Source of the DNA: Glycomyces artemisiae
GTDB lineage: Bacteria > Actinomycetota > Actinomycetes > Mycobacteriales > Micromonosporaceae
Direction of reading: 5' to 3'
Length of the DNA: 64,000 nt
Assembly (NCBI RefSeq): GCF_003002955.1
Contig: NZ_PVTJ01000003.1
Coordinates: forward strand, 62,001-126,000
Shown here: positions 1 through 64,000 of the stretch, piece by piece
Position numbering within the stretch: the first letter of the stretch is position 1
Layout of the letters: every line of letters begins with the position of its first letter
Translations under genes and position numbers: made by a program
Notes under the pieces: model-generated
Seen by the model: only the letters and a program-made list of their open reading frames with translations
The model's database searches: none
What the model was told of the DNA's origin: nothing

Positions 1-2
1 AG

Positions 3-197
3 CTCATGGGATACCACCAAGCCACCGGCGGCACAGGCGCGATGACCATGGGAAAAATCCTCTACGACGGCTGCCGTCTCATCGACCAGACGACCGCCGC
101 AGGCTTCCTGCGCTGGACCGGCACCACCGGACGCTACGAGTTCCGCGACTGCCTCGCAGGCTCGGCCTACCTCGCGAACGTCAAGAACCCTGCTTAG
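3..197 (+). CDS. Hypothetical protein, 5'-truncated by window edge
   Basis: The reading frame is open to the left edge and ends at a TAG at 195-197. This is probably the C-terminal part of a gene that begins outside the window. Possible internal starts exist at 6, 42 and 48. About 64 residues are visible, containing two cysteines (in DGCRL and RDCLAG) and ending AYLANVKNPA. I recognise no family. It converges with the TetR gene that follows, with only 3 bases between the two stop codons. Coding status rests on the open frame and G/C third-position bias only. Confidence 0.35.
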   Translation, partial: LMGYHQATGGTGAMTMGKILYDGCRLIDQTTAAGFLRWTGTTGRYEFRDCLAGSAYLANVKNPA

Positions 198-200
198 GGT

Positions 201-758
201 TCAGGCTTCGAACGCTCTGAGCGCCATAGGGATCAGAATCTCGACATCCTCGTCGTCCATAGGACGGCCGATCATGCCCAGGCGGTGGAGCAAGGTGCCG
301 GTGATGACGTCGATGAACATCAGGATCCGCTGTTCGGATTCGCCGAGGTAGTCCTTCAGCATCTCAAGATAGGGCGCTTGGAAACGGGTGCTCAGCAGTT
401 CCCGCAGAGCCGGGTCGTTGACCGCGTCGCTGAAGACCCCGGCGAAGGCGGCGCCGACACCCGGCTCTCCGATTTTCCCGGCGAGCCAGCGCACCGCCCC
501 CGCGAGCGCGGCCGTGCGGTCCTCCCCCAGCTCGGGCATCGGGCTGAAGACGTCGAGTAGACAGTCAATGATCAACGCCCCTTTTGAAGGCCAGCGCCGG
601 TAGAGCGTGGTCTTCGCGGTCCCGGCCGCCGCCGCGATGCGGTCCATGGTCGCTCCCGCGTAGCCGAGTTCGTCGACCGTGCGGAGCGTGGCCGCGAAGA
701 CGACGGCGTTCAGGTCGGCGCGCGGCCGTCCGGCCGACGACGAAGTAGATGCTGGCAC
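201..758 (-). CDS. TetR-family transcriptional regulator
   Basis: A 185-residue TetR/AcrR-type repressor. The N-terminal helix-turn-helix spans about residues 14-62 (DELGYAGATMDRIAAAAG then TKTTLYRRWPSKGAL-like recognition helix), followed by an alpha-helical ligand-binding domain. The start is GTG at 758; no strong ribosome site precedes it, so the exact start is uncertain. It is divergent from an alpha/beta-hydrolase gene. The 61-bp gap holds a perfect dyad (780-800) that is the likely operator for both genes. TetR proteins of this kind usually repress the neighbouring enzyme gene until a small ligand binds. The ligand cannot be read from the sequence. Confidence 0.9.
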   Translation of the reverse strand: MPASTSSSAGRPRADLNAVVFAATLRTVDELGYAGATMDRIAAAAGTAKTTLYRRWPSKGALIIDCLLDVFSPMPELGEDRTAALAGAVRWLAGKIGEPGVGAAFAGVFSDAVNDPALRELLSTRFQAPYLEMLKDYLGESEQRILMFIDVITGTLLHRLGMIGRPMDDEDVEILIPMALRAFEA

Positions 759-779
759 CCGGACAGGCTATCCTGAAAT

Positions 780-800
780 TACGCTACTTCGAGTAGCGTA
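780..800. promoter_or_regulatory. Perfect palindrome, probable TetR operator
   Basis: TACGCTAC-N5-GTAGCGTA: two perfect 8-bp arms around TTCGA. It lies between the divergent TetR (start 758) and esterase (start 820) genes, 20 bp upstream of the esterase start. Size, symmetry and position fit a TetR dimer site; binding is inferred. Confidence 0.75.
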
Positions 801-819
801 TTCGAGATCGGAGGAAGCC

Positions 820-1788
820 ATGTCCCTGAAACCCCACCTCGGCGTCCGGATTCTGATGAAGGACAAGGTCGACTGGGAGGCGGTCGGCCCTGAAGAGGTC
901 GTCGCGATGCGCGCGAAGGCCGAGAAGCTCACGGCCTCGCCGCTGCTGCGGCTGGTGACCGGGCGGCCCGATCCGGGCGCGCGCATCGAGGAGCGGTTCC
1001 TCGACCTGCCCGGGCGGCGGCTGCGCCTGCGCGTGTTCCGGCCGGTGCATGCGGAGGGGCCGCTGCCGCTGGTGCTGTCGTTCCACGGCGGCGGGTTCAT
1101 CGGCGGTGCCCCTGAGCAGAACGACTTCGTGAACAGCGGCATGTCGGCCGCGCTGGGCGCGGTCGTGGTCGGCGTGGACTACCGGCTCGCCCCTGAGCAC
1201 CCGATCCCGGCTCCGGTCGAAGACGGCATCGAGACCCTCGACGCGCTCGCATCGGACCCGTTCGGCTGGGGTGTGGCCCCCGAGTCGATCGCGGTGTTCG
1301 GCGAGTCGGCGGGCGGGACCATCGCCGAGATGATGGCGCTGCGTTCCCGCGAGGAGGGTCCGAAGATCCGGGCCCAGGTGCTCGCCAATCCCGCCACTGA
1401 CTGGTCCGTGTCCTTCACTGACTACCCTTCTGTCGAGCGCAATGCGCATCAGCCGGGGCTGTCGGTCCCGAAGTTCCGCCGGTCGGCGGACCTCGCCTTC
1501 CCTCCCCACGTCGACCGGGGCGCGTACTCCCCTGTCACGTTCGCGAGCCTTGCGAGCGCGCCGCCGGCACTGGTGGTCGTCGGCGGCCTCGACATGGCCC
1601 TCGACCATGGACAGCGGTACGTGGACCGGTTGCGCGAGGATGGCGTGGATGCGCGGATCGCGGTGTACCCCAGGGCGACTCACGGGTTCATCAGTACCCC
1701 GGGCCTCGTCCCTGCGGCGAAGCCGGCGCGGGCCGAGGTGGTCTCGTTCCTCGCCGAGCGACTGCGGGAGCGCGCGCACAGTAGATAG
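820..1788 (+). CDS. Alpha/beta hydrolase (HSL/GDXG-type esterase)
   Basis: A 322-residue cytoplasmic carboxylesterase of the hormone-sensitive-lipase type. HGGGFIGG at about residues 89-96 forms the oxyanion hole. GESAGG at about 161-166 carries the nucleophilic Ser. Asp in GGLDMALDH (about 257) and His in THGF (about 288) complete the triad. The ATG at 820 is preceded by GGAGGA at ideal spacing, so the longer upstream open frame is rejected. No signal peptide is seen. It is divergent from a TetR gene and probably controlled by it through the dyad at 780-800. The substrate is probably a short-chain ester, by family only. Confidence 0.9.
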   Translation: MSLKPHLGVRILMKDKVDWEAVGPEEVVAMRAKAEKLTASPLLRLVTGRPDPGARIEERFLDLPGRRLRLRVFRPVHAEGPLPLVLSFHGGGFIGGAPEQNDFVNSGMSAALGAVVVGVDYRLAPEHPIPAPVEDGIETLDALASDPFGWGVAPESIAVFGESAGGTIAEMMALRSREEGPKIRAQVLANPATDWSVSFTDYPSVERNAHQPGLSVPKFRRSADLAFPPHVDRGAYSPVTFASLASAPPALVVVGGLDMALDHGQRYVDRLREDGVDARIAVYPRATHGFISTPGLVPAAKPARAEVVSFLAERLRERAHSR

Positions 1789-2405
1789 CGGTGGCGGTCC
1801 GGACAGTGGCCGGTATGCGTGCGATCGCAGCGGTGCATCGTGGGCGGTGGCGTCGGTGCCGGGTCCTCTGTTGCCCGGCCGGGTGGCGCTGCTGCCCGCG
1901 TTCACGCTCTGGTTCGCGCTGGTGGCCTTGGTGTGGTCGGTCGCGGTGGCGGTCCGGTCGTGTGCCTCGTAAGGAGCACTGCCTCCGGTCGGGGTGATCC
2001 CTCCCGGGGGTCTGCCGCCCGATCACCATGTCCCCTGCGGGATGGTTGACTGCTGCGGGTCGCGATAGCACTGCGAGGATGAGATCCGCCTGGTCCGACA
2101 TCTCGCAACGGGGGCGCTGCCTCGGAAGAAGTCCGGTTTGCCAGTAGGCCAGAGGCTTGGCTTAGTCTGCTTGCACCTACTCGACACCTGTACGATTTCC
2201 CTGTCCTTGTGCGTACCACAAGTATCCCCCGCCCCTCCAACCACTGTCATCACCCACAGGTGGGCAATACCCTCACATTCCGCACCCGGACCCGCCGCAC
2301 CCCCAACCGCCCCATGGCAACCGACCCGACCCCACTCGCCAACGCACCCCATCGTCGCCGCCCGATCTAACCCCCACCACCACCGGCCAGGAACGAGCAT
2401 CAGAG
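1789..2405. other. Gene-free stretch
   Basis: About 620 bp between the esterase stop and the dyad at 2406. Short open frames occur on both strands, but none has a ribosome site, family resemblance or actinomycete codon pattern. The part from about 2150 is lower in GC and pyrimidine-rich on the plus strand (runs of CCACC and ACCCC). I see no tRNA, insertion-sequence end or clear promoter. It may be decayed sequence or hold an unrecognised RNA. Confidence 0.4.
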
Positions 2406-2436
2406 CCCTATATCCTATTTCCTATAGGATATAGGG
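2406..2436 (-). terminator. 12-bp perfect inverted repeat abutting a stop codon
   Basis: CCCTATATCCTA - N7 - TAGGATATAGGG, immediately next to the stop codon (2437-2439) of the minus-strand gene. It is AT-rich for this genome and has no T-run after it in either direction. Position suggests an end-of-transcript hairpin, but a protein-binding dyad is equally possible. Confidence 0.45.
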
Positions 2437-3441
2437 TCACTCGCCGCGGGCGCGAATCTCCGCATAGACCCTGGTATTGCGGTAGGCCGTGAAGGTAGCC
2501 TCCTGCGGACTCGCCGTGCGGGCGATGAGATCGCAGGCCTCCTGGAAGCGCTCGACGGCCTCACCAGTCCGGCCCTGGAGGAAGGCCGCGGTGCCGAGTT
2601 CGAACACCGTGCGATGCCGGAGTTTGACGAGGTGCTTGTCCGGGTCGTCGGCATCATCCGTAAACGAGGTGAGCGCGCCGCGCAGCACGTCCTCTGCGGC
2701 CTTGGCCTTGCCGTTGGCGAGTTGGCACGCAGCCGTGGTGACGGCGAGGAACAGGGTCTCCCAGTCGCCGGTGCCGGGGATGACCTCGGCAGGCCGGCCG
2801 GGCTGCCGCTGGGCCTCCTCCAGGAGCGGGAGCGCGAGCTCGACCTCTCCGGCCTCCATGAGCGCGGCGCCCGCGAGCTGGGCGAAGAGCAGCTGCTCGT
2901 CATCGGTGAGGCCCAAGGCGTTCCGGTCCCGCACCAGGGAACCGACCGTCTCTTGAAAATCCGCATGCCGGCCCGCGGCGCGCTGGCGTTCGGCGAGGTC
3001 CTGCATGGCGAAGGCGTACGGGAGGCCGCCGGTCTCGCGCAGCTCGTCGGTCTGAGCGCGGATGCGCTCGATCTTGCGGAGCGCGCGGGCGCCCCCGATG
3101 GGGCGCTCCTCGGCCTGGATGGTCTTGAGCCTGCGGACCTCCGGGGAGTCGGGGCCGTGGACCACGCTCGCTTCGCGGATGACGTAGCCGAGGTGGTCGC
3201 GCAGGCGCCTGGCGCCCGTTCCGGCCCGGAAGAGGGCTTCGGCGTACCGGGAGCGGATGTCGGTCAGGAGCGGGTCGAGGCGGGAGAGGTGGGACTCGGC
3301 GGCGTTGAGGGCGCGGCCCGCGGCGCGGGCGCGGGTGCGGGGCGAGACCGTGTGGCCGTGCTCGTCGTCGTCGCTCGCGAACGCCTTGAGCTGAGCGGTC
3401 TTCTGCTCGTAGCGTTCCTGGTCCGTCTTGCCGTACACCAC
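2437..3441 (-). CDS. Hypothetical helical-repeat (TPR-like) protein
   Basis: 334 residues, predicted cytoplasmic and almost entirely alpha-helical. Segments such as LLFAQLAGAALMEAGEVELALPLLEEAQ (read in pieces) and HRTVFELGTAAFLQGRTGEAVERFQEACD match the spacing of tetratricopeptide helices, with the G/A-x-A-x-x-x-x-G pattern. The N-terminal 60 residues are charged (KTDQERYEQKTAQLKAF). TPR proteins act as protein-binding scaffolds, and actinomycetes carry many near regulators. No enzymatic motif is visible and the partner is unknown. It is transcribed alone and ends at an AT-rich dyad. Confidence 0.65.
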   Translation of the reverse strand: MVYGKTDQERYEQKTAQLKAFASDDDEHGHTVSPRTRARAAGRALNAAESHLSRLDPLLTDIRSRYAEALFRAGTGARRLRDHLGYVIREASVVHGPDSPEVRRLKTIQAEERPIGGARALRKIERIRAQTDELRETGGLPYAFAMQDLAERQRAAGRHADFQETVGSLVRDRNALGLTDDEQLLFAQLAGAALMEAGEVELALPLLEEAQRQPGRPAEVIPGTGDWETLFLAVTTAACQLANGKAKAAEDVLRGALTSFTDDADDPDKHLVKLRHRTVFELGTAAFLQGRTGEAVERFQEACDLIARTASPQEATFTAYRNTRVYAEIRARGE

Positions 3442-3532
3442 TGCTGGGCCTCCCCGATCGTCCGGGCTCCGAGGCGGACGCGCGGCGGCGGGGCCGGTCC
3501 AGCGGAGACCGGTCCCGCCGACGCCTTCGATG

Positions 3533-6262
3533 CTAGATGAACCTCCACAGGTGATCGGCGGTGCCGTTGTCGTCCCAGAGGACGATCTGCGCGCCGGAGG
3601 CGGTCGAGGCGTTCGTGACGCCGAGGACCCGGCCGCCGTTCGCGCACTGGATGCGGAAGGCGTTGCCGCTGCCCCAGCGCAGGCGCCAGCGGTGGTCGGC
3701 GGTGCCGTTGTCGTCCCACTGCAGGACGCGGGAGCCGTTGGCGGTGGCGGCGTTCTCGACGCCGAGGACCTTGCCGCTGTTGGAGTTGCGGAGCTTGAAG
3801 TAGCCGCCGGTGTCGAGGACCGCGGTCCACAAGTGGTCGGCGGTGCCGCTGTCGGCCCACTGGATCGCGAGGCCCCCGTTGGCGGTGGACATGTTCTGGA
3901 TGCCGATGACCAGGCCGCTGTTGACGTTCTGGATGCGGCGGGCCCCGGCCGGGACGAAGCGCCAGCGGTTGTCGGCGGTGCCGTCGTCGGGCGCCTGGAC
4001 TGCCTGGGCTCCGGCGGCGGTGGAGGCGCCGGAGATCCCGAGGAGCTTGGAGCTGTTCGAGTTGCGGAGCTTGTGGGTGCCGTCGCCTTGGTCGACGGGG
4101 GTCCAGAGGTGGTCGGCGGTGCCGTTGTCGGCCCATTGGAGGGCCGCGGCGTTGTCGGCGGTCGACATGTCCTGGATGCCGAGGACCCTGCCGCTGTTGC
4201 GGTTGCGGATCTTCAGGGCCGAGCCGGAGACGACCAGCTCCCAGAAGTGGTCGGCGGTGCTGGTGTCGTTCCACTGCACGGCGAGGCCGCCGTCGGCGGT
4301 GGACATGTCGCGCACGCCGAGGACGAGGTTCGAGTTCGCGTTGTAGAGCTTGTAGGCGGGGGCGTCGGTGCTGCCGCCGCCGGTGTTCCAGTAGACGGTG
4401 TAGTTGTGGCCGTGGGCGTCGTAGAACGGGCCGAGGTTCACGTTGGCGCCGTTGGCGGTCGCGGTGAACGCGAGCGAGGAGGTGCTCGTGCGCTGGATCG
4501 ACTCGGGTTCGAGGACGGGGAGGGCGCTCAGGGTCGTGGACCCGTAGTTGCCGGAGAGGACGGTGGGGCCGTAGATCGCGGCAGCGACTTCAGCGTTGTC
4601 ATTCGAGGGCTCGACGACGAGCCGCATGGGGAGCTTGAGGGTCACCGTGTCGCCGGAGGCCCAGGTGCGGGTGAGGGTGGCGTACGTGCCGGGGGTGGTG
4701 TCGATGCTCTGGACGGCGCCGTTGACGGCGACGGTGGCCCCCTGCGTCCAGGCGGGGATGCGCAGGCGCATCGTCCAGGAGCCGCTGGTGGAGCCGGTGA
4801 CGGTGAGGGTGGTCGTGTCGGAGACGGGGTAGGTCGTGGACTGGGCGACGGTGATGCCGCGCTCGGACCAGGTGAGAGTGGAGGGGGTGAAGAGGTTGAC
4901 CCACAAGGTGGTTCCAGCGTACCAGTACACCGAGTCCATGAGCTTGGTGAAGGTCTCGATGCCGGTGCCCTGGCAGCACCAGAACGAGTTGTAGTCGGTC
5001 GACCAGGTGCCGCCGCCCCACGCCGGGCCGACGCCGCGGCGCCCGCCCGCTTTCAGGGGCGTGAAGTAGGTGATGTGGCCGTGGGCGCTGCCCGGGTCCT
5101 GCCAGCCGATGAGGTGGTTGAGGAGGGCGCGCTCGTAGAAGTCGAAGTAGGAGGCGTCCTCGGGGTCGAGCTGCCAGAGTTCGCGGGTCAGCTTGAGCAT
5201 GTTGTAGGAGTTGCAGCCCTCGCAGGTGTCGGTGTCCAGGTAGGACGCGATGGCGTTCGCCGGGCGGAAGTGCTCGGCCTCGGAGTTCCCGCCGATGGCG
5301 TACGTGTGGGCGCTGGTGACGATCGACCAGAAGTTGTCCGCGATGTTCCGGTACCGCGTGGTGCCGGTGGCCTTGTACTCGCGGGCGGCGCCGATCGCCT
5401 TGGGCACCTGGGTGTTCGCGTGCAGGCCGTTGAGCGCGTCGGTGCCGTTCGCGAGCGGGTCGAAGACCGACGCGTGGTCGAAGCGCTGGGCCGCGGTGAG
5501 CCAGCGCGCGGTGCCCGTCTGCTGGTAGAGGTCGGCGAGGACGGCGTTCATGCCGCCGAACTCGGTGCGCAGCACGTTCTGCATCTGGGTGGTGGTGAGG
5601 CGGGCAGTGCGGGTGTCGACCCATCCGGCGAAGGCGAGGAGCACGTCCCGGGCCTGGGTGTTCTCGATCAGGCGCCACACGTCGAGGAGCCCGGCGAGGG
5701 TTTTGTGGATCACGTAGTAGGGCACGTTGCCGTTGGAGAGGGTGCCGTTTTCGAGGGCGGTGAAGTCGGATTCGGGGAAGCCGCAGAGGTATCCGGCGGC
5801 GAACCCCTTGGCGGCGTTGTTGGCCTGGCACTTGGCGAGTTCTGCGACCATCGTGTTGGCCTTGTCGCGGCTGGTGGTGTCGCCGAGGACGGCCCAGGCC
5901 TGGGCCCAGGCGGTGAGGAAGTGGCCCTGCATGTGGGTGCGGAAGGGGAAGTCGGGAGCGTCCCAGCCGCCGTTGGCGGCGGCGCCGCCGGTGGAGAGGC
6001 CGTGGTTGGCGCGGAAGTTGTAGAGGAGGCGGTTGACGTCGACGTCGCGGAGGTATGAGAGGGTGCGGTTCTGATTGTCGAGCCAGCGCCCGGCGTTGAG
6101 TCTGACGCGGCCGAGCGCGAAGGGCTGCGTGAGGTTCCCGATGTCGGTGCGCACGGGGGCGACGGCGGCGTGGGCGGTGCCGGGAGCGGCCACGGCGGTC
6201 GCGACGGCGGCCGCTCCGGCCGCTTGGAAGAGGCGGCGTCGACTCAGAGGTGAGGACGGCAT
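3533..6262 (-). CDS. Secreted GH127/146-type beta-L-arabinofuranosidase with ricin lectin repeats
   Basis: 909 residues. It begins with a twin-arginine-type signal (SRRRLFQAAG, then an Ala-rich core and AHA cleavage region). The catalytic part (about residues 40-630) carries the hallmarks of DUF1680/GH127 enzymes. Glu330 lies in the AEHF segment (probable acid/base). The Zn ligands of the family are matched by Glu348 and Cys350 in CEGC and by Cys429-Cys430 in FWCCQG. Residues about 635-909 are six repeats of about 47 residues with the signature LQWxDxGTADHLW, that is two ricin-type beta-trefoils. The predicted role is release of beta-L-arabinofuranose from plant or hydroxyproline-linked glycans outside the cell. 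It has a strong consensus promoter at 6306-6334. Confidence 0.85.
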   Translation of the reverse strand: MPSSPLSRRRLFQAAGAAAVATAVAAPGTAHAAVAPVRTDIGNLTQPFALGRVRLNAGRWLDNQNRTLSYLRDVDVNRLLYNFRANHGLSTGGAAANGGWDAPDFPFRTHMQGHFLTAWAQAWAVLGDTTSRDKANTMVAELAKCQANNAAKGFAAGYLCGFPESDFTALENGTLSNGNVPYYVIHKTLAGLLDVWRLIENTQARDVLLAFAGWVDTRTARLTTTQMQNVLRTEFGGMNAVLADLYQQTGTARWLTAAQRFDHASVFDPLANGTDALNGLHANTQVPKAIGAAREYKATGTTRYRNIADNFWSIVTSAHTYAIGGNSEAEHFRPANAIASYLDTDTCEGCNSYNMLKLTRELWQLDPEDASYFDFYERALLNHLIGWQDPGSAHGHITYFTPLKAGGRRGVGPAWGGGTWSTDYNSFWCCQGTGIETFTKLMDSVYWYAGTTLWVNLFTPSTLTWSERGITVAQSTTYPVSDTTTLTVTGSTSGSWTMRLRIPAWTQGATVAVNGAVQSIDTTPGTYATLTRTWASGDTVTLKLPMRLVVEPSNDNAEVAAAIYGPTVLSGNYGSTTLSALPVLEPESIQRTSTSSLAFTATANGANVNLGPFYDAHGHNYTVYWNTGGGSTDAPAYKLYNANSNLVLGVRDMSTADGGLAVQWNDTSTADHFWELVVSGSALKIRNRNSGRVLGIQDMSTADNAAALQWADNGTADHLWTPVDQGDGTHKLRNSNSSKLLGISGASTAAGAQAVQAPDDGTADNRWRFVPAGARRIQNVNSGLVIGIQNMSTANGGLAIQWADSGTADHLWTAVLDTGGYFKLRNSNSGKVLGVENAATANGSRVLQWDDNGTADHRWRLRWGSGNAFRIQCANGGRVLGVTNASTASGAQIVLWDDNGTADHLWRFI
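3536..4354 (-). repeat. Six tandem ricin-type repeats inside the GH127 gene
   Basis: Six in-frame units of about 140 bp. Each contains a near-identical block reading tggtcggcggtgcc on the plus strand (encoding GTADHLW/RW) and a second block encoding NSGRVLGI or a variant. Copies lie near 3556, 3694, 3833, 3976, 4111 and 4249. Unit three from the N-terminal side has lost the QW (QAPDDGTADNRW). The array corresponds to two three-lobed beta-trefoil carbohydrate-binding modules and is a site where recombination could change copy number. Confidence 0.85.
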
Positions 6263-6305
6263 AGAGTGCTCCTATCTGGAGTATGTGCACGGTCACATTG
6301 ATACC

Positions 6306-6334
6306 AATATATTTATCGATAACAACTGTGTCAA
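6306..6334 (-). promoter_or_regulatory. Consensus -35/-10 promoter with palindromic spacer
   Basis: Read on the minus strand: TTGACA (6334-6329), a 17-bp spacer, and TATATT (6311-6306), about 45 bp upstream of the GH127 start. The spacer contains the perfect 10-bp palindrome TTATCGATAA (6313-6322). A repressor there would occlude polymerase. Such a near-perfect sigma70 promoter in GC-rich DNA suggests strong expression under a tight repressor. Confidence 0.75.
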
Positions 6335-6454
6335 CCTGGTCCCCGCCGGATTTGTTGTCGTCATTGACAAATAGGCCTCCCGGTGATTAGCCTGCGGGAG
6401 TACCCGAACGGCGACGGGACGGGGCAACGGAACGCAGTTCTCGGAGGGGAACGC

Positions 6455-6772
6455 ATGATCGAGACGACCACCATCCGCAACGACCAGGGCGGCCTGCTGG
6501 TCTCCACCGCCGAGGTCGCGACCCAGCGATCGGCCAGCTACGCCGACCTCCTCGCGGAGCACTTGGGCCGCAAGGTCCCCGTCGAGCCGCTGCCCGGCGG
6601 CTACCGGCTCCACTTCGGCATCGGCGAGGGCCTGCTCAACTTCGGCCCCGAGTCCCTCTCACTGCTCGTGACCGCCGACGACGGCGCGTCGCTCTCCAAC
6701 CTCCGCGACGCCCTCGCCGTCAACCTCGAACGCCTCGGCCACCGCGACAACCTGCGCGTCGTCTGGCGCTGA
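6455..6772 (+). CDS. DUF2218 family protein
   Basis: 105 residues. The pattern (N-terminal ATQRSASYADLLAEHLGRK, central GYRLHFGIGEGLLNFG, C-terminal NLERLGHRDNLRVVW) matches DUF2218 proteins, small cytoplasmic proteins often encoded near iron or siderophore genes. No catalytic residue is known for the family. The ATG at 6455 follows CGGAGGGGAA, a good ribosome site; an upstream in-frame ATG at 6383 lacks one. A possible promoter TTGACA-N18-TAGCCT lies at about 6363-6392. It stands between the divergently read GH127 gene and nfo, with no obvious link to either. Confidence 0.7.
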   Translation: MIETTTIRNDQGGLLVSTAEVATQRSASYADLLAEHLGRKVPVEPLPGGYRLHFGIGEGLLNFGPESLSLLVTADDGASLSNLRDALAVNLERLGHRDNLRVVWR

Positions 6773-6839
6773 CCGGGGAACCCCCGCCGCCCGCGCCCCC
6801 GATGCGGAACAATGTGGGGCGACGAAGGGGGACAGAGCG

Positions 6840-7679
6840 GTGGCAGCCAAGAAGCGGCCGATCGGCGCGCACGTGCCGGTCGGCGGGGGCCTGGTCAAGA
6901 AGGGCCTGGCCGAGGCCGACGCGATCGGCGCGGAGGTCATCCAGATCTTCATCGGCTCCCCGCGGGGCTGGGCGCTCCCGCGGGTCGAGGCGTCGCTGGC
7001 CGAGCGCTTCCGCAACGAGTGCGCGGAGCGGAAGCTCCCGGTGTACGTCCACGCCTCATATCTGCTGAATCTGGCGTCGCCGGACAAGGACGCGCTTCAG
7101 AAGTCCGTCGAGCACCTGCGGGCGGCGCTGGTCGAGTCCGCGAAGCTGGGCGCGGTGGGCGTGGTGGTCCACGCGGGCTCCTCGAAAGACGGCGACCGCG
7201 ACGCGGCCCTCCGCCGGATCGGCCCCGCGTACCGGGCGGTCCTCGACAACGCCCCCGACTCGGTGCGGCTCCTCGTGGAGCCGACCGCGGGGGCCTCGAA
7301 CGCGATGGCCCACACCTTCGAGACCACCGCCGAATACCTTGACGCCGTTGGCATCAGGGAGGTCGGCCTGTGCCTCGACACGTGCCACCTGCACGCCGCC
7401 GGTGAACCGCTCGCCGACGCCAAGGCCCTCGCCGCGTCCCTCAAGACCCTCACCGACGACATCGGCCCCGGCCGCATCGGCCTCGTCCACTACAACGACA
7501 GCCGCGACCCGCAAGGCTCCCGCCGCGACCGCCACGCCACCCTCGGCGAGGGCCTCTTGGGAGACAGGGGACTCCGTGCGGCCGCCCGCACTCCCCTGCT
7601 CAAGGACATCCCGCTCGTCACCGAGACGGACACCCGCGAGCACGACGTGGCCTACGCGAAGAAGCTCGCCAGAGGCTAG
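6840..7679 (+). CDS. nfo: Deoxyribonuclease IV (endonuclease IV)
   Basis: 279 residues, TIM-barrel AP endonuclease. Family motifs are present in order: GAHVPVGGGL at the N-terminus, QIFIGSPRGW, YVHASYLLNLASPD, VVVHAGSS, LLVEPTAG, CLDTCHLHAAG and VHYNDSRDPQGSRRDRHATLGEG, then VTETDT. They supply the His, Glu and Asp ligands of the trinuclear zinc site. The enzyme cuts 5' to abasic sites in base-excision repair. GTG start at 6840. The gene converges with a membrane-protein gene, and the two stop codons share the same CTAG (7676-7679). Confidence 0.93.
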   Translation: MAAKKRPIGAHVPVGGGLVKKGLAEADAIGAEVIQIFIGSPRGWALPRVEASLAERFRNECAERKLPVYVHASYLLNLASPDKDALQKSVEHLRAALVESAKLGAVGVVVHAGSSKDGDRDAALRRIGPAYRAVLDNAPDSVRLLVEPTAGASNAMAHTFETTAEYLDAVGIREVGLCLDTCHLHAAGEPLADAKALAASLKTLTDDIGPGRIGLVHYNDSRDPQGSRRDRHATLGEGLLGDRGLRAAARTPLLKDIPLVTETDTREHDVAYAKKLARG

Positions 7680-8461
7680 GAGCGCTTCCGCCCGATCTCG
7701 ACGCCCGTGCCGACGCCCGCCGCGGCACGCCGTTTCCTGTCGACCCGCTGAAGCGCCATCCCGGCGACGACCAGGCCGACTTCAACCGCGATCGACACCA
7801 CCGCGAGCACGGTGTTCTCCGACGTCAGGCCGATGGCGATCAGGACGGCGACGACCACGATGATCGGCATGAGGGCCAGGGCCGCGCGGTTGCGGCGGAA
7901 GTGCTCCTCCGAGGTGTCCATCATGTTCTCGTCGATCGCCTGGCGCGGGCGAAGGAGGATCTGGAGCGGCCACAGCACCACGACGTAGACGGCGACCGCC
8001 AGCAGCAGCCCGGCGACGTACCCGAGCAGGCCGAACATGATCGACGGAGCGGGCGGGCCGTCGGCGGCGAACCAGTAGTGCCACTTGTCCTGCGCCTGCG
8101 CGGCCGCGACCGCGCCCGAGGCCCGCATGACGATCTCGGTGGCGCCCATGACGATCACGGCCCCGAGCGCCCCGAACAGCGGGAACACGAACCAGCGCGG
8201 CTTGACCGTCGCCATCGACAGGTCCCGGTCGCGGCGCCACGCGAGTTCGATCGTAGGGAACGCGCCCGCGAGCGCGGGCCCGATGAACATGAGCCAGCTG
8301 ACGGGGTTCTCCCCCTCGGTGTCGCCGACCGCGGCCGCCAGGCCCCACGCGCTCGCGAGCACCCCGACGACCGTCACGATCCGCGCCGGGATGCTGTAGT
8401 TCGCCGCGAGCCAGCCGCGGCTCTGCTTCGCTTCAGGCCTGTTTTGTCCGGAGGAGGTCAT
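7676..8461 (-). CDS. Integral membrane protein, function unknown
   Basis: 261 residues with about six hydrophobic spans: 27-45, 57-75, about 93-110, 142-170, 195-213 and 218-236. A polar N-terminus (residues 1-25) and an Arg/Lys-rich C-terminal tail (QRVDRKRRAAAG) suggest both ends are cytoplasmic. There are no transporter or enzyme signatures I recognise. It stands alone between nfo (convergent) and the flavin oxidoreductase operon. Real coding sequence is supported by the amphipathic pattern and length. Confidence 0.75.
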   Translation of the reverse strand: MTSSGQNRPEAKQSRGWLAANYSIPARIVTVVGVLASAWGLAAAVGDTEGENPVSWLMFIGPALAGAFPTIELAWRRDRDLSMATVKPRWFVFPLFGALGAVIVMGATEIVMRASGAVAAAQAQDKWHYWFAADGPPAPSIMFGLLGYVAGLLLAVAVYVVVLWPLQILLRPRQAIDENMMDTSEEHFRRNRAALALMPIIVVVAVLIAIGLTSENTVLAVVSIAVEVGLVVAGMALQRVDRKRRAAAGVGTGVEIGRKRS

Positions 8462-8516
8462 TTCGCGATGCTACCAATGCCGTTCCAGCCCTTCCGAGCT
8501 GGCGTTTCGCTAGGCG

Positions 8517-9635
8517 TCAAACGAGGGAGCCGAGGAGTTCGGCGGTGAACGGGTTGGTGGGCTCGCCCCTGGTGATGCGGCGCGGCCAGTCGGGGTCGGC
8601 GATGAGGCTGCGGCCCACGGCGATCAGGTCGAACTCGTCGTGCTCCATGCGGTCGAGGAGCCGGTCGATGCCGGTGGTGCCGGGCGTGAACGCCATGCCC
8701 TCCGGGCCTATGAACTCCTTGTCGAGGCCCACCGAGCCGACGGAGATCACAGGTTTGCCGGTGAGCTTCTTCGTCCAGCCCGCGAGGTTGAGGTCGCTGC
8801 CGTCGAACTCGGGGAGCCAGTAGCGGCGGGTGGAGGCGTGGAACGCGTCGACTCCGGCGTCGGCGAGCGGCGAGAGGAGCTGTTCGAGTTCGCGCGGGCC
8901 GGCGGCGAGCTTGGCGTCGTAGGCGCCGCCCTTCCATTGGGAGAAGCGGAAGTTCACCGGGAAGTCCGGGGAGACGGCCGCGCGGACGGCCGCGACGGTC
9001 TCGGCGGCGAAGCGGGCGCGCGAGGACAGGTCGCCGCCGTAGGCGTCGGTGCGCCGGTTCGTGTGCGCCCACAGGAACTCGTCGATGAGATACCCGTGGG
9101 CCCCATGGATTTCGACGCCGTCGAACCCGAGGCGCTCAGCGGCGGCAGCGCTCTCGGCGTAGGCCGCGATCACCGCGTCGATGTCGGCCCGGGTCATCGC
9201 GCGGCCCTTCGGCTCGCCGTCGGCGCCGAGGCCGGAGGGGCTGAGGACGTCGGCGTCGGGCACCGGCCCGGTGCCGGGGTCGCGGTCGGCGCCGACGTGC
9301 CACAGCTGCGGGAAGATCCGGCCGCCCGCCGCGTGGACGGCCTCGGCGACCCGCCGCCAGCCCGCGAGCGGCGCCTCGCCGTGGAACCGCGGCACGCTGT
9401 CGCTGGCCCAGGTCGAGGCGTGCCCGACGTAGGTCCCTTCGGTGACGATGAGCCCGACCCCGCCCGCGGCCCGCCGGGCGTAGTAGGCGGCGACGTTCTC
9501 GCCGGGCACGCCGCCGGGCGACTGCCCCCTGGTCATTGGCGCCATGACGACGCGGTTGCGCAGGTCGAGCCCGTTGATCGTGTACGGCCGCGTGAGCAGC
9601 CGGGTCGCCCGTTGGGCGGTGGCGTTGTCGCTCAT
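8517..9635 (-). CDS. Old-yellow-enzyme-type NADH:flavin oxidoreductase
   Basis: 372 residues, FMN-dependent TIM-barrel ene-reductase. Visible features are NRVVMAPMTR near the N-terminus (FMN contact), EGTYVG, PQLWHVG, the active-site stretch EIHGAHGYLIDEFLWAHTNRRTD (split here only for reading), YGGDLSSRARF, and a C-terminal VGRSLIADPDW that holds the FMN phosphate. Such enzymes reduce activated C=C bonds of alpha,beta-unsaturated carbonyls. It is the last gene of a three-gene minus-strand run with the RibD-like and cysteine-dioxygenase-like genes (gaps 19 and 8 bp), so all three probably share one promoter facing the LysR gene. Confidence 0.9.
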   Translation of the reverse strand: MSDNATAQRATRLLTRPYTINGLDLRNRVVMAPMTRGQSPGGVPGENVAAYYARRAAGGVGLIVTEGTYVGHASTWASDSVPRFHGEAPLAGWRRVAEAVHAAGGRIFPQLWHVGADRDPGTGPVPDADVLSPSGLGADGEPKGRAMTRADIDAVIAAYAESAAAAERLGFDGVEIHGAHGYLIDEFLWAHTNRRTDAYGGDLSSRARFAAETVAAVRAAVSPDFPVNFRFSQWKGGAYDAKLAAGPRELEQLLSPLADAGVDAFHASTRRYWLPEFDGSDLNLAGWTKKLTGKPVISVGSVGLDKEFIGPEGMAFTPGTTGIDRLLDRMEHDEFDLIAVGRSLIADPDWPRRITRGEPTNPFTAELLGSLV

Positions 9636-9654
9636 GGGAAGTCTCCTGCCTCGT

Positions 9655-10227
9655 TCACTGCTTGACCGCGTAGTCCAGCACGACCACGCCGTTGTCGAAC
9701 CCGGCCGCCCCGACCAGCTCCAGGTCGTGCCGGTCCTCGAACAGGCGGACGCCCTTGCCTCGGCAGGCCGGGCAGACCATCAGCCGGAACCGGTCGACCA
9801 CGCCCTCGTCCATGAGCGAGCGCATGAGCGTCAGGCTCCCCCACAGCCACAGGTGCTTGCCGTCATGCTGCTTGAGCTCGCGGATCGTGGCGGCCGCGTC
9901 GCGGGTGACGGTCGCGGCCGGGAAGCCGCCCCACGGGGCTTCCTCCAGTGTGGAGGAGGCGACGTACTTGGTGAGGGCGTTGAGCTTGCGCCCGTACTCG
10001 CCCTGGTCCTCGGCGTACGGCCAGTAGCCCTTGGACATGTTGTACGTGTTGGCCCCGAGGATCAGGGTGTCGACCGAGTCGATCAGCCCCATCACGCTGT
10101 CCTTGAACGGGCTCTGGACCTCGTCGTCGAAGGGCTCTCCGGAGACGAAGCTCAGCCCGCCGTCCTCCTCGGCGACGATGTTGTCGACGGTGGTCCACTG
10201 CTGGACGATGAGTTCGCGAGTCGCCAT
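9655..10227 (-). CDS. RibD/dihydrofolate-reductase-like family protein
   Basis: 190 residues. Motifs typical of the RibD C-terminal/DHFR-like fold are VDTLILGANTYNMSKGYWP (NADPH-binding region), KYVASSTLEEAPW, and LWLWGSLTLMRSLMDEGVVDRFRLMVCPACRGKGVRLFE (shown in parts). These proteins are NADPH-dependent reductases of unknown substrate and are common in actinomycetes. The ATG at 10227 is chosen because homologous sequence begins there (MATRELIVQQW); the frame stays open upstream only because of GC bias. It sits mid-operon between the ene-reductase and the cupin gene. Substrate and folate role cannot be inferred. Confidence 0.8.
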   Translation of the reverse strand: MATRELIVQQWTTVDNIVAEEDGGLSFVSGEPFDDEVQSPFKDSVMGLIDSVDTLILGANTYNMSKGYWPYAEDQGEYGRKLNALTKYVASSTLEEAPWGGFPAATVTRDAAATIRELKQHDGKHLWLWGSLTLMRSLMDEGVVDRFRLMVCPACRGKGVRLFEDRHDLELVGAAGFDNGVVVLDYAVKQ

Positions 10228-10235
10228 GCGATTCC

Positions 10236-10763
10236 TCAGTTCTCCGCGTTCGCGGGCTCGTAGTAGCGGCGGGCGCTGCTGCCGACCCGGCTGAGGTCGG
10301 TGCCGTAGACGTGCAGCGAGATCGCGGTCTCGGTGCCGGTGTTGACGATCCGGTGGATGTCGCCGGGCGGGGCGAAGCCGGTGACCTCGCCGGGGCGGTT
10401 GTCGTTGACGCCGATCGGGTTGAGGTCGGCGTCGAAGAGCTCCTCGTGCTCGACGCCCTGGAGGACGACGACGACGCACCAGGTGATGTGGTCGTGGATG
10501 CGGGTGGCCTGGCCGGGCCGCCAGACGACGGCGGTGACGGAGAAGCTCCCGTCGGGCTCGGCGTGGAGGAGGTGGCCGGTCGGCTTGTCCGGGTCGCCGA
10601 GGCGCTGCTCGGGAGTGAGGACGGCGATGTCGGGGAGGCGGCCGCGGAGTTCGTCGGCGACGAGGCGGGCCGCGTCGGTCCAGTCGGCGGCGCTGCGGAG
10701 CGCGTACCGGATGCCGGTGGTGACGTCGGCCAGGCCGGGCGTGGTGATCATCGTGGTGGTCAT
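10236..10763 (-). CDS. Cysteine-dioxygenase-like cupin
   Basis: 175 residues, cysteine dioxygenase/thiol dioxygenase cupin fold. Metal ligands appear as IHDHITW (His90, His92) and a third His near residue 136 in GDIHRIVN. The LQGVEHEELFD segment matches the conserved glycine/acidic cupin motif. Members oxidise thiols such as cysteine or 3-mercaptopropionate with non-haem iron. It is the first gene of the three-gene operon and divergent from a LysR regulator, with an inverted repeat between them (10790-10835). The TauE-type permease gene just beyond the LysR gene suggests a possible sulfur-compound theme; this is inference. Confidence 0.75.
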   Translation of the reverse strand: MTTTMITTPGLADVTTGIRYALRSAADWTDAARLVADELRGRLPDIAVLTPEQRLGDPDKPTGHLLHAEPDGSFSVTAVVWRPGQATRIHDHITWCVVVVLQGVEHEELFDADLNPIGVNDNRPGEVTGFAPPGDIHRIVNTGTETAISLHVYGTDLSRVGSSARRYYEPANAEN

Positions 10764-10789
10764 GGCTCCAGCCTCCCCCGGATCGTTCC

Positions 10790-10835
10790 ATCAGTCCAAT
10801 GCCGGATTCCGTGGAAACCGATCGATAGGATTGAT
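10790..10835. promoter_or_regulatory. Inverted repeat between LysR and its target operon
   Basis: ATCAGTCCAAT (10790-10800) and ATAGGATTGAT (10825-10835) are inverted copies with 9 of 11 positions matching, centres 35 bp apart. They fill the 74-bp space between the divergent genes. This suits a LysR tetramer site that autoregulates and activates the cupin operon. The right arm also contains the AGGA ribosome site of the LysR gene. Confidence 0.55.
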
Positions 10836-10837
10836 GA

Positions 10838-11707
10838 ATGCTCGATATCGTGCGGCTCCGGGTCCTCGCGGCGGTGGCCGCCCACGGCTCGGTCACCAAG
10901 GCCGCCAAGCGCCTCCACTATGCACAGCCTTCGGTGAGCCACCACCTCTCCCGGCTGGAGGCCGAGACCGGCGCGAGGCTCGTCCAGCGCGTCGGCCGCG
11001 GCATCCGGCTCACTCCCGAGGGCGAGATGCTGGCCCGGCGGGCGAGCGAGATCATCGGCCGCGTCGACGCCGCCGAGGCCGAGCTCGAAGCGATGGTCGG
11101 CCTGCGGACCGGGCGGGTGCGGCTCGCCGGGTTCCAGTCGGTGCTGAGCACCATCGTCCCCGAGGCCGTGGCCGCGATGCGCCGCGAACACGCCGGGATC
11201 GAGGTCAATCTGGTCGAGGCCCATCCGGAGATCTCGCTGGGGCTGCTGCGCGACGGCGAGGTCGACGCCGCGATCGTCTTCCGGTACGACGACGACCTCC
11301 CCGCTGACGTGCGCGGCGTGCACCTCTTCGACGACCCGATGTACCTGACCAGCGTCGAACCCGACCAGACGCTGCTCGGCAACCGCGACTCCGCCTGGAT
11401 CGGCGGCTGCCCGCGGTGCCGCAAGGAGCTCCTGGACGCCTGCGCGGCGGTCGGCTTCACGCCCGACATCGCGTACACCAGCGACGACATCGTCGTCCAG
11501 CACGCCCTCATCGCCGCGGGACTGGGCGTGACCGCGAACCCGGGCCTGGCGCTGCGCACCCACCACCGCGAGGGCGTGCAGGCGACCGAGATCCCCGGCT
11601 TCCGCAGGCGCATCCACCTTCTCACCTACGGCGAGCCGCCGGACCCGCCCGCGACCGCGGCGTTCGCCGCCGCACTCAAAGCCGCGGCGGGCCGCCTCAC
11701 ACGATGA
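10838..11707 (+). CDS. LysR-family transcriptional regulator
   Basis: 289 residues. The N-terminal winged helix (residues 1-60: LRVLAAVAAHGSVTKAAKRLHYAQPSVSHHLSRLE, read as two pieces) is followed by a linker helix and a periplasmic-binding-protein-like effector domain (about 90-285). The start ATG has AGGA 7 bp upstream. It is divergent from the cupin/RibD/ene-reductase operon and probably controls it. Its 3' end overlaps the convergent permease gene by 11 bp. The effector domain does not identify the ligand. Confidence 0.92.
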   Translation: MLDIVRLRVLAAVAAHGSVTKAAKRLHYAQPSVSHHLSRLEAETGARLVQRVGRGIRLTPEGEMLARRASEIIGRVDAAEAELEAMVGLRTGRVRLAGFQSVLSTIVPEAVAAMRREHAGIEVNLVEAHPEISLGLLRDGEVDAAIVFRYDDDLPADVRGVHLFDDPMYLTSVEPDQTLLGNRDSAWIGGCPRCRKELLDACAAVGFTPDIAYTSDDIVVQHALIAAGLGVTANPGLALRTHHREGVQATEIPGFRRRIHLLTYGEPPDPPATAAFAAALKAAAGRLTR

Positions 11708-12458
11708 GGAGCGCCGCGCCGACCGCGGTCATCGCGAGCGTCGCGATCTCGAACTGGCGCTGCTCGACCCGCTTGACGACCGCCCGGCCCGCCAGCGCGC
11801 CGACGGCCACGGCCGGGAGGAGGCAGGCGGCGAGGAGCGCGGTGCCCCAGTCGATGATGCCCAGGCCCACGCTGAACGGGACCTTGAAGAGGTTGACCGC
11901 CAGGAAGAACCAGGCCATCGTCCCCAGGAACTGGAGCTTCGAGAACCCGGCGAGGAACAGGTAGAGGACCATGACCGGCCCGGCGGCGTTCGCGAGCATC
12001 GTGGCCGCGCCCGCGGCCGTCCCTGTTGCGGCCGACGCGCCGTGGCGCAGGAGCGGCGGGAGTTCGGGGACGTCGTCCTTGCCGCGGCGGGCGTACTTCA
12101 TGGCGAGCTGGAGGCCGAGGAGCGCGAGGAGGATGACGCCGATGAGCGGGCGCACGACCGCGTCGTTCACGGCGTCGAGGACCAGCGCGCCCGCGACGAC
12201 CCCGATGACGGTCCACGGGGCGAGCCGGGCGAGGATGCGCCACTCGACGTGGCGGGAGTAGTAGCGGATCGCGAAGAGGTCGCCGAGGATGAGGCACAGG
12301 AGCATCGCGCCGGTCGACTCCTTGGCGGGCATGACGGCCGCGAAGAGCACGATCGCGATCGAGGAGGTGCCGCTGATCCCCGCCTTCGCGAAGCCGATGA
12401 AGAGCGCGCCGACCGCGAGCGCGGTCCAGGCGAGGGCGTCGTGCGGTAGGGCGGTCAC
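11697..12458 (-). CDS. TauE/SafE-family permease (sulfite exporter-like)
   Basis: About 253 residues and seven to eight membrane spans. The N-terminal signature AVGALFIGFAKAGISGTSSIAIVLF (in pieces) with the G-x-x-K/S pattern, and a second internal copy around AGFSKLQFLGTMAWFF, are typical of the TauE/SafE/DUF81 fold. Family members export sulfite, sulfoacetate or other organic anions. I prefer the GTG at 12458 because GAGGA lies 9 bp before it; an ATG at 12476 would add six residues but has no ribosome site. Its neighbourhood with the thiol-dioxygenase-like operon hints at sulfonate/sulfite handling. Confidence 0.85.
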   Translation of the reverse strand: MTALPHDALAWTALAVGALFIGFAKAGISGTSSIAIVLFAAVMPAKESTGAMLLCLILGDLFAIRYYSRHVEWRILARLAPWTVIGVVAGALVLDAVNDAVVRPLIGVILLALLGLQLAMKYARRGKDDVPELPPLLRHGASAATGTAAGAATMLANAAGPVMVLYLFLAGFSKLQFLGTMAWFFLAVNLFKVPFSVGLGIIDWGTALLAACLLPAVAVGALAGRAVVKRVEQRQFEIATLAMTAVGAALLIV

Positions 12459-12511
12459 GGTTCCCGATCCTCGCATGTGCGATCATCCGGCGACCGCGAG
12501 AAAGGGACCGC

Positions 12512-13024
12512 ATGACATTGACCACCTGGTACTTCGAGATGCGCGACCGCGTCGGCCTCAACCCGGCGAAGGCCCCGGCCGAGCCGGTGTCCCTGGTGCG
12601 CGCCGAGATCCCGAGCACCGCGTTCAGCCGGTTCCTCTACACGGCCGTCGGCGGCGACTGGAACTGGACGGACCGCCTCGTATGGTCCGAGGCCGAATGG
12701 CGCGCCTACTTGGAACGCCCCGGCGTCGAGACCTGGGTCGGCTACGTCCGCGGCACCCCGATCGGCTTCGCCGAACTCGACGGCACCAGCCCGCATGAGG
12801 TCGAACTCGCCTACTTCGGCCTGCTCCCCGACTTCATCGGCAGGGGCTTCGGCGGCCACCTCCTCACCGAAGCCATCGCCAAAGCCTGGACGCTCCACAC
12901 CCGCTGGCCCGCAATCGAATCCCCGCAGCGGGTCTGGGGCCACACCTGTACCGACGACTCCCCCGTGGCCCTCCGCAACTACGAGTCCCGGGGCTTCCGC
13001 GTCTACCGGACCGAGGAGTCCTAG
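12512..13024 (+). CDS. GNAT-family N-acetyltransferase
   Basis: 170 residues with one GNAT fold. The core strand and acetyl-CoA loop are visible as VELAYFGLLPDFIGRGFGGHLLTEAIAKAW, with the R/Q-x-x-G-x-G/A loop (GRGFGG), and a C-terminal ALRNYESRGFRVYR typical of motif B. The ATG at 12512 follows AAGGGA. The acceptor is unknown (amine, amino acid or antibiotic). It is divergent from the TauE-type permease (53 bp apart) and converges with the PadR-GyrI gene, sharing a CTAG double stop (13021-13024). Confidence 0.88.
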   Translation: MTLTTWYFEMRDRVGLNPAKAPAEPVSLVRAEIPSTAFSRFLYTAVGGDWNWTDRLVWSEAEWRAYLERPGVETWVGYVRGTPIGFAELDGTSPHEVELAYFGLLPDFIGRGFGGHLLTEAIAKAWTLHTRWPAIESPQRVWGHTCTDDSPVALRNYESRGFRVYRTEES

Positions 13025-14169
13025 ACCGGGCGGACCGGTTGGCGCAGCACCGTTTTGAGCTTGGCGGGCTCGGTGCGGCGGGGGTCGTTGAGGTAGATCT
13101 CGTGGTGGTCGCCGTTGAAGGCGAGGCCGTTAGCGGGCATGTAGGTGTTGTGGAGGCGGTCGAGGGTGGGGGCCTCGTCGTCGTAGGGGCCGCGGTGGAG
13201 GATCTGGACGCTGGCGCCTTCGTGCAGGGTGAGGACGCGGAGCTTCGCGAGGGCCGGGTTGTCCTTCTTCTCGGCGGCCTTGGCGACCGCGGCCCGGACC
13301 TGGTCGTCGGTGATCCATTCGGGGAGGCTGATGAGCATCGTCCAGTCCCAGTCCTCCTTGCGGCGCTGCACGAAGGCCGAGAGGTCGTCTGCGCGCCAGA
13401 GTCCTTCGAGCGGGCCGACGGTGAAGTCGCGGCCGTCGGCCTTGCTCGCGAACTTGAGGGTGTAGGCGGTGCTGTAGAGGGCTTCGACGGCGTCGCTGTA
13501 GGCGGTGTCGGCGTTGGGGTCGCCGTGGCCGTCGACCGCGAGGTAGCGCAGTTCGGGCACCTCGACCACGGCGAAGTGCTTCGCCGAGGGGGCGTAGAGG
13601 TCCTTGCGGGCCTGCTTGACGTCGTACTTCTCCATGGCGGTCTCCTGGTCGTAGGTCGTCAACGTGGTGTCGGCCCAGGCGATCTCGGCTTCGAGCATCG
13701 CTTCGCTGTAGTCGAAGATCCCGCGGGCGGCGGTGGGGAGCGGCTCCTGCGCGGCGCGGATCGCGCGCAGTTCGGCGAGGCGCCCGCGCAGGGCCGCGCG
13801 GCGCTCGGCCAGGCCCGCGGCGACCTCGGCGTCCGGGAGCGCGGCGCTGTTCGCCATCGCCACGAGCACGCGGGCGCGCACCGGCGAGGGCTCCGCGAGC
13901 GCTTCGCGGGTGGCGGCGGCGCACTGCTCGCGCCCGGCTTCGGTGGCCGCGAAGGGGACCCGTGACTTCGCCGAGGTGCGCGGCCCGATCGCCTCGATGA
14001 GGCCGCGCTTGGCGAGCTTGTCGAGCACGTAGTAGATCGAGGAGAACCCGAGCGCGGTCCAGTTGCGCACCCCGCGCTCCTCGATCACGTGCTCCAGCTC
14101 GTAGCCGTGGCGCGGGTGCTCCACGAGCAGGCCGAGGATGGTCAGCTCGGCGTCGGTGAGGGCGTCCAT
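13021..14169 (-). CDS. PadR-type regulator fused to a GyrI-like ligand-binding domain
   Basis: 382 residues. Residues 1-80 are a PadR winged helix (LTDAELTILGLLVEHPRHGYELE, then SSIYYVLDKLAKRGLIE). Residues about 85-175 are the helical PadR C-terminal domain. From Met179 the protein reads like a complete GyrI/SbmC-type small-molecule-binding protein (MEKYDVKQARKDLYAPSAK to GLAFNGDHHEIYLNDPRR). Most relatives encode these as separate adjacent genes. Here the frame is continuous, but an AGGAG sits 6 bp before Met179 (13635), so a free 204-residue GyrI-like protein could also be made. A perfect palindrome overlaps the start region, suggesting autoregulation. Confidence 0.85.
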   Translation of the reverse strand: MDALTDAELTILGLLVEHPRHGYELEHVIEERGVRNWTALGFSSIYYVLDKLAKRGLIEAIGPRTSAKSRVPFAATEAGREQCAAATREALAEPSPVRARVLVAMANSAALPDAEVAAGLAERRAALRGRLAELRAIRAAQEPLPTAARGIFDYSEAMLEAEIAWADTTLTTYDQETAMEKYDVKQARKDLYAPSAKHFAVVEVPELRYLAVDGHGDPNADTAYSDAVEALYSTAYTLKFASKADGRDFTVGPLEGLWRADDLSAFVQRRKEDWDWTMLISLPEWITDDQVRAAVAKAAEKKDNPALAKLRVLTLHEGASVQILHRGPYDDEAPTLDRLHNTYMPANGLAFNGDHHEIYLNDPRRTEPAKLKTVLRQPVRPV

Positions 14170-14175
14170 GCCGCT

Positions 14176-14191
14176 ATTCTAGTACTAGAAT
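14176..14191. promoter_or_regulatory. 16-bp perfect palindrome, probable PadR operator
   Basis: ATTCTAGTACTAGAAT, 7 bp upstream of the PadR-GyrI start codon. It has perfect symmetry, is AT-rich, and is placed to block transcription or translation initiation of the regulator's own gene. This is the usual arrangement of autoregulated PadR genes. Confidence 0.7.
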
Positions 14192-14251
14192 TCTTGCATC
14201 GCGCGTATAGAGTCGCCCTCGTCCATTTCCCTACCCCTGCGAGGAGCACCC

Positions 14252-14740
14252 GTGTCCGGCAGGACCAAGTTCTACGGCATCATCGCGCTCATCATGGCCC
14301 CGTTCATGTTCTACGGCGGCATCACGATGACCACCTCCGACGAGGTGGACTGCGGCGGCCAGACGATGGCCGAAGGCGACATCTGCACCACGTACGACGA
14401 CGGCAGCTCGACCGACCGCACGATCGAGGAGCAGCGCAGCGACAACAAGGGCACCGGCGTCATCCTGCTCATCGTCGGCGTCGGCATGGCCGCCTTCGGC
14501 GTCTTCACCGTCGTCCAGATCGCCCGCGGTCGCCAGAACCCGGCCGTCGCCATGCACCAGCCCCAGCCCGGCCAGTACCCCCAGCAGGCCGCCTACCCCC
14601 ACCAGCCCGGCCAGTACCCGCCGCCCGGCGCCTACCCGCAGCAGCAGTACCCTCAACCGGGCCAACAGCCCCAGCAGTACCCGCAGCAGCCCGGCCAGTG
14701 GCAGCAGCAGCCCCCGCCCGGATACCCGCCCCAGCGCTAG
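14252..14740 (+). CDS. Membrane protein with proline/glutamine-rich tail
   Basis: 162 residues. Two hydrophobic spans (about 8-25 and 69-91) flank a 40-residue extracytoplasmic loop with two cysteines (VDCGGQ and DICTTY) that could form a disulfide. Residues 98-162 are low-complexity and rich in Pro, Gln, Tyr and Gly (GQYPQQ, GQYPPPG, YPQPGQQ repeats). GTG start at 14252 after GAGGAG. Short P/Q/Y-rich cytoplasmic tails occur on many actinobacterial membrane proteins and may mediate clustering. No function can be assigned. It probably shares a transcript with the GNAT gene 11 bp downstream. Confidence 0.75.
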   Translation: MSGRTKFYGIIALIMAPFMFYGGITMTTSDEVDCGGQTMAEGDICTTYDDGSSTDRTIEEQRSDNKGTGVILLIVGVGMAAFGVFTVVQIARGRQNPAVAMHQPQPGQYPQQAAYPHQPGQYPPPGAYPQQQYPQPGQQPQQYPQQPGQWQQQPPPGYPPQR

Positions 14741-14751
14741 GAGCCGCCCGC

Positions 14752-15273
14752 ATGATCTCGATCAGGCCCGTGCATCTGAGCGACGCCGCCGCCGTCGCGG
14801 AGCTGCGGCGCGAGAACCGCGACCACCTGGCGCCGTGGGAGCCGCTGCGGTCGGACGAGCACTTCACGGAGCGCGGCACGGCCGAGGTGATCGCCAATGC
14901 GATCGCGGGCGCGGAGATCGGGACCGGGCGGAGTCTCGTCATCCTCGACGACGGCCGGATCACCGGGCAGGTGCAGCTCAACTCGATCATTCTCGGCGCG
15001 TTCCAGTCGTGCAGCATCGCGTACTGGGTCGACAAGCGCGCCAACGGGAAAGGCGTCGCCACCGAGGCCGTGCGGCTCGCGAAGGGCGTGGCGTTCGGCG
15101 AGCTCGGGCTCCACCGCATCCAGGGCGAGACGCTCGTCCACAACACCGGGTCGCAGAAGGTGCTGGAGCGCAACGGGTTCGTGCGGTACGGGCTCGCGCC
15201 CTCGTACCTCAGGATCGCCGGGCGCTGGCAGGACCACGCCCTGTACCAGGTGATCAACCCCGACGCGGAGTGA
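14752..15273 (+). CDS. RimJ/RimL-type GNAT acetyltransferase
   Basis: 173 residues. The N-terminal SIRPVHLSDAAAVAELRRENRDHLAPWEP and the central NGKGVATEAVRLAKGVAF (acetyl-CoA loop) followed by LHRIQGETLVHNTGSQKVLERNGF are the signature of the ribosomal-protein N-terminal acetyltransferase branch of GNAT enzymes. The C-terminal YLRIAGRWQDHALYQV is also family-typical. The ATG at 14752 has GGAG about 9 bp upstream; the open frame extends far upstream but overlaps the preceding gene. The acceptor is probably a protein N-terminus or small amine. It ends at a strong hairpin (15274-15299). Confidence 0.88.
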   Translation: MISIRPVHLSDAAAVAELRRENRDHLAPWEPLRSDEHFTERGTAEVIANAIAGAEIGTGRSLVILDDGRITGQVQLNSIILGAFQSCSIAYWVDKRANGKGVATEAVRLAKGVAFGELGLHRIQGETLVHNTGSQKVLERNGFVRYGLAPSYLRIAGRWQDHALYQVINPDAE

Positions 15274-15299
15274 ACGGCGCGCCCGTGCGGGCGCGCCGT
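15274..15299. terminator. Bidirectional hairpin terminator
   Basis: ACGGCGCGCCCG (15274-15285) and CGGGCGCGCCGT (15288-15299) form a 12-bp perfect dyad starting one base after the GNAT stop codon and 9 bp before the DAHP synthase stop. It lies between convergent genes, so it can serve both. Confidence 0.75.
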
Positions 15300-15308
15300 C
15301 CCGGGCCG

Positions 15309-16403
15309 TTACGCGCGGCGCTCGCGGCCGGCGCGGACCGCGGCGGCCAGTTCGTTCAGCAGCCGCTCGGTCTCGTCCCAGCCGATGCACGCGTCGGTGA
15401 CGGACTTGCCGTAGACGAGCGTGTCGAGCGGGGCGGGCTCCTGGCGGCCCGGCTCGATGAAGCTCTCGATCATGACGCCCGCGATGCCCCGCTCCCCCGC
15501 GGCGATCCGGTCGCGGACCTCGCGCACGACCTCGGCCTGGCGCACGTGGTCCTTGCCGGAGTTGGCGTGGCTGGCGTCGACCACGAGCGACTCGGTCATG
15601 CCGTGCTTGGCGAGGAGCGCCAGCGCGTCGCGCACGTCGGCGGGCCCGTAGTTCGGGCCGCCGCGCCCGCCGCGCAGGATGATGTGGCAGTCGGGGTTGC
15701 CGCTGGTGGAGACGATGGAGGCGCGGCCGTCCTCGTCGACGCCGAAGAACGTGTGCTCCCCGGCGGCCGAGCGGCAGCCGTCGATCGCGCCGCCGAGGTC
15801 GCCGTCGGTGGAGTTCTTGAAGCCGATGGGCATCGAAAGCCCGGAGGCGAGCTGGCGGTGGACCTGCGACTCGGTCGTGCGGGCGCCGATCGCGCCCCAG
15901 GAGACGGCGTCGGCGATGTGCTGCGGGCTCAGCGGCTCCAGGAACTCGCAGCCGACCGGCAGGCCCGTGTCGAGGACGTCGAGGAGGACCTGGCGGGCGA
16001 GGCGCAGGCCGGTCGCGATGTCGTGGGTGCCGTTGAGGTGCGGGTCGTTGATGAGGCCCTTCCAGCCGACGGTGGTGCGGGGCTTCTCGAAGTACACGCG
16101 CATGACGACGAGCAGGTCGTCCGCGAGCGGGGCCGCGGCGGCGGCGAGGCGCTGCGCGTAGTCGCGGGCGGCGGCCGGGTCGTGGACCGAGCAGGGGCCC
16201 ACGACGAGGAGGAGCCGGTCGTCGTCGCCGGCGAGGACGTCCTTGACGGCGGCGCGGCTGTCGGCGACGAGGGCGGCGCGGTCGGGTCCCAGCGGCAGCT
16301 CGCCGCGGAGGACGGCCGGGGCGACGAGCGGCTGGAAGCCGCGGATGCGCAGGTCGCTGGTCTGCGGGGCGTCGCCGGTGGTGTGTTCGGCAGGCGTGCT
16401 CAT
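15309..16403 (-). CDS. aroG: 3-deoxy-7-phosphoheptulonate (DAHP) synthase, type I
   Basis: 364 residues. It condenses phosphoenolpyruvate and erythrose 4-phosphate, the first step of the shikimate pathway. Class I (AroF/G/H-like) motifs are [72 protein letters not shown], and metal ligands in [10 protein letters not shown], IESFI and TDACIGW. The ATG at 16403 follows AGAGGAG; a more distal ATG at 16448 would start inside the leader hairpin region. Expression is probably controlled by an aromatic leader peptide (16533-16601) and hairpins, one of which covers the ribosome site. Confidence 0.93.
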   Translation of the reverse strand: [364 protein letters not shown]

Positions 16404-16416
16404 CGAGCGGAAGTCT

Positions 16417-16566
16417 CCTCTGGTGTGCAGAGGCGGGTGGAAATCCACTCAGAGCTGCCCGGTGCCGGCCCGCCTCAACGACGAACGGCAGAGACGGATG
16501 TCTCTGCCGCGTGGCTCCGGGTGTCCGTGTGGTCAGCGCAAGTGACCGCGGGCTCCACCCGGAGCC
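16417..16566 (-). promoter_or_regulatory. Leader hairpins of DAHP synthase, probable attenuator
   Basis: Three dyads occur in the transcript leader. Stem 1 is 11 bp, 16556-16566 with 16513-16523, and its 5' arm lies inside the leader peptide just after the aromatic codons. Stem 2 is 9 bp, 16500-16508 with 16487-16495 (GGCAGAGAC/GTCTCTGCC). Stem 3 is 6 bp, 16428-16433 with 16417-16422 (CCTCTG/CAGAGG), and overlaps the AGGAG ribosome site of the synthase. The stem 2 5' arm can pair instead with CTCTGC of stem 3, which would free the ribosome site. There is no U-run, so control of translation is more likely than termination. Confidence 0.6.
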
Positions 16567-16601
16567 TGCGTAAAGCGCTGATACCAGCGGACGGCGGACA
16601 T
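16533..16601 (-). CDS. Aromatic leader peptide upstream of DAHP synthase
   Basis: A 22-codon open frame, ATG at 16601 and TGA at 16533-16535. Its first ten residues read MSAVRWYQRF, so Trp6, Tyr7 and Phe10, one codon for each aromatic end product, fall within five codons. The 11-bp stem arm begins two codons after Phe10, so a ribosome stalled there would cover it. No ribosome site precedes the ATG. A TACGGT -10-like element ends 6 bp before it, so the mRNA may be leaderless. Peptide function is inferred from codon content, position and hairpins. Confidence 0.6.
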   Translation of the reverse strand: MSAVRWYQRFTQAPGGARGHLR

Positions 16602-16643
16602 GCGGGAACCGTAGCACACGGTCCCCGCATGCCGCGAACTCGA

Positions 16644-18401
16644 CTAGTAAGAGAGGCCGTGGCCGAAGCGGAAACGGGGGTCCTTCGTGTCGAAGGGCAC
16701 GTCCGGGCGGCTGGCGGCGACGGCTTCGGTGGACGACGGGACGTCGAACGGGAGCCTCCCGCGCGGCCGGTCCTTCCCGGTGAGGACGTCGAGGAGGGCC
16801 GCCGCGCCGGTGCCGTAGGTGGCGGTGAGGGCGGCGGCGGTGTCGGCGACGGGGCCGAGGATCGCGGGCCGGTCGAGGAACACGTCCACCACGGTGGGGA
16901 CGGCGGCGGCGACCTTCGCGAGGTGCGCGAGGGTCTCGTCCGGGAAGTCGAGCGACCCGGCGTGGAAGAAGTTCTCGAACACGGTGCCGCGCTCCTCGAA
17001 GGGCGCCTGGAGCCGGATGACGGCGGCGTCGGCCTCCTCGGGGGCGGCGACGACGGTGCCGTACGCGGCGGCGGTCTCGGGGTCGATGCCTTCGACGTAC
17101 AGCTTGCGGCCCTTGGGGAGCGGGAGGATGCCGTCGTTGGTCAGCAGCGTCACGGAGGCGCGCTGGGCGGCCTCCCCGGCGGCGGTGAACTCCGACGAGC
17201 CGACGGTGCGCTCGGCAGCGTCCTCGTCGACGAACGGGCGGTCGAACAGGCCGAGCACGAACTTCTCGCGCAGGAGGCGGCGCGCGGACACGTCGAGGCG
17301 GTCCTCGCTCACCTCCCCGGCCTTGACGATGTCGACCAGGAGGTCGGGGATCGCTTCGCCGCCGAACTGGTCGGCGCCCGCGTCGAGGATCTTGATCATC
17401 CGCTCGCGCGGGCTCAGGTGCTCGACGCCCCAGGCGCGGGCCGGGAACGGCTGGCCCATGATCTCCGAATCGGAGATGAGGCCCCAGTCGGTGCAGACGA
17501 TCCCGTCGAAGCCGTACCGCTCGCGCAGGAGCCCGGTGATGACGGACTTGTTGAAGCCGAAGCCGACCTCCTCGTACTCGGTGCCCACGGGCATCCCGTA
17601 GTACGGCATGATCTGCGAGACCTTCGCCGCGAACGCGGCCTCGAACGGCTCCAGGTGGGTCTCGAAGCGCCCGCCGGGGTAGACCTGCTCGCGCCCGTAC
17701 TGGAAGTGCGGGTCCTCGCCGTCCTTCTGCGGGCCGCCGCCGGGGAAGTGCTTCGCCATGGCGGCCACGGACTCCGGGCCGAGCTCGGGGCCCTGGAAGC
17801 CGCGGATGTAGGCGGCGCCGAGGCGCGCGACGGTGGCCGGGTCCTCGCCGAAGGTGTTGAGCTGGCGGGCCCAGCGCGAGTCCGTGGCGATGTCGATCTG
17901 CGGGTGGAGGGCCACGCGGATGCCGACGGCCGTGTACTCGCGGCGGGCGATGTCGCCGAAGCGCTCCACCAGGCCCTCGTCGCCGAGTGCGCCGAAGCCG
18001 AGCATGTCGGGCCACTGCGAGAACGCGCCGGAGGCCAGCGCGGCCAAGGGGTTGTCACTGAAGGCGTGCCGCGGGTCGGTCGAGATGGTGACCGGGATGC
18101 CCAGGCGGGTCTTCAGGGCCGCCTCCTGGAGGCGGTTGTGCCAGCGCGCGCCGAGGCGCGCGGAGGGCATGCCGCCGAGGAGGTTGAAGTGGCTCATGAG
18201 GAGCCCGTTCACGTACTCCTCGTTGGACGGCCCGCCGAACATCGGGTCGGGTCCGGCCAGCTCGCCGTCCTGGCTGGGGACGATCATGGTGTGGAAGAAC
18301 AGCCCGGCCTTCTCCTCCAGGGTCATCTGGGAGAGGAGGATCTCGACGCGGTCCTCCACGGGCAGCGCGGCGTCCCGGTAGCGGGTGTCTGGATCGGACA
18401 T
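16644..18401 (-). CDS. Glycoside hydrolase family 3 enzyme
   Basis: 585 residues, no signal peptide, so it acts inside the cell on imported oligosaccharides. The N-terminal (beta/alpha)8 domain runs to about residue 370. Features are VEILLSQMTLEEKAGL, HPQIDIATDSRWARQLNTFGEDP, AMAKHFPGGGPQKDG and the nucleophile region FDGIVCTDWG (Asp). The second alpha/beta domain follows (VTLLTNDGILPLPKG), ending GRLPFDVPSS and RFRFGHGLSY. There is no fibronectin-III-like third domain, so it is short for the family. Likely a beta-glucosidase or beta-xylosidase type enzyme. It is 14 bp downstream of an MFS transporter gene in the same operon, both facing the duplicated TetR gene. Confidence 0.9.
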   Translation of the reverse strand: MSDPDTRYRDAALPVEDRVEILLSQMTLEEKAGLFFHTMIVPSQDGELAGPDPMFGGPSNEEYVNGLLMSHFNLLGGMPSARLGARWHNRLQEAALKTRLGIPVTISTDPRHAFSDNPLAALASGAFSQWPDMLGFGALGDEGLVERFGDIARREYTAVGIRVALHPQIDIATDSRWARQLNTFGEDPATVARLGAAYIRGFQGPELGPESVAAMAKHFPGGGPQKDGEDPHFQYGREQVYPGGRFETHLEPFEAAFAAKVSQIMPYYGMPVGTEYEEVGFGFNKSVITGLLRERYGFDGIVCTDWGLISDSEIMGQPFPARAWGVEHLSPRERMIKILDAGADQFGGEAIPDLLVDIVKAGEVSEDRLDVSARRLLREKFVLGLFDRPFVDEDAAERTVGSSEFTAAGEAAQRASVTLLTNDGILPLPKGRKLYVEGIDPETAAAYGTVVAAPEEADAAVIRLQAPFEERGTVFENFFHAGSLDFPDETLAHLAKVAAAVPTVVDVFLDRPAILGPVADTAAALTATYGTGAAALLDVLTGKDRPRGRLPFDVPSSTEAVAASRPDVPFDTKDPRFRFGHGLSY

Positions 18402-18415
18402 TGCGGTTTCCCTTC

Positions 18416-19690
18416 CTACTTCACGGCTTTGATGCGGTAGACCAGGACGGCGCCCGCCAGCGCGACGACCGCGCCGAACAGGTACCAGAACGGGTAGCCG
18501 CCGAGAGGGGTCGCGCCGCCGACGGCGAGGATCGCGGGGGCGATGGCCGGGGCGATCGACTGCGGCAGGGCGTTCGCGATGTTGAGGACGCCGAGGTCCT
18601 TCGCGGTGTCGTCCGGATTGGGCAGGACCTGGGTGGCGAGCGCGAGGTCCACGGAGAAGAACGCGCCGGCGCCGAGGCCGATCACGCCCTGGGCGAGGAT
18701 CACGACGCCGGTGTTCGGGGCGAACGCGAGGATCGCGAGGCCGAGGGCCATGACGATCCCGGCGAAGGCGACGGGGGCGCGGCGCCTGCCGAGGCGGTCC
18801 GAGATGATCCCGCCGATGGGGCTGGACAGGGCCATCATGACCATCGAGGCGATGTTGGCGAGCAGGATCGTCGAGACGGCCTCGGACTCGCTGAGGTGGA
18901 AGCTCTCGGTGAGGTAGTACGGCAGGTAGGCGGCGATCCCGGCGTACCCGAACATGACGAGGAACTTGGTGAGCCAGGTCCAGCCGAAGTCGGGGTGCTT
19001 GACCGGGTTGAACACGAACGAGCCGAGGAACTGGCCGAAGGTGAGGCGCTGGGCGGGCTTCTCGGTGAGCACGCGGTCCTTGAGGGTCAGCGCGAAGAGC
19101 GTGCAGAGGACGGCGGCGAGGGCGGCCGGGACGGTGAAGCGGGCGAAGTCGCCGTCGATGAAGTTCACCAGGAACGAGCCGCCGAGGATGCCCAGCGGGG
19201 TGGTGATGCCGACGATCCCGGAGGTCTTGCCGCGGCGCTCGGCCGGGACCTGGTCGGGGAGGGTGGCGTTGGCGGCGGCCATGACGGCGTTCAGGGCGGC
19301 CTGGGCGACGCACCAGCCGAGGAGGACGAGCCACACCGACTGGGCGGCGCCGATGAGGGCGAGGGCGAGGAAGCCGGTGGCGACGCCGCCGAGGATCCAG
19401 GGGCGGCGCATGCCGAAGCGGGAGGTCGTGCGGTCGGACAGGCGGCCGACGAGGGGGTTGGCGACGAGGGCGAAGAACGCGCCGACGCCGAGGACCAGGC
19501 CGAGCGAGGAGGCGGCCTCCCCGGGCGTGGCGGTGAGGTGCTGGACCTTGAAGGCCATGGAGACCATGACCGGGGTCAGGAGCGCGACGTAGAGCCCGAA
19601 GTTGGCTCCGGCGAGCGCGAAGGGGTACGAGCGCGGTTCACGGGCGGGAGCGAGGGGCGCTTCGGCGGCCGTAGGTGACATCGTCGTCAT
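18416..19690 (-). CDS. MFS sugar transporter
   Basis: 424 residues and 12 predicted membrane spans. The loop-2/3 signature GRLSDRTTSRFGMRRPWIL and the second-half counterpart GGIISDRLGRRRAPVAF mark a major facilitator protein, closest in style to glycoside or sucrose/maltose-type symporters. The first ATG (19690) is taken as start, with GGAGAAAGG upstream; MSP at codon 4 is an alternative. It is co-transcribed with the cytoplasmic GH3 gene, implying import of a di- or oligosaccharide that the GH3 enzyme hydrolyses. The divergent double TetR regulator is the probable repressor, via the motif at 19752-19767. Confidence 0.88.
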   Translation of the reverse strand: MTTMSPTAAEAPLAPAREPRSYPFALAGANFGLYVALLTPVMVSMAFKVQHLTATPGEAASSLGLVLGVGAFFALVANPLVGRLSDRTTSRFGMRRPWILGGVATGFLALALIGAAQSVWLVLLGWCVAQAALNAVMAAANATLPDQVPAERRGKTSGIVGITTPLGILGGSFLVNFIDGDFARFTVPAALAAVLCTLFALTLKDRVLTEKPAQRLTFGQFLGSFVFNPVKHPDFGWTWLTKFLVMFGYAGIAAYLPYYLTESFHLSESEAVSTILLANIASMVMMALSSPIGGIISDRLGRRRAPVAFAGIVMALGLAILAFAPNTGVVILAQGVIGLGAGAFFSVDLALATQVLPNPDDTAKDLGVLNIANALPQSIAPAIAPAILAVGGATPLGGYPFWYLFGAVVALAGAVLVYRIKAVK

Positions 19691-19751
19691 CGGGGGACCT
19701 TTCTCCAGAGGGGGCGCCATCGCCCCCGCTGACTGGACTGTAGCTCGAATC

Positions 19752-19767
19752 CTGACCGACTGGTTAG
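19752..19767. promoter_or_regulatory. Imperfect dyad, candidate operator of the double TetR
   Basis: CTGACCGACTGGTTAG between divergent MFS and TetR genes. The two 8-bp halves match at 5 of 8 positions as inverted copies; TGACCGACTGGT-like sequences are common TetR targets. It is weak symmetry, as might suit a regulator whose two DNA-binding domains are not identical. Confidence 0.45.
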
Positions 19768-19861
19768 CTTTTTGGCCTCGGAATTTCCTCAAGGACGTAT
19801 AGGCTTGGCGGCGCGGCGCATCCGTGCCGCTTCCAGGCGGTACCGCCCGAAAGGAGCCCGC

Positions 19862-21043
19862 GTGCCCGAAGTGCGCCGCTACGCCCCCGGCCTCGCCCGC
19901 CGCGAGGAGCTGCTCGACGCGGCCCGCGACCTGTTCGCCGCCGAGGGGTTCGGCGGCGTCTCGCTGCGCGGCATCGCCGCGAAGGCCGGGATCTCGCACG
20001 CCTCGCTCCTGCGCTACTTCGCCTCGAAGGACGAGCTGCTCCTGGCGCTGCTCGGGCGCTGGGAGGACGCCAACCAGGACTGGTACGCGGCCCACGCCGA
20101 CCTGCCGCCGCAGACCGCGGTCCCGGCGCTGGCCCGCCGGAACGCGGAGGTCACCGGGTACGTGGAGCTGTTCGCGGCCCTCACCGGCGACGCGGCCTCG
20201 GCGTCCCATCCGGCCCACGAGCACGTGCGGCGCCGCTACGCGCAGCTGCGGACCCTCAGCCACGGCGAGCACACTGTGGACTCGGCGCTCATCGCCGTGT
20301 GGGACGGGCTCCAGATCATGTCCCTGTACCTCGACGGCCTCGACGTGCCGACCGAGCTGGAGGCGTACTACGCGCGGCCCGCCGGGCCCGGCGGCGACCT
20401 CTCGGCCGAAGCGCCGGACGCGGAGGCGGGCATGGCCGTGCCGGTCCTCGACGGCCCGGAGGCCGAGGAGTCGGGGTACGCGCCGGGGCGCGAGCGGCGC
20501 GCGAAGATCCTCGACTCGGCCACCGAGCTGTTCGCCGAGCGCGGGTACTCCTCGACCTCCTTGAGCGACATCGCCTCCCGGGTCGGCTCCTCCAAGTCGA
20601 CGCTCCTGCACCACTTCGGGTCGAAGGACGCGCTGCTGACCGCGGTGCTCACCCGCCGCGACGAGCGCGTCAACGAGCGCATCCGGGAGCCCTTGGCGCC
20701 CAGGGCGTTCCTGCGCGAGGTCGTGGAGGGCGCGCGCGGCGACGCCGCCCGGCCGGGCCTCATCGAGCTGTACACGGTCCTGTCGGGCGAGGCGACCGCG
20801 CTCGCGCACCCGGCGCACGGGTACTTCAAGCGGCGCTTCGAATGGGTCGTGGCGCACTTCGCGTCCGTGTTCGCGATGCTGAAGGAGAGCGGGCAGATCG
20901 GCGCCCACCGCGACCCGCAACGCGAGGCCGTCTGGTTCGTCGCCCTGTGGGACGGCCTCCAGGTGCAGTGGCTCTACGACCCGGCGTCAGTGGACATCGA
21001 CGCGGAGCTGAAGTCCCATCTGGAGCGGATGCTGCTGCCGTGA
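19862..21043 (+). CDS. Duplicated TetR-family regulator (two TetR units in one chain)
   Basis: 393 residues. The first TetR unit has its helix-turn-helix at about residues 14-60 (REELLDAARDLFAAEGFGG, then SLLRYFASKDELLLALL). The second begins at about residue 213 (RAKILDSATELFAERGYSS, then STLLHHFGSKDALLTAVL). The ligand domains are also duplicated: ELFAALTGDAASASHPAHEH versus ELYTVLSGEATALAHPAHGY, and AVWDGLQIMSLY versus ALWDGLQVQWLY. The chain would mimic a TetR dimer. The GTG at 19862 follows AAAGGAG. It is divergent from the MFS-GH3 operon, which it probably represses until a sugar ligand binds. Confidence 0.9.
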   Translation: MPEVRRYAPGLARREELLDAARDLFAAEGFGGVSLRGIAAKAGISHASLLRYFASKDELLLALLGRWEDANQDWYAAHADLPPQTAVPALARRNAEVTGYVELFAALTGDAASASHPAHEHVRRRYAQLRTLSHGEHTVDSALIAVWDGLQIMSLYLDGLDVPTELEAYYARPAGPGGDLSAEAPDAEAGMAVPVLDGPEAEESGYAPGRERRAKILDSATELFAERGYSSTSLSDIASRVGSSKSTLLHHFGSKDALLTAVLTRRDERVNERIREPLAPRAFLREVVEGARGDAARPGLIELYTVLSGEATALAHPAHGYFKRRFEWVVAHFASVFAMLKESGQIGAHRDPQREAVWFVALWDGLQVQWLYDPASVDIDAELKSHLERMLLP

Positions 21044-21180
21044 GTGTTGGGACGCAAGGGCTTTGACGGACTAAAGGGATGTCGACTGCGGGCCCCGACA
21101 ATTCGGTGCGTTCCTTACAATCCTGAGAGGAACCGAGCGAACCACGCTCTCGGACCCCCTCGATCGGAAGGAACTCCGGC

Positions 21181-22701
21181 TTGAGACCACGCACCCGCAT
21201 CCTCGCGGCGGCCGCTTCGGCCGCCGCGCTCACGCTCACCCTCCTCGCCGCGTCCCCGCTGGCCGCCAATGCGAACCGCGGCGGCATCGACTGGGGCCCG
21301 TGCCCCGAGGTCGACCCGGCCGAACCCGTCGAATGCGCCCACATCAATGTGCCGCTCGACTACGACCGGCCCTGGCGCGGCACCATCGAGATCGGCCTCG
21401 CCAAGCGCGAGGCCCTGAACCCCGACGAGAAGATCGGGACCATCCTCATGGACCCGGGCGGGCCGGGCGGCTCCGGCGCCGGGTCCATCATGAACGGCAG
21501 CCCGCTCACCGGCGAGGCCGCCGAGCGGTTCGACATCGTCGGCTTCGACCCGCGCGGGATCAACACCAGCACGCAGGTGCTGTGCAGCGAGGACGCGCTC
21601 CTCGACGCCGTCGAGGCGCCCTTCCCCACCGACCAGGCCAGCTGGGAGGCCCGCGAGAACGCCAACGCGGCGCTCACCGAGGACTGCCGCGAGCACACCG
21701 GCCGCCTGTTCGACCACGTCTCGAACCTGGAGACCGTGGAGGACATGGAGCGCATCCGCCGGGCGCTCGGCGAGGGCAAGCTCAACTACCTCGGCTACTC
21801 GTACGGCACCATCATGGGCCAGCAGTACGCCGAGCAGTACCCGCGGAACATCCGCACGATGGTCCTGGACGGCAACATGGACCACAGCCTGGAGTCCACT
21901 TGGGACTTCATGCGGACCGAGACCGCGGCCGTCGAGCAGAACTTCACCGAGTTCGCCGCCTGGTGCGAGTCGACCCCCGAGTGCGCGCTCTACGGCGAGG
22001 ACGTCGAGACCGTCTACGCCGGGATCAAGGACAAGGCGCGGGCCGGAGAGCTGAAGGACCCGTACGAGGGCCTGCCGCTCGACTTCATCACTCTGTCGGA
22101 GCTCTACACCTTCACCGCCAACTACCCGCAGGGCTGGCCGACCCTCGCGATCGAGTACGAGGCCATGCGCGACGGCGTCGTGCTGCCCTCCGAGCCCGGG
22201 CTGCTCCAGGAGGAGCCCGAGCTGTTCGAGTACCTCTACTACCCCGCCTGGTGCCAGGACTGGGGCTGGGAGATCGAGGACTACGACGAGTTCGAGTCGC
22301 TCCTGGGCGACCTTGCCGCGGACTCGCCGAACGTCGAGTGGACGCCGTACAACCAGCACGCGCTCACCTGCATCGGCTCGGACATCGACTACACCAACGA
22401 GCGCGACGAGCTCGACATCCCCCGCTCCGCGCCGCCGATCGTCTTCATCGGCAATGAGCACGACCCGGCCACGGTCTACCCGTGGACGCTGGCCGCGGCC
22501 GACCAGGCCGACGGGCACCTCATCACGTACGAGGGCTACTTCCACACCGTCTACGGCGGGTTCTCGGCCTGCGTCGACGACGCGGTGAACGCGTACTTCG
22601 TCGAACGCGAAAAGCCGGAGCAGGGCCTGAGCTGCCCGAACCTCGACTTCCCGGAGACTTCCGCGCTTTCGGCGCGGCGGTTCCCGGTCGGTCCCTACTA
22701 G
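21181..22701 (+). CDS. Secreted S33 peptidase (tripeptidyl aminopeptidase-like)
   Basis: 506 residues. TTG start at 21181 after GGAAGGA gives a clear signal peptide (RPRTRILAAAASAAALTLTLL to ANA). The alpha/beta-hydrolase fold includes MDPGGPGGSGAG (oxyanion loop), nucleophile Ser in YLGYSYGTIMGQQYAEQYP, and Asp in GNEHDPATVYPW. The His lies in YEGYFHTVYGG within the C-terminal TAP-like domain, where a Cys in FSACVDDAVNAYF is also typical. Relatives (Streptomyces SlpD/SlpE, Tap) remove N-terminal di- or tripeptides outside the cell. It is monocistronic and ends at a strong hairpin (22714-22742). Confidence 0.9.
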   Translation: MRPRTRILAAAASAAALTLTLLAASPLAANANRGGIDWGPCPEVDPAEPVECAHINVPLDYDRPWRGTIEIGLAKREALNPDEKIGTILMDPGGPGGSGAGSIMNGSPLTGEAAERFDIVGFDPRGINTSTQVLCSEDALLDAVEAPFPTDQASWEARENANAALTEDCREHTGRLFDHVSNLETVEDMERIRRALGEGKLNYLGYSYGTIMGQQYAEQYPRNIRTMVLDGNMDHSLESTWDFMRTETAAVEQNFTEFAAWCESTPECALYGEDVETVYAGIKDKARAGELKDPYEGLPLDFITLSELYTFTANYPQGWPTLAIEYEAMRDGVVLPSEPGLLQEEPELFEYLYYPAWCQDWGWEIEDYDEFESLLGDLAADSPNVEWTPYNQHALTCIGSDIDYTNERDELDIPRSAPPIVFIGNEHDPATVYPWTLAAADQADGHLITYEGYFHTVYGGFSACVDDAVNAYFVEREKPEQGLSCPNLDFPETSALSARRFPVGPY

Positions 22702-22713
22702 ACGGACGAGCCG

Positions 22714-22742
22714 CGGCGGCCGGGCCCGGGGCCCGGCCGCCG
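22714..22742 (+). terminator. GC-rich hairpin terminator
   Basis: CGGCGGCCGGGC (22714-22725) and GCCCGGCCGCCG (22731-22742) form a perfect 12-bp stem with a 5-nt loop, 12 bp after the peptidase stop codon. There is no T-run, as is common in actinomycetes. Confidence 0.7.
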
Positions 22743-22779
22743 TACTACCATGTGGGAACCGCCGAGCCTGGAGCGCGCC

Positions 22780-24393
22780 ATGACCGAGACCCACACCGTC
22801 GTCAACCAGCCCCCGCCCCTGGTGGGCCGCAACCTCTTCGACGCCAACCGGCCGCTCGTCGAGGCCGCGGCGCGCACGGGCGCGGCCTGGATCGGCGACG
22901 ACGCGCGGGCGCTCGGCGAGGTCCTCGCCGGCGCTGAAGCGGCCCGCTGGGCCGAGGAGGCGCACCGCTACCCGCCCGTGCTGCGCACCCACGACCGGTA
23001 CGGCAACCGCGCCGACGAGGTCGACTTCCACCCCTCCTGGCACCGGTTCATGGGCCTGGCCGTCGAGCACGGCGCCCACGCGATGCCCTGGGCCGACACG
23101 CGACCGGGCGCGCACGCCGCCCGCGCCGTGATCCTCTCCCTGCTCGCGCAGATCGAACCGGGGCACTGCTGCCCGATTTCGATGACCTATGCGGCCGTCC
23201 CGGCCCTGCGCGCCGAACCCGCGCTCGCCGCCGAGTGGGAGCCGCGGATCACTTCGCGCACCTATGATTTCGGGCTGCGGCCCGCCGCCGACAAGGCGGG
23301 CGTCCTCGTCGGCATGGCGATGACCGAGAAGCAGGGCGGCTCCGACGTACGCGCGAACACGACGCGGGCGACGCCGACCGCGGACGGCATGTACGCGCTG
23401 CGCGGGCACAAGTGGTTCTGCTCGGCGCCGATGAACGACGCGTTCCTGGTCCTCGCCCAGGCGCCCGGCGGGCTCACCTGCTTCCTGCTCCCCCGCGTGC
23501 TGCCCGATGGGACGTTGAACGCGATCCGCTTGCAGCGCTTGAAGGACAAGCTCGGCAACAGGTCCAACGCCTCCGCGGAGATCGAACTCCACGACGCCCT
23601 CGCGCACCGCGTCGGCGAGGAGGGCCGCGGCGTCTCCGTCATCATCGAGATGGTCAACCACACCCGCCTCGACTGCGTCATCGCCACCGCCGCGGGGATG
23701 CGGCAGTCCGCGGCCGAGGCGACCTGGCATGCGGCGCACCGGAGTGCGTTCGGCGCGCGCCTGGTCGACCAGCCGCTCATGACGCAGGTCCTCGCCGACC
23801 TCTGCGTCGAGTCGGAGGCCGCCACCGCGGTCATGATGCGCCTCGCGTCGGCCTACGACACCCCCGGCGACGCCGCGTTCCGCCGCCTCGCCACCGCCGT
23901 CGCCAAGTACTGGGTGTGCAAGCGCGGCCCCGGCCACGCCGCCGAGGCCCTGGAATGCCTGGGCGGCAACGGATACATCGAGGAGGCGCCGCTCGCGCGC
24001 CGCTACCGCGAGCAGCCGCTCCTGTCCATCTGGGAGGGATCGGGCAACGTCATCTGCCTCGACGTGCTCCGCGCCCTCTCGACCTCGCCGCAGTCCGCGG
24101 AGGTGTTCCTCGCCGAGGTCGAACCGGCCGCCGCGGCGGACGCCCGCCTCGCCGCCCACCTCGACGGCGTCAAGCGCCTCCTCAGGTCCGGAGCGGACCA
24201 GAGCTCCGCCCGGCGCCTCACCGAGGACCTGGGTTTGGCTCTCCAGGCGTCGCTCCTCATCGCCCACGCCCCCGCCGAGGTCGCCGACGCCTTCTGCGCC
24301 ACCCGCCTCGGCTCGGACCGCGGCCTCGCCTACGGCGCCGTGCCCGTCAAGGCGGCCGGGGACATCGTGTCGAGGCACCTCCCGGAGGTATGA
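22780..24393 (+). CDS. aidB: AidB-type acyl-CoA dehydrogenase family protein
   Basis: 537 residues, close in layout to E. coli AidB, the flavoprotein of the adaptive response to alkylation. Diagnostic stretches are VNQPPPLVGRNLFDANRPL at the N-terminus, GMAMTEKQGGSDVRANTT (FAD-binding), RGHKWFCSAPMNDAFLVLAQ, and the C-terminal AidB signature LECLGGNGYIEEAPLARRYR then SIWEGSGNVICLDVLRAL. AidB binds DNA and is thought to protect it, with weak isovaleryl-CoA dehydrogenase activity. The ATG at 22780 is chosen over one at 22750 because homology begins there. No ada/alkB-type gene is adjacent. Confidence 0.88.
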   Translation: MTETHTVVNQPPPLVGRNLFDANRPLVEAAARTGAAWIGDDARALGEVLAGAEAARWAEEAHRYPPVLRTHDRYGNRADEVDFHPSWHRFMGLAVEHGAHAMPWADTRPGAHAARAVILSLLAQIEPGHCCPISMTYAAVPALRAEPALAAEWEPRITSRTYDFGLRPAADKAGVLVGMAMTEKQGGSDVRANTTRATPTADGMYALRGHKWFCSAPMNDAFLVLAQAPGGLTCFLLPRVLPDGTLNAIRLQRLKDKLGNRSNASAEIELHDALAHRVGEEGRGVSVIIEMVNHTRLDCVIATAAGMRQSAAEATWHAAHRSAFGARLVDQPLMTQVLADLCVESEAATAVMMRLASAYDTPGDAAFRRLATAVAKYWVCKRGPGHAAEALECLGGNGYIEEAPLARRYREQPLLSIWEGSGNVICLDVLRALSTSPQSAEVFLAEVEPAAAADARLAAHLDGVKRLLRSGADQSSARRLTEDLGLALQASLLIAHAPAEVADAFCATRLGSDRGLAYGAVPVKAAGDIVSRHLPEV

Positions 24394-24559
24394 GACCGCG
24401 GACCGCGTTTTATCCCCATTTCATGCCAAGCCGCCGATCCGTTCCTCCCCACCAGCCCCAATCGCACTCGCTGATTCCATTGCGCCACGCCCAGTTCCCC
24501 ACAGATGGTGAGCAAGGCTTATATTTCTGTGTTGGGCCCCCAACCGGATCGGAGCAGCA

Positions 24560-24967
24560 ATGGACAACCCTTACGCGAACATCTCCAGTCCGGACGATGC
24601 GCGCGCGGCGCTCGCCAACTGGAAGGAGAAGGCCGACAAGATGGCGGCCGACGCCGTCGCGGCCTCCGAGGCCGTCCAGGAGCTGACCGCGGTCGGCACC
24701 GACCGCAACGGGGTCGTGGCCGTCAAGCTGAACTCCTCCGGGGCCGTCATCGGCGTCCAGTTCTCCACCGACATGCAGCGCATGCAGCTGCGCCACGCCG
24801 AACGCCAGTTCATGGAGGCGTACCAGGCCGCGGGCCGGAACCTCCTCGAAGCCGCCAAGGCCGCCGTCAACGAGCGCCTCTCCGAGTCCTCCCCCACCGC
24901 GCGGGCCCTGGTCGACTCCATCAAGATGCGCTTTCCGGAGCAGCCTGCGGAGGACGAGCAGATATGA
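24560..24967 (+). CDS. YbaB/EbfC-like small protein of a T7SS cassette
   Basis: 135 residues. The core (VQELTAVGTDRNGVVAVKLNSSGAVIGVQFS) is the beta-hairpin of YbaB/EbfC nucleoid-associated proteins, flanked by long helices (NWKEKADKMAADAVAASEAV and QFMEAYQAAGRNLLEAAKAAV). In actinomycetes such proteins commonly precede WXG100/EspC-type genes and effector genes of type VII secretion loci. Their role there is unproven. It is the first gene of a tightly packed cassette; its stop overlaps the next start by ATGA (24964-24967). A TATATT-like -10 lies at about 24518 upstream. Confidence 0.8.
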   Translation: MDNPYANISSPDDARAALANWKEKADKMAADAVAASEAVQELTAVGTDRNGVVAVKLNSSGAVIGVQFSTDMQRMQLRHAERQFMEAYQAAGRNLLEAAKAAVNERLSESSPTARALVDSIKMRFPEQPAEDEQI

Positions 24968-25278
24968 GCGACCGCTTCGGCGTCGTCCCCGACGACCTCC
25001 GCGCCCACGCGGCCAACATCGACGCCGTGCGCGAGCGCTTCGCCGACGTCCTCTCCGCGATCGACACCATCGCGCAGGACAACGAGGCGTACGGGATCAT
25101 CTGCCAGTTCCTGCCGCCGATCCTCGCGGGGCGCCAGGACGAGCAGAAGGAGCTCACCACCATGGCCGAGGAGAACCTCCAGCTGCTCGCCGACGCCGTG
25201 CGCGCCACCGCCGACGACTACGAGGCCGCCGACGAGGCGGTCGCGGGCGACTACGGCACCATCCAAGCGGAGATCTAG
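24964..25278 (+). CDS. EspC-like T7SS substrate/chaperone (DUF2580-like)
   Basis: 104 residues, two long helices typical of EspC/ESX-secreted helical hairpins. The N-terminal FGVVPDDLRAHAANIDAVRERFADVL and the C-terminal EENLQLLADAVRATADDYEAADEAVAGDY carry the Y-x-x-x-D/E-type secretion signal (YEAAD) near the end. Such proteins are secreted as partners of WXG proteins by the type VII system. ATGA overlap with the upstream YbaB-like gene shows translational coupling; the next gene starts 12 bp downstream. No machinery gene (eccC, eccB, mycP) lies in the window, so the secretion channel must be encoded elsewhere. Confidence 0.8.
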   Translation: MSDRFGVVPDDLRAHAANIDAVRERFADVLSAIDTIAQDNEAYGIICQFLPPILAGRQDEQKELTTMAEENLQLLADAVRATADDYEAADEAVAGDYGTIQAEI

Positions 25279-25290
25279 GGGGCGGCTTCC

Positions 25291-26004
25291 GTGAACGACC
25301 TTGTTGCGACCGAGGGCGACGTCCCGGCCCAGCCCGGCGCCGCCTTCGCCGGAGCGGGCATCGTCGAGTCCTATGCGGGGCTCGCGATGGCGATCGACTC
25401 CGGCTCCTGGATCGACGCGTCCGTCGCGGGCCTCGGCGTCGCGCTGGAGACCGTCGGCGCCGTCATCGACCCCATCGGCACCCTCGCCTCCGCGGGCGTC
25501 GGCTGGCTCATCGAGCACGTCCAGCCCCTCCAGGACGCCCTCGACATGCTCGCGGGCAACCCCACCCTCGTCGAGTCCCACGCCATGACCTGGGACAACG
25601 TCGCCAACGCGTGCTTCGAGATGTCCGAGCAGCTCGCGGCCGCGGTCCAGGCCGACCTCACCACCTGGACCGGCGCGGCCTCCACCGCCTACCACGGCAT
25701 GGGCGACGCGAACGCCGACGTCGTGGCCTGCGTCGGCGGCACCGCCCTCTCCCTCGCCACCGCCACCCGCGGCGCGGGCCAGCTCGTCACCATGGTCCGC
25801 GAGTTCGTGCGCGACTTCGTCGCCGAATGCATCGGCTCCCTCATCGCCTGGGCCGCCGAAGTCGCCTTCACCGTCGGCATCGGCGCCGCCTGGGTCATCC
25901 CCAAGGCGGTCATGAAGATCACCGAGTGGGTCGGCAAGATCTTCGGCTGGATCACCGGCCTCATCGACTCCATCTCCGCCCTCCGCGACCTCCTGTTCGG
26001 GTGA
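25291..26004 (+). CDS. WXG-type helical protein, T7SS effector N-terminal domain
   Basis: 237 residues, mostly helical. A Gly/Ala-rich N-terminus (ASVAGLGVALETVGAVIDPIGTLASAGVGWLIE) is followed by a WXG-like module: about residues 95-160 contain WDNVANACFEMSEQLAAAV, then TTWTGAASTAYHGMGD, where WTG is the turn. The last 70 residues are hydrophobic and amphipathic (SLIAWAAEVAFTVGIGAAW, EWVGKIFGWITGLIDSI). The same arrangement forms the N-terminal half of many long T7SS toxins such as CpnT-like proteins. Here it stands alone, ending exactly where the nuclease gene begins (GTGA overlap, 26001-26004). GTG start at 25291. Confidence 0.75.
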   Translation: MNDLVATEGDVPAQPGAAFAGAGIVESYAGLAMAIDSGSWIDASVAGLGVALETVGAVIDPIGTLASAGVGWLIEHVQPLQDALDMLAGNPTLVESHAMTWDNVANACFEMSEQLAAAVQADLTTWTGAASTAYHGMGDANADVVACVGGTALSLATATRGAGQLVTMVREFVRDFVAECIGSLIAWAAEVAFTVGIGAAWVIPKAVMKITEWVGKIFGWITGLIDSISALRDLLFG

Positions 26005-26813
26005 TCCCCTTGCGCCGACTCCTCCGCCAAGCCGTCCTCCTCCCGATCCTGTTCGGGCTCATCGGGCTCCACACCCGCCACCACACCAATGTGGACGTCG
26101 ACGTCGACGTGGACACCAGCCGCCCCCGCACGGACTCCGACTCGGACTCCGACGGCGGCGGCACCCGCCGCCGCAGCCCCCTGGCCGGGCGCGGCCACGC
26201 CTCCGACGCCGCCGACACGCGCACCCGGGCGACCGCGGCCCGGCCGAAGCAGCCGGGCGCGCCGGAGGCGCACCCCCACCGGCGCAAGCGCAAGCTGGAC
26301 GACGGGACCGTCCTGGAGATCCCGAAGAAGGGCACGCCCGAGCGCCCGAAGCAGACCCCCGACTACTCCTCGGGCTTCACCGACGGCCTCGACGCCCCGA
26401 CGAAGAACGACGACGGCTCGTGGACCATCAACCTGCGCAAGCACGACGACTGGGACCAGGCCGACTTCGACGCGAAGGCCAACCACCTCCAGCAGCTCGG
26501 CGAGGGCGGCGAGCTGACCAAGAAGACCGGCGACGGCGACGACCGGGGCAGCACCGTCGACCAGTGGCGCCGCGACAAGGAGTACGAGATCCTCCACACC
26601 TCCGAGAACCAGGCGGAGGTCAACCGGCGGCTCCAGGAACTGGACCAGCAGCAGATCGACCACGCGCAGGAGCTCCAGCTCGGCGGCAAGGACGAGAAGG
26701 CCAACATGTGGGCCATCGACTCGGTCACCAACCACGGGATGGGCGGGCAGATCAACTCGCAGCTGCGGCAGGTCCCGGACGGGGCGAAGATCAGAATCAA
26801 CATCGTAGAGTGA
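26001..26813 (+). CDS. Putative nuclease effector (HNH/endonuclease VII-like C-terminal toxin)
   Basis: 270 residues. The N-terminus is basic, then hydrophobic (LLRQAVLLPILFGLIGL), then a low-complexity acidic/basic linker with VDVDVDVD and DSDSDSD. The C-terminal 140 residues resemble toxin tips of RHS and T7SS proteins: DFDAKANHLQQLGEGGELTK, then Asp220-His221 in DHAQELQLGG, Asn235 (KANMW), Asn244-His245 (VTNHGMGGQI) and PDGAKIRINIV. This pattern is that of a one-metal beta-beta-alpha (HNH-like) nuclease. The start is GTG at 26001, overlapping the WXG-type gene. It is read in the -1 frame relative to that gene, so a fused effector by frameshift is conceivable. Confidence 0.65.
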   Translation: MIPLRRLLRQAVLLPILFGLIGLHTRHHTNVDVDVDVDTSRPRTDSDSDSDGGGTRRRSPLAGRGHASDAADTRTRATAARPKQPGAPEAHPHRRKRKLDDGTVLEIPKKGTPERPKQTPDYSSGFTDGLDAPTKNDDGSWTINLRKHDDWDQADFDAKANHLQQLGEGGELTKKTGDGDDRGSTVDQWRRDKEYEILHTSENQAEVNRRLQELDQQQIDHAQELQLGGKDEKANMWAIDSVTNHGMGGQINSQLRQVPDGAKIRINIVE

Positions 26814-26847
26814 AGTCCGGAGCCGCGAACCCTGAAGGAGGCGCAAC

Positions 26848-27420
26848 ATGAACCACCGCGACGCGATGGCGCGCAAGATCGGGCTGCTGCGCTCGACCGG
26901 GGCGGTCGAGGAGCTCGAACGCCGCTGGGAGGACGCCGACGAGGACCCGCCGTACGCGACCTACGTCGTCGTGGAGATCGCGGAGGGCGCCGAGCCGGAG
27001 CGGGAGTGGCCCGGCGGCCTGGGCGACTTCTACCGGCTGACGGCCGCGGCGAGCTTCGGCGGGGTCGACGTCAGGCCCGAGGACCAGATCGCCGCCCAGC
27101 GGCCCGTCGACTCGGCCGGCGAGCCGATCGACGACCGGCAGTGGGTGCGGATCGGCGACATCGGCTATGAGGACGCCCTCCTCATGGACGCGGAGTCCGG
27201 CGAGGTCATGGTGTACGTCGGCTCGTACTTCAAGTACGGCTGGGACTCACCCGCGGCGCTCACCTGCGCTGACGTCCCCGAGTTCATCGACACGGTGGCG
27301 ATCGGCCCGCGCCACAAGGAGATCCGCGGCCCAGTGGACCGCCAGCGCGAGCCCTGGTGGGAGACGGACCCCTGGTACCTGTACCTGGTCGAGGCCGGAT
27401 TCGTCGAGGAGGGGCAGTGA
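26848..27420 (+). CDS. Probable immunity protein (SUKH-like)
   Basis: 190 residues, acidic (EDADEDPPYATYVVVEIAEGAEPERE), soluble and cytoplasmic. The central WVRIGDIGYEDALLMDAESGEVMVYVGSYFKYGW resembles the beta-rich core of SMI1/KNR4 (SUKH) immunity proteins, where a conserved gly-asp turn precedes a D-x-x-S/T-G-x-V strand. It follows the nuclease gene by 34 bp with GAAGGAGG at the start, and its stop overlaps the next gene (GTGA). Position directly after the toxin and acidity argue for the cognate antitoxin. The family match is weaker than for the two proteins that follow. Confidence 0.6.
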   Translation: MNHRDAMARKIGLLRSTGAVEELERRWEDADEDPPYATYVVVEIAEGAEPEREWPGGLGDFYRLTAAASFGGVDVRPEDQIAAQRPVDSAGEPIDDRQWVRIGDIGYEDALLMDAESGEVMVYVGSYFKYGWDSPAALTCADVPEFIDTVAIGPRHKEIRGPVDRQREPWWETDPWYLYLVEAGFVEEGQ

Positions 27421-27944
27421 CCGACCGCGGCGCGTACGTGCGGGCGTGGGAGCCCGACAACATCATCCGCTTCCCGCGGGACCAGTGGATGCGGGAGTTC
27501 GCCGCCCCGGCGGCCGCCTACCCCGACGTGGACTTCCTCCCCGTCGAGATGTCGGCCGTGTACACGGCCTACCTCACCGGCAGGTTCGAGCTCTACGACA
27601 CGGTCAACCTCGGCGGCGACGGCGCGTTGCAGCTCAAGGTGATCGGCGGCGTCCCCTCCGACCGGGACAACATGCTGTTCTGCTTCGACACCGCCTCCGG
27701 GCGCGTCCTGCTCCTCGGGGTCGCGGAGGGCACGCTCGAACTCGTCAACTCCACGTTCAAGGCCCTGACCGAGTTCCTGTACCACTTCGCGCGGTTCGTG
27801 GACGCGGACTCCGGCGCCGCCGGGCGCCCCGCGCGGGCCAAGGCCCTGCGCGCCGCCCTGCACGCCGTCGACCCCGCGGCCCTCGCCGACCGGGAGTCCT
27901 GGTGGTCGATCGCCCTCATGCAGCTCGAAGGAACCCTGAGGTGA
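27417..27944 (+). CDS. SUKH-4-like immunity family protein
   Basis: 175 residues, GTG start at 27417 overlapping the upstream stop. The layout follows SUKH-4 proteins: VNLGGDGALQLKVIGGVPSDRDNMLFCFDTASGRVLLLG (strand-turn-strand with D-x-x-S/T-G-x-V), then an FKALTEFLYHFARFVD helix. SUKH-4 proteins occur as immunity factors, often for deaminase or nuclease toxins, and as strings of paralogues beside toxin genes. It may protect against a related toxin carried by other strains. It is followed after 7 bp by a second SUKH-4-like gene. Confidence 0.65.
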   Translation: MTDRGAYVRAWEPDNIIRFPRDQWMREFAAPAAAYPDVDFLPVEMSAVYTAYLTGRFELYDTVNLGGDGALQLKVIGGVPSDRDNMLFCFDTASGRVLLLGVAEGTLELVNSTFKALTEFLYHFARFVDADSGAAGRPARAKALRAALHAVDPAALADRESWWSIALMQLEGTLR

Positions 27945-27951
27945 GCGTGCG

Positions 27952-28422
27952 ATGAAGTACCCGCGCGACGCCTGGATCGCGAAGGGGATACCGGCGGCGT
28001 CGCTCCCCGACGACCTCGACGTCCCCGAAAGCCTCCCCGAAGTGTTCTCGACCGAGCTGCCCGACGGCCTCAAGGTGTTCGACCAGATCCGGCTCAGCGC
28101 CGACGGCACCGACCTCGACGTGCGGTTCATCGTGCTCGGCGCCGTCGGGCCGGGGTCGGGCCTCCTGTACGTGCTCGATCCGGGGACCGCCGAAGTCCTC
28201 CAGTTCGACGCCGCGAACACGGCCGTCCGCGGGGTGAACTCGAACTACCGGTGGTTCGTGGAGTTCCTGCGCCGGATCGGCGCGGCCGTCGAGGCGACCG
28301 GCGCCCGGGACGCGAGGGCGGTCTTCAACCAGGGCATGCGGTTCACCCTCCGCGCGGTGGACGAGCGGGCGTTCGAGGACGGGGCCTGGTGGCCGAAGGT
28401 GTTCAGCACCATCGGCGGTTAG
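27952..28422 (+). CDS. SUKH-4-like immunity family protein, paralogue
   Basis: 156 residues. The order is VFDQIRLSADGTDLDVRFIVLGAVGPGSGLLYVLDPGTAEVLQFD then VNSNYRWFVEFLRRIG, giving the SUKH-4 core more clearly than its neighbour. The two genes share this pattern and adjacency but differ widely in sequence, as expected for diversified immunity genes. It starts 7 bp after the previous stop, and the GTGAGCGTGCG leader lacks a strong ribosome site, so translation is probably coupled. It is the last gene of the T7SS toxin cassette and converges with a DUF4395 gene. Confidence 0.65.
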   Translation: MKYPRDAWIAKGIPAASLPDDLDVPESLPEVFSTELPDGLKVFDQIRLSADGTDLDVRFIVLGAVGPGSGLLYVLDPGTAEVLQFDAANTAVRGVNSNYRWFVEFLRRIGAAVEATGARDARAVFNQGMRFTLRAVDERAFEDGAWWPKVFSTIGG

Positions 28423-28430
28423 GACCGGCG

Positions 28431-28946
28431 TCAGACGGCCGCGGCCTTGCGGCGGAGGTTCGCTTCGGTGCGGGCGGTGATGTCGTTGCAGGCTTCGCAG
28501 ACCGAGGCGGGGATGAGGCCGGCCTTCGTCAGGAGCGCGAACATCTTGCAGCCGAGGCAGAACGCGAAGGCGGATTCGAGGGTCGCGGCCGCGGCGAGGG
28601 CGGCGAGGACGATCCAGCCCGCGAGGTCGGCGTCGAAGACGAGGAGCAGGAGCGCCGAGGCCACCGAGAAGGCGACGCCGATGCCCTGCGCGAAGCGCTT
28701 GGGCGGGCCCGGGACGGGCTTCGGCTCGACCGGGAGGCGCGGGACGATCACGCGGGTGACGAGCTGGCCGAGGACGCTCAGGGTGGGGCCGGTGGCGACG
28801 CGGGCGATGAAGCCCAGGGCGATGACCACGACGAGCCACTCGGCCTGGAAGACCAGGGCGGCGACGCTCATGAGGACGACGCCCGCGGCGACGAGGCGCG
28901 CGGCGACCTCGTTCACCGGGTTCGGGAAGCTGAAGAGTCGGCGCAT
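28431..28946 (-). CDS. DUF4395 membrane protein
   Basis: 171 residues. It opens with FSFPNPVNEVAARLVAAGVVLMSV, the typical DUF4395 start, with further spans at about 40-58, 86-104 and 108-128, and ends with a conserved cysteine region (FCLGCKMFALLTKAGLIP, then CEACNDI). DUF4395 proteins are four-helix inner-membrane proteins often next to thioredoxin-like or rhodanese genes, so a thiol/sulfur role is suspected. ATG at 28946 with GGGAG 10 bp upstream is preferred over ATG at 28979, which has no ribosome site. Neither neighbour explains its function. Confidence 0.8.
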   Translation of the reverse strand: MRRLFSFPNPVNEVAARLVAAGVVLMSVAALVFQAEWLVVVIALGFIARVATGPTLSVLGQLVTRVIVPRLPVEPKPVPGPPKRFAQGIGVAFSVASALLLLVFDADLAGWIVLAALAAAATLESAFAFCLGCKMFALLTKAGLIPASVCEACNDITARTEANLRRKAAAV

Positions 28947-29048
28947 CGGGCGGTCACTCCCTGGATTCGGCTCGGGCATAGGGGGCAGCCTGCGAATCCT
29001 ACGTCTTCGATAGGTTTAAAGCAATCTTGGTCCGGGATCTGGGACGGC

Positions 29049-29594
29049 CTACGGCGTCATCGTCTCGACCAGCGTGTCCTGGAGCAGATTGAGCCAGGAG
29101 TAGACGATCACCGTGGGCACCCGGTCGTCGTCCTCGGGCAGGTCGAACAGCGCGTCCGCGTCCTCCTCGGTCTCGATGCCGAGCCGCACGGCCAGCGCCA
29201 GGCGCAGGTCGTTGAGGGCGCCGAGCCAGTGGCGGCAGTCGTCGGCGTCGAGGCTGAGGACGCCGCCGCCGGGGCCGAGGGCGTCGATGTCGGCGACGAG
29301 GGCGCGGGCGTCGGCCCGCTTGCGGGCGAGGAGGTCGTTCTCGGTGAAGCGGCGGAACTCGGCCGAGTACTCGCTGTGGCCGTCGTAGGCGTCGGGGAAG
29401 AGCCGGGCCAGGACGGGGTCGGCGGGCGGCCGGCTGGGGCCGGGCTCGAAGATCGCGGCGATCGGGTCGTCGGCGGGCTCGCCGCGGGTGGCGAGGAGGT
29501 CGGTGAGCTGGTCGGCGAGGCCGCGGAGGATGCTCGTCTCGGCGTCGCCGAGGCGGATCGCGGCGCCGCCGGGGAACGGTTCGAAGCCCTGCAT
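29049..29594 (-). CDS. DUF2017 family protein, ClpS-linked
   Basis: 181 residues, acidic and helical. DUF2017 proteins lie directly downstream of clpS across actinobacteria, as here. The start ATG overlaps the clpS stop by one base (TGATG at 29594), so the two are translationally coupled. Visible features include GGAAIRLGDAETSILRGLADQL near the N-terminus, YSAEFRRFTENDLLARKRADA in the centre and VIVYSWLNLLQDTLVETM at the end. Function is unknown; the tight link suggests a role in or regulation of the ClpS/ClpCP N-degron pathway. Confidence 0.85.
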   Translation of the reverse strand: MQGFEPFPGGAAIRLGDAETSILRGLADQLTDLLATRGEPADDPIAAIFEPGPSRPPADPVLARLFPDAYDGHSEYSAEFRRFTENDLLARKRADARALVADIDALGPGGGVLSLDADDCRHWLGALNDLRLALAVRLGIETEEDADALFDLPEDDDRVPTVIVYSWLNLLQDTLVETMTP

Positions 29595-29908
29595 CACTTG
29601 TCCTGCGTCAGGGTGGCCCAGAGGCCGTAGCCGTGCATGGCGTGGACGTCGCGCTCCATCTCCTCGCGGCTGCCGCTGGAGACGGCGGCGCGGCCCTTGT
29701 TGTGGACGTCGAGCATGAGCTTCTCGGCCATCGACTCGGTGTAGCCGAAGTAGGTGCGGAAGACGTACGACACGTAGCTCATGAGGTTGACGGGGTCGTT
29801 GTGCACGATCGTCGTCCACGGGACGTCGGGCGCGGCGGCCTCGTGCGTCGCCGTGCCGGCCGTCTCGGCCGGGGCCCCGGCGCCGCCGAGTTGCGGCAAG
29901 TTGATCAC
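29594..29908 (-). CDS. clpS: ATP-dependent Clp protease adaptor ClpS
   Basis: 104 residues. ClpS delivers proteins with destabilising N-terminal residues to ClpC/ClpA for degradation by ClpP. The core is [20 protein letters not shown] (HNDPVN being the N-end-residue pocket), then [38 protein letters not shown], shown in parts, containing the conserved H-N/x-x-G. The 5' end overlaps the XRE-cupin gene by GTGA (29905-29908). GTG at 29908 is the longest start. A TTG three codons later has GGGGAG at 8 bp and may be the true start, since the GTG has no room for a ribosome site. Confidence 0.92.
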
Positions 29909-30516
29909 TCCCCAATGCTGCCATCGAGAGCGGCCGGGGCGGAGGCGGGCCCCGGAGGGAGGTGGACGGTCATGAGGAGCGTGCAGGTCCCGGTGCCGGC
30001 GCCGAGGTAGGCGTGGGGGACGTCGGCGGGGAACGCGGCGGTCTGGCCCGCGCGGAGAGGGTGCTCGGCGCCGTCGAGGACGAGGGTCATGGCGCCAGTG
30101 AGGATGTTGACGGTTTCGTGGACGCCGGCCTGGTGGGGGTGGCTGGGGTAGGCGTCGCCGGGTTCGAGGCGCCAGCGCCAGACCTCGACGGGGGCGGGGC
30201 CGGGGGTGGTGAGCATGAGGCGGGCCTCGCCGCCGTGGGCGCCGGTCCAGAGGGGCGCGGTGTCGGCGGCGTCGGCGATGCGCACGCGGTCGGCTTGGGG
30301 CCCTTGCATGAGCGCGGAGACGGACAGACCGAGGGTGTCGGCGAGGCGCACGAGGGTGGCGAGGTTGGGGTTCCCTTGGGCCTTTTCGAGGGCGACGAGG
30401 GCGCCCTTGCTGACCTGGGCGCGGCGGCCGAGCTCGTCGAGGGAGAGCCCGGCGCGGGTGCGGGCGGTCTTGACGTTGTGCGCGACGGTGCGCAGCGCGG
30501 CGTCGGCATCGGCCAT
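29905..30516 (-). CDS. XRE-family regulator with C-terminal cupin domain
   Basis: 203 residues. Residues about 8-65 are a helix-turn-helix of the XRE/Cro type ([34 protein letters not shown]). Residues about 125-190 are a cupin ([29 protein letters not shown], then [17 protein letters not shown]) with the usual His cluster for metal or ligand. Regulators with this layout normally sense a small metabolite and control an adjacent exporter or catabolic enzyme. It is divergent from an EamA exporter, with three direct repeats in the gap, and forms a run with clpS and DUF2017, which may place clpS under its autoregulated promoter. Confidence 0.88.
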
Positions 30517-30544
30517 GTGGCGTTCCTCGCTCGAATGGTCCGTG

Positions 30545-30600
30545 CGGTCGGTTTGATGAACCGCCTCGGTCGGTCTAGTATTCGTTCCGGTCGTTTCGAT
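30545..30600. promoter_or_regulatory. Three direct repeats between XRE-cupin and EamA genes
   Basis: CGGTCGGTTTGAT (30545-30557), CGGTCGGTCTAGT (30567-30579) and CGGTCGTTTCGAT (30588-30600). Spacing is 22 and 21 bp, about two helical turns, so all copies face the same side of the DNA. They fill the intergenic region and probably bind the XRE-cupin regulator. Confidence 0.6.
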
Positions 30601-30620
30601 AGTACAACCCGGAGGTCGCC

Positions 30621-31457
30621 TTGATCGCACTCGTGCTCGCGCTGGGCAGTTCCCTCGCGTACGGCGCCGCCGACTTCCTCGGCGGGCTCGGCGCGCGGAA
30701 GGCGCACGTGCTGCGCACGGTGATGGTGGCGGCCCCGGCGAGCCTCGTCGTGGAGCTGGCGCTGTGGCCGCTGCTCGGCGCGACGTTCACCCCGGCGAGC
30801 CTGGGGTGGGGCGCGGCTTCGGGCGTCGCGTCGGCAGCGGCGTTCCTGCTGCTGTACCGGACGCTCGCGATCGGGCCGATGAACGTCCTGTCGCCGGTCA
30901 CCGCGCTCGTCTCGGCAATGCTCCCGGTCGCGGTGGGCCTGGTCCAGGGCGAGCACCTGGGCGCGGCGGGCCTGGCCGGGCTGCCGCTGGCGCTCGCCGC
31001 GGTGGTCCTGGTGAGCGCCGGGCCGGGCGCGCGGTCGGCAAGGCCCGCAAGGAAAGCGCTGCTGCTCGCGGTCGGCGCGGGCGCGGCCATCGCGCTGCAA
31101 CTGGTGTTCCTGCACCAGGCGCCCGCCGACAGCGGGGTCGCGCCGCTCATCGCGGGCCGCGCCGTGGCGTCGGCGCTGACGCTGTCGGCCGCGGCGCTGC
31201 TGCACCGGCGACTCGGAGACGAGAAGCCCGCATACGCGCTGTCGGCGACGGCGGGCGCGCTGGACTCGATCGCGAACCTGCTGTTCCTGCTGGCCGCGCG
31301 CAGCGGCGACCTCGCGGTGGTGGCGGTGATCGTGGCGCTGTACCCGGCCGGGACGGTCCTGCTCGCACGGCGCGTCCTCGGGGAGCGGTTGCAGCGCAGT
31401 CAACTCGCGGGGCTGGGGGTCGCGGCGGTCGCCGTGGGGCTCCTCGCGGTCGCGTGA
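30621..31457 (+). CDS. EamA/DMT-superfamily exporter
   Basis: 278 residues and ten hydrophobic spans in two five-helix halves. Each half is an EamA domain; the inner repeat can be seen in LYRTLAIGPMNVLSPVTALVSAMLPV (first half) and LAARSGDLAVVAVIVALYPAGTVLLARRVLGE (second half). Drug/metabolite transporters of this type export amino acids, nucleosides or toxic metabolites. TTG start at 30621 after CGGAGG. It is divergent from, and probably controlled by, the XRE-cupin regulator. The substrate is not apparent. Confidence 0.88.
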   Translation: MIALVLALGSSLAYGAADFLGGLGARKAHVLRTVMVAAPASLVVELALWPLLGATFTPASLGWGAASGVASAAAFLLLYRTLAIGPMNVLSPVTALVSAMLPVAVGLVQGEHLGAAGLAGLPLALAAVVLVSAGPGARSARPARKALLLAVGAGAAIALQLVFLHQAPADSGVAPLIAGRAVASALTLSAAALLHRRLGDEKPAYALSATAGALDSIANLLFLLAARSGDLAVVAVIVALYPAGTVLLARRVLGERLQRSQLAGLGVAAVAVGLLAVA

Positions 31458-31605
31458 GGCGCTGTTACGTGAGGGACAGTTACATGAGGCCGCCGACCCG
31501 AATCCCCCCGGTGCCGGGTCGACGGCCTCGTCCCCTGGACGCAAGTCCTTCCGACAAGCGACTACCCGCCTCCCGCGGGACTATGCACGGGGACGCCGAA
31601 TTATC

Positions 31606-32865
31606 TCAGTTTCTTTGCGCCGCTTGCGCATGGAACCGGAACCGGTCGGCGATGGGGGTGCGCACCCGGGCGAGACCGCCCTCGCGCTCCCGGAGCTCCC
31701 ACAGGCCCATGGTGAGCCGGTGGGCCTCGCGCGGGGCCTCTGAGTGGCGGTAGGTCCACTCGTACATGTCGAACAGCGGCCACCACGTGTACCCGACGAC
31801 GTCCACACCGGACGAGCGCAGGTCGTGCAGTGCCGCGACCGATTCGTCGAGCCAGGCGAGCCGGGCCTCGACGGTGCCGGTCACGCACGTCTCGGTGAGC
31901 ATCACCGGGGCGCCGTACCGCTCGGCGGCGCCGCGCAGCAGCTCGGCGAGGCCCGCGGTGCCGTCGTCCTGGACCGGCCGCGGGTCGGGGAAGCCTCCGG
32001 TGTGGAAGACGCCCGCCTCGAAGACCTCCGTGGAGTGCAGCGGGTAGTAGTTGACGCCCACGACATCGGGGTGCACGGGCGCCTCGGCGAACCACGCGAA
32101 GTCGGCGTCGGTCCAGCCGTGGCCGCGCAGGAACGGCGCGAGCGGGTGCGCGTCGCCGACCCGGCCGGTCACCAGGTCCTCCACGAGGAACACCTGCTCC
32201 TTGAGGCGGGCGGCGTGCTCGCGGTGCTCGGGCGCGTCGGTGTCGCCGGTGAAGCGCATCCCCGCGTCCACGTGGACGAACACGGCGCCGTCGAGGACGT
32301 CGGCGACCGCGCGCTGGGTCTGCACGAACCCGCGCGCGAGCTGCCCGACCATGGCGCTCAGGCCCTCCGGACCCGACAGGTACGGCGGCCAGTACGCGTA
32401 CTCCCCCGTGAACAGCGCGTGGATCATCGGCTCGTTCACCGGCGTGTAGTCCGTGACGCCAAGGTGCGCATAGCGTTCGGCGACCGCGGCGGCGTACTCG
32501 GCGACCCGCTTCGAGTAGTCGGGGTTCGCGAACTGCTGCTCCATCCACAGCGGCGTCCCGTAGTGCATGAGGTCCACGACGGGCCGCAGCCGCAGCTCCG
32601 CGAAGCGGTCCATCACGGCGTCGAGCCAGCCCCAGTCCCACCGGCCCTGCTCGGGCTCGATCCGGTGCCAGGGCACGCCCCAGCGCACCAGCTCGGCGCC
32701 CGCGTCGGCGGCCAGCGCGAGGTCCGAGTGCCACCGGTCGTAGTGCTCGGTGAGCGCGTACTCGTCGATCGCGCGCTCGCCGGGCCGCGACTGCGGCACG
32801 AAGGTGTCCTCGACGCCGACCGCGAAGTGGAGCCTGCCGTCGCGGTGCCATGGGTGGGAGGTCAT
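31606..32865 (-). CDS. Glycoside hydrolase family 1 enzyme
   Basis: 419 residues, no signal peptide, cytoplasmic. The (beta/alpha)8 fold has the GH1 acid/base motif TDYTPVNEPM (Glu), a NYYPLHSTEV strand and the nucleophile in PVMLTETCVTG (Glu), then GYTWWPLFDMYEW. The sequence is a divergent GH1, lacking the usual TFNEP and ITENG wording (TPVNEP and LTETC instead), so substrate prediction (beta-glucoside, beta-galactoside or other) is unsafe. It overlaps the upstream permease gene by ATGA (32862-32865). It is the last gene of a LacI-controlled importer operon and would hydrolyse the imported sugar. Confidence 0.8.
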   Translation of the reverse strand: MTSHPWHRDGRLHFAVGVEDTFVPQSRPGERAIDEYALTEHYDRWHSDLALAADAGAELVRWGVPWHRIEPEQGRWDWGWLDAVMDRFAELRLRPVVDLMHYGTPLWMEQQFANPDYSKRVAEYAAAVAERYAHLGVTDYTPVNEPMIHALFTGEYAYWPPYLSGPEGLSAMVGQLARGFVQTQRAVADVLDGAVFVHVDAGMRFTGDTDAPEHREHAARLKEQVFLVEDLVTGRVGDAHPLAPFLRGHGWTDADFAWFAEAPVHPDVVGVNYYPLHSTEVFEAGVFHTGGFPDPRPVQDDGTAGLAELLRGAAERYGAPVMLTETCVTGTVEARLAWLDESVAALHDLRSSGVDVVGYTWWPLFDMYEWTYRHSEAPREAHRLTMGLWELREREGGLARVRTPIADRFRFHAQAAQRN

Positions 32866-33707
32866 TTGAGTCCTGTCGTTGCGATGTTCTCGATGAAGCG
32901 GCGCTGGATGAGGAGGAACGCGATGACGAGCGGCAGGATCGCGATGAGCGATCCGGCCATCATCACGCCGTGGGGGACGATGCCGCTGGGTCCGGTGAGG
33001 AGCGTCAGGCCGGAGGTGATGGTGCCCATGTCCGCGTCGGTGGTGAACACCAGCGGCCACAGCAGGTCGTTCCAGTTGTTGACGAACGTGAAGAGCCCCA
33101 GGGTGAGCAGGGCGGGGACGGCGTTGGGGAGCACGACCGAGCGGAAGACCCGGAACTCGGAGGCGCCGTCGATGCGGGCCGCGGCGTCGATGTCGCGGGG
33201 CAGGGAGAGGAAGAACTGGCGCAGGAAGAAGATCCCGAACGCGTCGGCGGCGCGGGGCGCGATGAGCCCGGCGTAGGTGTTGACCCAGCCGAAGTCGGCC
33301 ACGAGCTGGTAGAGCGGGATCAGGGTGGCCTGGAACGGGATCATCAGGGTGGCGATGATCGCGACGAGGAGGACCTTGCGCCCGGCGAAGTCGATGCGGG
33401 CCAGGGCGTACGCGGCGAGCGAGTCGAAGACGAGCGCGAACGCGGTGACGCCCCCGGCGAACAGGAAGCTGTTGCCGACCAGCCGCGCGAACGGCAGCTC
33501 GGAGGTGACCTCCTTGAGGTTGTCGAGGGTCCACTGGTCGGGCAGGAGGCTCGGCGGGTAGGCGTTGACCTCGGCCGCGGGCTTGAACGCGGTGAGGACG
33601 ATGATCGCGATGGGCAGCAGCACGATCGCGGAGACGACGACGAGCGCGATCACGGCGAGGACGGTGGAGGGCCTGGTCTCGCGCAGGCGCAGGCGGAGGG
33701 CGCTCAT
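32862..33707 (-). CDS. Carbohydrate ABC transporter permease (MalG-like)
   Basis: 281 residues, six membrane spans. The EAA loop that docks the ATPase reads AARIDGASEFRVFRSVVLPNAVPALLTLG, in the position expected for binding-protein-dependent permeases. The N-terminus is short, as in MalG/CUT1 proteins. It overlaps both neighbours by 4 bp (ATGA), so the two permeases and GH1 are translationally coupled. No ATPase gene is in the operon; CUT1 importers of actinomycetes commonly share one MsiK-type ATPase encoded elsewhere. Confidence 0.9.
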   Translation of the reverse strand: MSALRLRLRETRPSTVLAVIALVVVSAIVLLPIAIIVLTAFKPAAEVNAYPPSLLPDQWTLDNLKEVTSELPFARLVGNSFLFAGGVTAFALVFDSLAAYALARIDFAGRKVLLVAIIATLMIPFQATLIPLYQLVADFGWVNTYAGLIAPRAADAFGIFFLRQFFLSLPRDIDAAARIDGASEFRVFRSVVLPNAVPALLTLGLFTFVNNWNDLLWPLVFTTDADMGTITSGLTLLTGPSGIVPHGVMMAGSLIAILPLVIAFLLIQRRFIENIATTGLK

Positions 33708-34657
33708 GAGGACAGGTCCTTTTCCTTGCGGCCGAAGAACAGGAATTGCACGAGGCTGAGCAGCAGGGTCGCGATGAGGAGCACGTACGACAGTGCGGAC
33801 GCGAACCCGAGGTCGAGCTTGCGGAAGCCGGACTCGTAGATCTCCATGACGAGGGTCTGCGTGTGGCCGTAGGGGCCGCCGCCGGTCATGACGTAGATCT
33901 GGTCGAAGGCCTGGAGCGCGGCGATCATCGCGAAGATGAGCACGAACGCCATCGTGTTGGACAGCAAGGGGAGCGTGACGTTCCGGAAGCGGTTCCAGGG
34001 CCCGGCGCCGTCCATGCGCGCGGCCTCGTAGAGCGAGGTCGGGATGTCCTGGAGCCCGGCGAGGAAGATCACGAAGTAGAACCCGAAGAGCTTCCAGACG
34101 GCGACGAGCGCGACGGCCGGCATGGCGAGCCGGGGGTCTTCGAGGACGTTCCCGATCTGGATCCCCATGCCGCGCAGCCAGTAGTTGAGGAGCCCGACCT
34201 GCGGGTCGATGAGGTAGCTCCAGGCGAACGCCGCGACGGCGAAGGAGACCACGAACGGCACGAACAGGGCCGTGCGGAAGAACGACCGGAACGGCATGCG
34301 CGGGCTGTTGAGCAGCAGCGCCAGCGCGAGCGCGGCGATCACGGCGGTGGGCGTGAACAGGACGGTGTAGAGCAGGGTGTTGAGGACGGCGTCGCGCACG
34401 TCGGGGTCGGTGAAGACGGTGACGTAGTTCTCCAGGCCGATGAACTCCTCGCGGCCGAAGCCGCTGGCGTCCATGAAGGACAGTCGGAGGGCCGAGATCA
34501 TGGGCCAGACGACGAACAGGGCCAGGATGATGAGCGCGGGCGCCAGGAACGCCCAGGCTTTCGCGTTGCGGCCCAGCGGGCTGCCGGTGGCGCGGCGGCG
34601 CCCGCCGAGCGGCGCCGGGGGCCGGTACCGGCGGGCGGTCGGGTTCTCGGTGGACAT
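33704..34657 (-). CDS. Carbohydrate ABC transporter permease (MalF-like)
   Basis: 317 residues. A proline/arginine-rich cytoplasmic start (ARRYRPPAPLGGRRRATG) is followed by six spans. The EAA loop is YEAARMDGAGPWNRFRNVTLPLLSNTMAF. It pairs with the MalG-like permease downstream to form the membrane channel of a CUT1 sugar importer. The ATG at 34657 follows GGAGAGGAAG. A hairpin in the 74-bp gap before it (34695-34725) separates it from the highly expressed binding-protein gene. Confidence 0.9.
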   Translation of the reverse strand: MSTENPTARRYRPPAPLGGRRRATGSPLGRNAKAWAFLAPALIILALFVVWPMISALRLSFMDASGFGREEFIGLENYVTVFTDPDVRDAVLNTLLYTVLFTPTAVIAALALALLLNSPRMPFRSFFRTALFVPFVVSFAVAAFAWSYLIDPQVGLLNYWLRGMGIQIGNVLEDPRLAMPAVALVAVWKLFGFYFVIFLAGLQDIPTSLYEAARMDGAGPWNRFRNVTLPLLSNTMAFVLIFAMIAALQAFDQIYVMTGGGPYGHTQTLVMEIYESGFRKLDLGFASALSYVLLIATLLLSLVQFLFFGRKEKDLSS

Positions 34658-34694
34658 GGCTTCCTCTCCGGACGGAACGAAGGCGGGAAGGGGC

Positions 34695-34725
34695 GGCGGA
34701 GGCGCCAAGGGGACGCGCCTCCGCC
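34695..34725 (-). terminator. Intercistronic hairpin downstream of the binding-protein gene
   Basis: GGCGGAGGCGC and GCGCCTCCGCC form an 11-bp perfect stem with a 9-nt loop between the solute-binding-protein and permease genes. Such hairpins stabilise the upstream mRNA or partly terminate, giving more binding protein than permease. Confidence 0.65.
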
Positions 34726-34731
34726 GGACCG

Positions 34732-35988
34732 CTATTCGTCGAGCGCTTCCTGGACCTTCGTCTGCGCCTCGGCCAGCAGGGCGTCGATGTCGCCTCCGGC
34801 GACCGCCTGCTGGGTCAGCTCGTCGACCGCGCTGAGCACGTCGGTGGTGTTGACGACGCCCGGCAGGAGCGGCTGCCCGGTGCCCGCGATCTCGGTGAGC
34901 GAGGCGACGACCGGGTTCTCCGCGACGGCCTCGGCCGGGATGTCGGTGCGCAGCGGCGGCCAGCCGGAGCCCAGCGACCAGGCGACCGAGTTGTCGTCGT
35001 TGAGGAAGAATGAGAAGAACTCCTCGGCGGCTTCCTGCTCCGCACTGGAGGTGTCCACGGTGACGGCCATGGAGACGCCGATCGCGGAGGCGGCCTGGGC
35101 CTGCGGCCCGGCCGGGAGCGCGGCGATGCCGTAGTCGATGTTGTTCTCGGTGGCGATCGAGGCCATCCACGGGCCGCCGACGGTCATCGCCGCCTGGCTG
35201 CCGCTGAACAGCTCGTCCGCGCCGACGCCGTCGACGCCGGTGGGCGAGATCCGGTCGCCGGCGATGGCGTTGCTCCAGAACTCCAGGGTCTCGGCGTTCT
35301 CGGGCGAGTCGACCACGGCCTGGCCGTCCTCGACGATGCCGCCGCCGTTGCCGTAGAACAAGGACGGCCACAGGCCGTTCGCGACGGTCGCGTGGTCGGG
35401 GAGCACGACGCCGTACTGCTCGGGCGTGCCGTCGCCGTCCTCGTCCACGGTGAGCTGCTGCGAGGTCGCGACCCACTCGTCCCACGTCTGCGGGAACTCG
35501 GTGACGCCCGCGGCGTCGAAGAGCGCCTGGTTGTAGTAGACGGCGAGCGGCACGAAGCCCGTGGGCACGCCGTACTTGACGCCGTCGACGGTCTCCATGT
35601 CGACCGCGCCCGGGTTCAGGTTCGCGGTGTTGCTGGACTCGTCGGCGTAGAAGTCGTCGAGCTCGGCGAACGCGCCCTTGTCGGCGTAGACGGGGAGGCG
35701 CTCGGCGGGCATGGCGACGATGTCGGGGCCCTCGCCGGCCGACAGGGCCGTCAGGAGCGTGTCGTCGATGCTGGCCCAGGTCTTGAGTTCGGTCTTGATC
35801 TCGACGTCGTCGTGGGCGGCGTTGAAGTCGTCCACGATGCCCTGGAGGACGTCGCCGTCGGCCTCGGTGTACCCGTGCCAGAAGGTCAGCTCGACGGGTC
35901 CGCCGTCGTCGCCGCCGGAGCAGGCGGCCGTGCCGGTGATGGCGAGCGCCGCGCCGACGGCCCCCGCGAGGATTCGCTTGCGTGTCAT
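34732..35988 (-). CDS. Sugar-binding lipoprotein of ABC importer
   Basis: 418 residues. The signal peptide ends in a lipobox (AITGTAAC, Cys near residue 22), so the protein is anchored outside the membrane. Family 1 solute-binding features follow: LTFWHGYTEADGDVLQGIVDDFNAAHDDV, GPDIVAMPAERLP, YGVPTGFVPLAVYYNQALFDAAGV, and the AMTVGGPWMASI strand. It captures an oligosaccharide for the two permeases downstream. Start at 35988 with GGGAACTCC upstream. Two identical LacI-type operators lie 68 and 213 bp upstream of the start codon. Confidence 0.9.
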   Translation of the reverse strand: MTRKRILAGAVGAALAITGTAACSGGDDGGPVELTFWHGYTEADGDVLQGIVDDFNAAHDDVEIKTELKTWASIDDTLLTALSAGEGPDIVAMPAERLPVYADKGAFAELDDFYADESSNTANLNPGAVDMETVDGVKYGVPTGFVPLAVYYNQALFDAAGVTEFPQTWDEWVATSQQLTVDEDGDGTPEQYGVVLPDHATVANGLWPSLFYGNGGGIVEDGQAVVDSPENAETLEFWSNAIAGDRISPTGVDGVGADELFSGSQAAMTVGGPWMASIATENNIDYGIAALPAGPQAQAASAIGVSMAVTVDTSSAEQEAAEEFFSFFLNDDNSVAWSLGSGWPPLRTDIPAEAVAENPVVASLTEIAGTGQPLLPGVVNTTDVLSAVDELTQQAVAGGDIDALLAEAQTKVQEALDE

Positions 35989-36055
35989 TTCGGAGTTCCC
36001 TCTCAAAGCGAGACTGCGCTGTCTGCGCGTGGTCCAACGCCGGAGACCTTCGTTC

Positions 36056-36067
36056 TACAACGTTGTA
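36056..36067. promoter_or_regulatory. LacI operator upstream of the binding-protein gene
   Basis: TACAACGTTGTA, a perfect 12-bp palindrome with the central CG typical of LacI-family sites, 68 bp upstream of the binding-protein start. An identical copy occurs at 36201-36212. Confidence 0.8.
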
Positions 36068-36200
36068 ACTTCAGGATCGTAGGAACATCCTCCTCCGGAT
36101 GTCAACGCCGCGCGGGCACTCGGCGCGATTCTTTCCCGTTTCGTGATCATGGCGGCCACCTGCGGATACACCAGAACAGGCTAAACCCGGGCGGTGTTTC

Positions 36201-36212
36201 TACAACGTTGTA
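36201..36212. promoter_or_regulatory. Second LacI operator, identical to 36056-36067
   Basis: TACAACGTTGTA within a larger dyad (GTTT on the left, AAAC on the right). It is 145 bp from the first copy, near an integral number of helical turns, so a repression loop is possible. It lies just past the LacI stop codon. Confidence 0.75.
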
Positions 36213-36232
36213 AACGGGATTCCGCGCCCGGA

Positions 36233-37237
36233 TCAGGCCGACTCGCGCGCCACGACCGAGAAGTCCGCGGCGCGGGTCTGCGGCTCGGCGTCGGCGCCGT
36301 CGGCGCTGATGCGGGCGAGCAGGGTGGCGACCGCGGTGCGGGCGATCCACTCGCGGCCGGGGTCGACGGTGGTGAGCGAGGGGATCGCGTACGCGGCCTC
36401 GTCGAGGTCGTCGAAGCCGAGCACGGCCACGTCCTGCGGCACGCGCAGGCCCGCCTCCTGGAGGACGCGCATCGCGCCGAGGGCCAGGGTGTCGTTGAAG
36501 CCGAAGACCGCGTCGAACTCGACGCCGCGGTCGAGCAGGTCGTGCATGGCGTGCGCGCCGTCGGCCCGGTGCCACAGGGTCGCGCGGGCGACCAGGCGCT
36601 CGTCGTACTCGATGCCCTTGGCGGCCAATGCCTCCCGGTAGCCGCGCAGGCGCAGCCGGGCCGAGCCCATGACCTCGGCCTCGTTCTCGCCGATGACGGC
36701 GATGCGGCGGCGGCCGGAGTCGACGAGGTACTCGGTGGCGGCGCGCGCGGCCGCGACGTTCTGCATGGTCACGTGGTCGCAGGGCCACTCGAAGGTGCGC
36801 TCGCCGAGCATGACGACCGGGAGCGGCCCGGCCAGCGCCGCGGCGTCCTCGGCGCCGAGCCCGAGCGGGGAGAGGATGAGGCCGTCGGTGCGGTTGAGGC
36901 GGGGGCTCTGGAGGAGCGCCAGCTCGCGGTCGCGGTCGCCGCCGGTCTGCTCGACGAGGGTCACGAGCCCGGCTTCCTCGGCGGCGGCGATGACGAAGCT
37001 CGCGAGCTCGGCGAAGTAGCTCAGGTTGAGCTCGGGGACGGCCAGCGCGATCGTGTCGGTGCGGCCCGAGCGCAGGCTGCGGGCGCTGAGGTTGGGCTGG
37101 TAGCCGAGCTGGGCGATGGCGCGCTCGACCTTCTCGCGGGTCGCGGGCCGGATGTGGGGGTAGCCGTTGACGACGTTCGAGACCGTCTTGAACGACACGC
37201 CCGCGAGTTCCGCGACGTCGCGCAGGGTCACCGCCAT
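36233..37237 (-). CDS. LacI-family transcriptional repressor
   Basis: 334 residues. The N-terminal DNA-binding domain begins VTLRDVAELAGVSFKTVSNVV (residues 2-22) with hinge helix RSLRSGRTDTIALAVPEL, then a periplasmic-binding-protein-like sensor domain (about 60-330). It sits upstream of, and on the same strand as, the sugar importer-GH1 operon and should repress it. Two perfect operators lie between the genes, and a degenerate copy (37264-37275) lies 27 bp before its own start, suggesting autoregulation. Confidence 0.93.
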   Translation of the reverse strand: MAVTLRDVAELAGVSFKTVSNVVNGYPHIRPATREKVERAIAQLGYQPNLSARSLRSGRTDTIALAVPELNLSYFAELASFVIAAAEEAGLVTLVEQTGGDRDRELALLQSPRLNRTDGLILSPLGLGAEDAAALAGPLPVVMLGERTFEWPCDHVTMQNVAAARAATEYLVDSGRRRIAVIGENEAEVMGSARLRLRGYREALAAKGIEYDERLVARATLWHRADGAHAMHDLLDRGVEFDAVFGFNDTLALGAMRVLQEAGLRVPQDVAVLGFDDLDEAAYAIPSLTTVDPGREWIARTAVATLLARISADGADAEPQTRAADFSVVARESA

Positions 37238-37262
37238 GGCACCTCCTCAGTCGGTGGCGATT

Positions 37263-38048
37263 CTACAACGATGCAAAGCGGTGGTCGGCGAAGCGCAGGA
37301 GGACGGCGGTGGCGTCGTCGTGGCGCTTCGTCGGGGGGCTCGGGTCGCGGTCCTCGCAGTCGCGGACGAGATCGAGCAGGGCGCCCGCGCCGCGGTCGGC
37401 GGCGAGGGACATGAGATCGGGCCAGGTGCGGCCGTAGCGCTCGACGAGGCGGGTCAGGCCGTCGGTGCAGAGCAGAAGGTCGGCGACGTCTTCGGCGGTG
37501 CCGGTGCGGGCCATCGAGGCGACGGCGGGGTCGGCGGCGGCGACCCAGAAGCCGCCGTCACGGTTGCGGAAGCGGGCGACGTGGTCGACGGGCCAGCGCC
37601 GGACCCCGGCGAGGTCCGCGGCGGGGGCGCTGGGGACGGCCGCGAGGCGGTCGTCGGTCTCGGTGCGGCACTTGCCGTCCCGATCCCGAAAGGTGATCGC
37701 GCAGTCGCCGAGGACGAGCCAGTCGAGGGCGTCGCCGCGGGAGCGGACGAGGGCGGCGGTGGCGCCGGGGGTGACGGGGTTGGCGAGGTCGCAGGTGGGC
37801 GCGTGGCGGGCGTTCACCGCTTCGATTGCGGCCGTGAGGACCTCGGTGAGCGGGCGGGGCGGGCCCGACATGTGGACGGCGACGGCCTCGGCGAGGGCGG
37901 CGGTGTACCAGGGGACGTCGTGGACGCAGCCGTCGTCGGGGTAGCGGGTGATGCCGTCGAGGACGAGGGCCCAGGCGTCGGCGACGAGGAGCAGGTCCTC
38001 GTTCGGCGCCGCCGAGCCCGGGCGGGATTCGGCTCCGGCCACGATCAT
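37263..38048 (-). CDS. PP2C-like (PPM family) protein phosphatase
   Basis: 261 residues, soluble. It shows the PPM metal-site motifs: NEDLLLVADAWALVLDGIT (first Asp-Gly), GATAALVRSRGDALDWLVLGDC, ADLLLCTDGLTRLV (Asp-Gly) and the terminal KRHDDATAVLLRF (Asp-Asp). Such enzymes remove phosphate from Ser/Thr residues with two Mn/Mg ions, counteracting serine/threonine kinases. The sequence is shorter and looser than PstP-type phosphatases, so the substrate is open. No kinase gene is nearby. Its 3' end overlaps the degenerate LacI site upstream of the LacI gene. Confidence 0.75.
   Translation of the reverse strand: MIVAGAESRPGSAAPNEDLLLVADAWALVLDGITRYPDDGCVHDVPWYTAALAEAVAVHMSGPPRPLTEVLTAAIEAVNARHAPTCDLANPVTPGATAALVRSRGDALDWLVLGDCAITFRDRDGKCRTETDDRLAAVPSAPAADLAGVRRWPVDHVARFRNRDGGFWVAAADPAVASMARTGTAEDVADLLLCTDGLTRLVERYGRTWPDLMSLAADRGAGALLDLVRDCEDRDPSPPTKRHDDATAVLLRFADHRFASL
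37264..37275. promoter_or_regulatory. Degenerate LacI operator upstream of lacI-type gene
   Basis: TACAACGATGCA, matching 10 of 12 positions of the perfect sites at 36056 and 36201, 27 bp upstream of the LacI start codon and overlapping the stop region of the phosphatase gene. It is a likely autoregulatory site. Confidence 0.5.
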
Positions 38049-38058
38049 GGCCGCCAGC

Positions 38059-38511
38059 CTATCGGTCCTTGCGCCACACCGCGACCAGAGCCGCCAGCCC
38101 CGCGAGCACCGGCAGCAGGCCGAGGAGGCCGTAGCCGAGCGGCACGATCAGGTCGTACTGCTCGCCGCCCATGGAGAGGACGGTCAGCGAGGTGAGGAGC
38201 CCGAGTGCGAAGAGGACGGTCACGGCGATGCGCGGGGCGCCGCGGCGGGCGCGGGCGAGCGCGGTGAGCCAGCCGATCGCGCCGAGCACGCCGATGCCGG
38301 TGAGGGACCAGGTGATGGCGTCGCGGTCGAGGGCGACGTCTCCGGCGCTCCAGTCGGGGTAGGCGGCCTCGACGTGGCCGGTGATCGTGTCGAGGGTGGC
38401 GAGGTCGAGCAGCGGCAGCGCGGCGAGGGCGAGCTGGAGGGCGAGGCCGGTCCAGAGCGCCAGGCGAATTCGGCGCATGCGGGTGTCGGCGGGGGCGGTC
38501 GCGGTGGTCAT
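38059..38511 (-). CDS. Four-helix membrane protein, TetR-linked
   Basis: 150 residues with four hydrophobic spans: about 17-39, 67-87, 95-113 and 122-145. A 25-residue loop after the first span carries YPDWSAGDVALDRDA. No enzyme or transporter motif is recognised. It is divergent from a TetR gene with two identical operator-like repeats in the 93-bp gap, so it is probably that regulator's main target. Small TetR-controlled membrane proteins of this kind often belong to stress or drug responses; this is inference. Confidence 0.7.
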   Translation of the reverse strand: MTTATAPADTRMRRIRLALWTGLALQLALAALPLLDLATLDTITGHVEAAYPDWSAGDVALDRDAITWSLTGIGVLGAIGWLTALARARRGAPRIAVTVLFALGLLTSLTVLSMGGEQYDLIVPLGYGLLGLLPVLAGLAALVAVWRKDR

Positions 38512-38533
38512 GGTTCCTCCCGGAATCCGGATT

Positions 38534-38546
38534 CTTACAACGTAAG
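38534..38546. promoter_or_regulatory. TetR operator copy 1
   Basis: CTTACAACGTAAG: 5-bp inverted arms around AAC. It is identical to the copy at 38568-38580. The flanks are mirror-related: GATT precedes copy 1 and AATC follows copy 2, so the pair forms a larger symmetric array. Confidence 0.75.
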
Positions 38547-38567
38547 TTTTCTGTGGGCAATGCTAGA

Positions 38568-38580
38568 CTTACAACGTAAG
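38568..38580. promoter_or_regulatory. TetR operator copy 2
   Basis: CTTACAACGTAAG, 34 bp from copy 1 and ending 24 bp before the TetR start codon. It probably represses the TetR gene itself, while copy 1 covers the membrane-protein promoter. Confidence 0.75.
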
Positions 38581-38604
38581 AATCGTCAACGCGACGGGAG
38601 CCAC

Positions 38605-39234
38605 ATGGGCGCGAAGCGGACCCGGGGGCAGCGCGCGGGCCTGAGCCGCGAGCGGGTGCTGGAGGCGGCGCTCGGGCTGGTCGAGCGGGACGGCCTGGGC
38701 GCCTTGACGATGCGGCGGCTCGCGGCCGAGCTGGACATCGAGGCGATGTCGCTCTACCACTACGTGCCGAACAAGGACGCCCTGCTCGACGGGCTCGTGG
38801 AGCGGGTCGTCGAGCGCGCGGTCGATGCCGGACCCGAGGGCGGCACGTGGCGGGAGGCGCTGCGCGGATACGCGCTCGCGATGCGGCGCGCCCTGCTCGC
38901 GCACCCCGAGGTCGTGCCGCTCCTGGCGGGCCGCCCGGCCCTGACGGCGCACACCATGTCCACGGTGGAGGCGGTCCTGGGCACGCTGCGGGAGGCGGGC
39001 TTCTCCCCCGCGCAGGGACTGCGGATGATCCACGCGATCACCGGCCTGGCGATCGGCGAGGCCGCCGTGCAGGCGGGCGCCGGACCGGATCCGCTGGGGC
39101 CCGACGCGGTCGATGCCGAGGCGTTCCCGCTGCTGGCCGCGGCGGTGCAGGGCGGGGCCGCGGATCTCGACGGGCGCTTCGAGTTCGCGCTCGCCGCGCT
39201 CCTCGACGGGTTCGCAGGCGCGGTGCGGGAGTGA
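38605..39234 (+). CDS. TetR-family regulator with TetR_C-type domain
   Basis: 209 residues. The helix-turn-helix lies at residues about 13-60 (SRERVLEAALGLVERDGLGALTMRRLAAELDIEAMSLYHYVPNKDALLDGL, read in parts). The MSLYHYVPNKD recognition helix and the longer C-terminal domain are those of the classical TetR_C group (tetracycline-repressor-like). The ATG at 38605 follows GGGAG. It is divergent from a four-helix membrane protein and flanked by two CTTACAACGTAAG sites that it probably binds. Confidence 0.9.
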   Translation: MGAKRTRGQRAGLSRERVLEAALGLVERDGLGALTMRRLAAELDIEAMSLYHYVPNKDALLDGLVERVVERAVDAGPEGGTWREALRGYALAMRRALLAHPEVVPLLAGRPALTAHTMSTVEAVLGTLREAGFSPAQGLRMIHAITGLAIGEAAVQAGAGPDPLGPDAVDAEAFPLLAAAVQGGAADLDGRFEFALAALLDGFAGAVRE

Positions 39235-39528
39235 ACGGATCACGCTCTCCCGTGAAGCGGCGATGACGTTCCGGTAACCGCACCGTGAGCGAATGATCGC
39301 CCTCGTTGACTTCAGGGCCCGCCGGTCCCATACTTCCGAAAAGACTGCATAATATTGGCCTGCCAACCAATCCGGCCCCGCCCGCGCCCGGAGTAGGGCG
39401 CACCGGGGCCGAGCTGAGAGAACGCTCTCTGCCCCTGCGCGGTCGTGTGGCGGTCGATCAGTATGGTGGACAACCGTAATCAAATACCGAGTATTCATAC
39501 CCTTTCGGACACACAGATCGGCGACCCC

Positions 39529-39852
39529 ATGGCTGAGCGGACACTCGATACTGAAGCGCTCCAGGAGTACAAGACCCTGATCCAGGAGCAGCTGGACCAC
39601 CTCGACGACATCATCCCGCGGCTGAAGAAGGGCCAGGTCCTCGGACGGCTCCCCGCCTTCGGCCAGCTCGACGCCTCGGCGACGGCCCGCACGAACTACG
39701 AGACCTTCCACTCGACCACTTGGGACAACCTCCAGAACCTGCGCGTCTCCCTGAGCGGCATGATGGAGACCCTCCAGTCCTCCATCGACCTCTCCGACGA
39801 GGCCGACGACGCCACCGTGAACGAGATGACCAGCTACGAGGGCGAGCTGTAG
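39529..39852 (+). CDS. WXG100-like T7SS protein
   Basis: 107 residues forming a helical hairpin. The first helix is LDTEALQEYKTLIQEQLDHLDDIIPRL and the second WDNLQNLRVSLSGMMETLQSSIDLSDEA. The turn lacks a canonical WXG; TTWDN replaces it. The C-terminus (YEGEL) is acidic. It heads a three-gene unit with a lipoprotein and a large glycine-rich protein, spacing 1 bp and a 4-bp overlap. The start is uncertain: ATG at 39529 has only GGCG-rich sequence upstream, and an earlier in-frame ATG (39463) lies near a TATTCA-like -10 element. Confidence 0.7.
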   Translation: MAERTLDTEALQEYKTLIQEQLDHLDDIIPRLKKGQVLGRLPAFGQLDASATARTNYETFHSTTWDNLQNLRVSLSGMMETLQSSIDLSDEADDATVNEMTSYEGEL

Positions 39853-39853
39853 C

Positions 39854-40597
39854 GTGTCGCGACGCATGCGCGGCGCGGCCGCGGCCCTCGCCGCCCTCGC
39901 CCTGGCCGGATGCTCGGCCACCGGCACTGCAACCGACGAAGACGCGCCGAGCGGGTCGTACGCCGTCATGGGCGACTGGCTCGGATGCGAGGTCTTCGGG
40001 GACTTCGCCGATCTCCAAGCACAACTGGGGGTCACCGCCGTCGACGGCGAGCTCCAGAGCGACGCCGTCGGGGAAGGCGTCGACGCCGAGGCCGCCGGGT
40101 GCGCGGGGCTGTTCGACCTCGCCACGTTCGAAGACGTCCAGGGCACCTTCGAGTACTCCTCGACCGGCGACGCCGCGATCCGCGGCGGCCTCGCCCCCTG
40201 GAACGACGAGGCCGAAGCGGAGGCGAACTTCGCCGACCGCGTCGCCCAGCGCCGCGAGAACGCCGCCGGGATCGCCTACACCGGCGAGACCGAGGGCGAA
40301 CTGGCGGGCGAGTGGGACGAGAGCCTCTACATCACCGCCGAGACCGAGAAGCGGACCTACCTGGACGCCTACGGACGCAAGGGCGACTGGGTCGTCTACC
40401 TGTCCGTGGACTTCCTGCACGACCCCGGCGCGAGCGCCTACGAGTCGGCGCCCGAGTTCTACCCGGACTCCAGCGCCGAGGCGATGGCCGTGTACCCCTT
40501 CACCACCGAGGATCTCGTCGCCTGGGTCACCGGCGAGCACCTCACCCAGATCCAGAGCGACATCCTCCAGCGAGCCGAGAGCGAGACGGGCGCATGA
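39854..40597 (+). CDS. Lipoprotein of a T7SS-associated unit
   Basis: 247 residues. GTG start at 39854, signal peptide SRRMRGAAAALAALALAGC with lipobox LAGC (Cys20). The mature part has paired cysteines (LGCEVF and AGCAGLF) and an acidic, mixed alpha/beta sequence with VYLSVDFLHDPGASAY. It resembles the general layout of actinobacterial DUF3558-like lipoproteins, but I cannot assign it firmly. It starts 1 bp after the WXG100-like gene and overlaps the next gene by ATGA, so the three are co-translated. Confidence 0.75.
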   Translation: MSRRMRGAAAALAALALAGCSATGTATDEDAPSGSYAVMGDWLGCEVFGDFADLQAQLGVTAVDGELQSDAVGEGVDAEAAGCAGLFDLATFEDVQGTFEYSSTGDAAIRGGLAPWNDEAEAEANFADRVAQRRENAAGIAYTGETEGELAGEWDESLYITAETEKRTYLDAYGRKGDWVVYLSVDFLHDPGASAYESAPEFYPDSSAEAMAVYPFTTEDLVAWVTGEHLTQIQSDILQRAESETGA

Positions 40598-42639
40598 CCG
40601 AAGCAGCCGAGATCGAGAAGGAAGACTACGGGGACATCGAGGAGGGCCAGTCGGGCTCGCAGTTCACCACTGCGCAGAACAGCCTGCTGGTCAAGCCCTC
40701 CTGCGAGACCGGCGACTGCACGTGCAAAGTGGAGGAGCCCGCCGAGGCGGCCTGGGTCAAGCTCATGTCGGCCGTGCCGCAGGCCTCCCAGATCAACAAC
40801 CTCCGCGCGGCCCGCGAGGGGACCATGATGCTCCCCGAGGGCCAGACGATCCAGAGCATGGTCAAGTCCATCCGGCCCCAGCCGGAGGCGGACTACGCGC
40901 TCGACACCATCCGCGACGCCTGGACCGACTTCTACGAGGACTTCCGGACCGTCGGCCCCAAGCTGGAGCAGGGCCTCGCCACCCTCGCCTCGGGTTGGAA
41001 GGGCGACGACTTCGACGCGTTCGAGGAGCAGGTCGAGACCGTCCTCAAGAACTGCAAGACCATCGGGAACGACATCGGCGGCGAGGACGGCGCCGACGGC
41101 GTCATCAAGGTCCTCGACACCAAGCAGTCGGAGATCTTCGAGCAGCAGGGCGGCACCGCGTGCGTGTACCCCGCGCCGAAGTTCTACATGGAGGGCACCA
41201 GCTGCGGCTCCCACCGCATCCACATCCGCCCCCCGTTCTTCCGCAACTGCGAGATCCGCGAGAACGACGAGACCAAGGCGGCCCTGGAGCTGGCCGGGTT
41301 CGACCCGCAGATCGTGGACGAGGTCAGCGAGGGCCGCCAGCAGACGTACGACATGTGGAACGAGTACGTCACCGCCAACCCCGACTACGAGGAGAACGGC
41401 CTCAAGGGCCAGGCGCTGGCCGAGTCCAAAGCGGACGAGTACTCCACGCAGCGGCTCGACACGCTCGGCACCCAGGGCTCCAGCCAGCTCGAAGAGGAGG
41501 CCGCGCGCGTCAACGAGGAGGTGACCGAGCGGCACAGCAACGTCGAGGCCCAGGTCACCGAGATCGCGCCCGACTCGAAGCCCGGTGAGCAGACCACCTT
41601 CAACGAGGGTCCGGACACCGACTTCCCCGGCTCCGACGGGCTCGACGACGGCGGCGGCCCGGGCGGGATGCCCGACGTCGACACCTCCGGCCTGGGCAGC
41701 CAGACCGGCCCGACCGACCTCACCAAGCTCAGCGACACCCCCGGCGGCAGCGGCCTCAACGGGAGCGGCCTGGACGCGAACGGCAACCCCATCAACGGGT
41801 CCGGGAACCCGCCCGGCGGCTACGGCGGCGGCAGCGACCTCCAGGGCCTGAACGACGAGAACCCGTTCGACTCCGGCCAGGACCCCGACGACCTCGGCAG
41901 CTACGGCAGCACCGGGACGCCTCCCGGCGGCATCAGCGGCGGCAGCGGCCTCGACGGCCTCGGAGGCAACGGGTCCTACTCCTCCCCCACGCCTCCGGAC
42001 CTCGACGACGTCTCCGGCGGCCTCGCCGGGGGCGGCGGCGGCCTCGGCTCCACTCCGGGGAGCATCGGCGGCAGCGGCGGCCTCACCGGCAGCGGTGGGG
42101 GCGGCGGCATCCCGGGCGGCTACGGCGGCGGGACCAGCCTGGTGCCCAGCAGCCTGCGCCCGCCCACGGGCGGCACCGGCCTGAAGCCCGGCTCGACCAC
42201 CGGCACCACCAAACCGGGCAAGATCCCCGGCTACACCTCGATCCGCAACGCGGGCCCCGGCGGCTCCAAGCCCGGCGGCACCGGTGGGCTCGGCGGGAAC
42301 AAGCCCGGCAGCCTCGGCGGCGGCTCGGGCCTCAAGGGCGGCGGCGGCCTCGGCGGCTCCTCCGGCGGCTCGGGCCTGCGCGGTGGCGGCGTCGGCGGCA
42401 CCGGTGCGGGCTCCGGCCTGCGCGGCGGCATGGGCGCCGGCGCCGCGGGCGCGGCCGGTGCGGCCGGCGGCAAGGGCATGGGAGCTTCGGGCGCGCACGG
42501 CGGCGGCATGGTCGGCGGCGGCGCCCCCGGCGGCCGTCCCGGCGACGACCAGGACCACGAGATGAAGTACTGGCTCGCCGAGGAAGAGGACACCTGGGGC
42601 GGCGGACCGGAGGACGAGGACGACGACCCCTTCGCGTAG
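40594..42639 (+). CDS. Large glycine-rich T7SS-associated protein
   Basis: 681 residues. The N-terminal 60 residues contain a CETGDCTC cluster. About residues 110-165 form a WXG-like helical hairpin with LATLASGWKGDDFDAFEEQV. A further cysteine-containing domain follows (GGTACVYP, SCGSHRIHIRPPFFRNC). Residues about 340-650 are low-complexity, rich in Gly, Ser, Pro and Asn (GGSGL, GGYGGG). The last 30 residues are acidic (MKYWLAEEEDTWGGG to EDEDDDPFA), an end seen on other actinobacterial T7SS-associated proteins. It is probably secreted or surface-exposed. It ends at a strong terminator. Confidence 0.75.
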   Translation: MTEAAEIEKEDYGDIEEGQSGSQFTTAQNSLLVKPSCETGDCTCKVEEPAEAAWVKLMSAVPQASQINNLRAAREGTMMLPEGQTIQSMVKSIRPQPEADYALDTIRDAWTDFYEDFRTVGPKLEQGLATLASGWKGDDFDAFEEQVETVLKNCKTIGNDIGGEDGADGVIKVLDTKQSEIFEQQGGTACVYPAPKFYMEGTSCGSHRIHIRPPFFRNCEIRENDETKAALELAGFDPQIVDEVSEGRQQTYDMWNEYVTANPDYEENGLKGQALAESKADEYSTQRLDTLGTQGSSQLEEEAARVNEEVTERHSNVEAQVTEIAPDSKPGEQTTFNEGPDTDFPGSDGLDDGGGPGGMPDVDTSGLGSQTGPTDLTKLSDTPGGSGLNGSGLDANGNPINGSGNPPGGYGGGSDLQGLNDENPFDSGQDPDDLGSYGSTGTPPGGISGGSGLDGLGGNGSYSSPTPPDLDDVSGGLAGGGGGLGSTPGSIGGSGGLTGSGGGGGIPGGYGGGTSLVPSSLRPPTGGTGLKPGSTTGTTKPGKIPGYTSIRNAGPGGSKPGGTGGLGGNKPGSLGGGSGLKGGGGLGGSSGGSGLRGGGVGGTGAGSGLRGGMGAGAAGAAGAAGGKGMGASGAHGGGMVGGGAPGGRPGDDQDHEMKYWLAEEEDTWGGGPEDEDDDPFA

Positions 42640-42657
42640 CGCCGCTTGATAAAGCAG

Positions 42658-42703
42658 ACCGGGCCCCGGAACCGCCACCGTGCAGGCGGCGCCGGGGCCC
42701 GGT
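42658..42703 (+). terminator. Hairpin terminator after the T7SS unit
   Basis: ACCGGGCCCCGG (42658-42669) and CCGGGGCCCGGT (42692-42703), a perfect 12-bp stem with a 22-nt loop, followed by CATTTCT. Confidence 0.75.
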
Positions 42704-42782
42704 CATTTCTGCCCATCGCTCCCATGGGGACGACGAGAGCGACGTATTGACAAGCGTAATTTCTCCGGATTAGAATCACGAA

Positions 42783-42804
42783 ATAGGTATAGCGCTAAAC
42801 CTAT
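42783..42804. promoter_or_regulatory. 22-bp imperfect palindrome upstream of GH87 gene
   Basis: ATAGGTATAGC then GCTAAACCTAT: the two 11-bp halves are inverted copies with one mismatch and an AGCGCT centre. It is 122 bp upstream of the GH87 start, in the only AT-rich part of the gap. The centre is that of LacI/CebR-type sites, but no regulator gene adjoins it. Confidence 0.6.
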
Positions 42805-42926
42805 CTCACCCAGCCGATTCATACCTCCAAACTCCCGAAGAGATCGACGCTTGTCGATCCATTGCGTGCTGCGCGGAATGCGCCCGCAGTGGACCGGGAG
42901 GCGCCTCCCCCGAACAAGGAGTCATC

Positions 42927-45900
42927 ATGAAACTCATGCGCCTCGCCATCGCGGCGGCGACTGCGGTCGTCGCCGCGGCGGCAGCGCTCGTCCCCGCCGC
43001 GGCCGTCCAGGCCGCAGGCGGCGACAACCTGGCGGCGGGAAGGACGATGACCGCCAGCAGCCAGACGCAGGGCTATGCGGCCGCCAACGCCGCCGACGGC
43101 AACCAGGGCACCTACTGGGAGAGCGCGAACGGCGCCTTCCCGCAGTGGATCCAGGTGGACCTCGGGTCGGCCGCCGACGTGAGCGAGGTGGTCCTCGAAC
43201 TGCCCGCGCTCCCGGCCTGGCAGACCCGGACCCAGACCATCGAGGTGCGCGGCAGCGCCGACGGGTCGAGCTTCACCACCCTGGCCGCGGCGCAGGGCTA
43301 CACGTTCAACCCGAACAGCGGCAACTCCGTCAGTATCGACCTCGACGCCGCCGACGTGCGCTACGTGCGGCTCGTGGTCACCGCCAACACCGGCTGGCCC
43401 GCCGCGCAGATCAGCGAGTTCGAGGTCTACGGCGAGTCCGGCGCGCCCTCGCAGACCGGCGAGCTGGCCGTGCACAAGCCGATCACCGCGTCCTCCACAG
43501 TGCACACGTTCGCGGCGGCGAACGCCAACGACGGCGACGTGACCACGTACTGGGAGGGCGCGAACGGGGCCTACCCGAGCACCCTCACGGTTTCGTTGGG
43601 GCTCAACGCCGAGCTCGACCGGATCGTGGTGAAGCTCAACCCCGATCCGGTCTGGGGCGCGCGGACGCAGACGTTCTCGGTGCTCGCACGCGACGCCGCG
43701 GGCGGGGACTTCGCGCAGATCAAGGCGTCGGCGCAGTACGCGTTCGACCCGGCCTCGGGCAACACCGTCTCCATCCCCGTCTCGGGCACGTACGGCGAGA
43801 TCCGGTTGCAGTTCACCGGGAACACGGGCGCCCCGAACGGGCAGGTCGCCGAGTTCCAGGTGTTCGGCGAGGCCGCGCCCGCCGCGGACCTGGCCGTCAC
43901 CGGCATGTCGTGGAGCCCGGCCGCGCCGAGCGAGACCGACGCGGTGACCCTCTCGGCCCGCGTGGAGAACACCGGCGAGGTGTCCTCCCCCGCGACCGCC
44001 GTGGACCTCACGGTGGACGGCGAGATCATCGGCAGCGCAGCGGTACCGGGACTCGCGGCCGGCGCGGCGGCGACGGTGAGCGTGCCGATCGGCTCGCTGA
44101 CGGCGGGCGACCACGAGGTGGGCGCCGCCGTGGACCCGAACGGAACCGTGGTCGAGAGCGACGAAGAGGACAACGAGTACACGCACCCGGACCCGCTGGC
44201 GGTCAGCGCCATCGCCACCTCGGACCTCGTGCCCTCGGCGGTCACGTGGTCGCCGAGCAGCCCGTCCGCGGGCGACACCGTCGACTTCTCGGTGACGATC
44301 GGCAACCAGGGCAGCCTGGCGTCGGCGAGCGGCGCGCACGGCGTCACGCTCAAGCTCGTCAACAGCGACACCGGCGCGGTCGTGCGGACCTTCACCGGCT
44401 CGTACAGCGGCGTCATCGCGGCAGGCGGCGACTCCGGGGCGATCGACCTGGGCTCGTGGACCGCGGCCGACGGCCAGTACGCCGTGGAGGTCGCGGTGGC
44501 CGTCGACGGCAACGAGCATGAAGTGAAGCAGGGCAACAACACCGCGAGCCGGACCCTGTCGGTCGGGCGCGGCGCCGACATGCCGTACACGCTGGACGAA
44601 GCGGAGCACGCGACGCCCGGCGGCGGCGCGCAGATCCTCGCCCCCAACCGGAAGATCGGCGACCTCGCGGGCGAGGCCAGCGGGCGCCAGGCCGTGGTCC
44701 TCGACGGGACCGGGGAGTACGTCCAGTTCACGACCACCGCGGACACGAACACGCTGGTGACCCGCTTCGCGATCCCCGACGCCGCGGGCGGCGGGGGCAT
44801 CACCGCGACGCTGAGCCTGTACGTCAACGGCCAGTACCTGCAACCGGTCACGCTCACCTCGAAGTACGCGTGGCTGTACGGGGCCGAGGCGAGCCCGAAC
44901 AACTCGCCGAGCTCCGGTCCGGCCAGGCACATCTACGACGAGGCGAACGTGCTGCTCGACGACGTGATCCCCGCGGGGAGCACGATCCGGCTCCAGAAGG
45001 ACGCGGCGAACACCGCGGCCTACTACGCGATCGACTTCATCAGCCTCGAAGAGGTCGCGCCGATCGCGAACCCGGACCCGGCGCGGTACGTCGAGCCCAG
45101 CGGGTTCACGCACCAGGCCGTGCAGAACGCGCTCGACCAGGTCCGCATGGACACCACCGGGAACCTCGACGGCGTGTACCTGCCCGCGGGCGACTACTCG
45201 ACGGCGCAGAAGTTCCAGGTGTACGGCAAGGCGGTCGAGGTCATCGGCGCCGGGCCCTGGTACACCAGGTTCTACGCGCCGACGAATCAGGAGAACACCG
45301 ACGTGGGCTTCCGCGCCGAGGCCACCGCGAACGGCTCGACGTTCTCCGGGTTCGCCTACTTCGGGAACTACACCAGCCGCATCGACGGGCCCGGGAAGGT
45401 CTTCGACTGGCAGAACGTGTCGGACATGACGATCGACAACACGTGGACCGAGCACCAGGTGTGCATGTTCTGGGGCTCCAACATGGACGGTATTCGGATC
45501 ACGGATTCGAGGACGCGCAACCTGTTCGCCGACGCGATCAACATGACGAACGGGAGCACCGACAACCTGGTGCAGAACGTCGAGTCGCGGGCCTCGGGCG
45601 ACGACAGCTTCGCGCTGTTCGCCGCCACCGACTCCGGCGGCGGGCTCCAGAGCGGGAACGTCTACGAGAACCTGACCTCGATCCTGACGTGGCGGGCCGC
45701 GGGCCTGGCGGTCTACGGCGGGACCGGGAACACGTTCCGCGACATCCACATCGCCGACACGCTCGTGTACTCGGGGATCACGATCAGCTCGCTGGACTTC
45801 GGGTACCCGATGGACGGCTTCGGGTCGAGCCCGACCACGGACTTCGACAACATCTCGGTCGTCCGCGCGGGCGGGCACTTCTGGGGGCAGCAGACGTTCC

Positions 45901-46250
45901 CGGGGATCTGGCTGTTCTCGGCGTCCAAGGTGTTCCAGGGGATCAGGGTGAGCGATGTGGACATCGTGGACCCGACGTACGCGGGGATCATGTTCCAGAC
46001 CAAGTACACCGGCAGCCAGCCTGAGTTCCCGGTCGCGGACACGGTCTTCACCGACATCACGATCACCGGGGCGCAGCTCAGCGGCGACGAGTTCCAGTCC
46101 AAGTCCGGCATCGGCATCTGGGTCAACGAGATGCCCGAGGCGGGTCAGGGCCCGGCGGTCGGCGAGGCGGTCTTCAACGGCCTCGAACTGAGCGGGAACC
46201 ACGAGGACATCAGGAACAACACGACGACGTTCGAGCTGATCATCAACTAG
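42927..46250 (+). CDS. Secreted multidomain GH87-like alpha-1,3-glucanase (mycodextranase type)
   Basis: 1107 residues. Signal peptide (MKLMRLAIAAATAVV to VQA), ATG after AAGGAG. Domains in order are two discoidin/F5-8C-type carbohydrate modules (about 32-172 and 178-312), two CARDB domains (about 318-415 and 430-545), a CBM-like beta-sandwich (about 548-690), and a right-handed beta-helix (about 714-1107). The helix carries GH87-type wording: WTEHQVCMFWGSNMDGI, NLFADAIN (Asp869) and SGDDSFALF (Asp892, Asp893), the acidic set expected of the active site. It would cut alpha-1,3-glucans of fungal walls or bacterial mutan. It ends at a terminator shared with GH42. Confidence 0.72.
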   Translation: MKLMRLAIAAATAVVAAAAALVPAAAVQAAGGDNLAAGRTMTASSQTQGYAAANAADGNQGTYWESANGAFPQWIQVDLGSAADVSEVVLELPALPAWQTRTQTIEVRGSADGSSFTTLAAAQGYTFNPNSGNSVSIDLDAADVRYVRLVVTANTGWPAAQISEFEVYGESGAPSQTGELAVHKPITASSTVHTFAAANANDGDVTTYWEGANGAYPSTLTVSLGLNAELDRIVVKLNPDPVWGARTQTFSVLARDAAGGDFAQIKASAQYAFDPASGNTVSIPVSGTYGEIRLQFTGNTGAPNGQVAEFQVFGEAAPAADLAVTGMSWSPAAPSETDAVTLSARVENTGEVSSPATAVDLTVDGEIIGSAAVPGLAAGAAATVSVPIGSLTAGDHEVGAAVDPNGTVVESDEEDNEYTHPDPLAVSAIATSDLVPSAVTWSPSSPSAGDTVDFSVTIGNQGSLASASGAHGVTLKLVNSDTGAVVRTFTGSYSGVIAAGGDSGAIDLGSWTAADGQYAVEVAVAVDGNEHEVKQGNNTASRTLSVGRGADMPYTLDEAEHATPGGGAQILAPNRKIGDLAGEASGRQAVVLDGTGEYVQFTTTADTNTLVTRFAIPDAAGGGGITATLSLYVNGQYLQPVTLTSKYAWLYGAEASPNNSPSSGPARHIYDEANVLLDDVIPAGSTIRLQKDAANTAAYYAIDFISLEEVAPIANPDPARYVEPSGFTHQAVQNALDQVRMDTTGNLDGVYLPAGDYSTAQKFQVYGKAVEVIGAGPWYTRFYAPTNQENTDVGFRAEATANGSTFSGFAYFGNYTSRIDGPGKVFDWQNVSDMTIDNTWTEHQVCMFWGSNMDGIRITDSRTRNLFADAINMTNGSTDNLVQNVESRASGDDSFALFAATDSGGGLQSGNVYENLTSILTWRAAGLAVYGGTGNTFRDIHIADTLVYSGITISSLDFGYPMDGFGSSPTTDFDNISVVRAGGHFWGQQTFPGIWLFSASKVFQGIRVSDVDIVDPTYAGIMFQTKYTGSQPEFPVADTVFTDITITGAQLSGDEFQSKSGIGIWVNEMPEAGQGPAVGEAVFNGLELSGNHEDIRNNTTTFELIIN

Positions 46251-46260
46251 CGGAAGGGAG

Positions 46261-46294
46261 AAGGGCCCCGCCGAGTCGCCTCGGCGGGGCCCTT
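46261..46294. terminator. Strong bidirectional terminator
   Basis: AAGGGCCCCGCCGAG - TCGC - CTCGGCGGGGCCCTT, a 15-bp perfect stem with a 4-nt loop, between the convergent GH87 and GH42 genes. A/T at the stem ends gives A-stem-T in both directions. Confidence 0.88.
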
Positions 46295-46304
46295 CGCGCG
46301 GTGC

Positions 46305-48341
46305 TTACGCGCGCGGGCGCTCGATCACCTCGGTGCCGAACGCGGCGAGTTCGACGGTCTCGCCGCCGGCCTCGAATGCGACGGCCTCCGGGGTGAAGTT
46401 GAGGACGAACACGTAATCGGTGGTCCCGTCGGTGCGGACCTGGGCGGTGACGCCCGCCGGGAGGTCCGCGTCGAGGGCGCGCTCCACACCGGACTCGGCC
46501 ACGATGTGCGCGTAGAAGTCCGCGAGGAAGTCGTCCCCGGTGCGGGCGGCGATGAAGTACGCCTTGCCCTCGCCGCGGCGGTTCACCGTCAGGGCCGGGC
46601 GGCCCGCGTAGAAGTCGGCGCCGTACGCGCCCAAGGGCTCGGCGGTCTCGGCGTGGATCAGCTCGCAGAGCTCGACGGCCTCATAGGACCGGCCGTCCCA
46701 CTCGATCGCGTTGCGGTCCTCGGGGTAGAGGGCGTCGATCTCCTCGGCCCAGATCCCGAGGGTCTCGCGGAGCGGGCCGGGGAAGCCGCCGAGGAAGGTG
46801 CGGTCGTGCTCGTCCACGTAGCCGGTCGCATACGTGGCGACGAAGGTGCCCCCGCGCTGCACGAACGCCTCGATCGCCTCGGGCACCCCGGGACGCAGCA
46901 TGTACAGCATCGGCGCCACGAGGACCTTGTAGCGGTCCAGGTAGCCCGGGGCGGCGATGAGCGAGGAGTCGATGACGTCGGTGGGGACGCCCTGCTGCCA
47001 GAACGCGCGGTAGTGGTCGATCACGGTGCGCTCGTAGGCGGTCCGCTGCTGGAGCATGCCCTTCTGGTCGTCCAGGGCCCAGCGCAGGTGCCAGTCGTAG
47101 ACCACCGCGACGTCGGCGGGCGTGTCGGTGCCGACGACGCCGTCGAGCTCCGCGAGGCGGGCGCCGACCTCGGCCACGTCCTTGAAGACGCGGGTCTTCT
47201 CGGTGCCCTCGTGGTCGACGACGGCGCCGTGGAACTTCTCGGAGCCGCCGCGGCCCTTGCGGAACTGGAAGTACTGCACGGTGTCCGAGCCGTGCGCGAC
47301 GGCCTGGAGCGACTGGAGCAGGTGCACGCCGGGGCGGTGGAGCTTGGCGACGGGCCGCCAGTTCGTGGCCGACGGCGAGGACTCCATGAGCATGAACGGT
47401 TTGCCCTTGAGGCCGCGCGTCAGGTCGTGGAGGAAGGAGGCGCGGGCGCCCTTGGCGGCGTCCTTGTCCGTGCCGGTCCACTCGGGGTAGGAGTCCCAGG
47501 AGACGACGTCGAGGACCTGCGCGAGGCGGTAGTAGTCGATGCCCGGGTAGGTGCCCATGAGGTTCGTCGTGCGCGGCACGTCGGGGGTGATCGCCTTGAG
47601 CGGGGCGGTCTCGTGGAGGTAGAAGTCCACGTACTGCTCGGTGGTGAACCGCATCCACTCCAGGTTGAGGCCGTGGATGTCCTGCTCGCCGCGCCCGTGC
47701 TCGGAGGGCGACTCGATGAGCGACCAGTCGGTGTAGGTCTTGGCCCAGAAGCCGGTCCACCACGCCTCGTTCAGCTCGTCGAGCGAGCCGAAGCGGCCCT
47801 GGAGGTAGGTGCGGAAGCGCTCTTGGCACAGGTCGCAGTGGCATTCGCCGCCGTACTCGTTGGAGAGGTGCCACACGCCGAGGGCCGGGTGGTCCTTGTA
47901 GCGCTCCGCGAGCGCGGTGTTGATCGCGGTGGTCTTCTCGCGGTAGACCGGCGAGGTGAGGCAGTGGTTGTGGCGGCCGCCGTGAAGGTTCTTGGTGCGG
48001 TCCCTGTTGACGCGCAGGACCTCGGGGTACTTGCGGCTCATCCACCCGGGGCGGGCGCCGGTGGGGGTGGCGAGGACGGCGGTGATCTCGTTCTCGGCCA
48101 TGAGGTCGAGGATCTCGTCGAGCCAGCCGAACTCGTAGCGGCCCTCTTCGGGTTCGAGCGCGGCCCAGGAGAAGATGCCGACGGAGAGGGTGTTGATCCC
48201 GGCGAGGCGGGCCAGCCGCATGTCCTCCTTCCAGGTGGTTTCCTTGGTGGGGAGCCACTGGTCGGGGTTGTAGTCGCCGCCGTGCAGGAGGTGGGGGACG
48301 CGTCCGACGATTGGCGCGTGGCGAACGATCGGTCGATTCAC
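46305..48341 (-). CDS. Beta-galactosidase, glycoside hydrolase family 42
   Basis: 678 residues, no signal peptide. Domain A is a (beta/alpha)8 barrel from HGGDYNPDQWL onward, with acid/base Glu in WHLSNEYGG and nucleophile Glu in FMLMESSPSATNW. A zinc-type cysteine cluster typical of many GH42 enzymes is present (NHCLTS, then ECHCDLC). A trimerisation domain and a C-terminal beta domain (YVFVLNFTPEAV) complete the family layout. It cleaves beta-galactosides or arabinogalactan-derived oligosaccharides in the cytoplasm. It has its own upstream region with a GTACAA repeat, while a terminator separates it from the GH2 operon. Confidence 0.92.
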   Translation of the reverse strand: MNRPIVRHAPIVGRVPHLLHGGDYNPDQWLPTKETTWKEDMRLARLAGINTLSVGIFSWAALEPEEGRYEFGWLDEILDLMAENEITAVLATPTGARPGWMSRKYPEVLRVNRDRTKNLHGGRHNHCLTSPVYREKTTAINTALAERYKDHPALGVWHLSNEYGGECHCDLCQERFRTYLQGRFGSLDELNEAWWTGFWAKTYTDWSLIESPSEHGRGEQDIHGLNLEWMRFTTEQYVDFYLHETAPLKAITPDVPRTTNLMGTYPGIDYYRLAQVLDVVSWDSYPEWTGTDKDAAKGARASFLHDLTRGLKGKPFMLMESSPSATNWRPVAKLHRPGVHLLQSLQAVAHGSDTVQYFQFRKGRGGSEKFHGAVVDHEGTEKTRVFKDVAEVGARLAELDGVVGTDTPADVAVVYDWHLRWALDDQKGMLQQRTAYERTVIDHYRAFWQQGVPTDVIDSSLIAAPGYLDRYKVLVAPMLYMLRPGVPEAIEAFVQRGGTFVATYATGYVDEHDRTFLGGFPGPLRETLGIWAEEIDALYPEDRNAIEWDGRSYEAVELCELIHAETAEPLGAYGADFYAGRPALTVNRRGEGKAYFIAARTGDDFLADFYAHIVAESGVERALDADLPAGVTAQVRTDGTTDYVFVLNFTPEAVAFEAGGETVELAAFGTEVIERPRA

Positions 48342-48376
48342 GGGTGGGTGCTCCTTGAGCCTGGTCTGCTTTACCG

Positions 48377-48396
48377 GTACAACCTTGCCTGTACAA
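48377..48396. promoter_or_regulatory. GTACAA direct repeat upstream of GH42
   Basis: GTACAA at 48377-48382 and again at 48391-48396, 14 bp apart, 36-55 bp upstream of the GH42 start (read as TTGTAC on the coding strand). The distal copy could also serve as a -35. It may bind a GntR/AraR- or LacI-type regulator. Confidence 0.4.
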
Positions 48397-48440
48397 GCTA
48401 GGTCGCCCGGGGCCGGGTGTCAACGCAATCCCAGGGTCCG

Positions 48441-48476
48441 GACCGGGCCGACGCCTGCCGCGGCGTCGGCCCGGTC
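48441..48476 (-). terminator. Terminator of the GH2-ABC operon
   Basis: GACCGGGCCGACGCC (48441-48455), 6-nt loop, GGCGTCGGCCCGGTC (48462-48476): perfect 15-bp stem beginning 4 bp after the GH2 stop codon in the direction of transcription. Confidence 0.85.
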
Positions 48477-48480
48477 GGGG

Positions 48481-50562
48481 TCAGGCGAGGCCGGGGACGG
48501 GGGCGTCCTGGAATTCGCCGGGGCGGGCGCCGCGGCGGTTCGGGGGCTCGGTCTCGGCGGCGTCGAGGTACGCGCGGGCGAGGGTGCGGCCCTCGTCGTC
48601 GGCGAGCCAGACGAGGAGGCGCCCGGGGCCGGGGCGGGCCGGGACGGTGAGGGTCACGGCCGGTGAGAGCCGGAACGGCTCGGCCTTGACCGGGTCGGTG
48701 GCCGTCTGCGGCTGCGGGACGGCGGTGCCGACGGGGGTCCCGGCGGGGACCCACGCGGCCTGGACGGTGCCGGAGGCGGCGCCGGGGCCGTGGTGCGAGA
48801 CGTGCACGTCGAGCGCGAAGGGCGCGGCGGGCGGCTCGATGTCCGCGCCCGCGGCGAGGGGCACGAGGTCGAGCACGAGCACGGTGTCGGCGTTGACGTC
48901 GGCGGGGACGGCCCCGCCCCAGTCCTTGGGCCGCCGGTCGGCGTCGAGGAGGCCCGCGGCCTCGTGCTCGACGTCGGCGAACTCGGTGTACACGTACCCG
49001 GCGAAGCGGTCGTGGCGGCGCAGCTCCTGGGTCTCCCAGCGCAGGTGCCAGGCCCGTTCGAGGCTGGTGAAGCCCTCGCCGTACTCGCTGTTGACGATCG
49101 GGACGCCCGCGCGCGGGAAGTCCTCGTGGCCGTAGAGGGACTTGTCGACGATGAAGTCGGGGCCGAGGCGGACCGGGAAGTCCTCCTGCTCGCCGGAGGC
49201 GAGCCGCGCGACGGCGTCCTTCCATCCGGCGATGCTCGGCTCGTAGTAGTGCCAGTCGAGGAGGTCGGTGCGCACGTGGGACCAGCCGGAGTTCTCGACG
49301 ATGGGGCGGGTCGCGTCGAGGGCGCGCAGGGCCTCGTAGGCGTGGACGGCGGCCTCGGCGCGGGCCGGGCTGCCGGGGATGTCCCAGTCGAGGCCCCACT
49401 CCTCGTTGTACAGGCCCCAGATGACGATCGAGGGGTGGTTGCCGTCGCGTTCGACCATGGCGGGGAGCTGGGCCTCGAACGCGGCGGCGGCCTCGGGCGA
49501 GAAGCGGCTGGGGCAGGCGGGCTCGGCCCACACGAGCATGCCGGAGCGGTCGGCCTCGTGGAGCCACAGGGGCTCTTCGAACTTGAGGTGCTTGCGCACG
49601 AGGTTGTAGCCGAGGCCGCGGGCGAGTTCGAGGTCGCGCAGGAGCGCGGCGGCGTCGGGGGCGGTGAGGCCGGTGTCGGGCCAGTAGCCCTGGTCGAGGA
49701 CGCCGCGCAGGTAGATCCGCTCGCCGTTGAGGTGGAGCTCCTCGCCGCGGGTCTCGAAGTGGCGCAGGCCGGTGGTGGCGGCGACGAGGTCGGCGGTGTC
49801 CCCCTCACCGGTGCGGACCTCGACGCGGTAGAGATGCGGGTGCGCGGGGCTCCACAGGCGCGGGTCGCGGATCTCGATGCGGCCCTTGGCGATCCCGTCG
49901 GCGTCGGCGGTCAGTGAGACGGTCTCGCCGGTGTCGGCGGTCGCGGTGACAGCGGCCCCGGCGGGGACGTCGCCCGCGAGGCGCACGGTGACGTCGATGC
50001 CGGTGAGGCTGTCGCCGCGCAGGACCACGGACTCGGCGTAGGTGCGGCCGCGGGCTTCGAGCCACACGGTCTGCCAGATCCCGGAGGTGGGCGTGAAGGA
50101 GACGCCGTCGTAGTCGTCGCGCGGGATCGAGCGCTGCTTGCCGTGGGCGATGGCGCGCTTGTCTGCGGGTGCGTGGACCTCGACTTCGAGGACGGCCGGG
50201 ACGCCGGGGGCGAGGGCGTCGGTGACGTCGAACTCGAAGGACTCGTAGCCGCCGGTGTGCTCGCCGACCGCGGTGCCGTCGATGCGCACGACGGCGTGGT
50301 GGTGGACGGCCCCGAACGAGAGGACGACGCGGGACCCGGCCCACTCGGCGGGGGCGGTGACGGTGCGGCGGTACGCGCCGTGTTCGAGCCAGGGCCGCCG
50401 CACCCCCGAGGCACGGCTCTCCCACGCGAACGGGACCGTGATCGGGCCTGCGAAGCCGTCGGCGGCGAAGTCCCAGGCGCCGTTGAGGTTCAGCCAGCGC
50501 GCGGAGCGGTCGCGGTCGGGCCTCGGGTACTCCGGCCGGGGCGTCTCGGGTGGGAGGGTCAT
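48481..50562 (-). CDS. Glycoside hydrolase family 2 enzyme
   Basis: 693 residues, no signal peptide. Order: sugar-binding jelly roll (ARWLNLNGAWDFAADGF, then GGYESFEFDVTDAL), an immunoglobulin-like domain (VVLRGDSLTGIDVTV), then the (beta/alpha)8 catalytic barrel with HLNGERIYLRGVLDQGYWPDTG, acid/base Glu in IVIWGLYNEEWG and nucleophile Glu in IVNSEYGEG. Short beta domain at the end. Wording is nearer beta-galactosidase/beta-glucuronidase-like GH2 of unknown specificity than LacZ. It is the last gene of the binding protein-permease-permease operon (3-bp gap) and should process the imported sugar. Confidence 0.88.
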   Translation of the reverse strand: MTLPPETPRPEYPRPDRDRSARWLNLNGAWDFAADGFAGPITVPFAWESRASGVRRPWLEHGAYRRTVTAPAEWAGSRVVLSFGAVHHHAVVRIDGTAVGEHTGGYESFEFDVTDALAPGVPAVLEVEVHAPADKRAIAHGKQRSIPRDDYDGVSFTPTSGIWQTVWLEARGRTYAESVVLRGDSLTGIDVTVRLAGDVPAGAAVTATADTGETVSLTADADGIAKGRIEIRDPRLWSPAHPHLYRVEVRTGEGDTADLVAATTGLRHFETRGEELHLNGERIYLRGVLDQGYWPDTGLTAPDAAALLRDLELARGLGYNLVRKHLKFEEPLWLHEADRSGMLVWAEPACPSRFSPEAAAAFEAQLPAMVERDGNHPSIVIWGLYNEEWGLDWDIPGSPARAEAAVHAYEALRALDATRPIVENSGWSHVRTDLLDWHYYEPSIAGWKDAVARLASGEQEDFPVRLGPDFIVDKSLYGHEDFPRAGVPIVNSEYGEGFTSLERAWHLRWETQELRRHDRFAGYVYTEFADVEHEAAGLLDADRRPKDWGGAVPADVNADTVLVLDLVPLAAGADIEPPAAPFALDVHVSHHGPGAASGTVQAAWVPAGTPVGTAVPQPQTATDPVKAEPFRLSPAVTLTVPARPGPGRLLVWLADDEGRTLARAYLDAAETEPPNRRGARPGEFQDAPVPGLA

Positions 50563-50565
50563 GCG

Positions 50566-51426
50566 TCAGCCTTTCACGCTGCCGGCGAGGATGCCGTTGA
50601 TGAAGTGCCGCTGGAGCAGGATGAACAGCACCAGCAGCGGGACGAGTGCGACGGAGCTCGCCGCGAGCAGTTCGCCTGTGACCGTGGCGTAGTCGGCGCC
50701 GATGCGGTTGCCGGTGATGTTCTGCGCGAGGGTGGAGAGCACGACCTGGAGGGTCGCCATGCGCTCAGAGCTCGCGGCCACCACGGGCCAGACGAAGTCG
50801 TTGTAGATGTTCATGACGGTGAGGACGCCGAGGCCGGCGAGGCCGGGGCGGATGACGGGGACGACGACGCGCCAGAAGATGGCGAACTCGCCGCAGCCGT
50901 CGACGCGGGCGGCGTCGAGGAGTTCGTCGGGGACGGCGCTGATCACCTGGCGCATCCAGAAGATCGCGAACGCGTCGACCGCGCCGGGGAGGATGAGCGC
51001 CTGGTAGGTGTTCACCCAGCCGAGCTCCTTCATCTCCAGCAGCAGCGGGATGATGAGCACGATCGTGGGGAGCATGAGGGTGATGAGGACGGCGCCGAAG
51101 ACGAGGTTCTTGCCGATCCACTGGTACTTCGCGAAGGCGAAGGCCGCGAGCGGGGCGAGGAACATGGTGGCGGCGCCCTTGAACAGCAGCACCACGGCCG
51201 TGTTGAGGAAGCCCTGTCCGATGGGGACGTCCTGGAACATCGCGGTGTAGTTGTCGAAGGTGAACGTCCCGAAGTCGAACGTCAGCGGGGACCTGATGAT
51301 GTCGTCGGCGGGCTTGAACGCGGACAGGAGCGCCCAGCCGACGGGGAACAGGAACGCGACGAGCAGGATCATCAGGAGCACGTGCGAGCCGACGTGCGGG
51401 CGGGTGCGTTCCGGGTTGGCGGCCAT
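50566..51426 (-). CDS. Carbohydrate ABC transporter permease (MalG-like)
   Basis: 286 residues, six spans. The EAA loop reads LDAARVDGCGEFAIFWRVVVPVIRPGLA. The early segment PVGWALLSAFKPADDI is typical of CUT1 inner permeases. It is separated by 2 bp from the upstream permease gene and 3 bp from GH2, so the operon is contiguous. No ATPase is encoded here; a shared MsiK-type protein is expected elsewhere. Confidence 0.9.
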   Translation of the reverse strand: MAANPERTRPHVGSHVLLMILLVAFLFPVGWALLSAFKPADDIIRSPLTFDFGTFTFDNYTAMFQDVPIGQGFLNTAVVLLFKGAATMFLAPLAAFAFAKYQWIGKNLVFGAVLITLMLPTIVLIIPLLLEMKELGWVNTYQALILPGAVDAFAIFWMRQVISAVPDELLDAARVDGCGEFAIFWRVVVPVIRPGLAGLGVLTVMNIYNDFVWPVVAASSERMATLQVVLSTLAQNITGNRIGADYATVTGELLAASSVALVPLLVLFILLQRHFINGILAGSVKG

Positions 51427-51428
51427 CG

Positions 51429-52346
51429 TCAGTCCTTCGCTCGCAGCAGGCGGACGAACAGGAGCGACAGCGCCATGACGAGGACGACCAGGAGGAACGA
51501 GTTCGCCGCGCCGGTGCCGAGGTCCGCCCGGGTGATGTGGTTGTAGAGGTAGTAGCCCGCGGTGGTGGTGGAGTTGTACGGCCCGCCCTGGGTGACCACG
51601 AACGGCTCGGCGAACATCTGGAACACCGCGAGGGTCTGGAGGACCACGGCGAAGCCGATGGTGCGCCGCAGGAGCGGGACGGTGATGCTCCACAGCTGGC
51701 GGGTCTTGGAGGCGCCGTCGAGGTCGGCGGCCTCGTAGATCGAGGCGTTGATCGACTGGAGGCCCGAGAGCAGGATGATGACGATGAAGCCGGTGGTCTT
51801 CCACAGGAACAGGAGCGCGAGGGTCGGCTTGGCCCAGGCGCTGGTGGTGAGCCAGCCGGTGTCGGGGAGCCCGAAGAGGCCGAGGAAGGCGTTCACGGCG
51901 CCGTAGCGCTGGTCGAACAGGACGACCCAGATCTGGGCGACGGCGACGAGCGGCGTCACGAACGGGACGATGAAGGCGACGCGGTAGAGGCCGCGGAGCT
52001 TCAGTTTCGCGTTGTTGAGCAGGACGGCGACGAGGATGCCGAGGACCATCTGGACGGGCACGATGAGCAGCCACAGGACCGCGGAGTTGCCGAGCGAGGC
52101 CCAGAACGCGGGGTTGGTGAGCAGGTACGTGTAGTTGTCCCAGCCGACCCAGGTGGCGGCGCCGGTGCCGCGCCAGTCGGTGAAGGACAGGCGGGCGGTG
52201 AAGAACAGCGGGTAGACGCTGAAGGCGGCGAAGACCGCGACGAACGGCAGGACGAAGACGTACGGCGCGAGGCGGCGCCGCAGGCGCGGGCCGCGCCCGG
52301 CGCGAGGGGCGCGCCGGGTCGCGGGTGCAGCAGACAGCGCCGTCAC
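51429..52346 (-). CDS. Carbohydrate ABC transporter permease (MalF-like)
   Basis: 305 residues with six spans. A basic N-terminus (RRAPRAGRGPRLRRRLAPYVF) precedes the first span. The EAA loop is YEAADLDGASKTRQLWSITVPLLRRTIGF, and the FVVTQGGPYNSTTTAGYYLY stretch is characteristic of CUT1 permeases. The start is GTG at 52346, overlapping the binding-protein stop by GTGA (52343-52346). A very long open frame continues upstream in this register but has no homology; it is an artefact of GC bias. Confidence 0.9.
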   Translation of the reverse strand: MTALSAAPATRRAPRAGRGPRLRRRLAPYVFVLPFVAVFAAFSVYPLFFTARLSFTDWRGTGAATWVGWDNYTYLLTNPAFWASLGNSAVLWLLIVPVQMVLGILVAVLLNNAKLKLRGLYRVAFIVPFVTPLVAVAQIWVVLFDQRYGAVNAFLGLFGLPDTGWLTTSAWAKPTLALLFLWKTTGFIVIILLSGLQSINASIYEAADLDGASKTRQLWSITVPLLRRTIGFAVVLQTLAVFQMFAEPFVVTQGGPYNSTTTAGYYLYNHITRADLGTGAANSFLLVVLVMALSLLFVRLLRAKD

Positions 52347-53698
52347 TGGCGGTCGACCAGGTTCGTCTGGATGTCCTCGCTGGCTTGGGCGAGGACTTCT
52401 TGCGGCGTGAGGTCGCCGTCGAGCATCCGCTGGAGGTCGTTGCCGAGGTAGTCGACGGCGCCGGTCCACCAGGCGGGCGTGGGCGTGCCGCCGGGGATCT
52501 GGGCCCCGGCCTCGGTGGCGACGGTCCACAGGTCCTGGCCGCCGAGCGCGGTGATCCCGCTGTAGAGGGGCTTGGCGGGGTCGGCGGCGGGCGTGTAGCT
52601 GGGGATGGAGGTGGCGAGCCCTTCGGGGTAGACGTCGCCGGGGCCCCACACGGCGGTGTACCCGGCCTCGTCGAACATGAGGAACTCGTAGAACAGCCAC
52701 GCGAGGTCGGCGTTCTTCCCGTCCTTGGGGAGCACGAACGAGGAGCCGCCCATGGCGCCGGAGCGGGCGCCGCCGGCGTCCCAGGCGGGGAGCTGGACGG
52801 CGCGCCAGTCGCCGGTGGTCTCGGTGAGGACCTGCTGCGGCGCGAAGGAGAACCAGATGGCCCACGGGTAGAACACCTGGTTGCCGTTGTCGAGTTCGGC
52901 GATGTCGGTGGGGGTCAGGTACTCGGCGCGGGTGCCGAGGCCCTCCTGCCGCACGGTGTCGAGGAACGTGAGGATGCGCTCGAACTCGGGGGTGTCGAGG
53001 CGGAGGTTCCCGTCGGCGTCGGCGATGGAGGTGCCGAGCTGGCTCGCGTACATCTCCAGCTGGAGCTGGCCGAGGAACGCGGACTGCTCCAGGTGGATCG
53101 GGGCCGAGCCGGGGACGGCGGCCTGGTAGTCGCGGGCGGCCTGGAGCAGGTCGTCGTAGGTCGCGATGGCGTTGATGTCGATCCCGGCGGCTTCGAGCGC
53201 GGTCGCGTTGTAGAACAGCAGGCCCGGGTCGAGGTCGAAGGGCACGCCGTAGACGCCGCCCGCGACGGTGTTGACGTCGAGCTTCTGCGGGGCGATGTCG
53301 GCGGCGTAAGGGGCGAGCACGTCGCTGAGGTCCCACAGGTAGTCGGTGAAGCCGCCGACCTTGGCGTCGTCGAGGAACACGCCGTCGGGCACGTCGGCGC
53401 CGGTGATGAGCGTGTTCTGGAGCTTCGCGTCGATGTCGATCGCCACGTGGTTGACGGTGATGTCGGGGTACTTGGCGTTGAAGGCGGCGATGGCGCCCTC
53501 GAAGACCTCGAACAGGTCGCCGGAGCGGTCCCAGACGGTGATCTCGCCTTCGGTGCGGTCCGGGGCCTTGAGGAGGCTGGACGCGTCCGACTCCTCGTCG
53601 GAGGCGATGTCGGGTCCGCACGCGGCCAGGGCGGGGGCCGCGGCGGCGAGCCCGGCGGACGCGAGCAGGGCGCGTCGCCGGAGGAGATGGCGTTGCAT
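52343..53698 (-). CDS. Sugar-binding lipoprotein of ABC importer
   Basis: 451 residues. The leader has a twin-arginine-like run (LLRRRALLASAGLAAAAPALAAC) ending in a LAAC lipobox, so lipid anchoring at about Cys27 is predicted. Mature features are GEITVWDRSGDLFEVFEGAIAAFNAKYPDITV, FDLDPGLLFYNATALEAAGID, and SGAMGGSSFVLPKDGKNADLAWLFYEFL, as in family 1 sugar-binding proteins. The ATG at 53698 follows AGGGAG. It heads the binding protein-permease-permease-GH2 operon. Two LacI operators sit in the 82-bp divergent gap to the LacI gene. Confidence 0.9.
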   Translation of the reverse strand: MQRHLLRRRALLASAGLAAAAPALAACGPDIASDEESDASSLLKAPDRTEGEITVWDRSGDLFEVFEGAIAAFNAKYPDITVNHVAIDIDAKLQNTLITGADVPDGVFLDDAKVGGFTDYLWDLSDVLAPYAADIAPQKLDVNTVAGGVYGVPFDLDPGLLFYNATALEAAGIDINAIATYDDLLQAARDYQAAVPGSAPIHLEQSAFLGQLQLEMYASQLGTSIADADGNLRLDTPEFERILTFLDTVRQEGLGTRAEYLTPTDIAELDNGNQVFYPWAIWFSFAPQQVLTETTGDWRAVQLPAWDAGGARSGAMGGSSFVLPKDGKNADLAWLFYEFLMFDEAGYTAVWGPGDVYPEGLATSIPSYTPAADPAKPLYSGITALGGQDLWTVATEAGAQIPGGTPTPAWWTGAVDYLGNDLQRMLDGDLTPQEVLAQASEDIQTNLVDRQ

Positions 53699-53718
53699 GG
53701 AACACTCCCTTGTGTGAT

Positions 53719-53764
53719 TTTCCAACGTGTGCAAAACCTAGCACCCCTTTGCCGACGTTGCAAA
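53719..53764. promoter_or_regulatory. Two LacI operators in the divergent gap
   Basis: TTTCCAACGTGTGCAAA (53719-53735) on the plus strand and TTTGCAACGTCGGCAAA read on the minus strand (53764-53748). Both fit the consensus TTTGCAACGTNNGCAAA seen at two further sites (54819-54866). One covers the importer promoter, the other the LacI promoter. Confidence 0.85.
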
Positions 53765-53780
53765 CGGTAGGATGGGCCGT

Positions 53781-54791
53781 ATGCCGGCAACACTTCGCGA
53801 CGTCGCCGAACTGGCGCAGGTCTCCGTCCGCACCGTGTCCAATGTCGTGAGCGGATACGCCCACGTCAGCGAGCGCATGCGCCAGCGCGTGCTCGCCGCG
53901 ATAGAGGAGCTCGACTACCGCGCGAACCCCGTCGCGCGCACCCTCCGCACCGGCCGCACGGGGATGCTCGCGCTCGTGGTGCCCGAGATCGACGTACCGT
54001 ACTTCAGCGAGCTCGCCCGGGACGTGATCGACGCGGCCGCGGAGTTCGGCTACCGCGTCATGATCGACCAGACCGGGCACGACCACGAGCGCGAGCGGCG
54101 CCTCCTCATGGGCGACGACCGGACGATGCTGTTCGACGGCATCCTCTTCAGCCCGCTCGTCACGAAGTCGGAGCTGCTCGACATGCACCGCTCCGAGCAC
54201 ATGCCGCTCGTGCTGCTCGGCGAGCACGAGTTCGACGGGCGCTTCGACCACGTGGCGATCGACAACGTGCAGGCTGCCCGGGACGCCGTGGCGCACCTGG
54301 TCGCGGCCGGGCGGACCCGCATCGCCGCGATCGGGGCGCAGCCGCTGGAGGAGTACTCGACGCCGCTGCTGCGCACCGCCGGATACGAAGCGGCCCTTGA
54401 GGAAGCGGGCCTGGAGGTCCCGGCGGCGTACGCGACCCCGGCGCCGCACTACAGCCGCACCGACGGGTACGAGGCGGCGACGGCGCTCATGGCGCTCGAC
54501 CCGCGGCCCGACGCGATCTTCTGCTTCTCGGATCTGCTCGCGGTCGGCGCGATGCGCGCGGTCTTCGACGCCGGGCTGAGCGTCCCCGAGGACGTGGCGG
54601 TCATCGGGATCGACGACATCGAGGAGGGCCGGTTCGCGCGGCCCTCGCTGAGCACGGTCTCGCTCGACACGCCGTTCATCGCGCGGGAGGCGGTGCGCCG
54701 CATCGTCGCCCGGATCGACGACCCGTCGGTCCCGGCCGAGGAGGTCGTGGCCCCGCATCGGCTCGTGGTCCGGGAGTCCACCGGGGCCTGA
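53781..54791 (+). CDS. LacI-family transcriptional repressor
   Basis: 336 residues. The N-terminal domain is ATLRDVAELAQVSVRTVSNVV, with hinge ARTLRTGRTGMLALVVPEID and a sensor domain to the end (VIGIDDIEEGRFARPSLSTV, typical). The start is placed at ATG 53781 because GGTAGG lies 9 bp upstream; the ATG at 53772 directly abuts that sequence. It is divergent from the importer-GH2 operon and followed by the Asp-box hydrolase gene. Four consensus operators around it suggest it represses both and itself. The two LacI proteins in this window have different operators and so different regulons. Confidence 0.93.
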   Translation: MPATLRDVAELAQVSVRTVSNVVSGYAHVSERMRQRVLAAIEELDYRANPVARTLRTGRTGMLALVVPEIDVPYFSELARDVIDAAAEFGYRVMIDQTGHDHERERRLLMGDDRTMLFDGILFSPLVTKSELLDMHRSEHMPLVLLGEHEFDGRFDHVAIDNVQAARDAVAHLVAAGRTRIAAIGAQPLEEYSTPLLRTAGYEAALEEAGLEVPAAYATPAPHYSRTDGYEAATALMALDPRPDAIFCFSDLLAVGAMRAVFDAGLSVPEDVAVIGIDDIEEGRFARPSLSTVSLDTPFIAREAVRRIVARIDDPSVPAEEVVAPHRLVVRESTGA

Positions 54792-54818
54792 GCGCGACTT
54801 AGGCGCCCGATTTGCCCT

Positions 54819-54866
54819 CTTGCAACGTAGGCAAATTGCTGGCATGGTGTTTGCAACGTCTGCAAA
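54819..54866 (+). promoter_or_regulatory. Two LacI operators upstream of the secreted hydrolase
   Basis: CTTGCAACGTAGGCAAA (54819-54835) and TTTGCAACGTCTGCAAA (54850-54866), same orientation, 31 bp apart, ending 33 bp before the hydrolase start. They match the sites at 53719-53764 and link the secreted enzyme to the same repressor. Confidence 0.85.
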
Positions 54867-54899
54867 GATGCGGGCGCACCCACTCACAGGAGGCAACCC

Positions 54900-56567
54900 A
54901 TGACGGTGACTAGACGGCTGGCCGCTGCGGCGCGCCGCTGGGCCGTGCTGCTGGCGGCCGCGGTCCTCGCGGCCGCCGGCGCGCAGGCCCTCGTCGCGAC
55001 CCCGGCGCAGGCCGCGTATCCGGGCACGGTGCTCTACTCCCCCAACCTGACCACGTACCCGAGCGGCACCGCGGGCTACCCGCGGGCGATCGGGCTCGAA
55101 CACGACGGCTCGTCGAACGAGACGATGCTCGCCACGTTCGCCAAGGGCGGCCACAACGCCCCGACGAGCCTCCCGATCTACCGCTCCACCAACGGCGGCA
55201 CCAGCTGGACCCAGATCTCCACGATCACCTCGAACACTCCCGGCTGGGACCTGGAGGCGCCCACGCTCTTCGAGGTCCCGCGGAACATCAACGGGCTCAA
55301 CGCGGGCGACCTGCTCGCCGCGGGCACCGCCTGGGACGTCGGCAACTACTCGGCGCAGAAGGTCGAGGTCTTCAAGAGCACGAACGGCGGCGTCACCTGG
55401 ACGTACCTGTCGAACTGCACGCAGACCTCCGGCGAGCCGAACACGTGGGGCCACGGCATCTGGGAGCCCACGTTCCTGGTGGCGGACAACAACACCCTCG
55501 CGTGCTTCATCTCCGACGAGCGGCCTTCCAACAGTGCCACCAACAACCAGAAGATCGCGCACTACACGTCGACCAACGGCGGCGCGACCTGGAGCTCCGG
55601 CATCCAGGACGACGTCGTGTTCCCGGCCGACAACCTGCTGCGCCCGGGCATGCAGACCTTCGCCGAGCTGCCCGACGGGCGCTTCGTCATGAGCTACGAG
55701 CTGTGCCGCGACGCCACGAACGCCGACCACGCGTGCGAGGTGTACATCAAGTACTCCGACGACGGCCTGAACTGGGGCGCGGCGGGCGACCGCGGCACCC
55801 TCGTGCAGACCTCCGACGACCGCGAGCTGCTGCACACCCCGTACATCTCGTGGACGCCCGCGGGCGGCCCGAACGGGACGCTGCTCCTCTCCGGCCAGCG
55901 CGTCGTGGCCGGGCCGACCGGGAACAAGACCGTGCTCGCCGAGTCCGGGACGGTGCTGTTCGCGAACCGGAACCTCGGCGCGGGCGACTGGTTCGAGGCG
56001 ACCACCCCGGTCACGGTGAACCCCACGGGCGGGTACGCCTCCGGCGTGCCGTCGTGCCCCGGCTACTCGACCCCGGCGATCCCGCGCGAGGACGGCACGA
56101 GCTACCTGTACCTCGCCGCGACCTGGCTGGGCCAGAACAACCAGTGCGAGGTGCGGTTCGGGATCGGCACGGTCCCGGGCGCGACGGGCGCGGTCGTGAA
56201 CCCGCAGACGGGCAAGTGCCTCGACGTGGACACGAATACGGCGGCCAACGGGAACCGGGCGCAGATCTACGCGTGCGGGATCGCCTCGGGCCAGGACTGG
56301 TCGCGGTACTCGGACGGCTCGCTCCGGTCGTTCGGCAAGTGCCTCGACGTCGACGCGCAGGGCACGGCCAACGGCACGAAGGTGCAGCTGTGGGAGTGCA
56401 ACGGCTCGGGCGCGCAGGTCTGGACGCCGCAGGCGAACGGGTCGCTGCTGAACCCGCAGTCGGGCCGGTGCCTGGACATCTCGGCGGGCGGCACCGCCGA
56501 CGGCACCGACCTCCAGATCTACGACTGCAACGGGCTCTGGACGCAGGTGTGGAACCTGCCCGCGTAA
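54900..56567 (+). CDS. Secreted Asp-box hydrolase (sialidase/GH93-like) with ricin lectin domain
   Basis: 555 residues. Signal peptide (RRWAVLLAAAVLAAAGAQALV to AQA). The catalytic part (about 38-420) is a six-bladed propeller with Asp-box repeats STNGGTSW, STNGGVTW, STNGGATW and SDDGLNW. This fold is shared by sialidases and GH93 exo-arabinanases; the absence of an arginine triad that I can identify, and the arabinose/galactose-type neighbourhood, favour GH93-like. Residues about 425-555 are a ricin-type beta-trefoil with three QDW/QVW repeats and paired cysteines. It acts outside the cell and is probably induced with the importer operon through the LacI sites just upstream. Confidence 0.75.
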   Translation: MTVTRRLAAAARRWAVLLAAAVLAAAGAQALVATPAQAAYPGTVLYSPNLTTYPSGTAGYPRAIGLEHDGSSNETMLATFAKGGHNAPTSLPIYRSTNGGTSWTQISTITSNTPGWDLEAPTLFEVPRNINGLNAGDLLAAGTAWDVGNYSAQKVEVFKSTNGGVTWTYLSNCTQTSGEPNTWGHGIWEPTFLVADNNTLACFISDERPSNSATNNQKIAHYTSTNGGATWSSGIQDDVVFPADNLLRPGMQTFAELPDGRFVMSYELCRDATNADHACEVYIKYSDDGLNWGAAGDRGTLVQTSDDRELLHTPYISWTPAGGPNGTLLLSGQRVVAGPTGNKTVLAESGTVLFANRNLGAGDWFEATTPVTVNPTGGYASGVPSCPGYSTPAIPREDGTSYLYLAATWLGQNNQCEVRFGIGTVPGATGAVVNPQTGKCLDVDTNTAANGNRAQIYACGIASGQDWSRYSDGSLRSFGKCLDVDAQGTANGTKVQLWECNGSGAQVWTPQANGSLLNPQSGRCLDISAGGTADGTDLQIYDCNGLWTQVWNLPA

Positions 56568-56585
56568 GGGGCGCATGAAGGAACG

Positions 56586-56615
56586 GGCCGGGGCTGCGGA
56601 CGCGCGGCCCCGGCC
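56586..56615 (+). terminator. Terminator of the Asp-box hydrolase gene
   Basis: GGCCGGGGC (56586-56594) and GCCCCGGCC (56607-56615), a 9-bp perfect stem extendable by two pairs with one mismatch, followed by TCTTTGT. It has a real T-rich tail, uncommon in this window. Confidence 0.75.
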
Positions 56616-56634
56616 TCTTTGTAGTCTCGGCCGC

Positions 56635-57477
56635 ATGGACGTGTTCGAGGAGCAGCGTGGACTGTTGAAAGCGGTCGCGTACCGCGTCCTCGGCACGGTC
56701 ACCGACGCCGAGGACGTCGTGCAGGAGGCGTGGCTGCGCTGGAACGGCGTCGACGAGGCGGCGGTCGAGGACCCGGAAGCGTACCTGGTCACGGTGACCA
56801 CGCGGCTGGCGATCGACCGGCTGCGGTCCGCGCAGGCGAAGCGGGAGTCGTATGTGGGCCCGTGGCTGCCGGAGCCGGTGCCCGCGGGCGGCGACGCCTC
56901 GGACCGGCTGGCGCTCACCGACACCGTCTCGTCGGCGATGCTGCTGGTCCTGGAGGCGCTGTCGCCGCTGGAGCGGGCCGTGTTCGTGCTGCGGGAGGCG
57001 TTCGGGTACTCGCACGCCGAGATCGCGCGCATCGTCGACCGCAGCGAGGCGTCGGTGCGGCAGACCGCGATGCGGGCCCGCGAGCACGTGGAGTCCAAGC
57101 GCCGCAGGTACGACACCGACGAGGCGACGCGGCGGCGGGCCACGGAGTCGTTCATGGCGGCGTGCGCGGGCGGGGAGCTCGCGGCGCTCCTCGGGGCGCT
57201 CGCGCCCGACGTGGTGCTCGTGTGCGACGGCGGCGGCCTGGCCCCGGCCCCGCGGCGGGCGCTCACCGGCATGGAGCTGGTCGCGAACGCGCTCATCTCG
57301 TTCACCAGGCGCATGCCGGAGGACCCGAGCGTCACGTTCGAGGAGGTCAGCGGCGGTCCGGCGGTCGTGGTCCGGTCGGGCGGCACCGCGGCGGCGGTCG
57401 TGATGCTCTACCTCGTGGACGGCGTGATCGAGGAGATCCACCTGGTCTCCAACCCCGAGAAGCTCGGTGCCCTGTGA
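56635..57477 (+). CDS. ECF41-type sigma factor (SigJ-like) with SnoaL-like tail
   Basis: 280 residues. Sigma-2 region near the N-terminus (LLKAVAYRVLGTVTDAEDVVQEAWLRW), linker motif WLPEP at about 78-82, sigma-4 at about 105-165 (LSPLERAVFVLREAFGYSHAEIARIV), and a C-terminal SnoaL-like domain of about 100 residues carrying DGGG (about 199) and NPEKL (about 274-278). WLPEP, DGGG and NP-x-KL are the signature of the ECF41 group, whose tail replaces an anti-sigma factor and both activates and inhibits. ATG at 56635; no strong ribosome site. The next gene, an FAD oxidoreductase, is the probable target, as ECF41 genes are usually beside oxidoreductases or carboxymuconolactone decarboxylases. Confidence 0.88.
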   Translation: MDVFEEQRGLLKAVAYRVLGTVTDAEDVVQEAWLRWNGVDEAAVEDPEAYLVTVTTRLAIDRLRSAQAKRESYVGPWLPEPVPAGGDASDRLALTDTVSSAMLLVLEALSPLERAVFVLREAFGYSHAEIARIVDRSEASVRQTAMRAREHVESKRRRYDTDEATRRRATESFMAACAGGELAALLGALAPDVVLVCDGGGLAPAPRRALTGMELVANALISFTRRMPEDPSVTFEEVSGGPAVVVRSGGTAAAVVMLYLVDGVIEEIHLVSNPEKLGAL

Positions 57478-57527
57478 ACTAGGTCACTGCGCCTCACGAA
57501 TGCGTTCCGGCGCCCGTCCTTGGGGGC

Positions 57528-58646
57528 ATGAACGACATCCTCATCATCGGCGCCGGGTACACCGGCATGATGGCGGCCGTCGGCGTCGCCCGCCGCACCA
57601 AGGCCGCCCGCGTCACGATCCTCAACCCGGTCGACCGCTTCAACGAGCGCCTGCGCCAGCACCAGGCCGCCGCGGGCCACGAGCTCGCCGAGTTCCGCAT
57701 CCCCGACCTCGTGGAGCCGGCGGGCGTCCGGTTCGTGCCGGGCCGGGCCGCCGCGATCGACACCGCCGCGGGCCGCGTCGTCCTCGACGACGGCCGCGAC
57801 CTCCACTACGACACGCTCGTGTACGCGCTCGGATCGCGCACCCCGCAGGTCCCCAACGCCTACACGATCGACGACCCGAAGCTGGCGGTCGCCTTGCGCG
57901 ACAACCCGACCGGCGTGTTCATCGTGGCCGGGGCAGGCCTGACTGGCATCGAGGCCGCCACCGAGGCGGCCGAGGCGTATCCCGAGCTCAAGGTCCGGCT
58001 GGTCAGCCGCGGCGAACCGGGCTCCATGATGGGGCCCAAGGCCCGCGCCTACCTTCTGAAGGCGCTCGACCGGCTCGGCGTCGAGGTCCGCACGGGCGTC
58101 AGCGTCGCCCGGGTGCTTCCCGACGCGGTGGAACTCGACGGCGGCGAACGGCTCGCGAGCGACGTGACGCTGTGGACGACCGGCGTCCAGGCGGCCCCGC
58201 TCGCGGCCGAGGCCGGGATCGAGACCGACGCGACCGGCCGGGTCGTGGTCGACGCGACCCTGCGGTCGGTCTCGCACCCGAACATCTACGCGATCGGCGA
58301 CGCCGCCGCGATCCGCCAGGCCTACGGCGTCATCCACGGCACCTGCCAGAGCGGCATCCCCTCGGGCGCCCACACCGCCGAATCGATCGTGCGCGAACTG
58401 AAGGGCAAGGCGCCCAAGCCGTTCCGCTTCGGCTACATCCACCAGCCCGTCTCGCTCGGCCGGGGCGACGCGGTCGTCCAGTTCACCAACCCCGACGACA
58501 CCCCGGCCCGCTGGTACCTCAAGGGCCGCGCCGCCGTCGCCTACAAGGAGGCCGTCAGCAGCAGCCCCGTGAAGTTCTACCGCTCCCGCACTGCGATCCC
58601 GGCCCGCCTGACGGGTCGCACGGGAGGCCGCCGCAACCGCCTCTGA
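57528..58646 (+). CDS. FAD-dependent NAD(P) oxidoreductase (NDH-2-like)
   Basis: 372 residues. Two Rossmann fingerprints are present: ILIIGAGYTGMMAA at the N-terminus (FAD) and FIVAGAGLTGIEAATEAAE near residue 130 (NAD(P)H). The FAD-binding C-terminal stretch NIYAIGDAAAI is also present. There is no redox-active cysteine pair, so it resembles type II NADH dehydrogenases and related quinone or ferredoxin reductases. It lies 50 bp downstream of the ECF41 sigma gene. A GGTCACT-N14-CGTT element in that gap loosely resembles the TGTCACA-N16-CGTC promoters described for ECF41; the spacing differs, so this is weak. Confidence 0.87.
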   Translation: MNDILIIGAGYTGMMAAVGVARRTKAARVTILNPVDRFNERLRQHQAAAGHELAEFRIPDLVEPAGVRFVPGRAAAIDTAAGRVVLDDGRDLHYDTLVYALGSRTPQVPNAYTIDDPKLAVALRDNPTGVFIVAGAGLTGIEAATEAAEAYPELKVRLVSRGEPGSMMGPKARAYLLKALDRLGVEVRTGVSVARVLPDAVELDGGERLASDVTLWTTGVQAAPLAAEAGIETDATGRVVVDATLRSVSHPNIYAIGDAAAIRQAYGVIHGTCQSGIPSGAHTAESIVRELKGKAPKPFRFGYIHQPVSLGRGDAVVQFTNPDDTPARWYLKGRAAVAYKEAVSSSPVKFYRSRTAIPARLTGRTGGRRNRL

Positions 58647-58660
58647 ACGCGCGGGAGGGG

Positions 58661-58676
58661 CGGGGCCGCGGCCCCG
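58661..58676. terminator. Palindromic terminator between convergent genes
   Basis: CGGGGCCGCGGCCCCG, perfect 16-bp palindrome, extended outward by GGGG with TCCC. It lies 14 bp after the oxidoreductase stop and 19 bp before the stop of the convergent dehydrogenase. Confidence 0.7.
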
Positions 58677-58695
58677 TCCCGCACGCGTGTGCGCG

Positions 58696-59751
58696 TCAGG
58701 CGCCTTCGATGTCGATGACCACTTTCACCTCGCCTGAACCGGCGTGGAAGGCGTCCTGGTAGTCCCCGAAGGGGACACGCTTGGTGATGAGGCGGCGGAG
58801 CCAGTCGCGGTCGGAGTCGGCGAGCAGCTGGGCGGCCCGCGTGCAGTGGTCGAGGTTGGCGTTGACCGAGCCGACGACCACGTCGTTCTCCAGGACGATG
58901 TCGCGGTTGAGGCTGCCCGCGTCGACGTTCATGCGCCGCCCCGCGGGCGAGACGCCCGTCAGGCAGGTGACGCCGAAGTTCCCGGTGGCGGCCATCGCGT
59001 CGAACACGAGCGCCTCGGAGCCGGTGGCCTCCACGACGATGTCGGGGACGACCGCCTCGATCGCCTTCGGAAAGCCCTCGTAGTGGTAGGTCGCGCCGAG
59101 CGACTCGACCAGCTCGGGCTTCGCGCCGTCGGGGGCGCGGTCGAGGACGTGGACGTCGAGCCCGCGCTGCGACCCGATGAGCGCGGCGAGGAGCCCGATC
59201 GGCCCGGCGCCGGTGACGAGCACCGACTGCGGGTCGAACCACGAGCGCCCGCCCACCTTGTCGATCTGCTCCCACGCCTTGACGAGCACGCTCATCGGCT
59301 CCAGGAGCACCCCGACGTCGGCGAGCGACGGGTCCAGCTTGACGGCGTAGTCGGCCTCCACGGTCCACACCTCGCTGGCGTAGCCGTGGATCTCCTTGAT
59401 GCCGCGCTCGGTGTAGTTCCCGTTGCGGCAGTTGTCGAACAGGCCCCGCGCGCACGCGCCGCACGGCTCGGGGTCGGGGCGGCGGACCACGCCGACGACG
59501 AGGTCGCCGGGCGCGAAGCCGCTCCCCTCGGGGGCCTCGCGGACCCGCCCGAGCGACTCGTGCCCGATGACGAGCCGGTCGGCCCCCGGTGGGGCCCAGC
59601 CGTACTCGCCGTCGGCGAGCTCCCGGTCGGTGCCGCACACGCCGAGCGCGATGGCGTCGACGAGCAGCTCCCCTTCGCCGGGCACCGGCTCGTCCATGTC
59701 CCCCAGCGCCAGCGATCCCTTGACACCGGGCTCGACGGTCAACGCGCGCAT
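58696..59751 (-). CDS. Zinc-dependent glucose 1-dehydrogenase-like enzyme
   Basis: 351 residues, medium-chain dehydrogenase fold. Motifs are VCGTDRELADGEYGWAPPGADRLVIGHESLG (catalytic zinc Cys, His, Glu), a structural-zinc-type lobe EPCGACARGLFDNCRNGNYTERGIKE, and nucleotide binding VLVTGAGPIGLLAALIG. This wording, especially GEYG-x-APPG and DNCRNG-x-YTERGI, marks the glucose dehydrogenase branch found in archaea and actinomycetes, oxidising glucose or galactose to the lactone. ATG at 59751 has GGAGG 8 bp upstream; a GTG at 59760 overlaps that ribosome site and is rejected. It stands alone, convergent with the FAD oxidoreductase. Confidence 0.87.
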   Translation of the reverse strand: MRALTVEPGVKGSLALGDMDEPVPGEGELLVDAIALGVCGTDRELADGEYGWAPPGADRLVIGHESLGRVREAPEGSGFAPGDLVVGVVRRPDPEPCGACARGLFDNCRNGNYTERGIKEIHGYASEVWTVEADYAVKLDPSLADVGVLLEPMSVLVKAWEQIDKVGGRSWFDPQSVLVTGAGPIGLLAALIGSQRGLDVHVLDRAPDGAKPELVESLGATYHYEGFPKAIEAVVPDIVVEATGSEALVFDAMAATGNFGVTCLTGVSPAGRRMNVDAGSLNRDIVLENDVVVGSVNANLDHCTRAAQLLADSDRDWLRRLITKRVPFGDYQDAFHAGSGEVKVVIDIEGA

Positions 59752-59843
59752 GGCGTCCACCTCCCCTTCCCGAAACCACCCCAGTATGCGTGCTCATGAG
59801 GGATCTATCCGGGTTCTCGGGGAAGTGGACGCACGTGACGGGC

Positions 59844-60746
59844 CTAGAAGTAGTGGCCCTCCTCAAGGTCGGCGAGGAAGCCGGGGCGCTCGGGCTTCCA
59901 GCCGAGCAGCTGGCGGGTGGCCTCGCTGGAGGCGGCGCGGTCGGCGCCGATGAAGCCCGCGAGCCAGCCGAAGTGCGCCGCGGCGTCCGCGGGCGCGACG
60001 GAGCCTGTCGGGACGCCGAGCCGCTTGCCGATCACGGCGGCGAGGTCGCGGATGGCGACTCCCTCGTCGCCGACGACGTGGAGCGTGGACCCGGCCGGGG
60101 CCTGCTCGACGGCGAGGCGCACGAGGTCGGCGGCGTCGTCGCGGTGCACGCCGGACCAGCGGTTGGTCCCCTCGCCGATCCACGCGGCCAGGCCCTTGTC
60201 GCGGGCGACCTGGACCATCGTGGCGGTGAAGCCGGGGTCGCCCGCGCCGTAGACGATCGGGAAGCGGAAGACCATCGAGCGGACGCCGCGCTCGGCGAGG
60301 CCGAGCACGTACTCGCCGATGGCGTACCGGCGCGCGGGCCCGGACGCGTCCGGGCCCAGGTCGTGGCCGTCGGCCTCGGTGGCGGCGGCGCCCTCGGTGA
60401 CCGGGACGCCGGAGGCGAGGCCGAACGCCTTGCCGGTCCCGGCGAGGGCCTCGCCGATCGCCTCGGCGGCGGCGCGGTCGGCGTCCACGGCCTCGTCGAA
60501 GCGGCCCGAGAACGCGATGTCGTGGCGGAAGGCGAGGTGGACGACGGCGTCGGCCGCGAGGGCCTCGTCGCGCAGGACGCCCAGGTCGCCGATGTCGCCG
60601 CGGCGCACGGCGGCCCCGGCCGCGGCGAGCGCGGCGGCGGAGTCGTCGGAGCGGGCGAGGCCCGTGACCTGGTGTCCTGCGGCGATGAGGGCGCGGACGG
60701 CGCCGGAGCCGATCCAGCCCGAGCCGCCGGTGATGAAGACGCGCAT
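59844..60746 (-). CDS. NAD(P)-dependent epimerase/dehydratase-like SDR
   Basis: 300 residues. The N-terminal Rossmann motif VFITGGSGWIGSGAVRALIAAGHQVTGLARS is of the atypical/extended SDR type (GxxGxxG). There is no clear Y-x-x-x-K, although YAIGEYVLG sits near the expected place, so catalytic competence is unproven. Related proteins are NAD(P)H-binding reductases or sugar epimerases. ATG at 60746 follows GGAGG. It is divergent from a TetR gene across a gap with two perfect operators, so it is likely the regulated target. Confidence 0.85.
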   Translation of the reverse strand: MRVFITGGSGWIGSGAVRALIAAGHQVTGLARSDDSAAALAAAGAAVRRGDIGDLGVLRDEALAADAVVHLAFRHDIAFSGRFDEAVDADRAAAEAIGEALAGTGKAFGLASGVPVTEGAAATEADGHDLGPDASGPARRYAIGEYVLGLAERGVRSMVFRFPIVYGAGDPGFTATMVQVARDKGLAAWIGEGTNRWSGVHRDDAADLVRLAVEQAPAGSTLHVVGDEGVAIRDLAAVIGKRLGVPTGSVAPADAAAHFGWLAGFIGADRAASSEATRQLLGWKPERPGFLADLEEGHYF

Positions 60747-60760
60747 GAGATGACCTCCAT

Positions 60761-60811
60761 GATGTCAGTTTCTGACATCAAACGTAGCACGGTCATGTCA
60801 GATCCTGACAT
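60761..60811. promoter_or_regulatory. Two TetR operators between SDR and TetR genes
   Basis: GATGTCAGTTTCTGACATC (60761-60779) and ATGTCAGATCCTGACAT (60795-60811). Both are perfect dyads ATGTCAG-N3-CTGACAT, centres 33 bp apart. One overlaps the SDR promoter region, the other ends 15 bp before the TetR start. Confidence 0.88.
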
Positions 60812-60826
60812 CGGTATGATCGCGGC

Positions 60827-61390
60827 ATGGCAAGGTGGGAACCGAACGCGCGGGGGCGCCTCGAACAGGCGGCGATGGACCTGTTCACCGAGCACGGGTT
60901 CGAGCAGGTCACCGTCGCCGAGATCGCCGCGCGCGCCGGACTCACCGAGCGCACCTTCTACCGCCACTTCAGCGACAAGCGCGAGGTCCTGTTCCCCGAC
61001 GCCAGCCCGCTCTACACCGGGCTCACCGACGCGGTCGCGGCCGCGCCGGACTCGGCGAGCCCCATGGAGACCGTGGCCGCGGTCCTCGAAGCCACCGCCG
61101 CGTTCTTCATCGACCGCCACGAGTTCTCGCGGCGGCGCTACGCCGTCATCACCGCCAACGCCGAACTGCGCGAACGGGAGGCGGTCAAGCTCGCGTCCCT
61201 CGCCGACGCGCTCGCCGCGGGCCTGCGGGAGCGCGGCGTCGCCGAGCCCGCCGCGAGCCTCGCCGCGGAGGCCGGGATCGCGGTGTTCAAAGTGGCCCAT
61301 GTGCAATGGGTCACCGCGGACGACCCGGAGGACCTGGCCGATCTCATGCGCGCGGCACTCGACGAGCTGCGGACGGCGCTCAACCCTTGA
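60827..61390 (+). CDS. TetR-family transcriptional regulator
   Basis: 187 residues. The helix-turn-helix lies at about residues 9-55 (RLEQAAMDLFTEHGFEQVTVAEIAARAGLTERTFYRHFSDKREVLF, read in parts). The helical sensor domain that follows resembles the group with FIDRHEFSRRRYAVITANAELRERE. It is divergent from the SDR gene and probably represses it and itself through the two ATGTCAG dyads. ATG at 60827 lacks a strong ribosome site, so a leaderless or weakly translated mRNA is possible. The ligand is unknown. Confidence 0.92.
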   Translation: MARWEPNARGRLEQAAMDLFTEHGFEQVTVAEIAARAGLTERTFYRHFSDKREVLFPDASPLYTGLTDAVAAAPDSASPMETVAAVLEATAAFFIDRHEFSRRRYAVITANAELREREAVKLASLADALAAGLRERGVAEPAASLAAEAGIAVFKVAHVQWVTADDPEDLADLMRAALDELRTALNP

Positions 61391-61606
61391 CGGCCGCCGC
61401 AAGAGACTGAGCGAGGCGGTTCGCCAGGCCGGGCGCGATGGGATCGATCCCAGAAAGTTTCGGGACCGGAGCAACCGGCGGCCGCGCTCGCGCGTCTTCA
61501 AGGCGGCACCGTCGTGTGACGCGGATCCCCCTGCCGCGCAGCGTGTCCCGGCGACCCGTCCGGAATCGGACCGGAGCGGGAGCCAGAGCGTACGGAAAGG
61601 AATGCA

Positions 61607-62017
61607 ATGAAGCAGCGAATCGCCGCCCTAATGGGAGCGCTTGCACTCTCGGTGATCGCGGTCCTCGGGATCGCCTCCCCGGCCATGGCCGCCGACGAGA
61701 TCAACTACGCCGTGGACGCCGACTGGACCGGCACCTGCACCGATCGCCGCTACACCCCCAACGTCGAGGGGTGCGTCGAGCCCGGCGGCGACATCCTCTG
61801 GGTCAAGGACAACGCGGCCAACGGCTACTCCGTGAAGCTCCGCTGGTACGACCTCGACGGCTCCCGCACCGGCGAGTGCATCGACACCCTCGGCCAGGCC
61901 AAGGCGTGGACCATCTGCAACAAGGACTTCACCGAAGGCCACCGCATCCGCTGGTCCCTCGGCTGGAACTCGGCCAACGGCTGGGACTACTCCGACTGGT
62001 GGACCACCACGGTCTGA
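61607..62017 (+). CDS. Small secreted tryptophan-rich protein
   Basis: 136 residues. ATG at 61607 after AAAGGAA. Signal peptide to about residue 29 (ALALSVIAVLGIASPAMAA). The mature 107 residues contain four cysteines (GTCTD, EGCVE, GECID, TICNK), enough for two disulfides, and many aromatics, especially in the last 25 residues (WSLGWNSANGWDYSDWWTTTV). Small beta-sandwich secreted proteins of this kind occur widely in streptomycetes and their relatives. No enzymatic motif is visible; a carbohydrate- or surface-binding role is guesswork. It is preceded by 216 bp without a gene and ends at a hairpin. Confidence 0.75.
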   Translation: MKQRIAALMGALALSVIAVLGIASPAMAADEINYAVDADWTGTCTDRRYTPNVEGCVEPGGDILWVKDNAANGYSVKLRWYDLDGSRTGECIDTLGQAKAWTICNKDFTEGHRIRWSLGWNSANGWDYSDWWTTTV

Positions 62018-62026
62018 CTCTGGACA

Positions 62027-62056
62027 GGCGCGTCGGCCCACACGGGCCGGCGCGCC
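62027..62056. terminator. Hairpin terminator between convergent genes
   Basis: GGCGCGTCGGCCC - ACAC - GGGCCGGCGCGCC, 13 bp with one G-T pair and a 4-nt loop, between the secreted-protein gene and the convergent apionate-lactonase-like gene. Confidence 0.75.
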
Positions 62057-62059
62057 GCG

Positions 62060-63736
62060 TCAGTCGATGGCGGCCCAGCCGAGGGGGCCGAGGGTGAGGC
62101 GGAGTTCTTCCGGGCCGAAGGCGACGGTGAAGGCACGCGGTTCGCGGTCGAGGTTGGCGGCGGCGAGGCGGGTGCGGGGGCCGGTGCGCGAGCCGAGGGC
62201 CCAGACCAGGCCGTCGGGGCTGTCGCCCCAGAGCAGCTCCCCCGGGCTCATGGCGGCGAGGGTCTCCAGGACCGCGGCGACCGGATACGGATCGCCTGCG
62301 GCGGAACGGATGCCGCGGGTCCCCCACTCCTCGAACCAGGCGAGGCCCGCGACGCCGGGGACGGCGAGGGCCGCGGCGGAGGCGATCGTCCACGCGGCGA
62401 GCGGGTCGTCGGTCTGGCGCCGGTCGGCGGCCCCGGTGAACTCGGGGCCGTAGCCCGCGGCGAGGTCGGTGCGGGGTGACGCAAGACTCGCGGTGGCGGC
62501 GACGTTGTTGAAGCGGGGCCGGAGCGTGACCGGTCCGATGTAGACGGGTCGGCCGGAGGCGGCGGCCTGGAGGGCGACCGTGCGCTGCACGGCCACGGAT
62601 TCCAGGAGCTGTTCGGTGCTCGGGTCGTGGAAGAGCGGCGTGGCGCTGAACGTGAGCGCGTCGGCGTCGGGGAGCGCGGCGGCCGGGTTGCGGTTCAGCT
62701 CGGTGAAGTGGGCCCGGCTCCCGGCGACGAGCGGCGGCCGGAGGCCCGCGCGGTCGAGGGCGGCGCGGAGCCCGTCGAGGCTGGCGGTGACATGGGTGTC
62801 GGGGTCGAACAGGCCGACTCGTGCGATCCAGTGCGGCACCAGGTGCGCCGCGAGGAGGTCGAGGTCGGCGCCGGGACGGGCGATGACGCGGACGTCGAGC
62901 GGGAGGCCCGCACTGGCGGCCCGTTCGAGGGCGGCGGGCCAGTTCGGGGTCCACAGGTCGAGTTCGACGAGGACGGCGGTGCCGAGGGGCGCGGGGACCG
63001 GCTCGGGATCGGGCCCCGTGGCGGCGCCGAGGGCGGTCTCCGGGAAGGCGCCGCCGGGGGACAGGACGATCCGGGTGTCGGCGGCGAGCGGCGCGGCCGG
63101 TCGCAGTTCCTTGGCGCGCAAGGTGACCGATTGGCGGACTCGCTCCCCCGGCGCGAGGTCGTACGGGAACGGGAGCGCCAGCGGGCGGGAGTAGGTCTTG
63201 TAGGAGGCGTCGGTCCAGTTGCGCTGGTCCTCCATCTCGAAGACCTCGCCCGCGAAGACCGCCTCAACGGCGAGGCCGTCGTGCTCCCAGGCCAGCGCGG
63301 CGATGTCGAAGACCGGCTGGTGCGGGCTGACCGCGGCGGGGAACGCGGTGTCCTCCACGGTGCCGTCCGGGTGCGTGGCCCGCAGGGCGGTCCCGGCGAG
63401 GCGCGGCGGGTGGAGGGCGACGAGGCCGGTCCGGTTGGTGGAGAAGGATTCCGCGGCTTCGAGGTCGAGTTCGATGAGCAGTTCGCCGGCGGTGCCGCGG
63501 ACCGTGAGCGTGCCGGACAGCAAGCCCGCCTGGAGCCCTAGCGAGAGGGTGTCGTCGTCGGCGAGGACGTCGACCGTCCATTCCGGGGTGTTCCAGTCCT
63601 GGTCCCGGGCGACGGCGCGGATCGCGCGCATCACTGGGCGGCCCCGGTAGGCGATGTCGGCGAGTTCGGCGCCGCGGCGGGCGAGGGACCAGGGGCCGGC
63701 GGTCCAGGTCGCGGAGGTGGTGCGCCAGGTGCCCAT
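62060..63736 (-). CDS. Apionate-lactonase-like TIM-barrel protein
   Basis: 558 residues, no signal peptide. The N-terminal half is a beta-sandwich (ELADIAYRGRPVMRAIRAVARDQDWNTPEW, then MEDQRNWTDASYKTYSRPLALPFPYDL). The C-terminal half looks like a TIM barrel (PLDVRVIARPGADLDLLAAHLV, LVAGSRAHFTELNRNP, GVAGLAWFEEWGTRGI). The EDQRNWTDASYKTY stretch recalls proteins annotated as D-apionate lactonase (ApnL) in apiose catabolism, but I recognise the family only by wording. Active-site residues are not assigned. It starts 1 bp after the SDR gene stop, so they form an operon, consistent with sugar-acid catabolism. Confidence 0.5.
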   Translation of the reverse strand: MGTWRTTSATWTAGPWSLARRGAELADIAYRGRPVMRAIRAVARDQDWNTPEWTVDVLADDDTLSLGLQAGLLSGTLTVRGTAGELLIELDLEAAESFSTNRTGLVALHPPRLAGTALRATHPDGTVEDTAFPAAVSPHQPVFDIAALAWEHDGLAVEAVFAGEVFEMEDQRNWTDASYKTYSRPLALPFPYDLAPGERVRQSVTLRAKELRPAAPLAADTRIVLSPGGAFPETALGAATGPDPEPVPAPLGTAVLVELDLWTPNWPAALERAASAGLPLDVRVIARPGADLDLLAAHLVPHWIARVGLFDPDTHVTASLDGLRAALDRAGLRPPLVAGSRAHFTELNRNPAAALPDADALTFSATPLFHDPSTEQLLESVAVQRTVALQAAASGRPVYIGPVTLRPRFNNVAATASLASPRTDLAAGYGPEFTGAADRRQTDDPLAAWTIASAAALAVPGVAGLAWFEEWGTRGIRSAAGDPYPVAAVLETLAAMSPGELLWGDSPDGLVWALGSRTGPRTRLAAANLDREPRAFTVAFGPEELRLTLGPLGWAAID

Positions 63737-63737
63737 G

Positions 63738-64000
63738 TCAGAGCGCCGTCATGCCGCCGTCGACGGCGAAGAGGCCGCCGGTGGCGAACGCGCTCTCGTC
63801 GCCGGCGAGGAACACCATGATCCCCTCGACGTCGGCGGGCGTGCCGGGGCGGCCGAGGGGGATGCGGGAGATGATGGCGGCGCGGGCCTCGGGGTCGTCG
63901 GAGAGGGTGGTGACCAGGCCGGTCTCGGTGTAGGTGGGGACCACGGTGTTCACGCGGATGCCGTTGGGGGCGTATGCGGCCGCAGTGGTGCGGGTGAGGC
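63738..64000 (-). CDS. Short-chain dehydrogenase/reductase, N-terminus beyond window
   Basis: Only the C-terminal 87 residues lie in the window. They read TRTTAAAYAPNGIRVNTVVPTYTETGLV then RIPLGRPGTPADVEGIMVFLAGDESAF and end GLFAVDGGMTAL. This is the classical SDR C-terminal region, where VN-x-V-x-P-x-x-x-x-T follows the active-site Tyr-Lys helix and G-x-x-x-x-VDGG closes the fold. It probably oxidises or reduces a sugar or hydroxy acid. It is the upstream partner of the apionate-lactonase-like gene. The active-site Tyr and the Rossmann motif lie outside the window. Confidence 0.85.
   Translation of the reverse strand, partial: LTRTTAAAYAPNGIRVNTVVPTYTETGLVTTLSDDPEARAAIISRIPLGRPGTPADVEGIMVFLAGDESAFATGGLFAVDGGMTAL

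Follow-up and report, generated by a model that had tools for sequence, protein, structure and literature searches.

A putative relative of the aroR–aroF attenuator, with codons for three aromatic amino acids, precedes a DAHP synthase gene of Glycomyces and recurs before most of the class I synthase genes sampled

The class I DAHP synthase gene of Glycomyces artemisiae follows a short leader reading frame and a set of predicted RNA helices which, compared across genomes, point to a relative of the aroR–aroF attenuator of Corynebacterium glutamicum: one that carries codons for three amino acids and whose terminator is worn down. It reaches well beyond this single locus, with leaders in 166 of the 210 class I synthase loci we sampled. 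Taken as a whole, it is probably a ribosome-stalling attenuator of the aroR–aroF kind, in which a single leader peptide would report how far tRNA-Trp, tRNA-Tyr and tRNA-Phe are charged. A sensing role is likely, and we hold it highly probable that what is sensed is aromatic aminoacyl-tRNA; the exact order of states set out below is tentative and may well need redrawing.

By the window we mean the whole 64,000-nucleotide stretch of Glycomyces DNA that was analysed, and positions are counted from its first letter (Table 1). All parts of the element lie on the minus strand of the genome, as does the synthase gene. The gap between leader and synthase is 130 nt, and an upstream reading frame, also on this strand, has its end at 16644. 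The genome also encodes a class II DAHP synthase (L255). An earlier account made from the letters alone (the sequence-only reading) had pointed to the 22-codon leader 130 nt before the synthase, with one codon for each end product of the pathway, to the left arm of an 11-bp stem behind those codons, and to the lack of a U-run in the window. All of this is in the sequence, the stem being the A:C helix and the tail after the terminator-like hairpin reading TTCGTCGTTG. Like the leaders of the aroR–aroF type, the element has a short frame with clustered aromatic codons, as in the Corynebacterium form, a class I DAHP synthase directly downstream, and A:C behind the sensor codons, a helix common to groups I and II and the Corynebacterium-like loci.

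Table 1. Features of the element and of the gene it precedes, with positions in the window.
Feature	Position	Strand	Basis or remarks
-10-like box TACGGT, preceded by TGC (extended -10)	16608–16613	minus	sequence; ends 6 nt upstream of leader ATG
Leader reading frame, 22 codons plus stop, MSAVRWYQRFTQAPGGARGHLR	16533–16601	minus	ATG 16601, stop 16533; homologues in 166/210 loci
Sensor codons TGG TAT CAG CGC TTT (Trp6 Tyr7 Gln Arg Phe10)	16572–16586	minus	sequence; codon counts over leaders
P1, 5' arm GTCCG with 3' arm CGGAC	16588–16592 with 16523–16527	minus	alignment and swap test
P2, 5' arm CAGCGC with 3' arm GCGCTG	16575–16580 with 16534–16539	minus	84% paired, two-sided change in 1/6 pairs
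P3, the A:B local hairpin GGCTCC-GGGT-GGAGCC, exclusive with A:C	16551–16566	minus	-10.4 kcal/mol; 98% paired, pairs changed on one side only
A, GGCTCCGGGTG, left arm of the 11-bp helix	16556–16566	minus	swap test, window scan, alignment
C, CACCCGGAGCC, right arm of A:C, alternatively pairs with F	16513–16523	minus	A:C -23.7 kcal/mol
T, terminator-like hairpin, arms CGGCAGAGAC/GTCTCTGCCG, pairing GGCAGAGAC/GTCTCTGCC	16486–16509	minus	-18.3 kcal/mol; two-sided changes in 8/9 counted pairs
F, GGCACCGGG, a degenerate repeat of A beyond T that can pair with C in place of A	16458–16466	minus	C:F swap test, groups I and II
F':H hairpin, GGCGGG (16469–16474) with CCCGCC (16432–16437), just upstream of the ribosome site	16432–16474	minus	alignment, window scan
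Ribosome site AGGAG (16415–16419) and SD hairpin CCTCTG/CAGAGG (16417–16433)	16415–16433	minus	clade-specific; 5/19 Glycomyces loci
Class I (AroFGH-type) DAHP synthase gene, the regulated gene, ATG at 16403	15309–16403	minus	TIGR00034 489 bits; PF00793 296 bits

Our sample of 210 class I synthase loci joined 14 loci from a Corynebacterium-like genus to 196 others, themselves made up of 159 loci and 37 of 80 named ones (36 actinobacterial, plus L018, a Chloroflexia record). A strict script, which looked for a leader and a complementary arm, accepted 123 of the 196. A wider script was applied to 201 of the 210 and marked leaders in 172; six of these (L143, L144, L159, L179, L186 and L199) were rejected by eye as false before counting, leaving 166. 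That figure is a lower bound: leaders visible by eye in L016, L046 and L180 were missed by the script. Nine loci outside the wider script, in which no leader was seen, stand in the denominator (L008, L010, L011, L014, L015, L018, L019, L022 and L028). Loci without a leader include those of Nocardiopsis, Bifidobacterium and Gardnerella. Two loci, L133 and L134, carry a divergent leader (MLSGRFYG..) with other arms before their class I DAHP synthase, an RNA design unlike the rest.

Tyr is encoded in all 166 leaders, Phe in 163, Trp in 134, and all three together in 132; the counts hold four repeats (L002/L097, L006/L193, L009/L156 and L033/L173), without which Trp stands at 130 of 162 and the full set at 128 of 162. 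Among the 32 Trp-less leaders are four from Glycomyces (L087, L088, L096 and L098, with Y-x-R-F forms) and the Phe-Tyr-Phe forms of the Corynebacterium-like genus. Conserved Trp, Tyr and Phe codons and covarying stems were what the sequence-only reading had proposed to look for in relatives, and both are found there, the compensatory changes falling in A:C and T. A covariance model built from 32 sequences, the window locus included, scores that locus at 119 bits, the runner-up in the Glycomyces genome reaching 22.7 bits (E 0.011). This difference, and the recurrence of leader and stems in Glycomyces, place the element beyond chance.

In the synthase leaders, Tyr is written TAT in 182 of 185 cases and Phe is written TTT in 177 of 201, and both codons are rare in the GC3-rich reading frames of the window (TAT 13 of 321, TTT 7 of 359). 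Just upstream, a box of the form TA...T precedes 203 of 203 leaders, 166 before synthases and 37 before chorismate mutases, a score inflated by a script that preferred start codons with a box, which hardly accounts for the constant spacing of 6 or 7 nt in 192 of them; control windows farther upstream hold the box in 9 of 1015 cases. Such a spacing of a -10-like box from most start codons suggests a transcript that begins at or next to the ATG, so that the leader would probably be translated leaderless.

Comparison argues for the leader, its codons and the helices P1, P2, A:C and T, all four helices being backed by covariation, and more weakly for C:F. In the 32-sequence alignment, 98.3% of A:C cells are paired and 3 of its 11 pairs show changes on both sides, and for A:C and T jointly the observed values were reached by none of 500 shuffles. 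In a second alignment of 29 sequences, which takes in leaders before chorismate mutase and tyrosyl-tRNA synthetase genes, none of 500 shuffles matched A:C and T on four of five measures, and 27 of 500 did so on the fifth. The swap test compares the duplex energy of an arm with its own partner and with swapped partners over 98 non-redundant loci (49 group I, 31 group II, 9 group III and 9 Corynebacterium-like), groups I, II and Corynebacterium-like being tested individually. For A:C the own and swapped values were -30.1 and -25.1 in group I, -29.8 and -25.3 in group II, and -22.1 and -18.7 in the Corynebacterium-like loci, with 0 of 2000 permutations reaching the own value in each. For C:F they were -22.3 and -19.9 in group I and -26.1 and -24.2 in group II (again 0 of 2000). 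P1 gave 0 of 2000 in all three groups, and P2 gave 0 of 2000 in group I and 2 of 2000 in group II; P2 found no support in the Corynebacterium-like group (680 of 2000). Permutation leaves kinship in place, and the negative controls on the same loci (A:F, A:T5 and C:T5, for which the own value was reached in 185 to 2000 of 2000 permutations) argue against relatedness as the cause. When 351 window pairs were scanned, A:C, P1, P2, P3, C:F and F:H ranked high in group I, as did most of these helices in group II. F:H itself gave 2 of 2000 in group II and 304 of 2000 in group I with broad windows, and z of 4.2–4.8 in group I with narrower ones.

The predicted helices form a chain of exclusive choices: A lies in P3 or A:C, C in A:C or C:F, and F in C:F or F:H. 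The nine group III loci (L020, L023, L027, L036, L053, L183, L184, L187 and L201, which are Rhodococcus/Nocardia/Amycolatopsis-like) seemingly have no T; there C:F (CGAGCCGG/CCGGCTCG) forms a hairpin where T would be, mostly with no U-run.

Relatives of the element also stand before other genes. Two models of the element, R1 and R2, match 66 and 82 of 394 genomes of the class, respectively; 78 of the 394 have a class I synthase match. We examined most of the R1 and R2 matches away from a class I synthase. The first 20 such stretches held 14 chorismate mutases, one tyrosyl-tRNA synthetase, one Cys/Met enzyme, three spurious matches and the window's own locus; a further 28 held 23 leaders before chorismate mutase and five spurious matches. 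The spurious ones (L270, L280, L281, L306, L307 and L309–L311) were so judged by eye and dropped. CM_2 was found in 17 of 17 downstream proteins tested, and of the other 20 chorismate mutases twelve have the motif and eight were assigned by likeness to neighbours (two cut by contig ends). Eleven of the 14 have a longer N-terminal part, DAHP-synthase-like by Pfam in the four tested, one of them below the cut-off. These long chorismate mutases (L264–L266, L268, L269, L272, L273, L276, L278, L279 and L283) have Trp-less leaders and lie in genomes with no class I synthase match. In the stretch before the Cys/Met PLP enzyme (L271, about 60–330), a frame resembling a leader contains Cys and Met codons and is accompanied by a terminator-like hairpin; this may be a separate sulfur-amino-acid attenuator.

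All 37 chorismate-mutase leaders encode Phe, 25 encode Tyr and none encodes Trp. Set against Trp in 134 of 166 synthase leaders, this gives a Fisher value of 9e-22, computed over leaders that share ancestry. The single tyrosyl-tRNA synthetase leader (L267, 2162–2299, minus strand) has Tyr only, in the same layout, with A as GGCTCCGG, C as CCGGAGCC, and T followed by TTTCGTCG. Sensor codons thus tend to suit the downstream enzyme, a trend rather than a clean test because of the shared ancestry and because the synthase leaders of one genus (f22, g88) are Trp-less too. Over 31 non-redundant chorismate-mutase leaders A:C gave 0 of 5000, and within subgroups 287, 2840 and 8 of 5000. C:F found no support before chorismate mutase: 3705 of 5000 with one choice of window and 112 of 5000 with a second, for which the A:F control gave 67 of 5000.

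How might such a leader work? Transcription would start at or beside the leader ATG, making translation leaderless. With ample aromatic amino acids the ribosome would reach the stop codon, A:C would pair, T would form, and synthase expression would stay low. A shortage of any one of the three would halt the ribosome at codons 6–10, where, by footprint reasoning, it would cover the arms of P1 and P2, and part of A when waiting at Phe10. A would then change partner, C would be freed for F, and synthase expression would rise. We infer the stalling and the output step, and the direction of the response (low when replete, raised on shortage) is taken by analogy with C. glutamicum. Support for the attenuator reading comes from the conservation of leader and stems, the bias to TAT and TTT, the fit of codons to downstream enzyme, the covariation of exclusive helices, and the match of the Corynebacterium-like relatives to aroR–aroF. 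Other findings stand against it. No helix overlapping the arms of T covaries, the window's clade has no U-run, and predicted access to the ribosome site changes inconsistently; C:F lacks support before chorismate mutase, P2 lacks it in the Corynebacterium-like group, and 32 of 166 leaders are Trp-less. The accessible text of one paper, moreover, reports that Tyr supply has no effect in C. glutamicum (PMC11802643).

The output step is where our reading is least settled, and reduced termination around T and a better translation start seem to us about equally likely, because no alternative partner of T was found and accessibility of the ribosome site is inconsistent. The window has no real U-run after T (16476–16485), as a classical trp-type terminator would, and the sequence-only reading took this to suggest control of translation in place of classical termination. 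That termination is excluded finds no support in comparison, since most relatives keep a short run: at least three T residues follow the T hairpin in 37 of 49 group I, 25 of 31 group II, 6 of 9 Corynebacterium-like and 1 of 9 group III non-redundant loci, the script having treated the C:F hairpin as T in group III. Within the five loci of the window's clade the tail is GTTCGTCG in four and TTTCGTCG in L084. As most relatives keep a short T-run, L084 included, the absence is most simply a recent loss in this clade rather than the mark of a different mechanism. Nor did the switch proposed in the sequence-only reading hold up, in which GGCAGAGAC would pair with CTCTGC, otherwise part of a stem over the ribosome site. 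In the window GGCAGAGAC could indeed pair with CCTCTGC (-9.5 kcal/mol), and the SD hairpin that covers AGGAG is worth -7.0 kcal/mol; the latter is present in 5 of 19 Glycomyces loci and so is not general, and only the hairpin mate covaries with the GGCAGAGAC arm, so we rejected the switch as not conserved. A search for an antiterminator, in groups I and II separately and in both with the Corynebacterium-like loci, turned up no partner that covaries strongly with T5 or T3 besides each other (the next best had a z of 3.8 over 89 loci), and an antiterminator pairing with T was set aside as well. For the window, where the longest frame was used and the folded RNA therefore began at a GTG lying 18 nt before the leader ATG, T formed in all six states. 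In constrained folding of group I, a stall at the first aromatic codon raised A:C from 0.50 to 0.82, and one at the last lowered it to 0.23, with C:F up to 0.42. Given these opposite effects, the first and last sensor codons may differ in what they do.

Could the element act on translation only, with T as a spacer or an RNA-stability hairpin and the chain of A:C, C:F and F:H gating initiation at the synthase? The lack of a covarying antiterminator for T and of a U-run in the window's clade would suit such an arrangement. So would a chain that ends beside the ribosome site, where one window pair (Te+33:SD-14) reaches a z of 5.2 in group I, and a ribosome site whose accessibility in the window is 0.59 with C:F forced and 0.34 with A:C. 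Over 80 loci, however, the change has no consistent direction, accessibility being higher with C:F than with A:C in 27 of 49 and 14 of 31, and sequestration of the ribosome site, expected of an erm-type translation attenuator, is inconsistent as a shared output. Swap tests of F with the ribosome site were negative in groups I and II, and those of H with it gave 17 of 2000 in group I and were negative in group II (805 of 2000). T-runs persist in most group I and II relatives, and F was not seen by eye in the Corynebacterium-like loci. We consider control of translation only to be unlikely, if well worth bearing in mind.

A further explanation would dispense with tRNA charging as the signal. Arrest by the nascent chain, through conserved RF..APGGA residues, would explain why APGGA after the aromatic codons is kept in many loci. 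Arms A and B encode those very residues, though, so RNA pairing explains their conservation; the residues also vary by group (RQPARTP, PTDPSAA and PNGSG elsewhere) and the aromatic codons by downstream gene, and we give nascent-chain arrest little credence. That the leader is an incidental leaderless frame, with T as a constitutive partial terminator and nothing sensed, is very improbable in the face of codons that track the downstream enzyme, rare TAT and TTT codons that are retained, and exclusive helices that covary. A known riboswitch or T-box element has scarcely any claim at all: an Rfam scan of the window gave no match at the gathering score, and a scan of eight relatives at E up to 1 gave only an unrelated cobalamin riboswitch. 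That riboswitch (L053, 985–1229, minus strand, 81.8 bits) lies near the synthase of a Rhodococcus.

The aroR–aroF attenuator of C. glutamicum was reportedly first described by Neshat et al. in 2014. Like it, our element sets aromatic codons in a short leader ahead of a class I DAHP synthase, and the Corynebacterium-like loci in our sample share with the window both arms, A and C, and the layout as far as T. Unlike the window, with its Trp-Tyr-Phe, aroR–aroF and its Corynebacterium-like kin have Phe-Tyr-Phe, mostly a strong U-run, and no copy of F that we could see by eye. Acholeplasma belongs to another phylum. As far as the accessible text goes, its uORFC-13-1 motif also places a uORF and a terminator before aroF, the DAHP synthase gene, but with a U run encoding at least one Phe and another structure (PMC8632094). 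The accessible parts of the C. glutamicum papers describe an aroF leader with Phe-Tyr-Phe that is induced by Phe limitation, Tyr having no effect (PMC4046766, PMC11802643), so that the reported response is to Phe and not to Tyr (PMC11802643). Parts of other papers have aroR replaced in engineering, under the name of a translational regulatory leader (PMC7356990), and leader-bearing ilv, aro and trp genes rising under starvation (PMC6892785). The trp leaders of Streptomyces and Corynebacterium, in the text accessible, have a leader peptide with sensor codons as here, for a single amino acid, unlike the window (PMC1262725, PMC8079986). The same portions state that conserved RNA structures were not seen before phenylalanine and tyrosine operons in Actinobacteria (PMC1262725), and list eight leaders of S. 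lividans, none for DAHP synthase, with a leaderless start for trpL1 (PMC8079986). For a mycobacterium, ribosome-protected leaders are listed, and the text of section 8 does not name the DAHP synthase gene (PMC4974804). The sequence-only reading had called control of this kind possibly undescribed in the group. With aroR–aroF of C. glutamicum known, that is too broad; for the Trp-Tyr-Phe form, and for relatives before chorismate mutase or tyrosyl-tRNA synthetase, we found no description in the literature searched, which lay mostly outside subscription papers.

There may be a larger family here, though we put the chances slightly below those of its being otherwise: a class-wide set of leaderless attenuators, unnamed as far as we searched, in which one RNA frame carries an exchangeable code (Trp, Tyr and Phe before DAHP synthase, Tyr and Phe before chorismate mutase, Tyr before tyrosyl-tRNA synthetase), the position of the ribosome sets an exclusive chain of helices (P1–P3, A:C, C:F and F:H) with no classical antiterminator, and one leader computes a shortage of any of three amino acids. 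What we have is a set of natural variants that keep a constant RNA frame and differ in sensor codons according to the downstream enzyme, which makes direct tests of stalling, codon choice and switching possible. It is also an example of high-GC attenuation with neither a strong U-run nor an overlapping antiterminator, and it makes an attenuator already in industrial use, aroR of C. glutamicum, part of a broad family that regulates the aromatic pathway.
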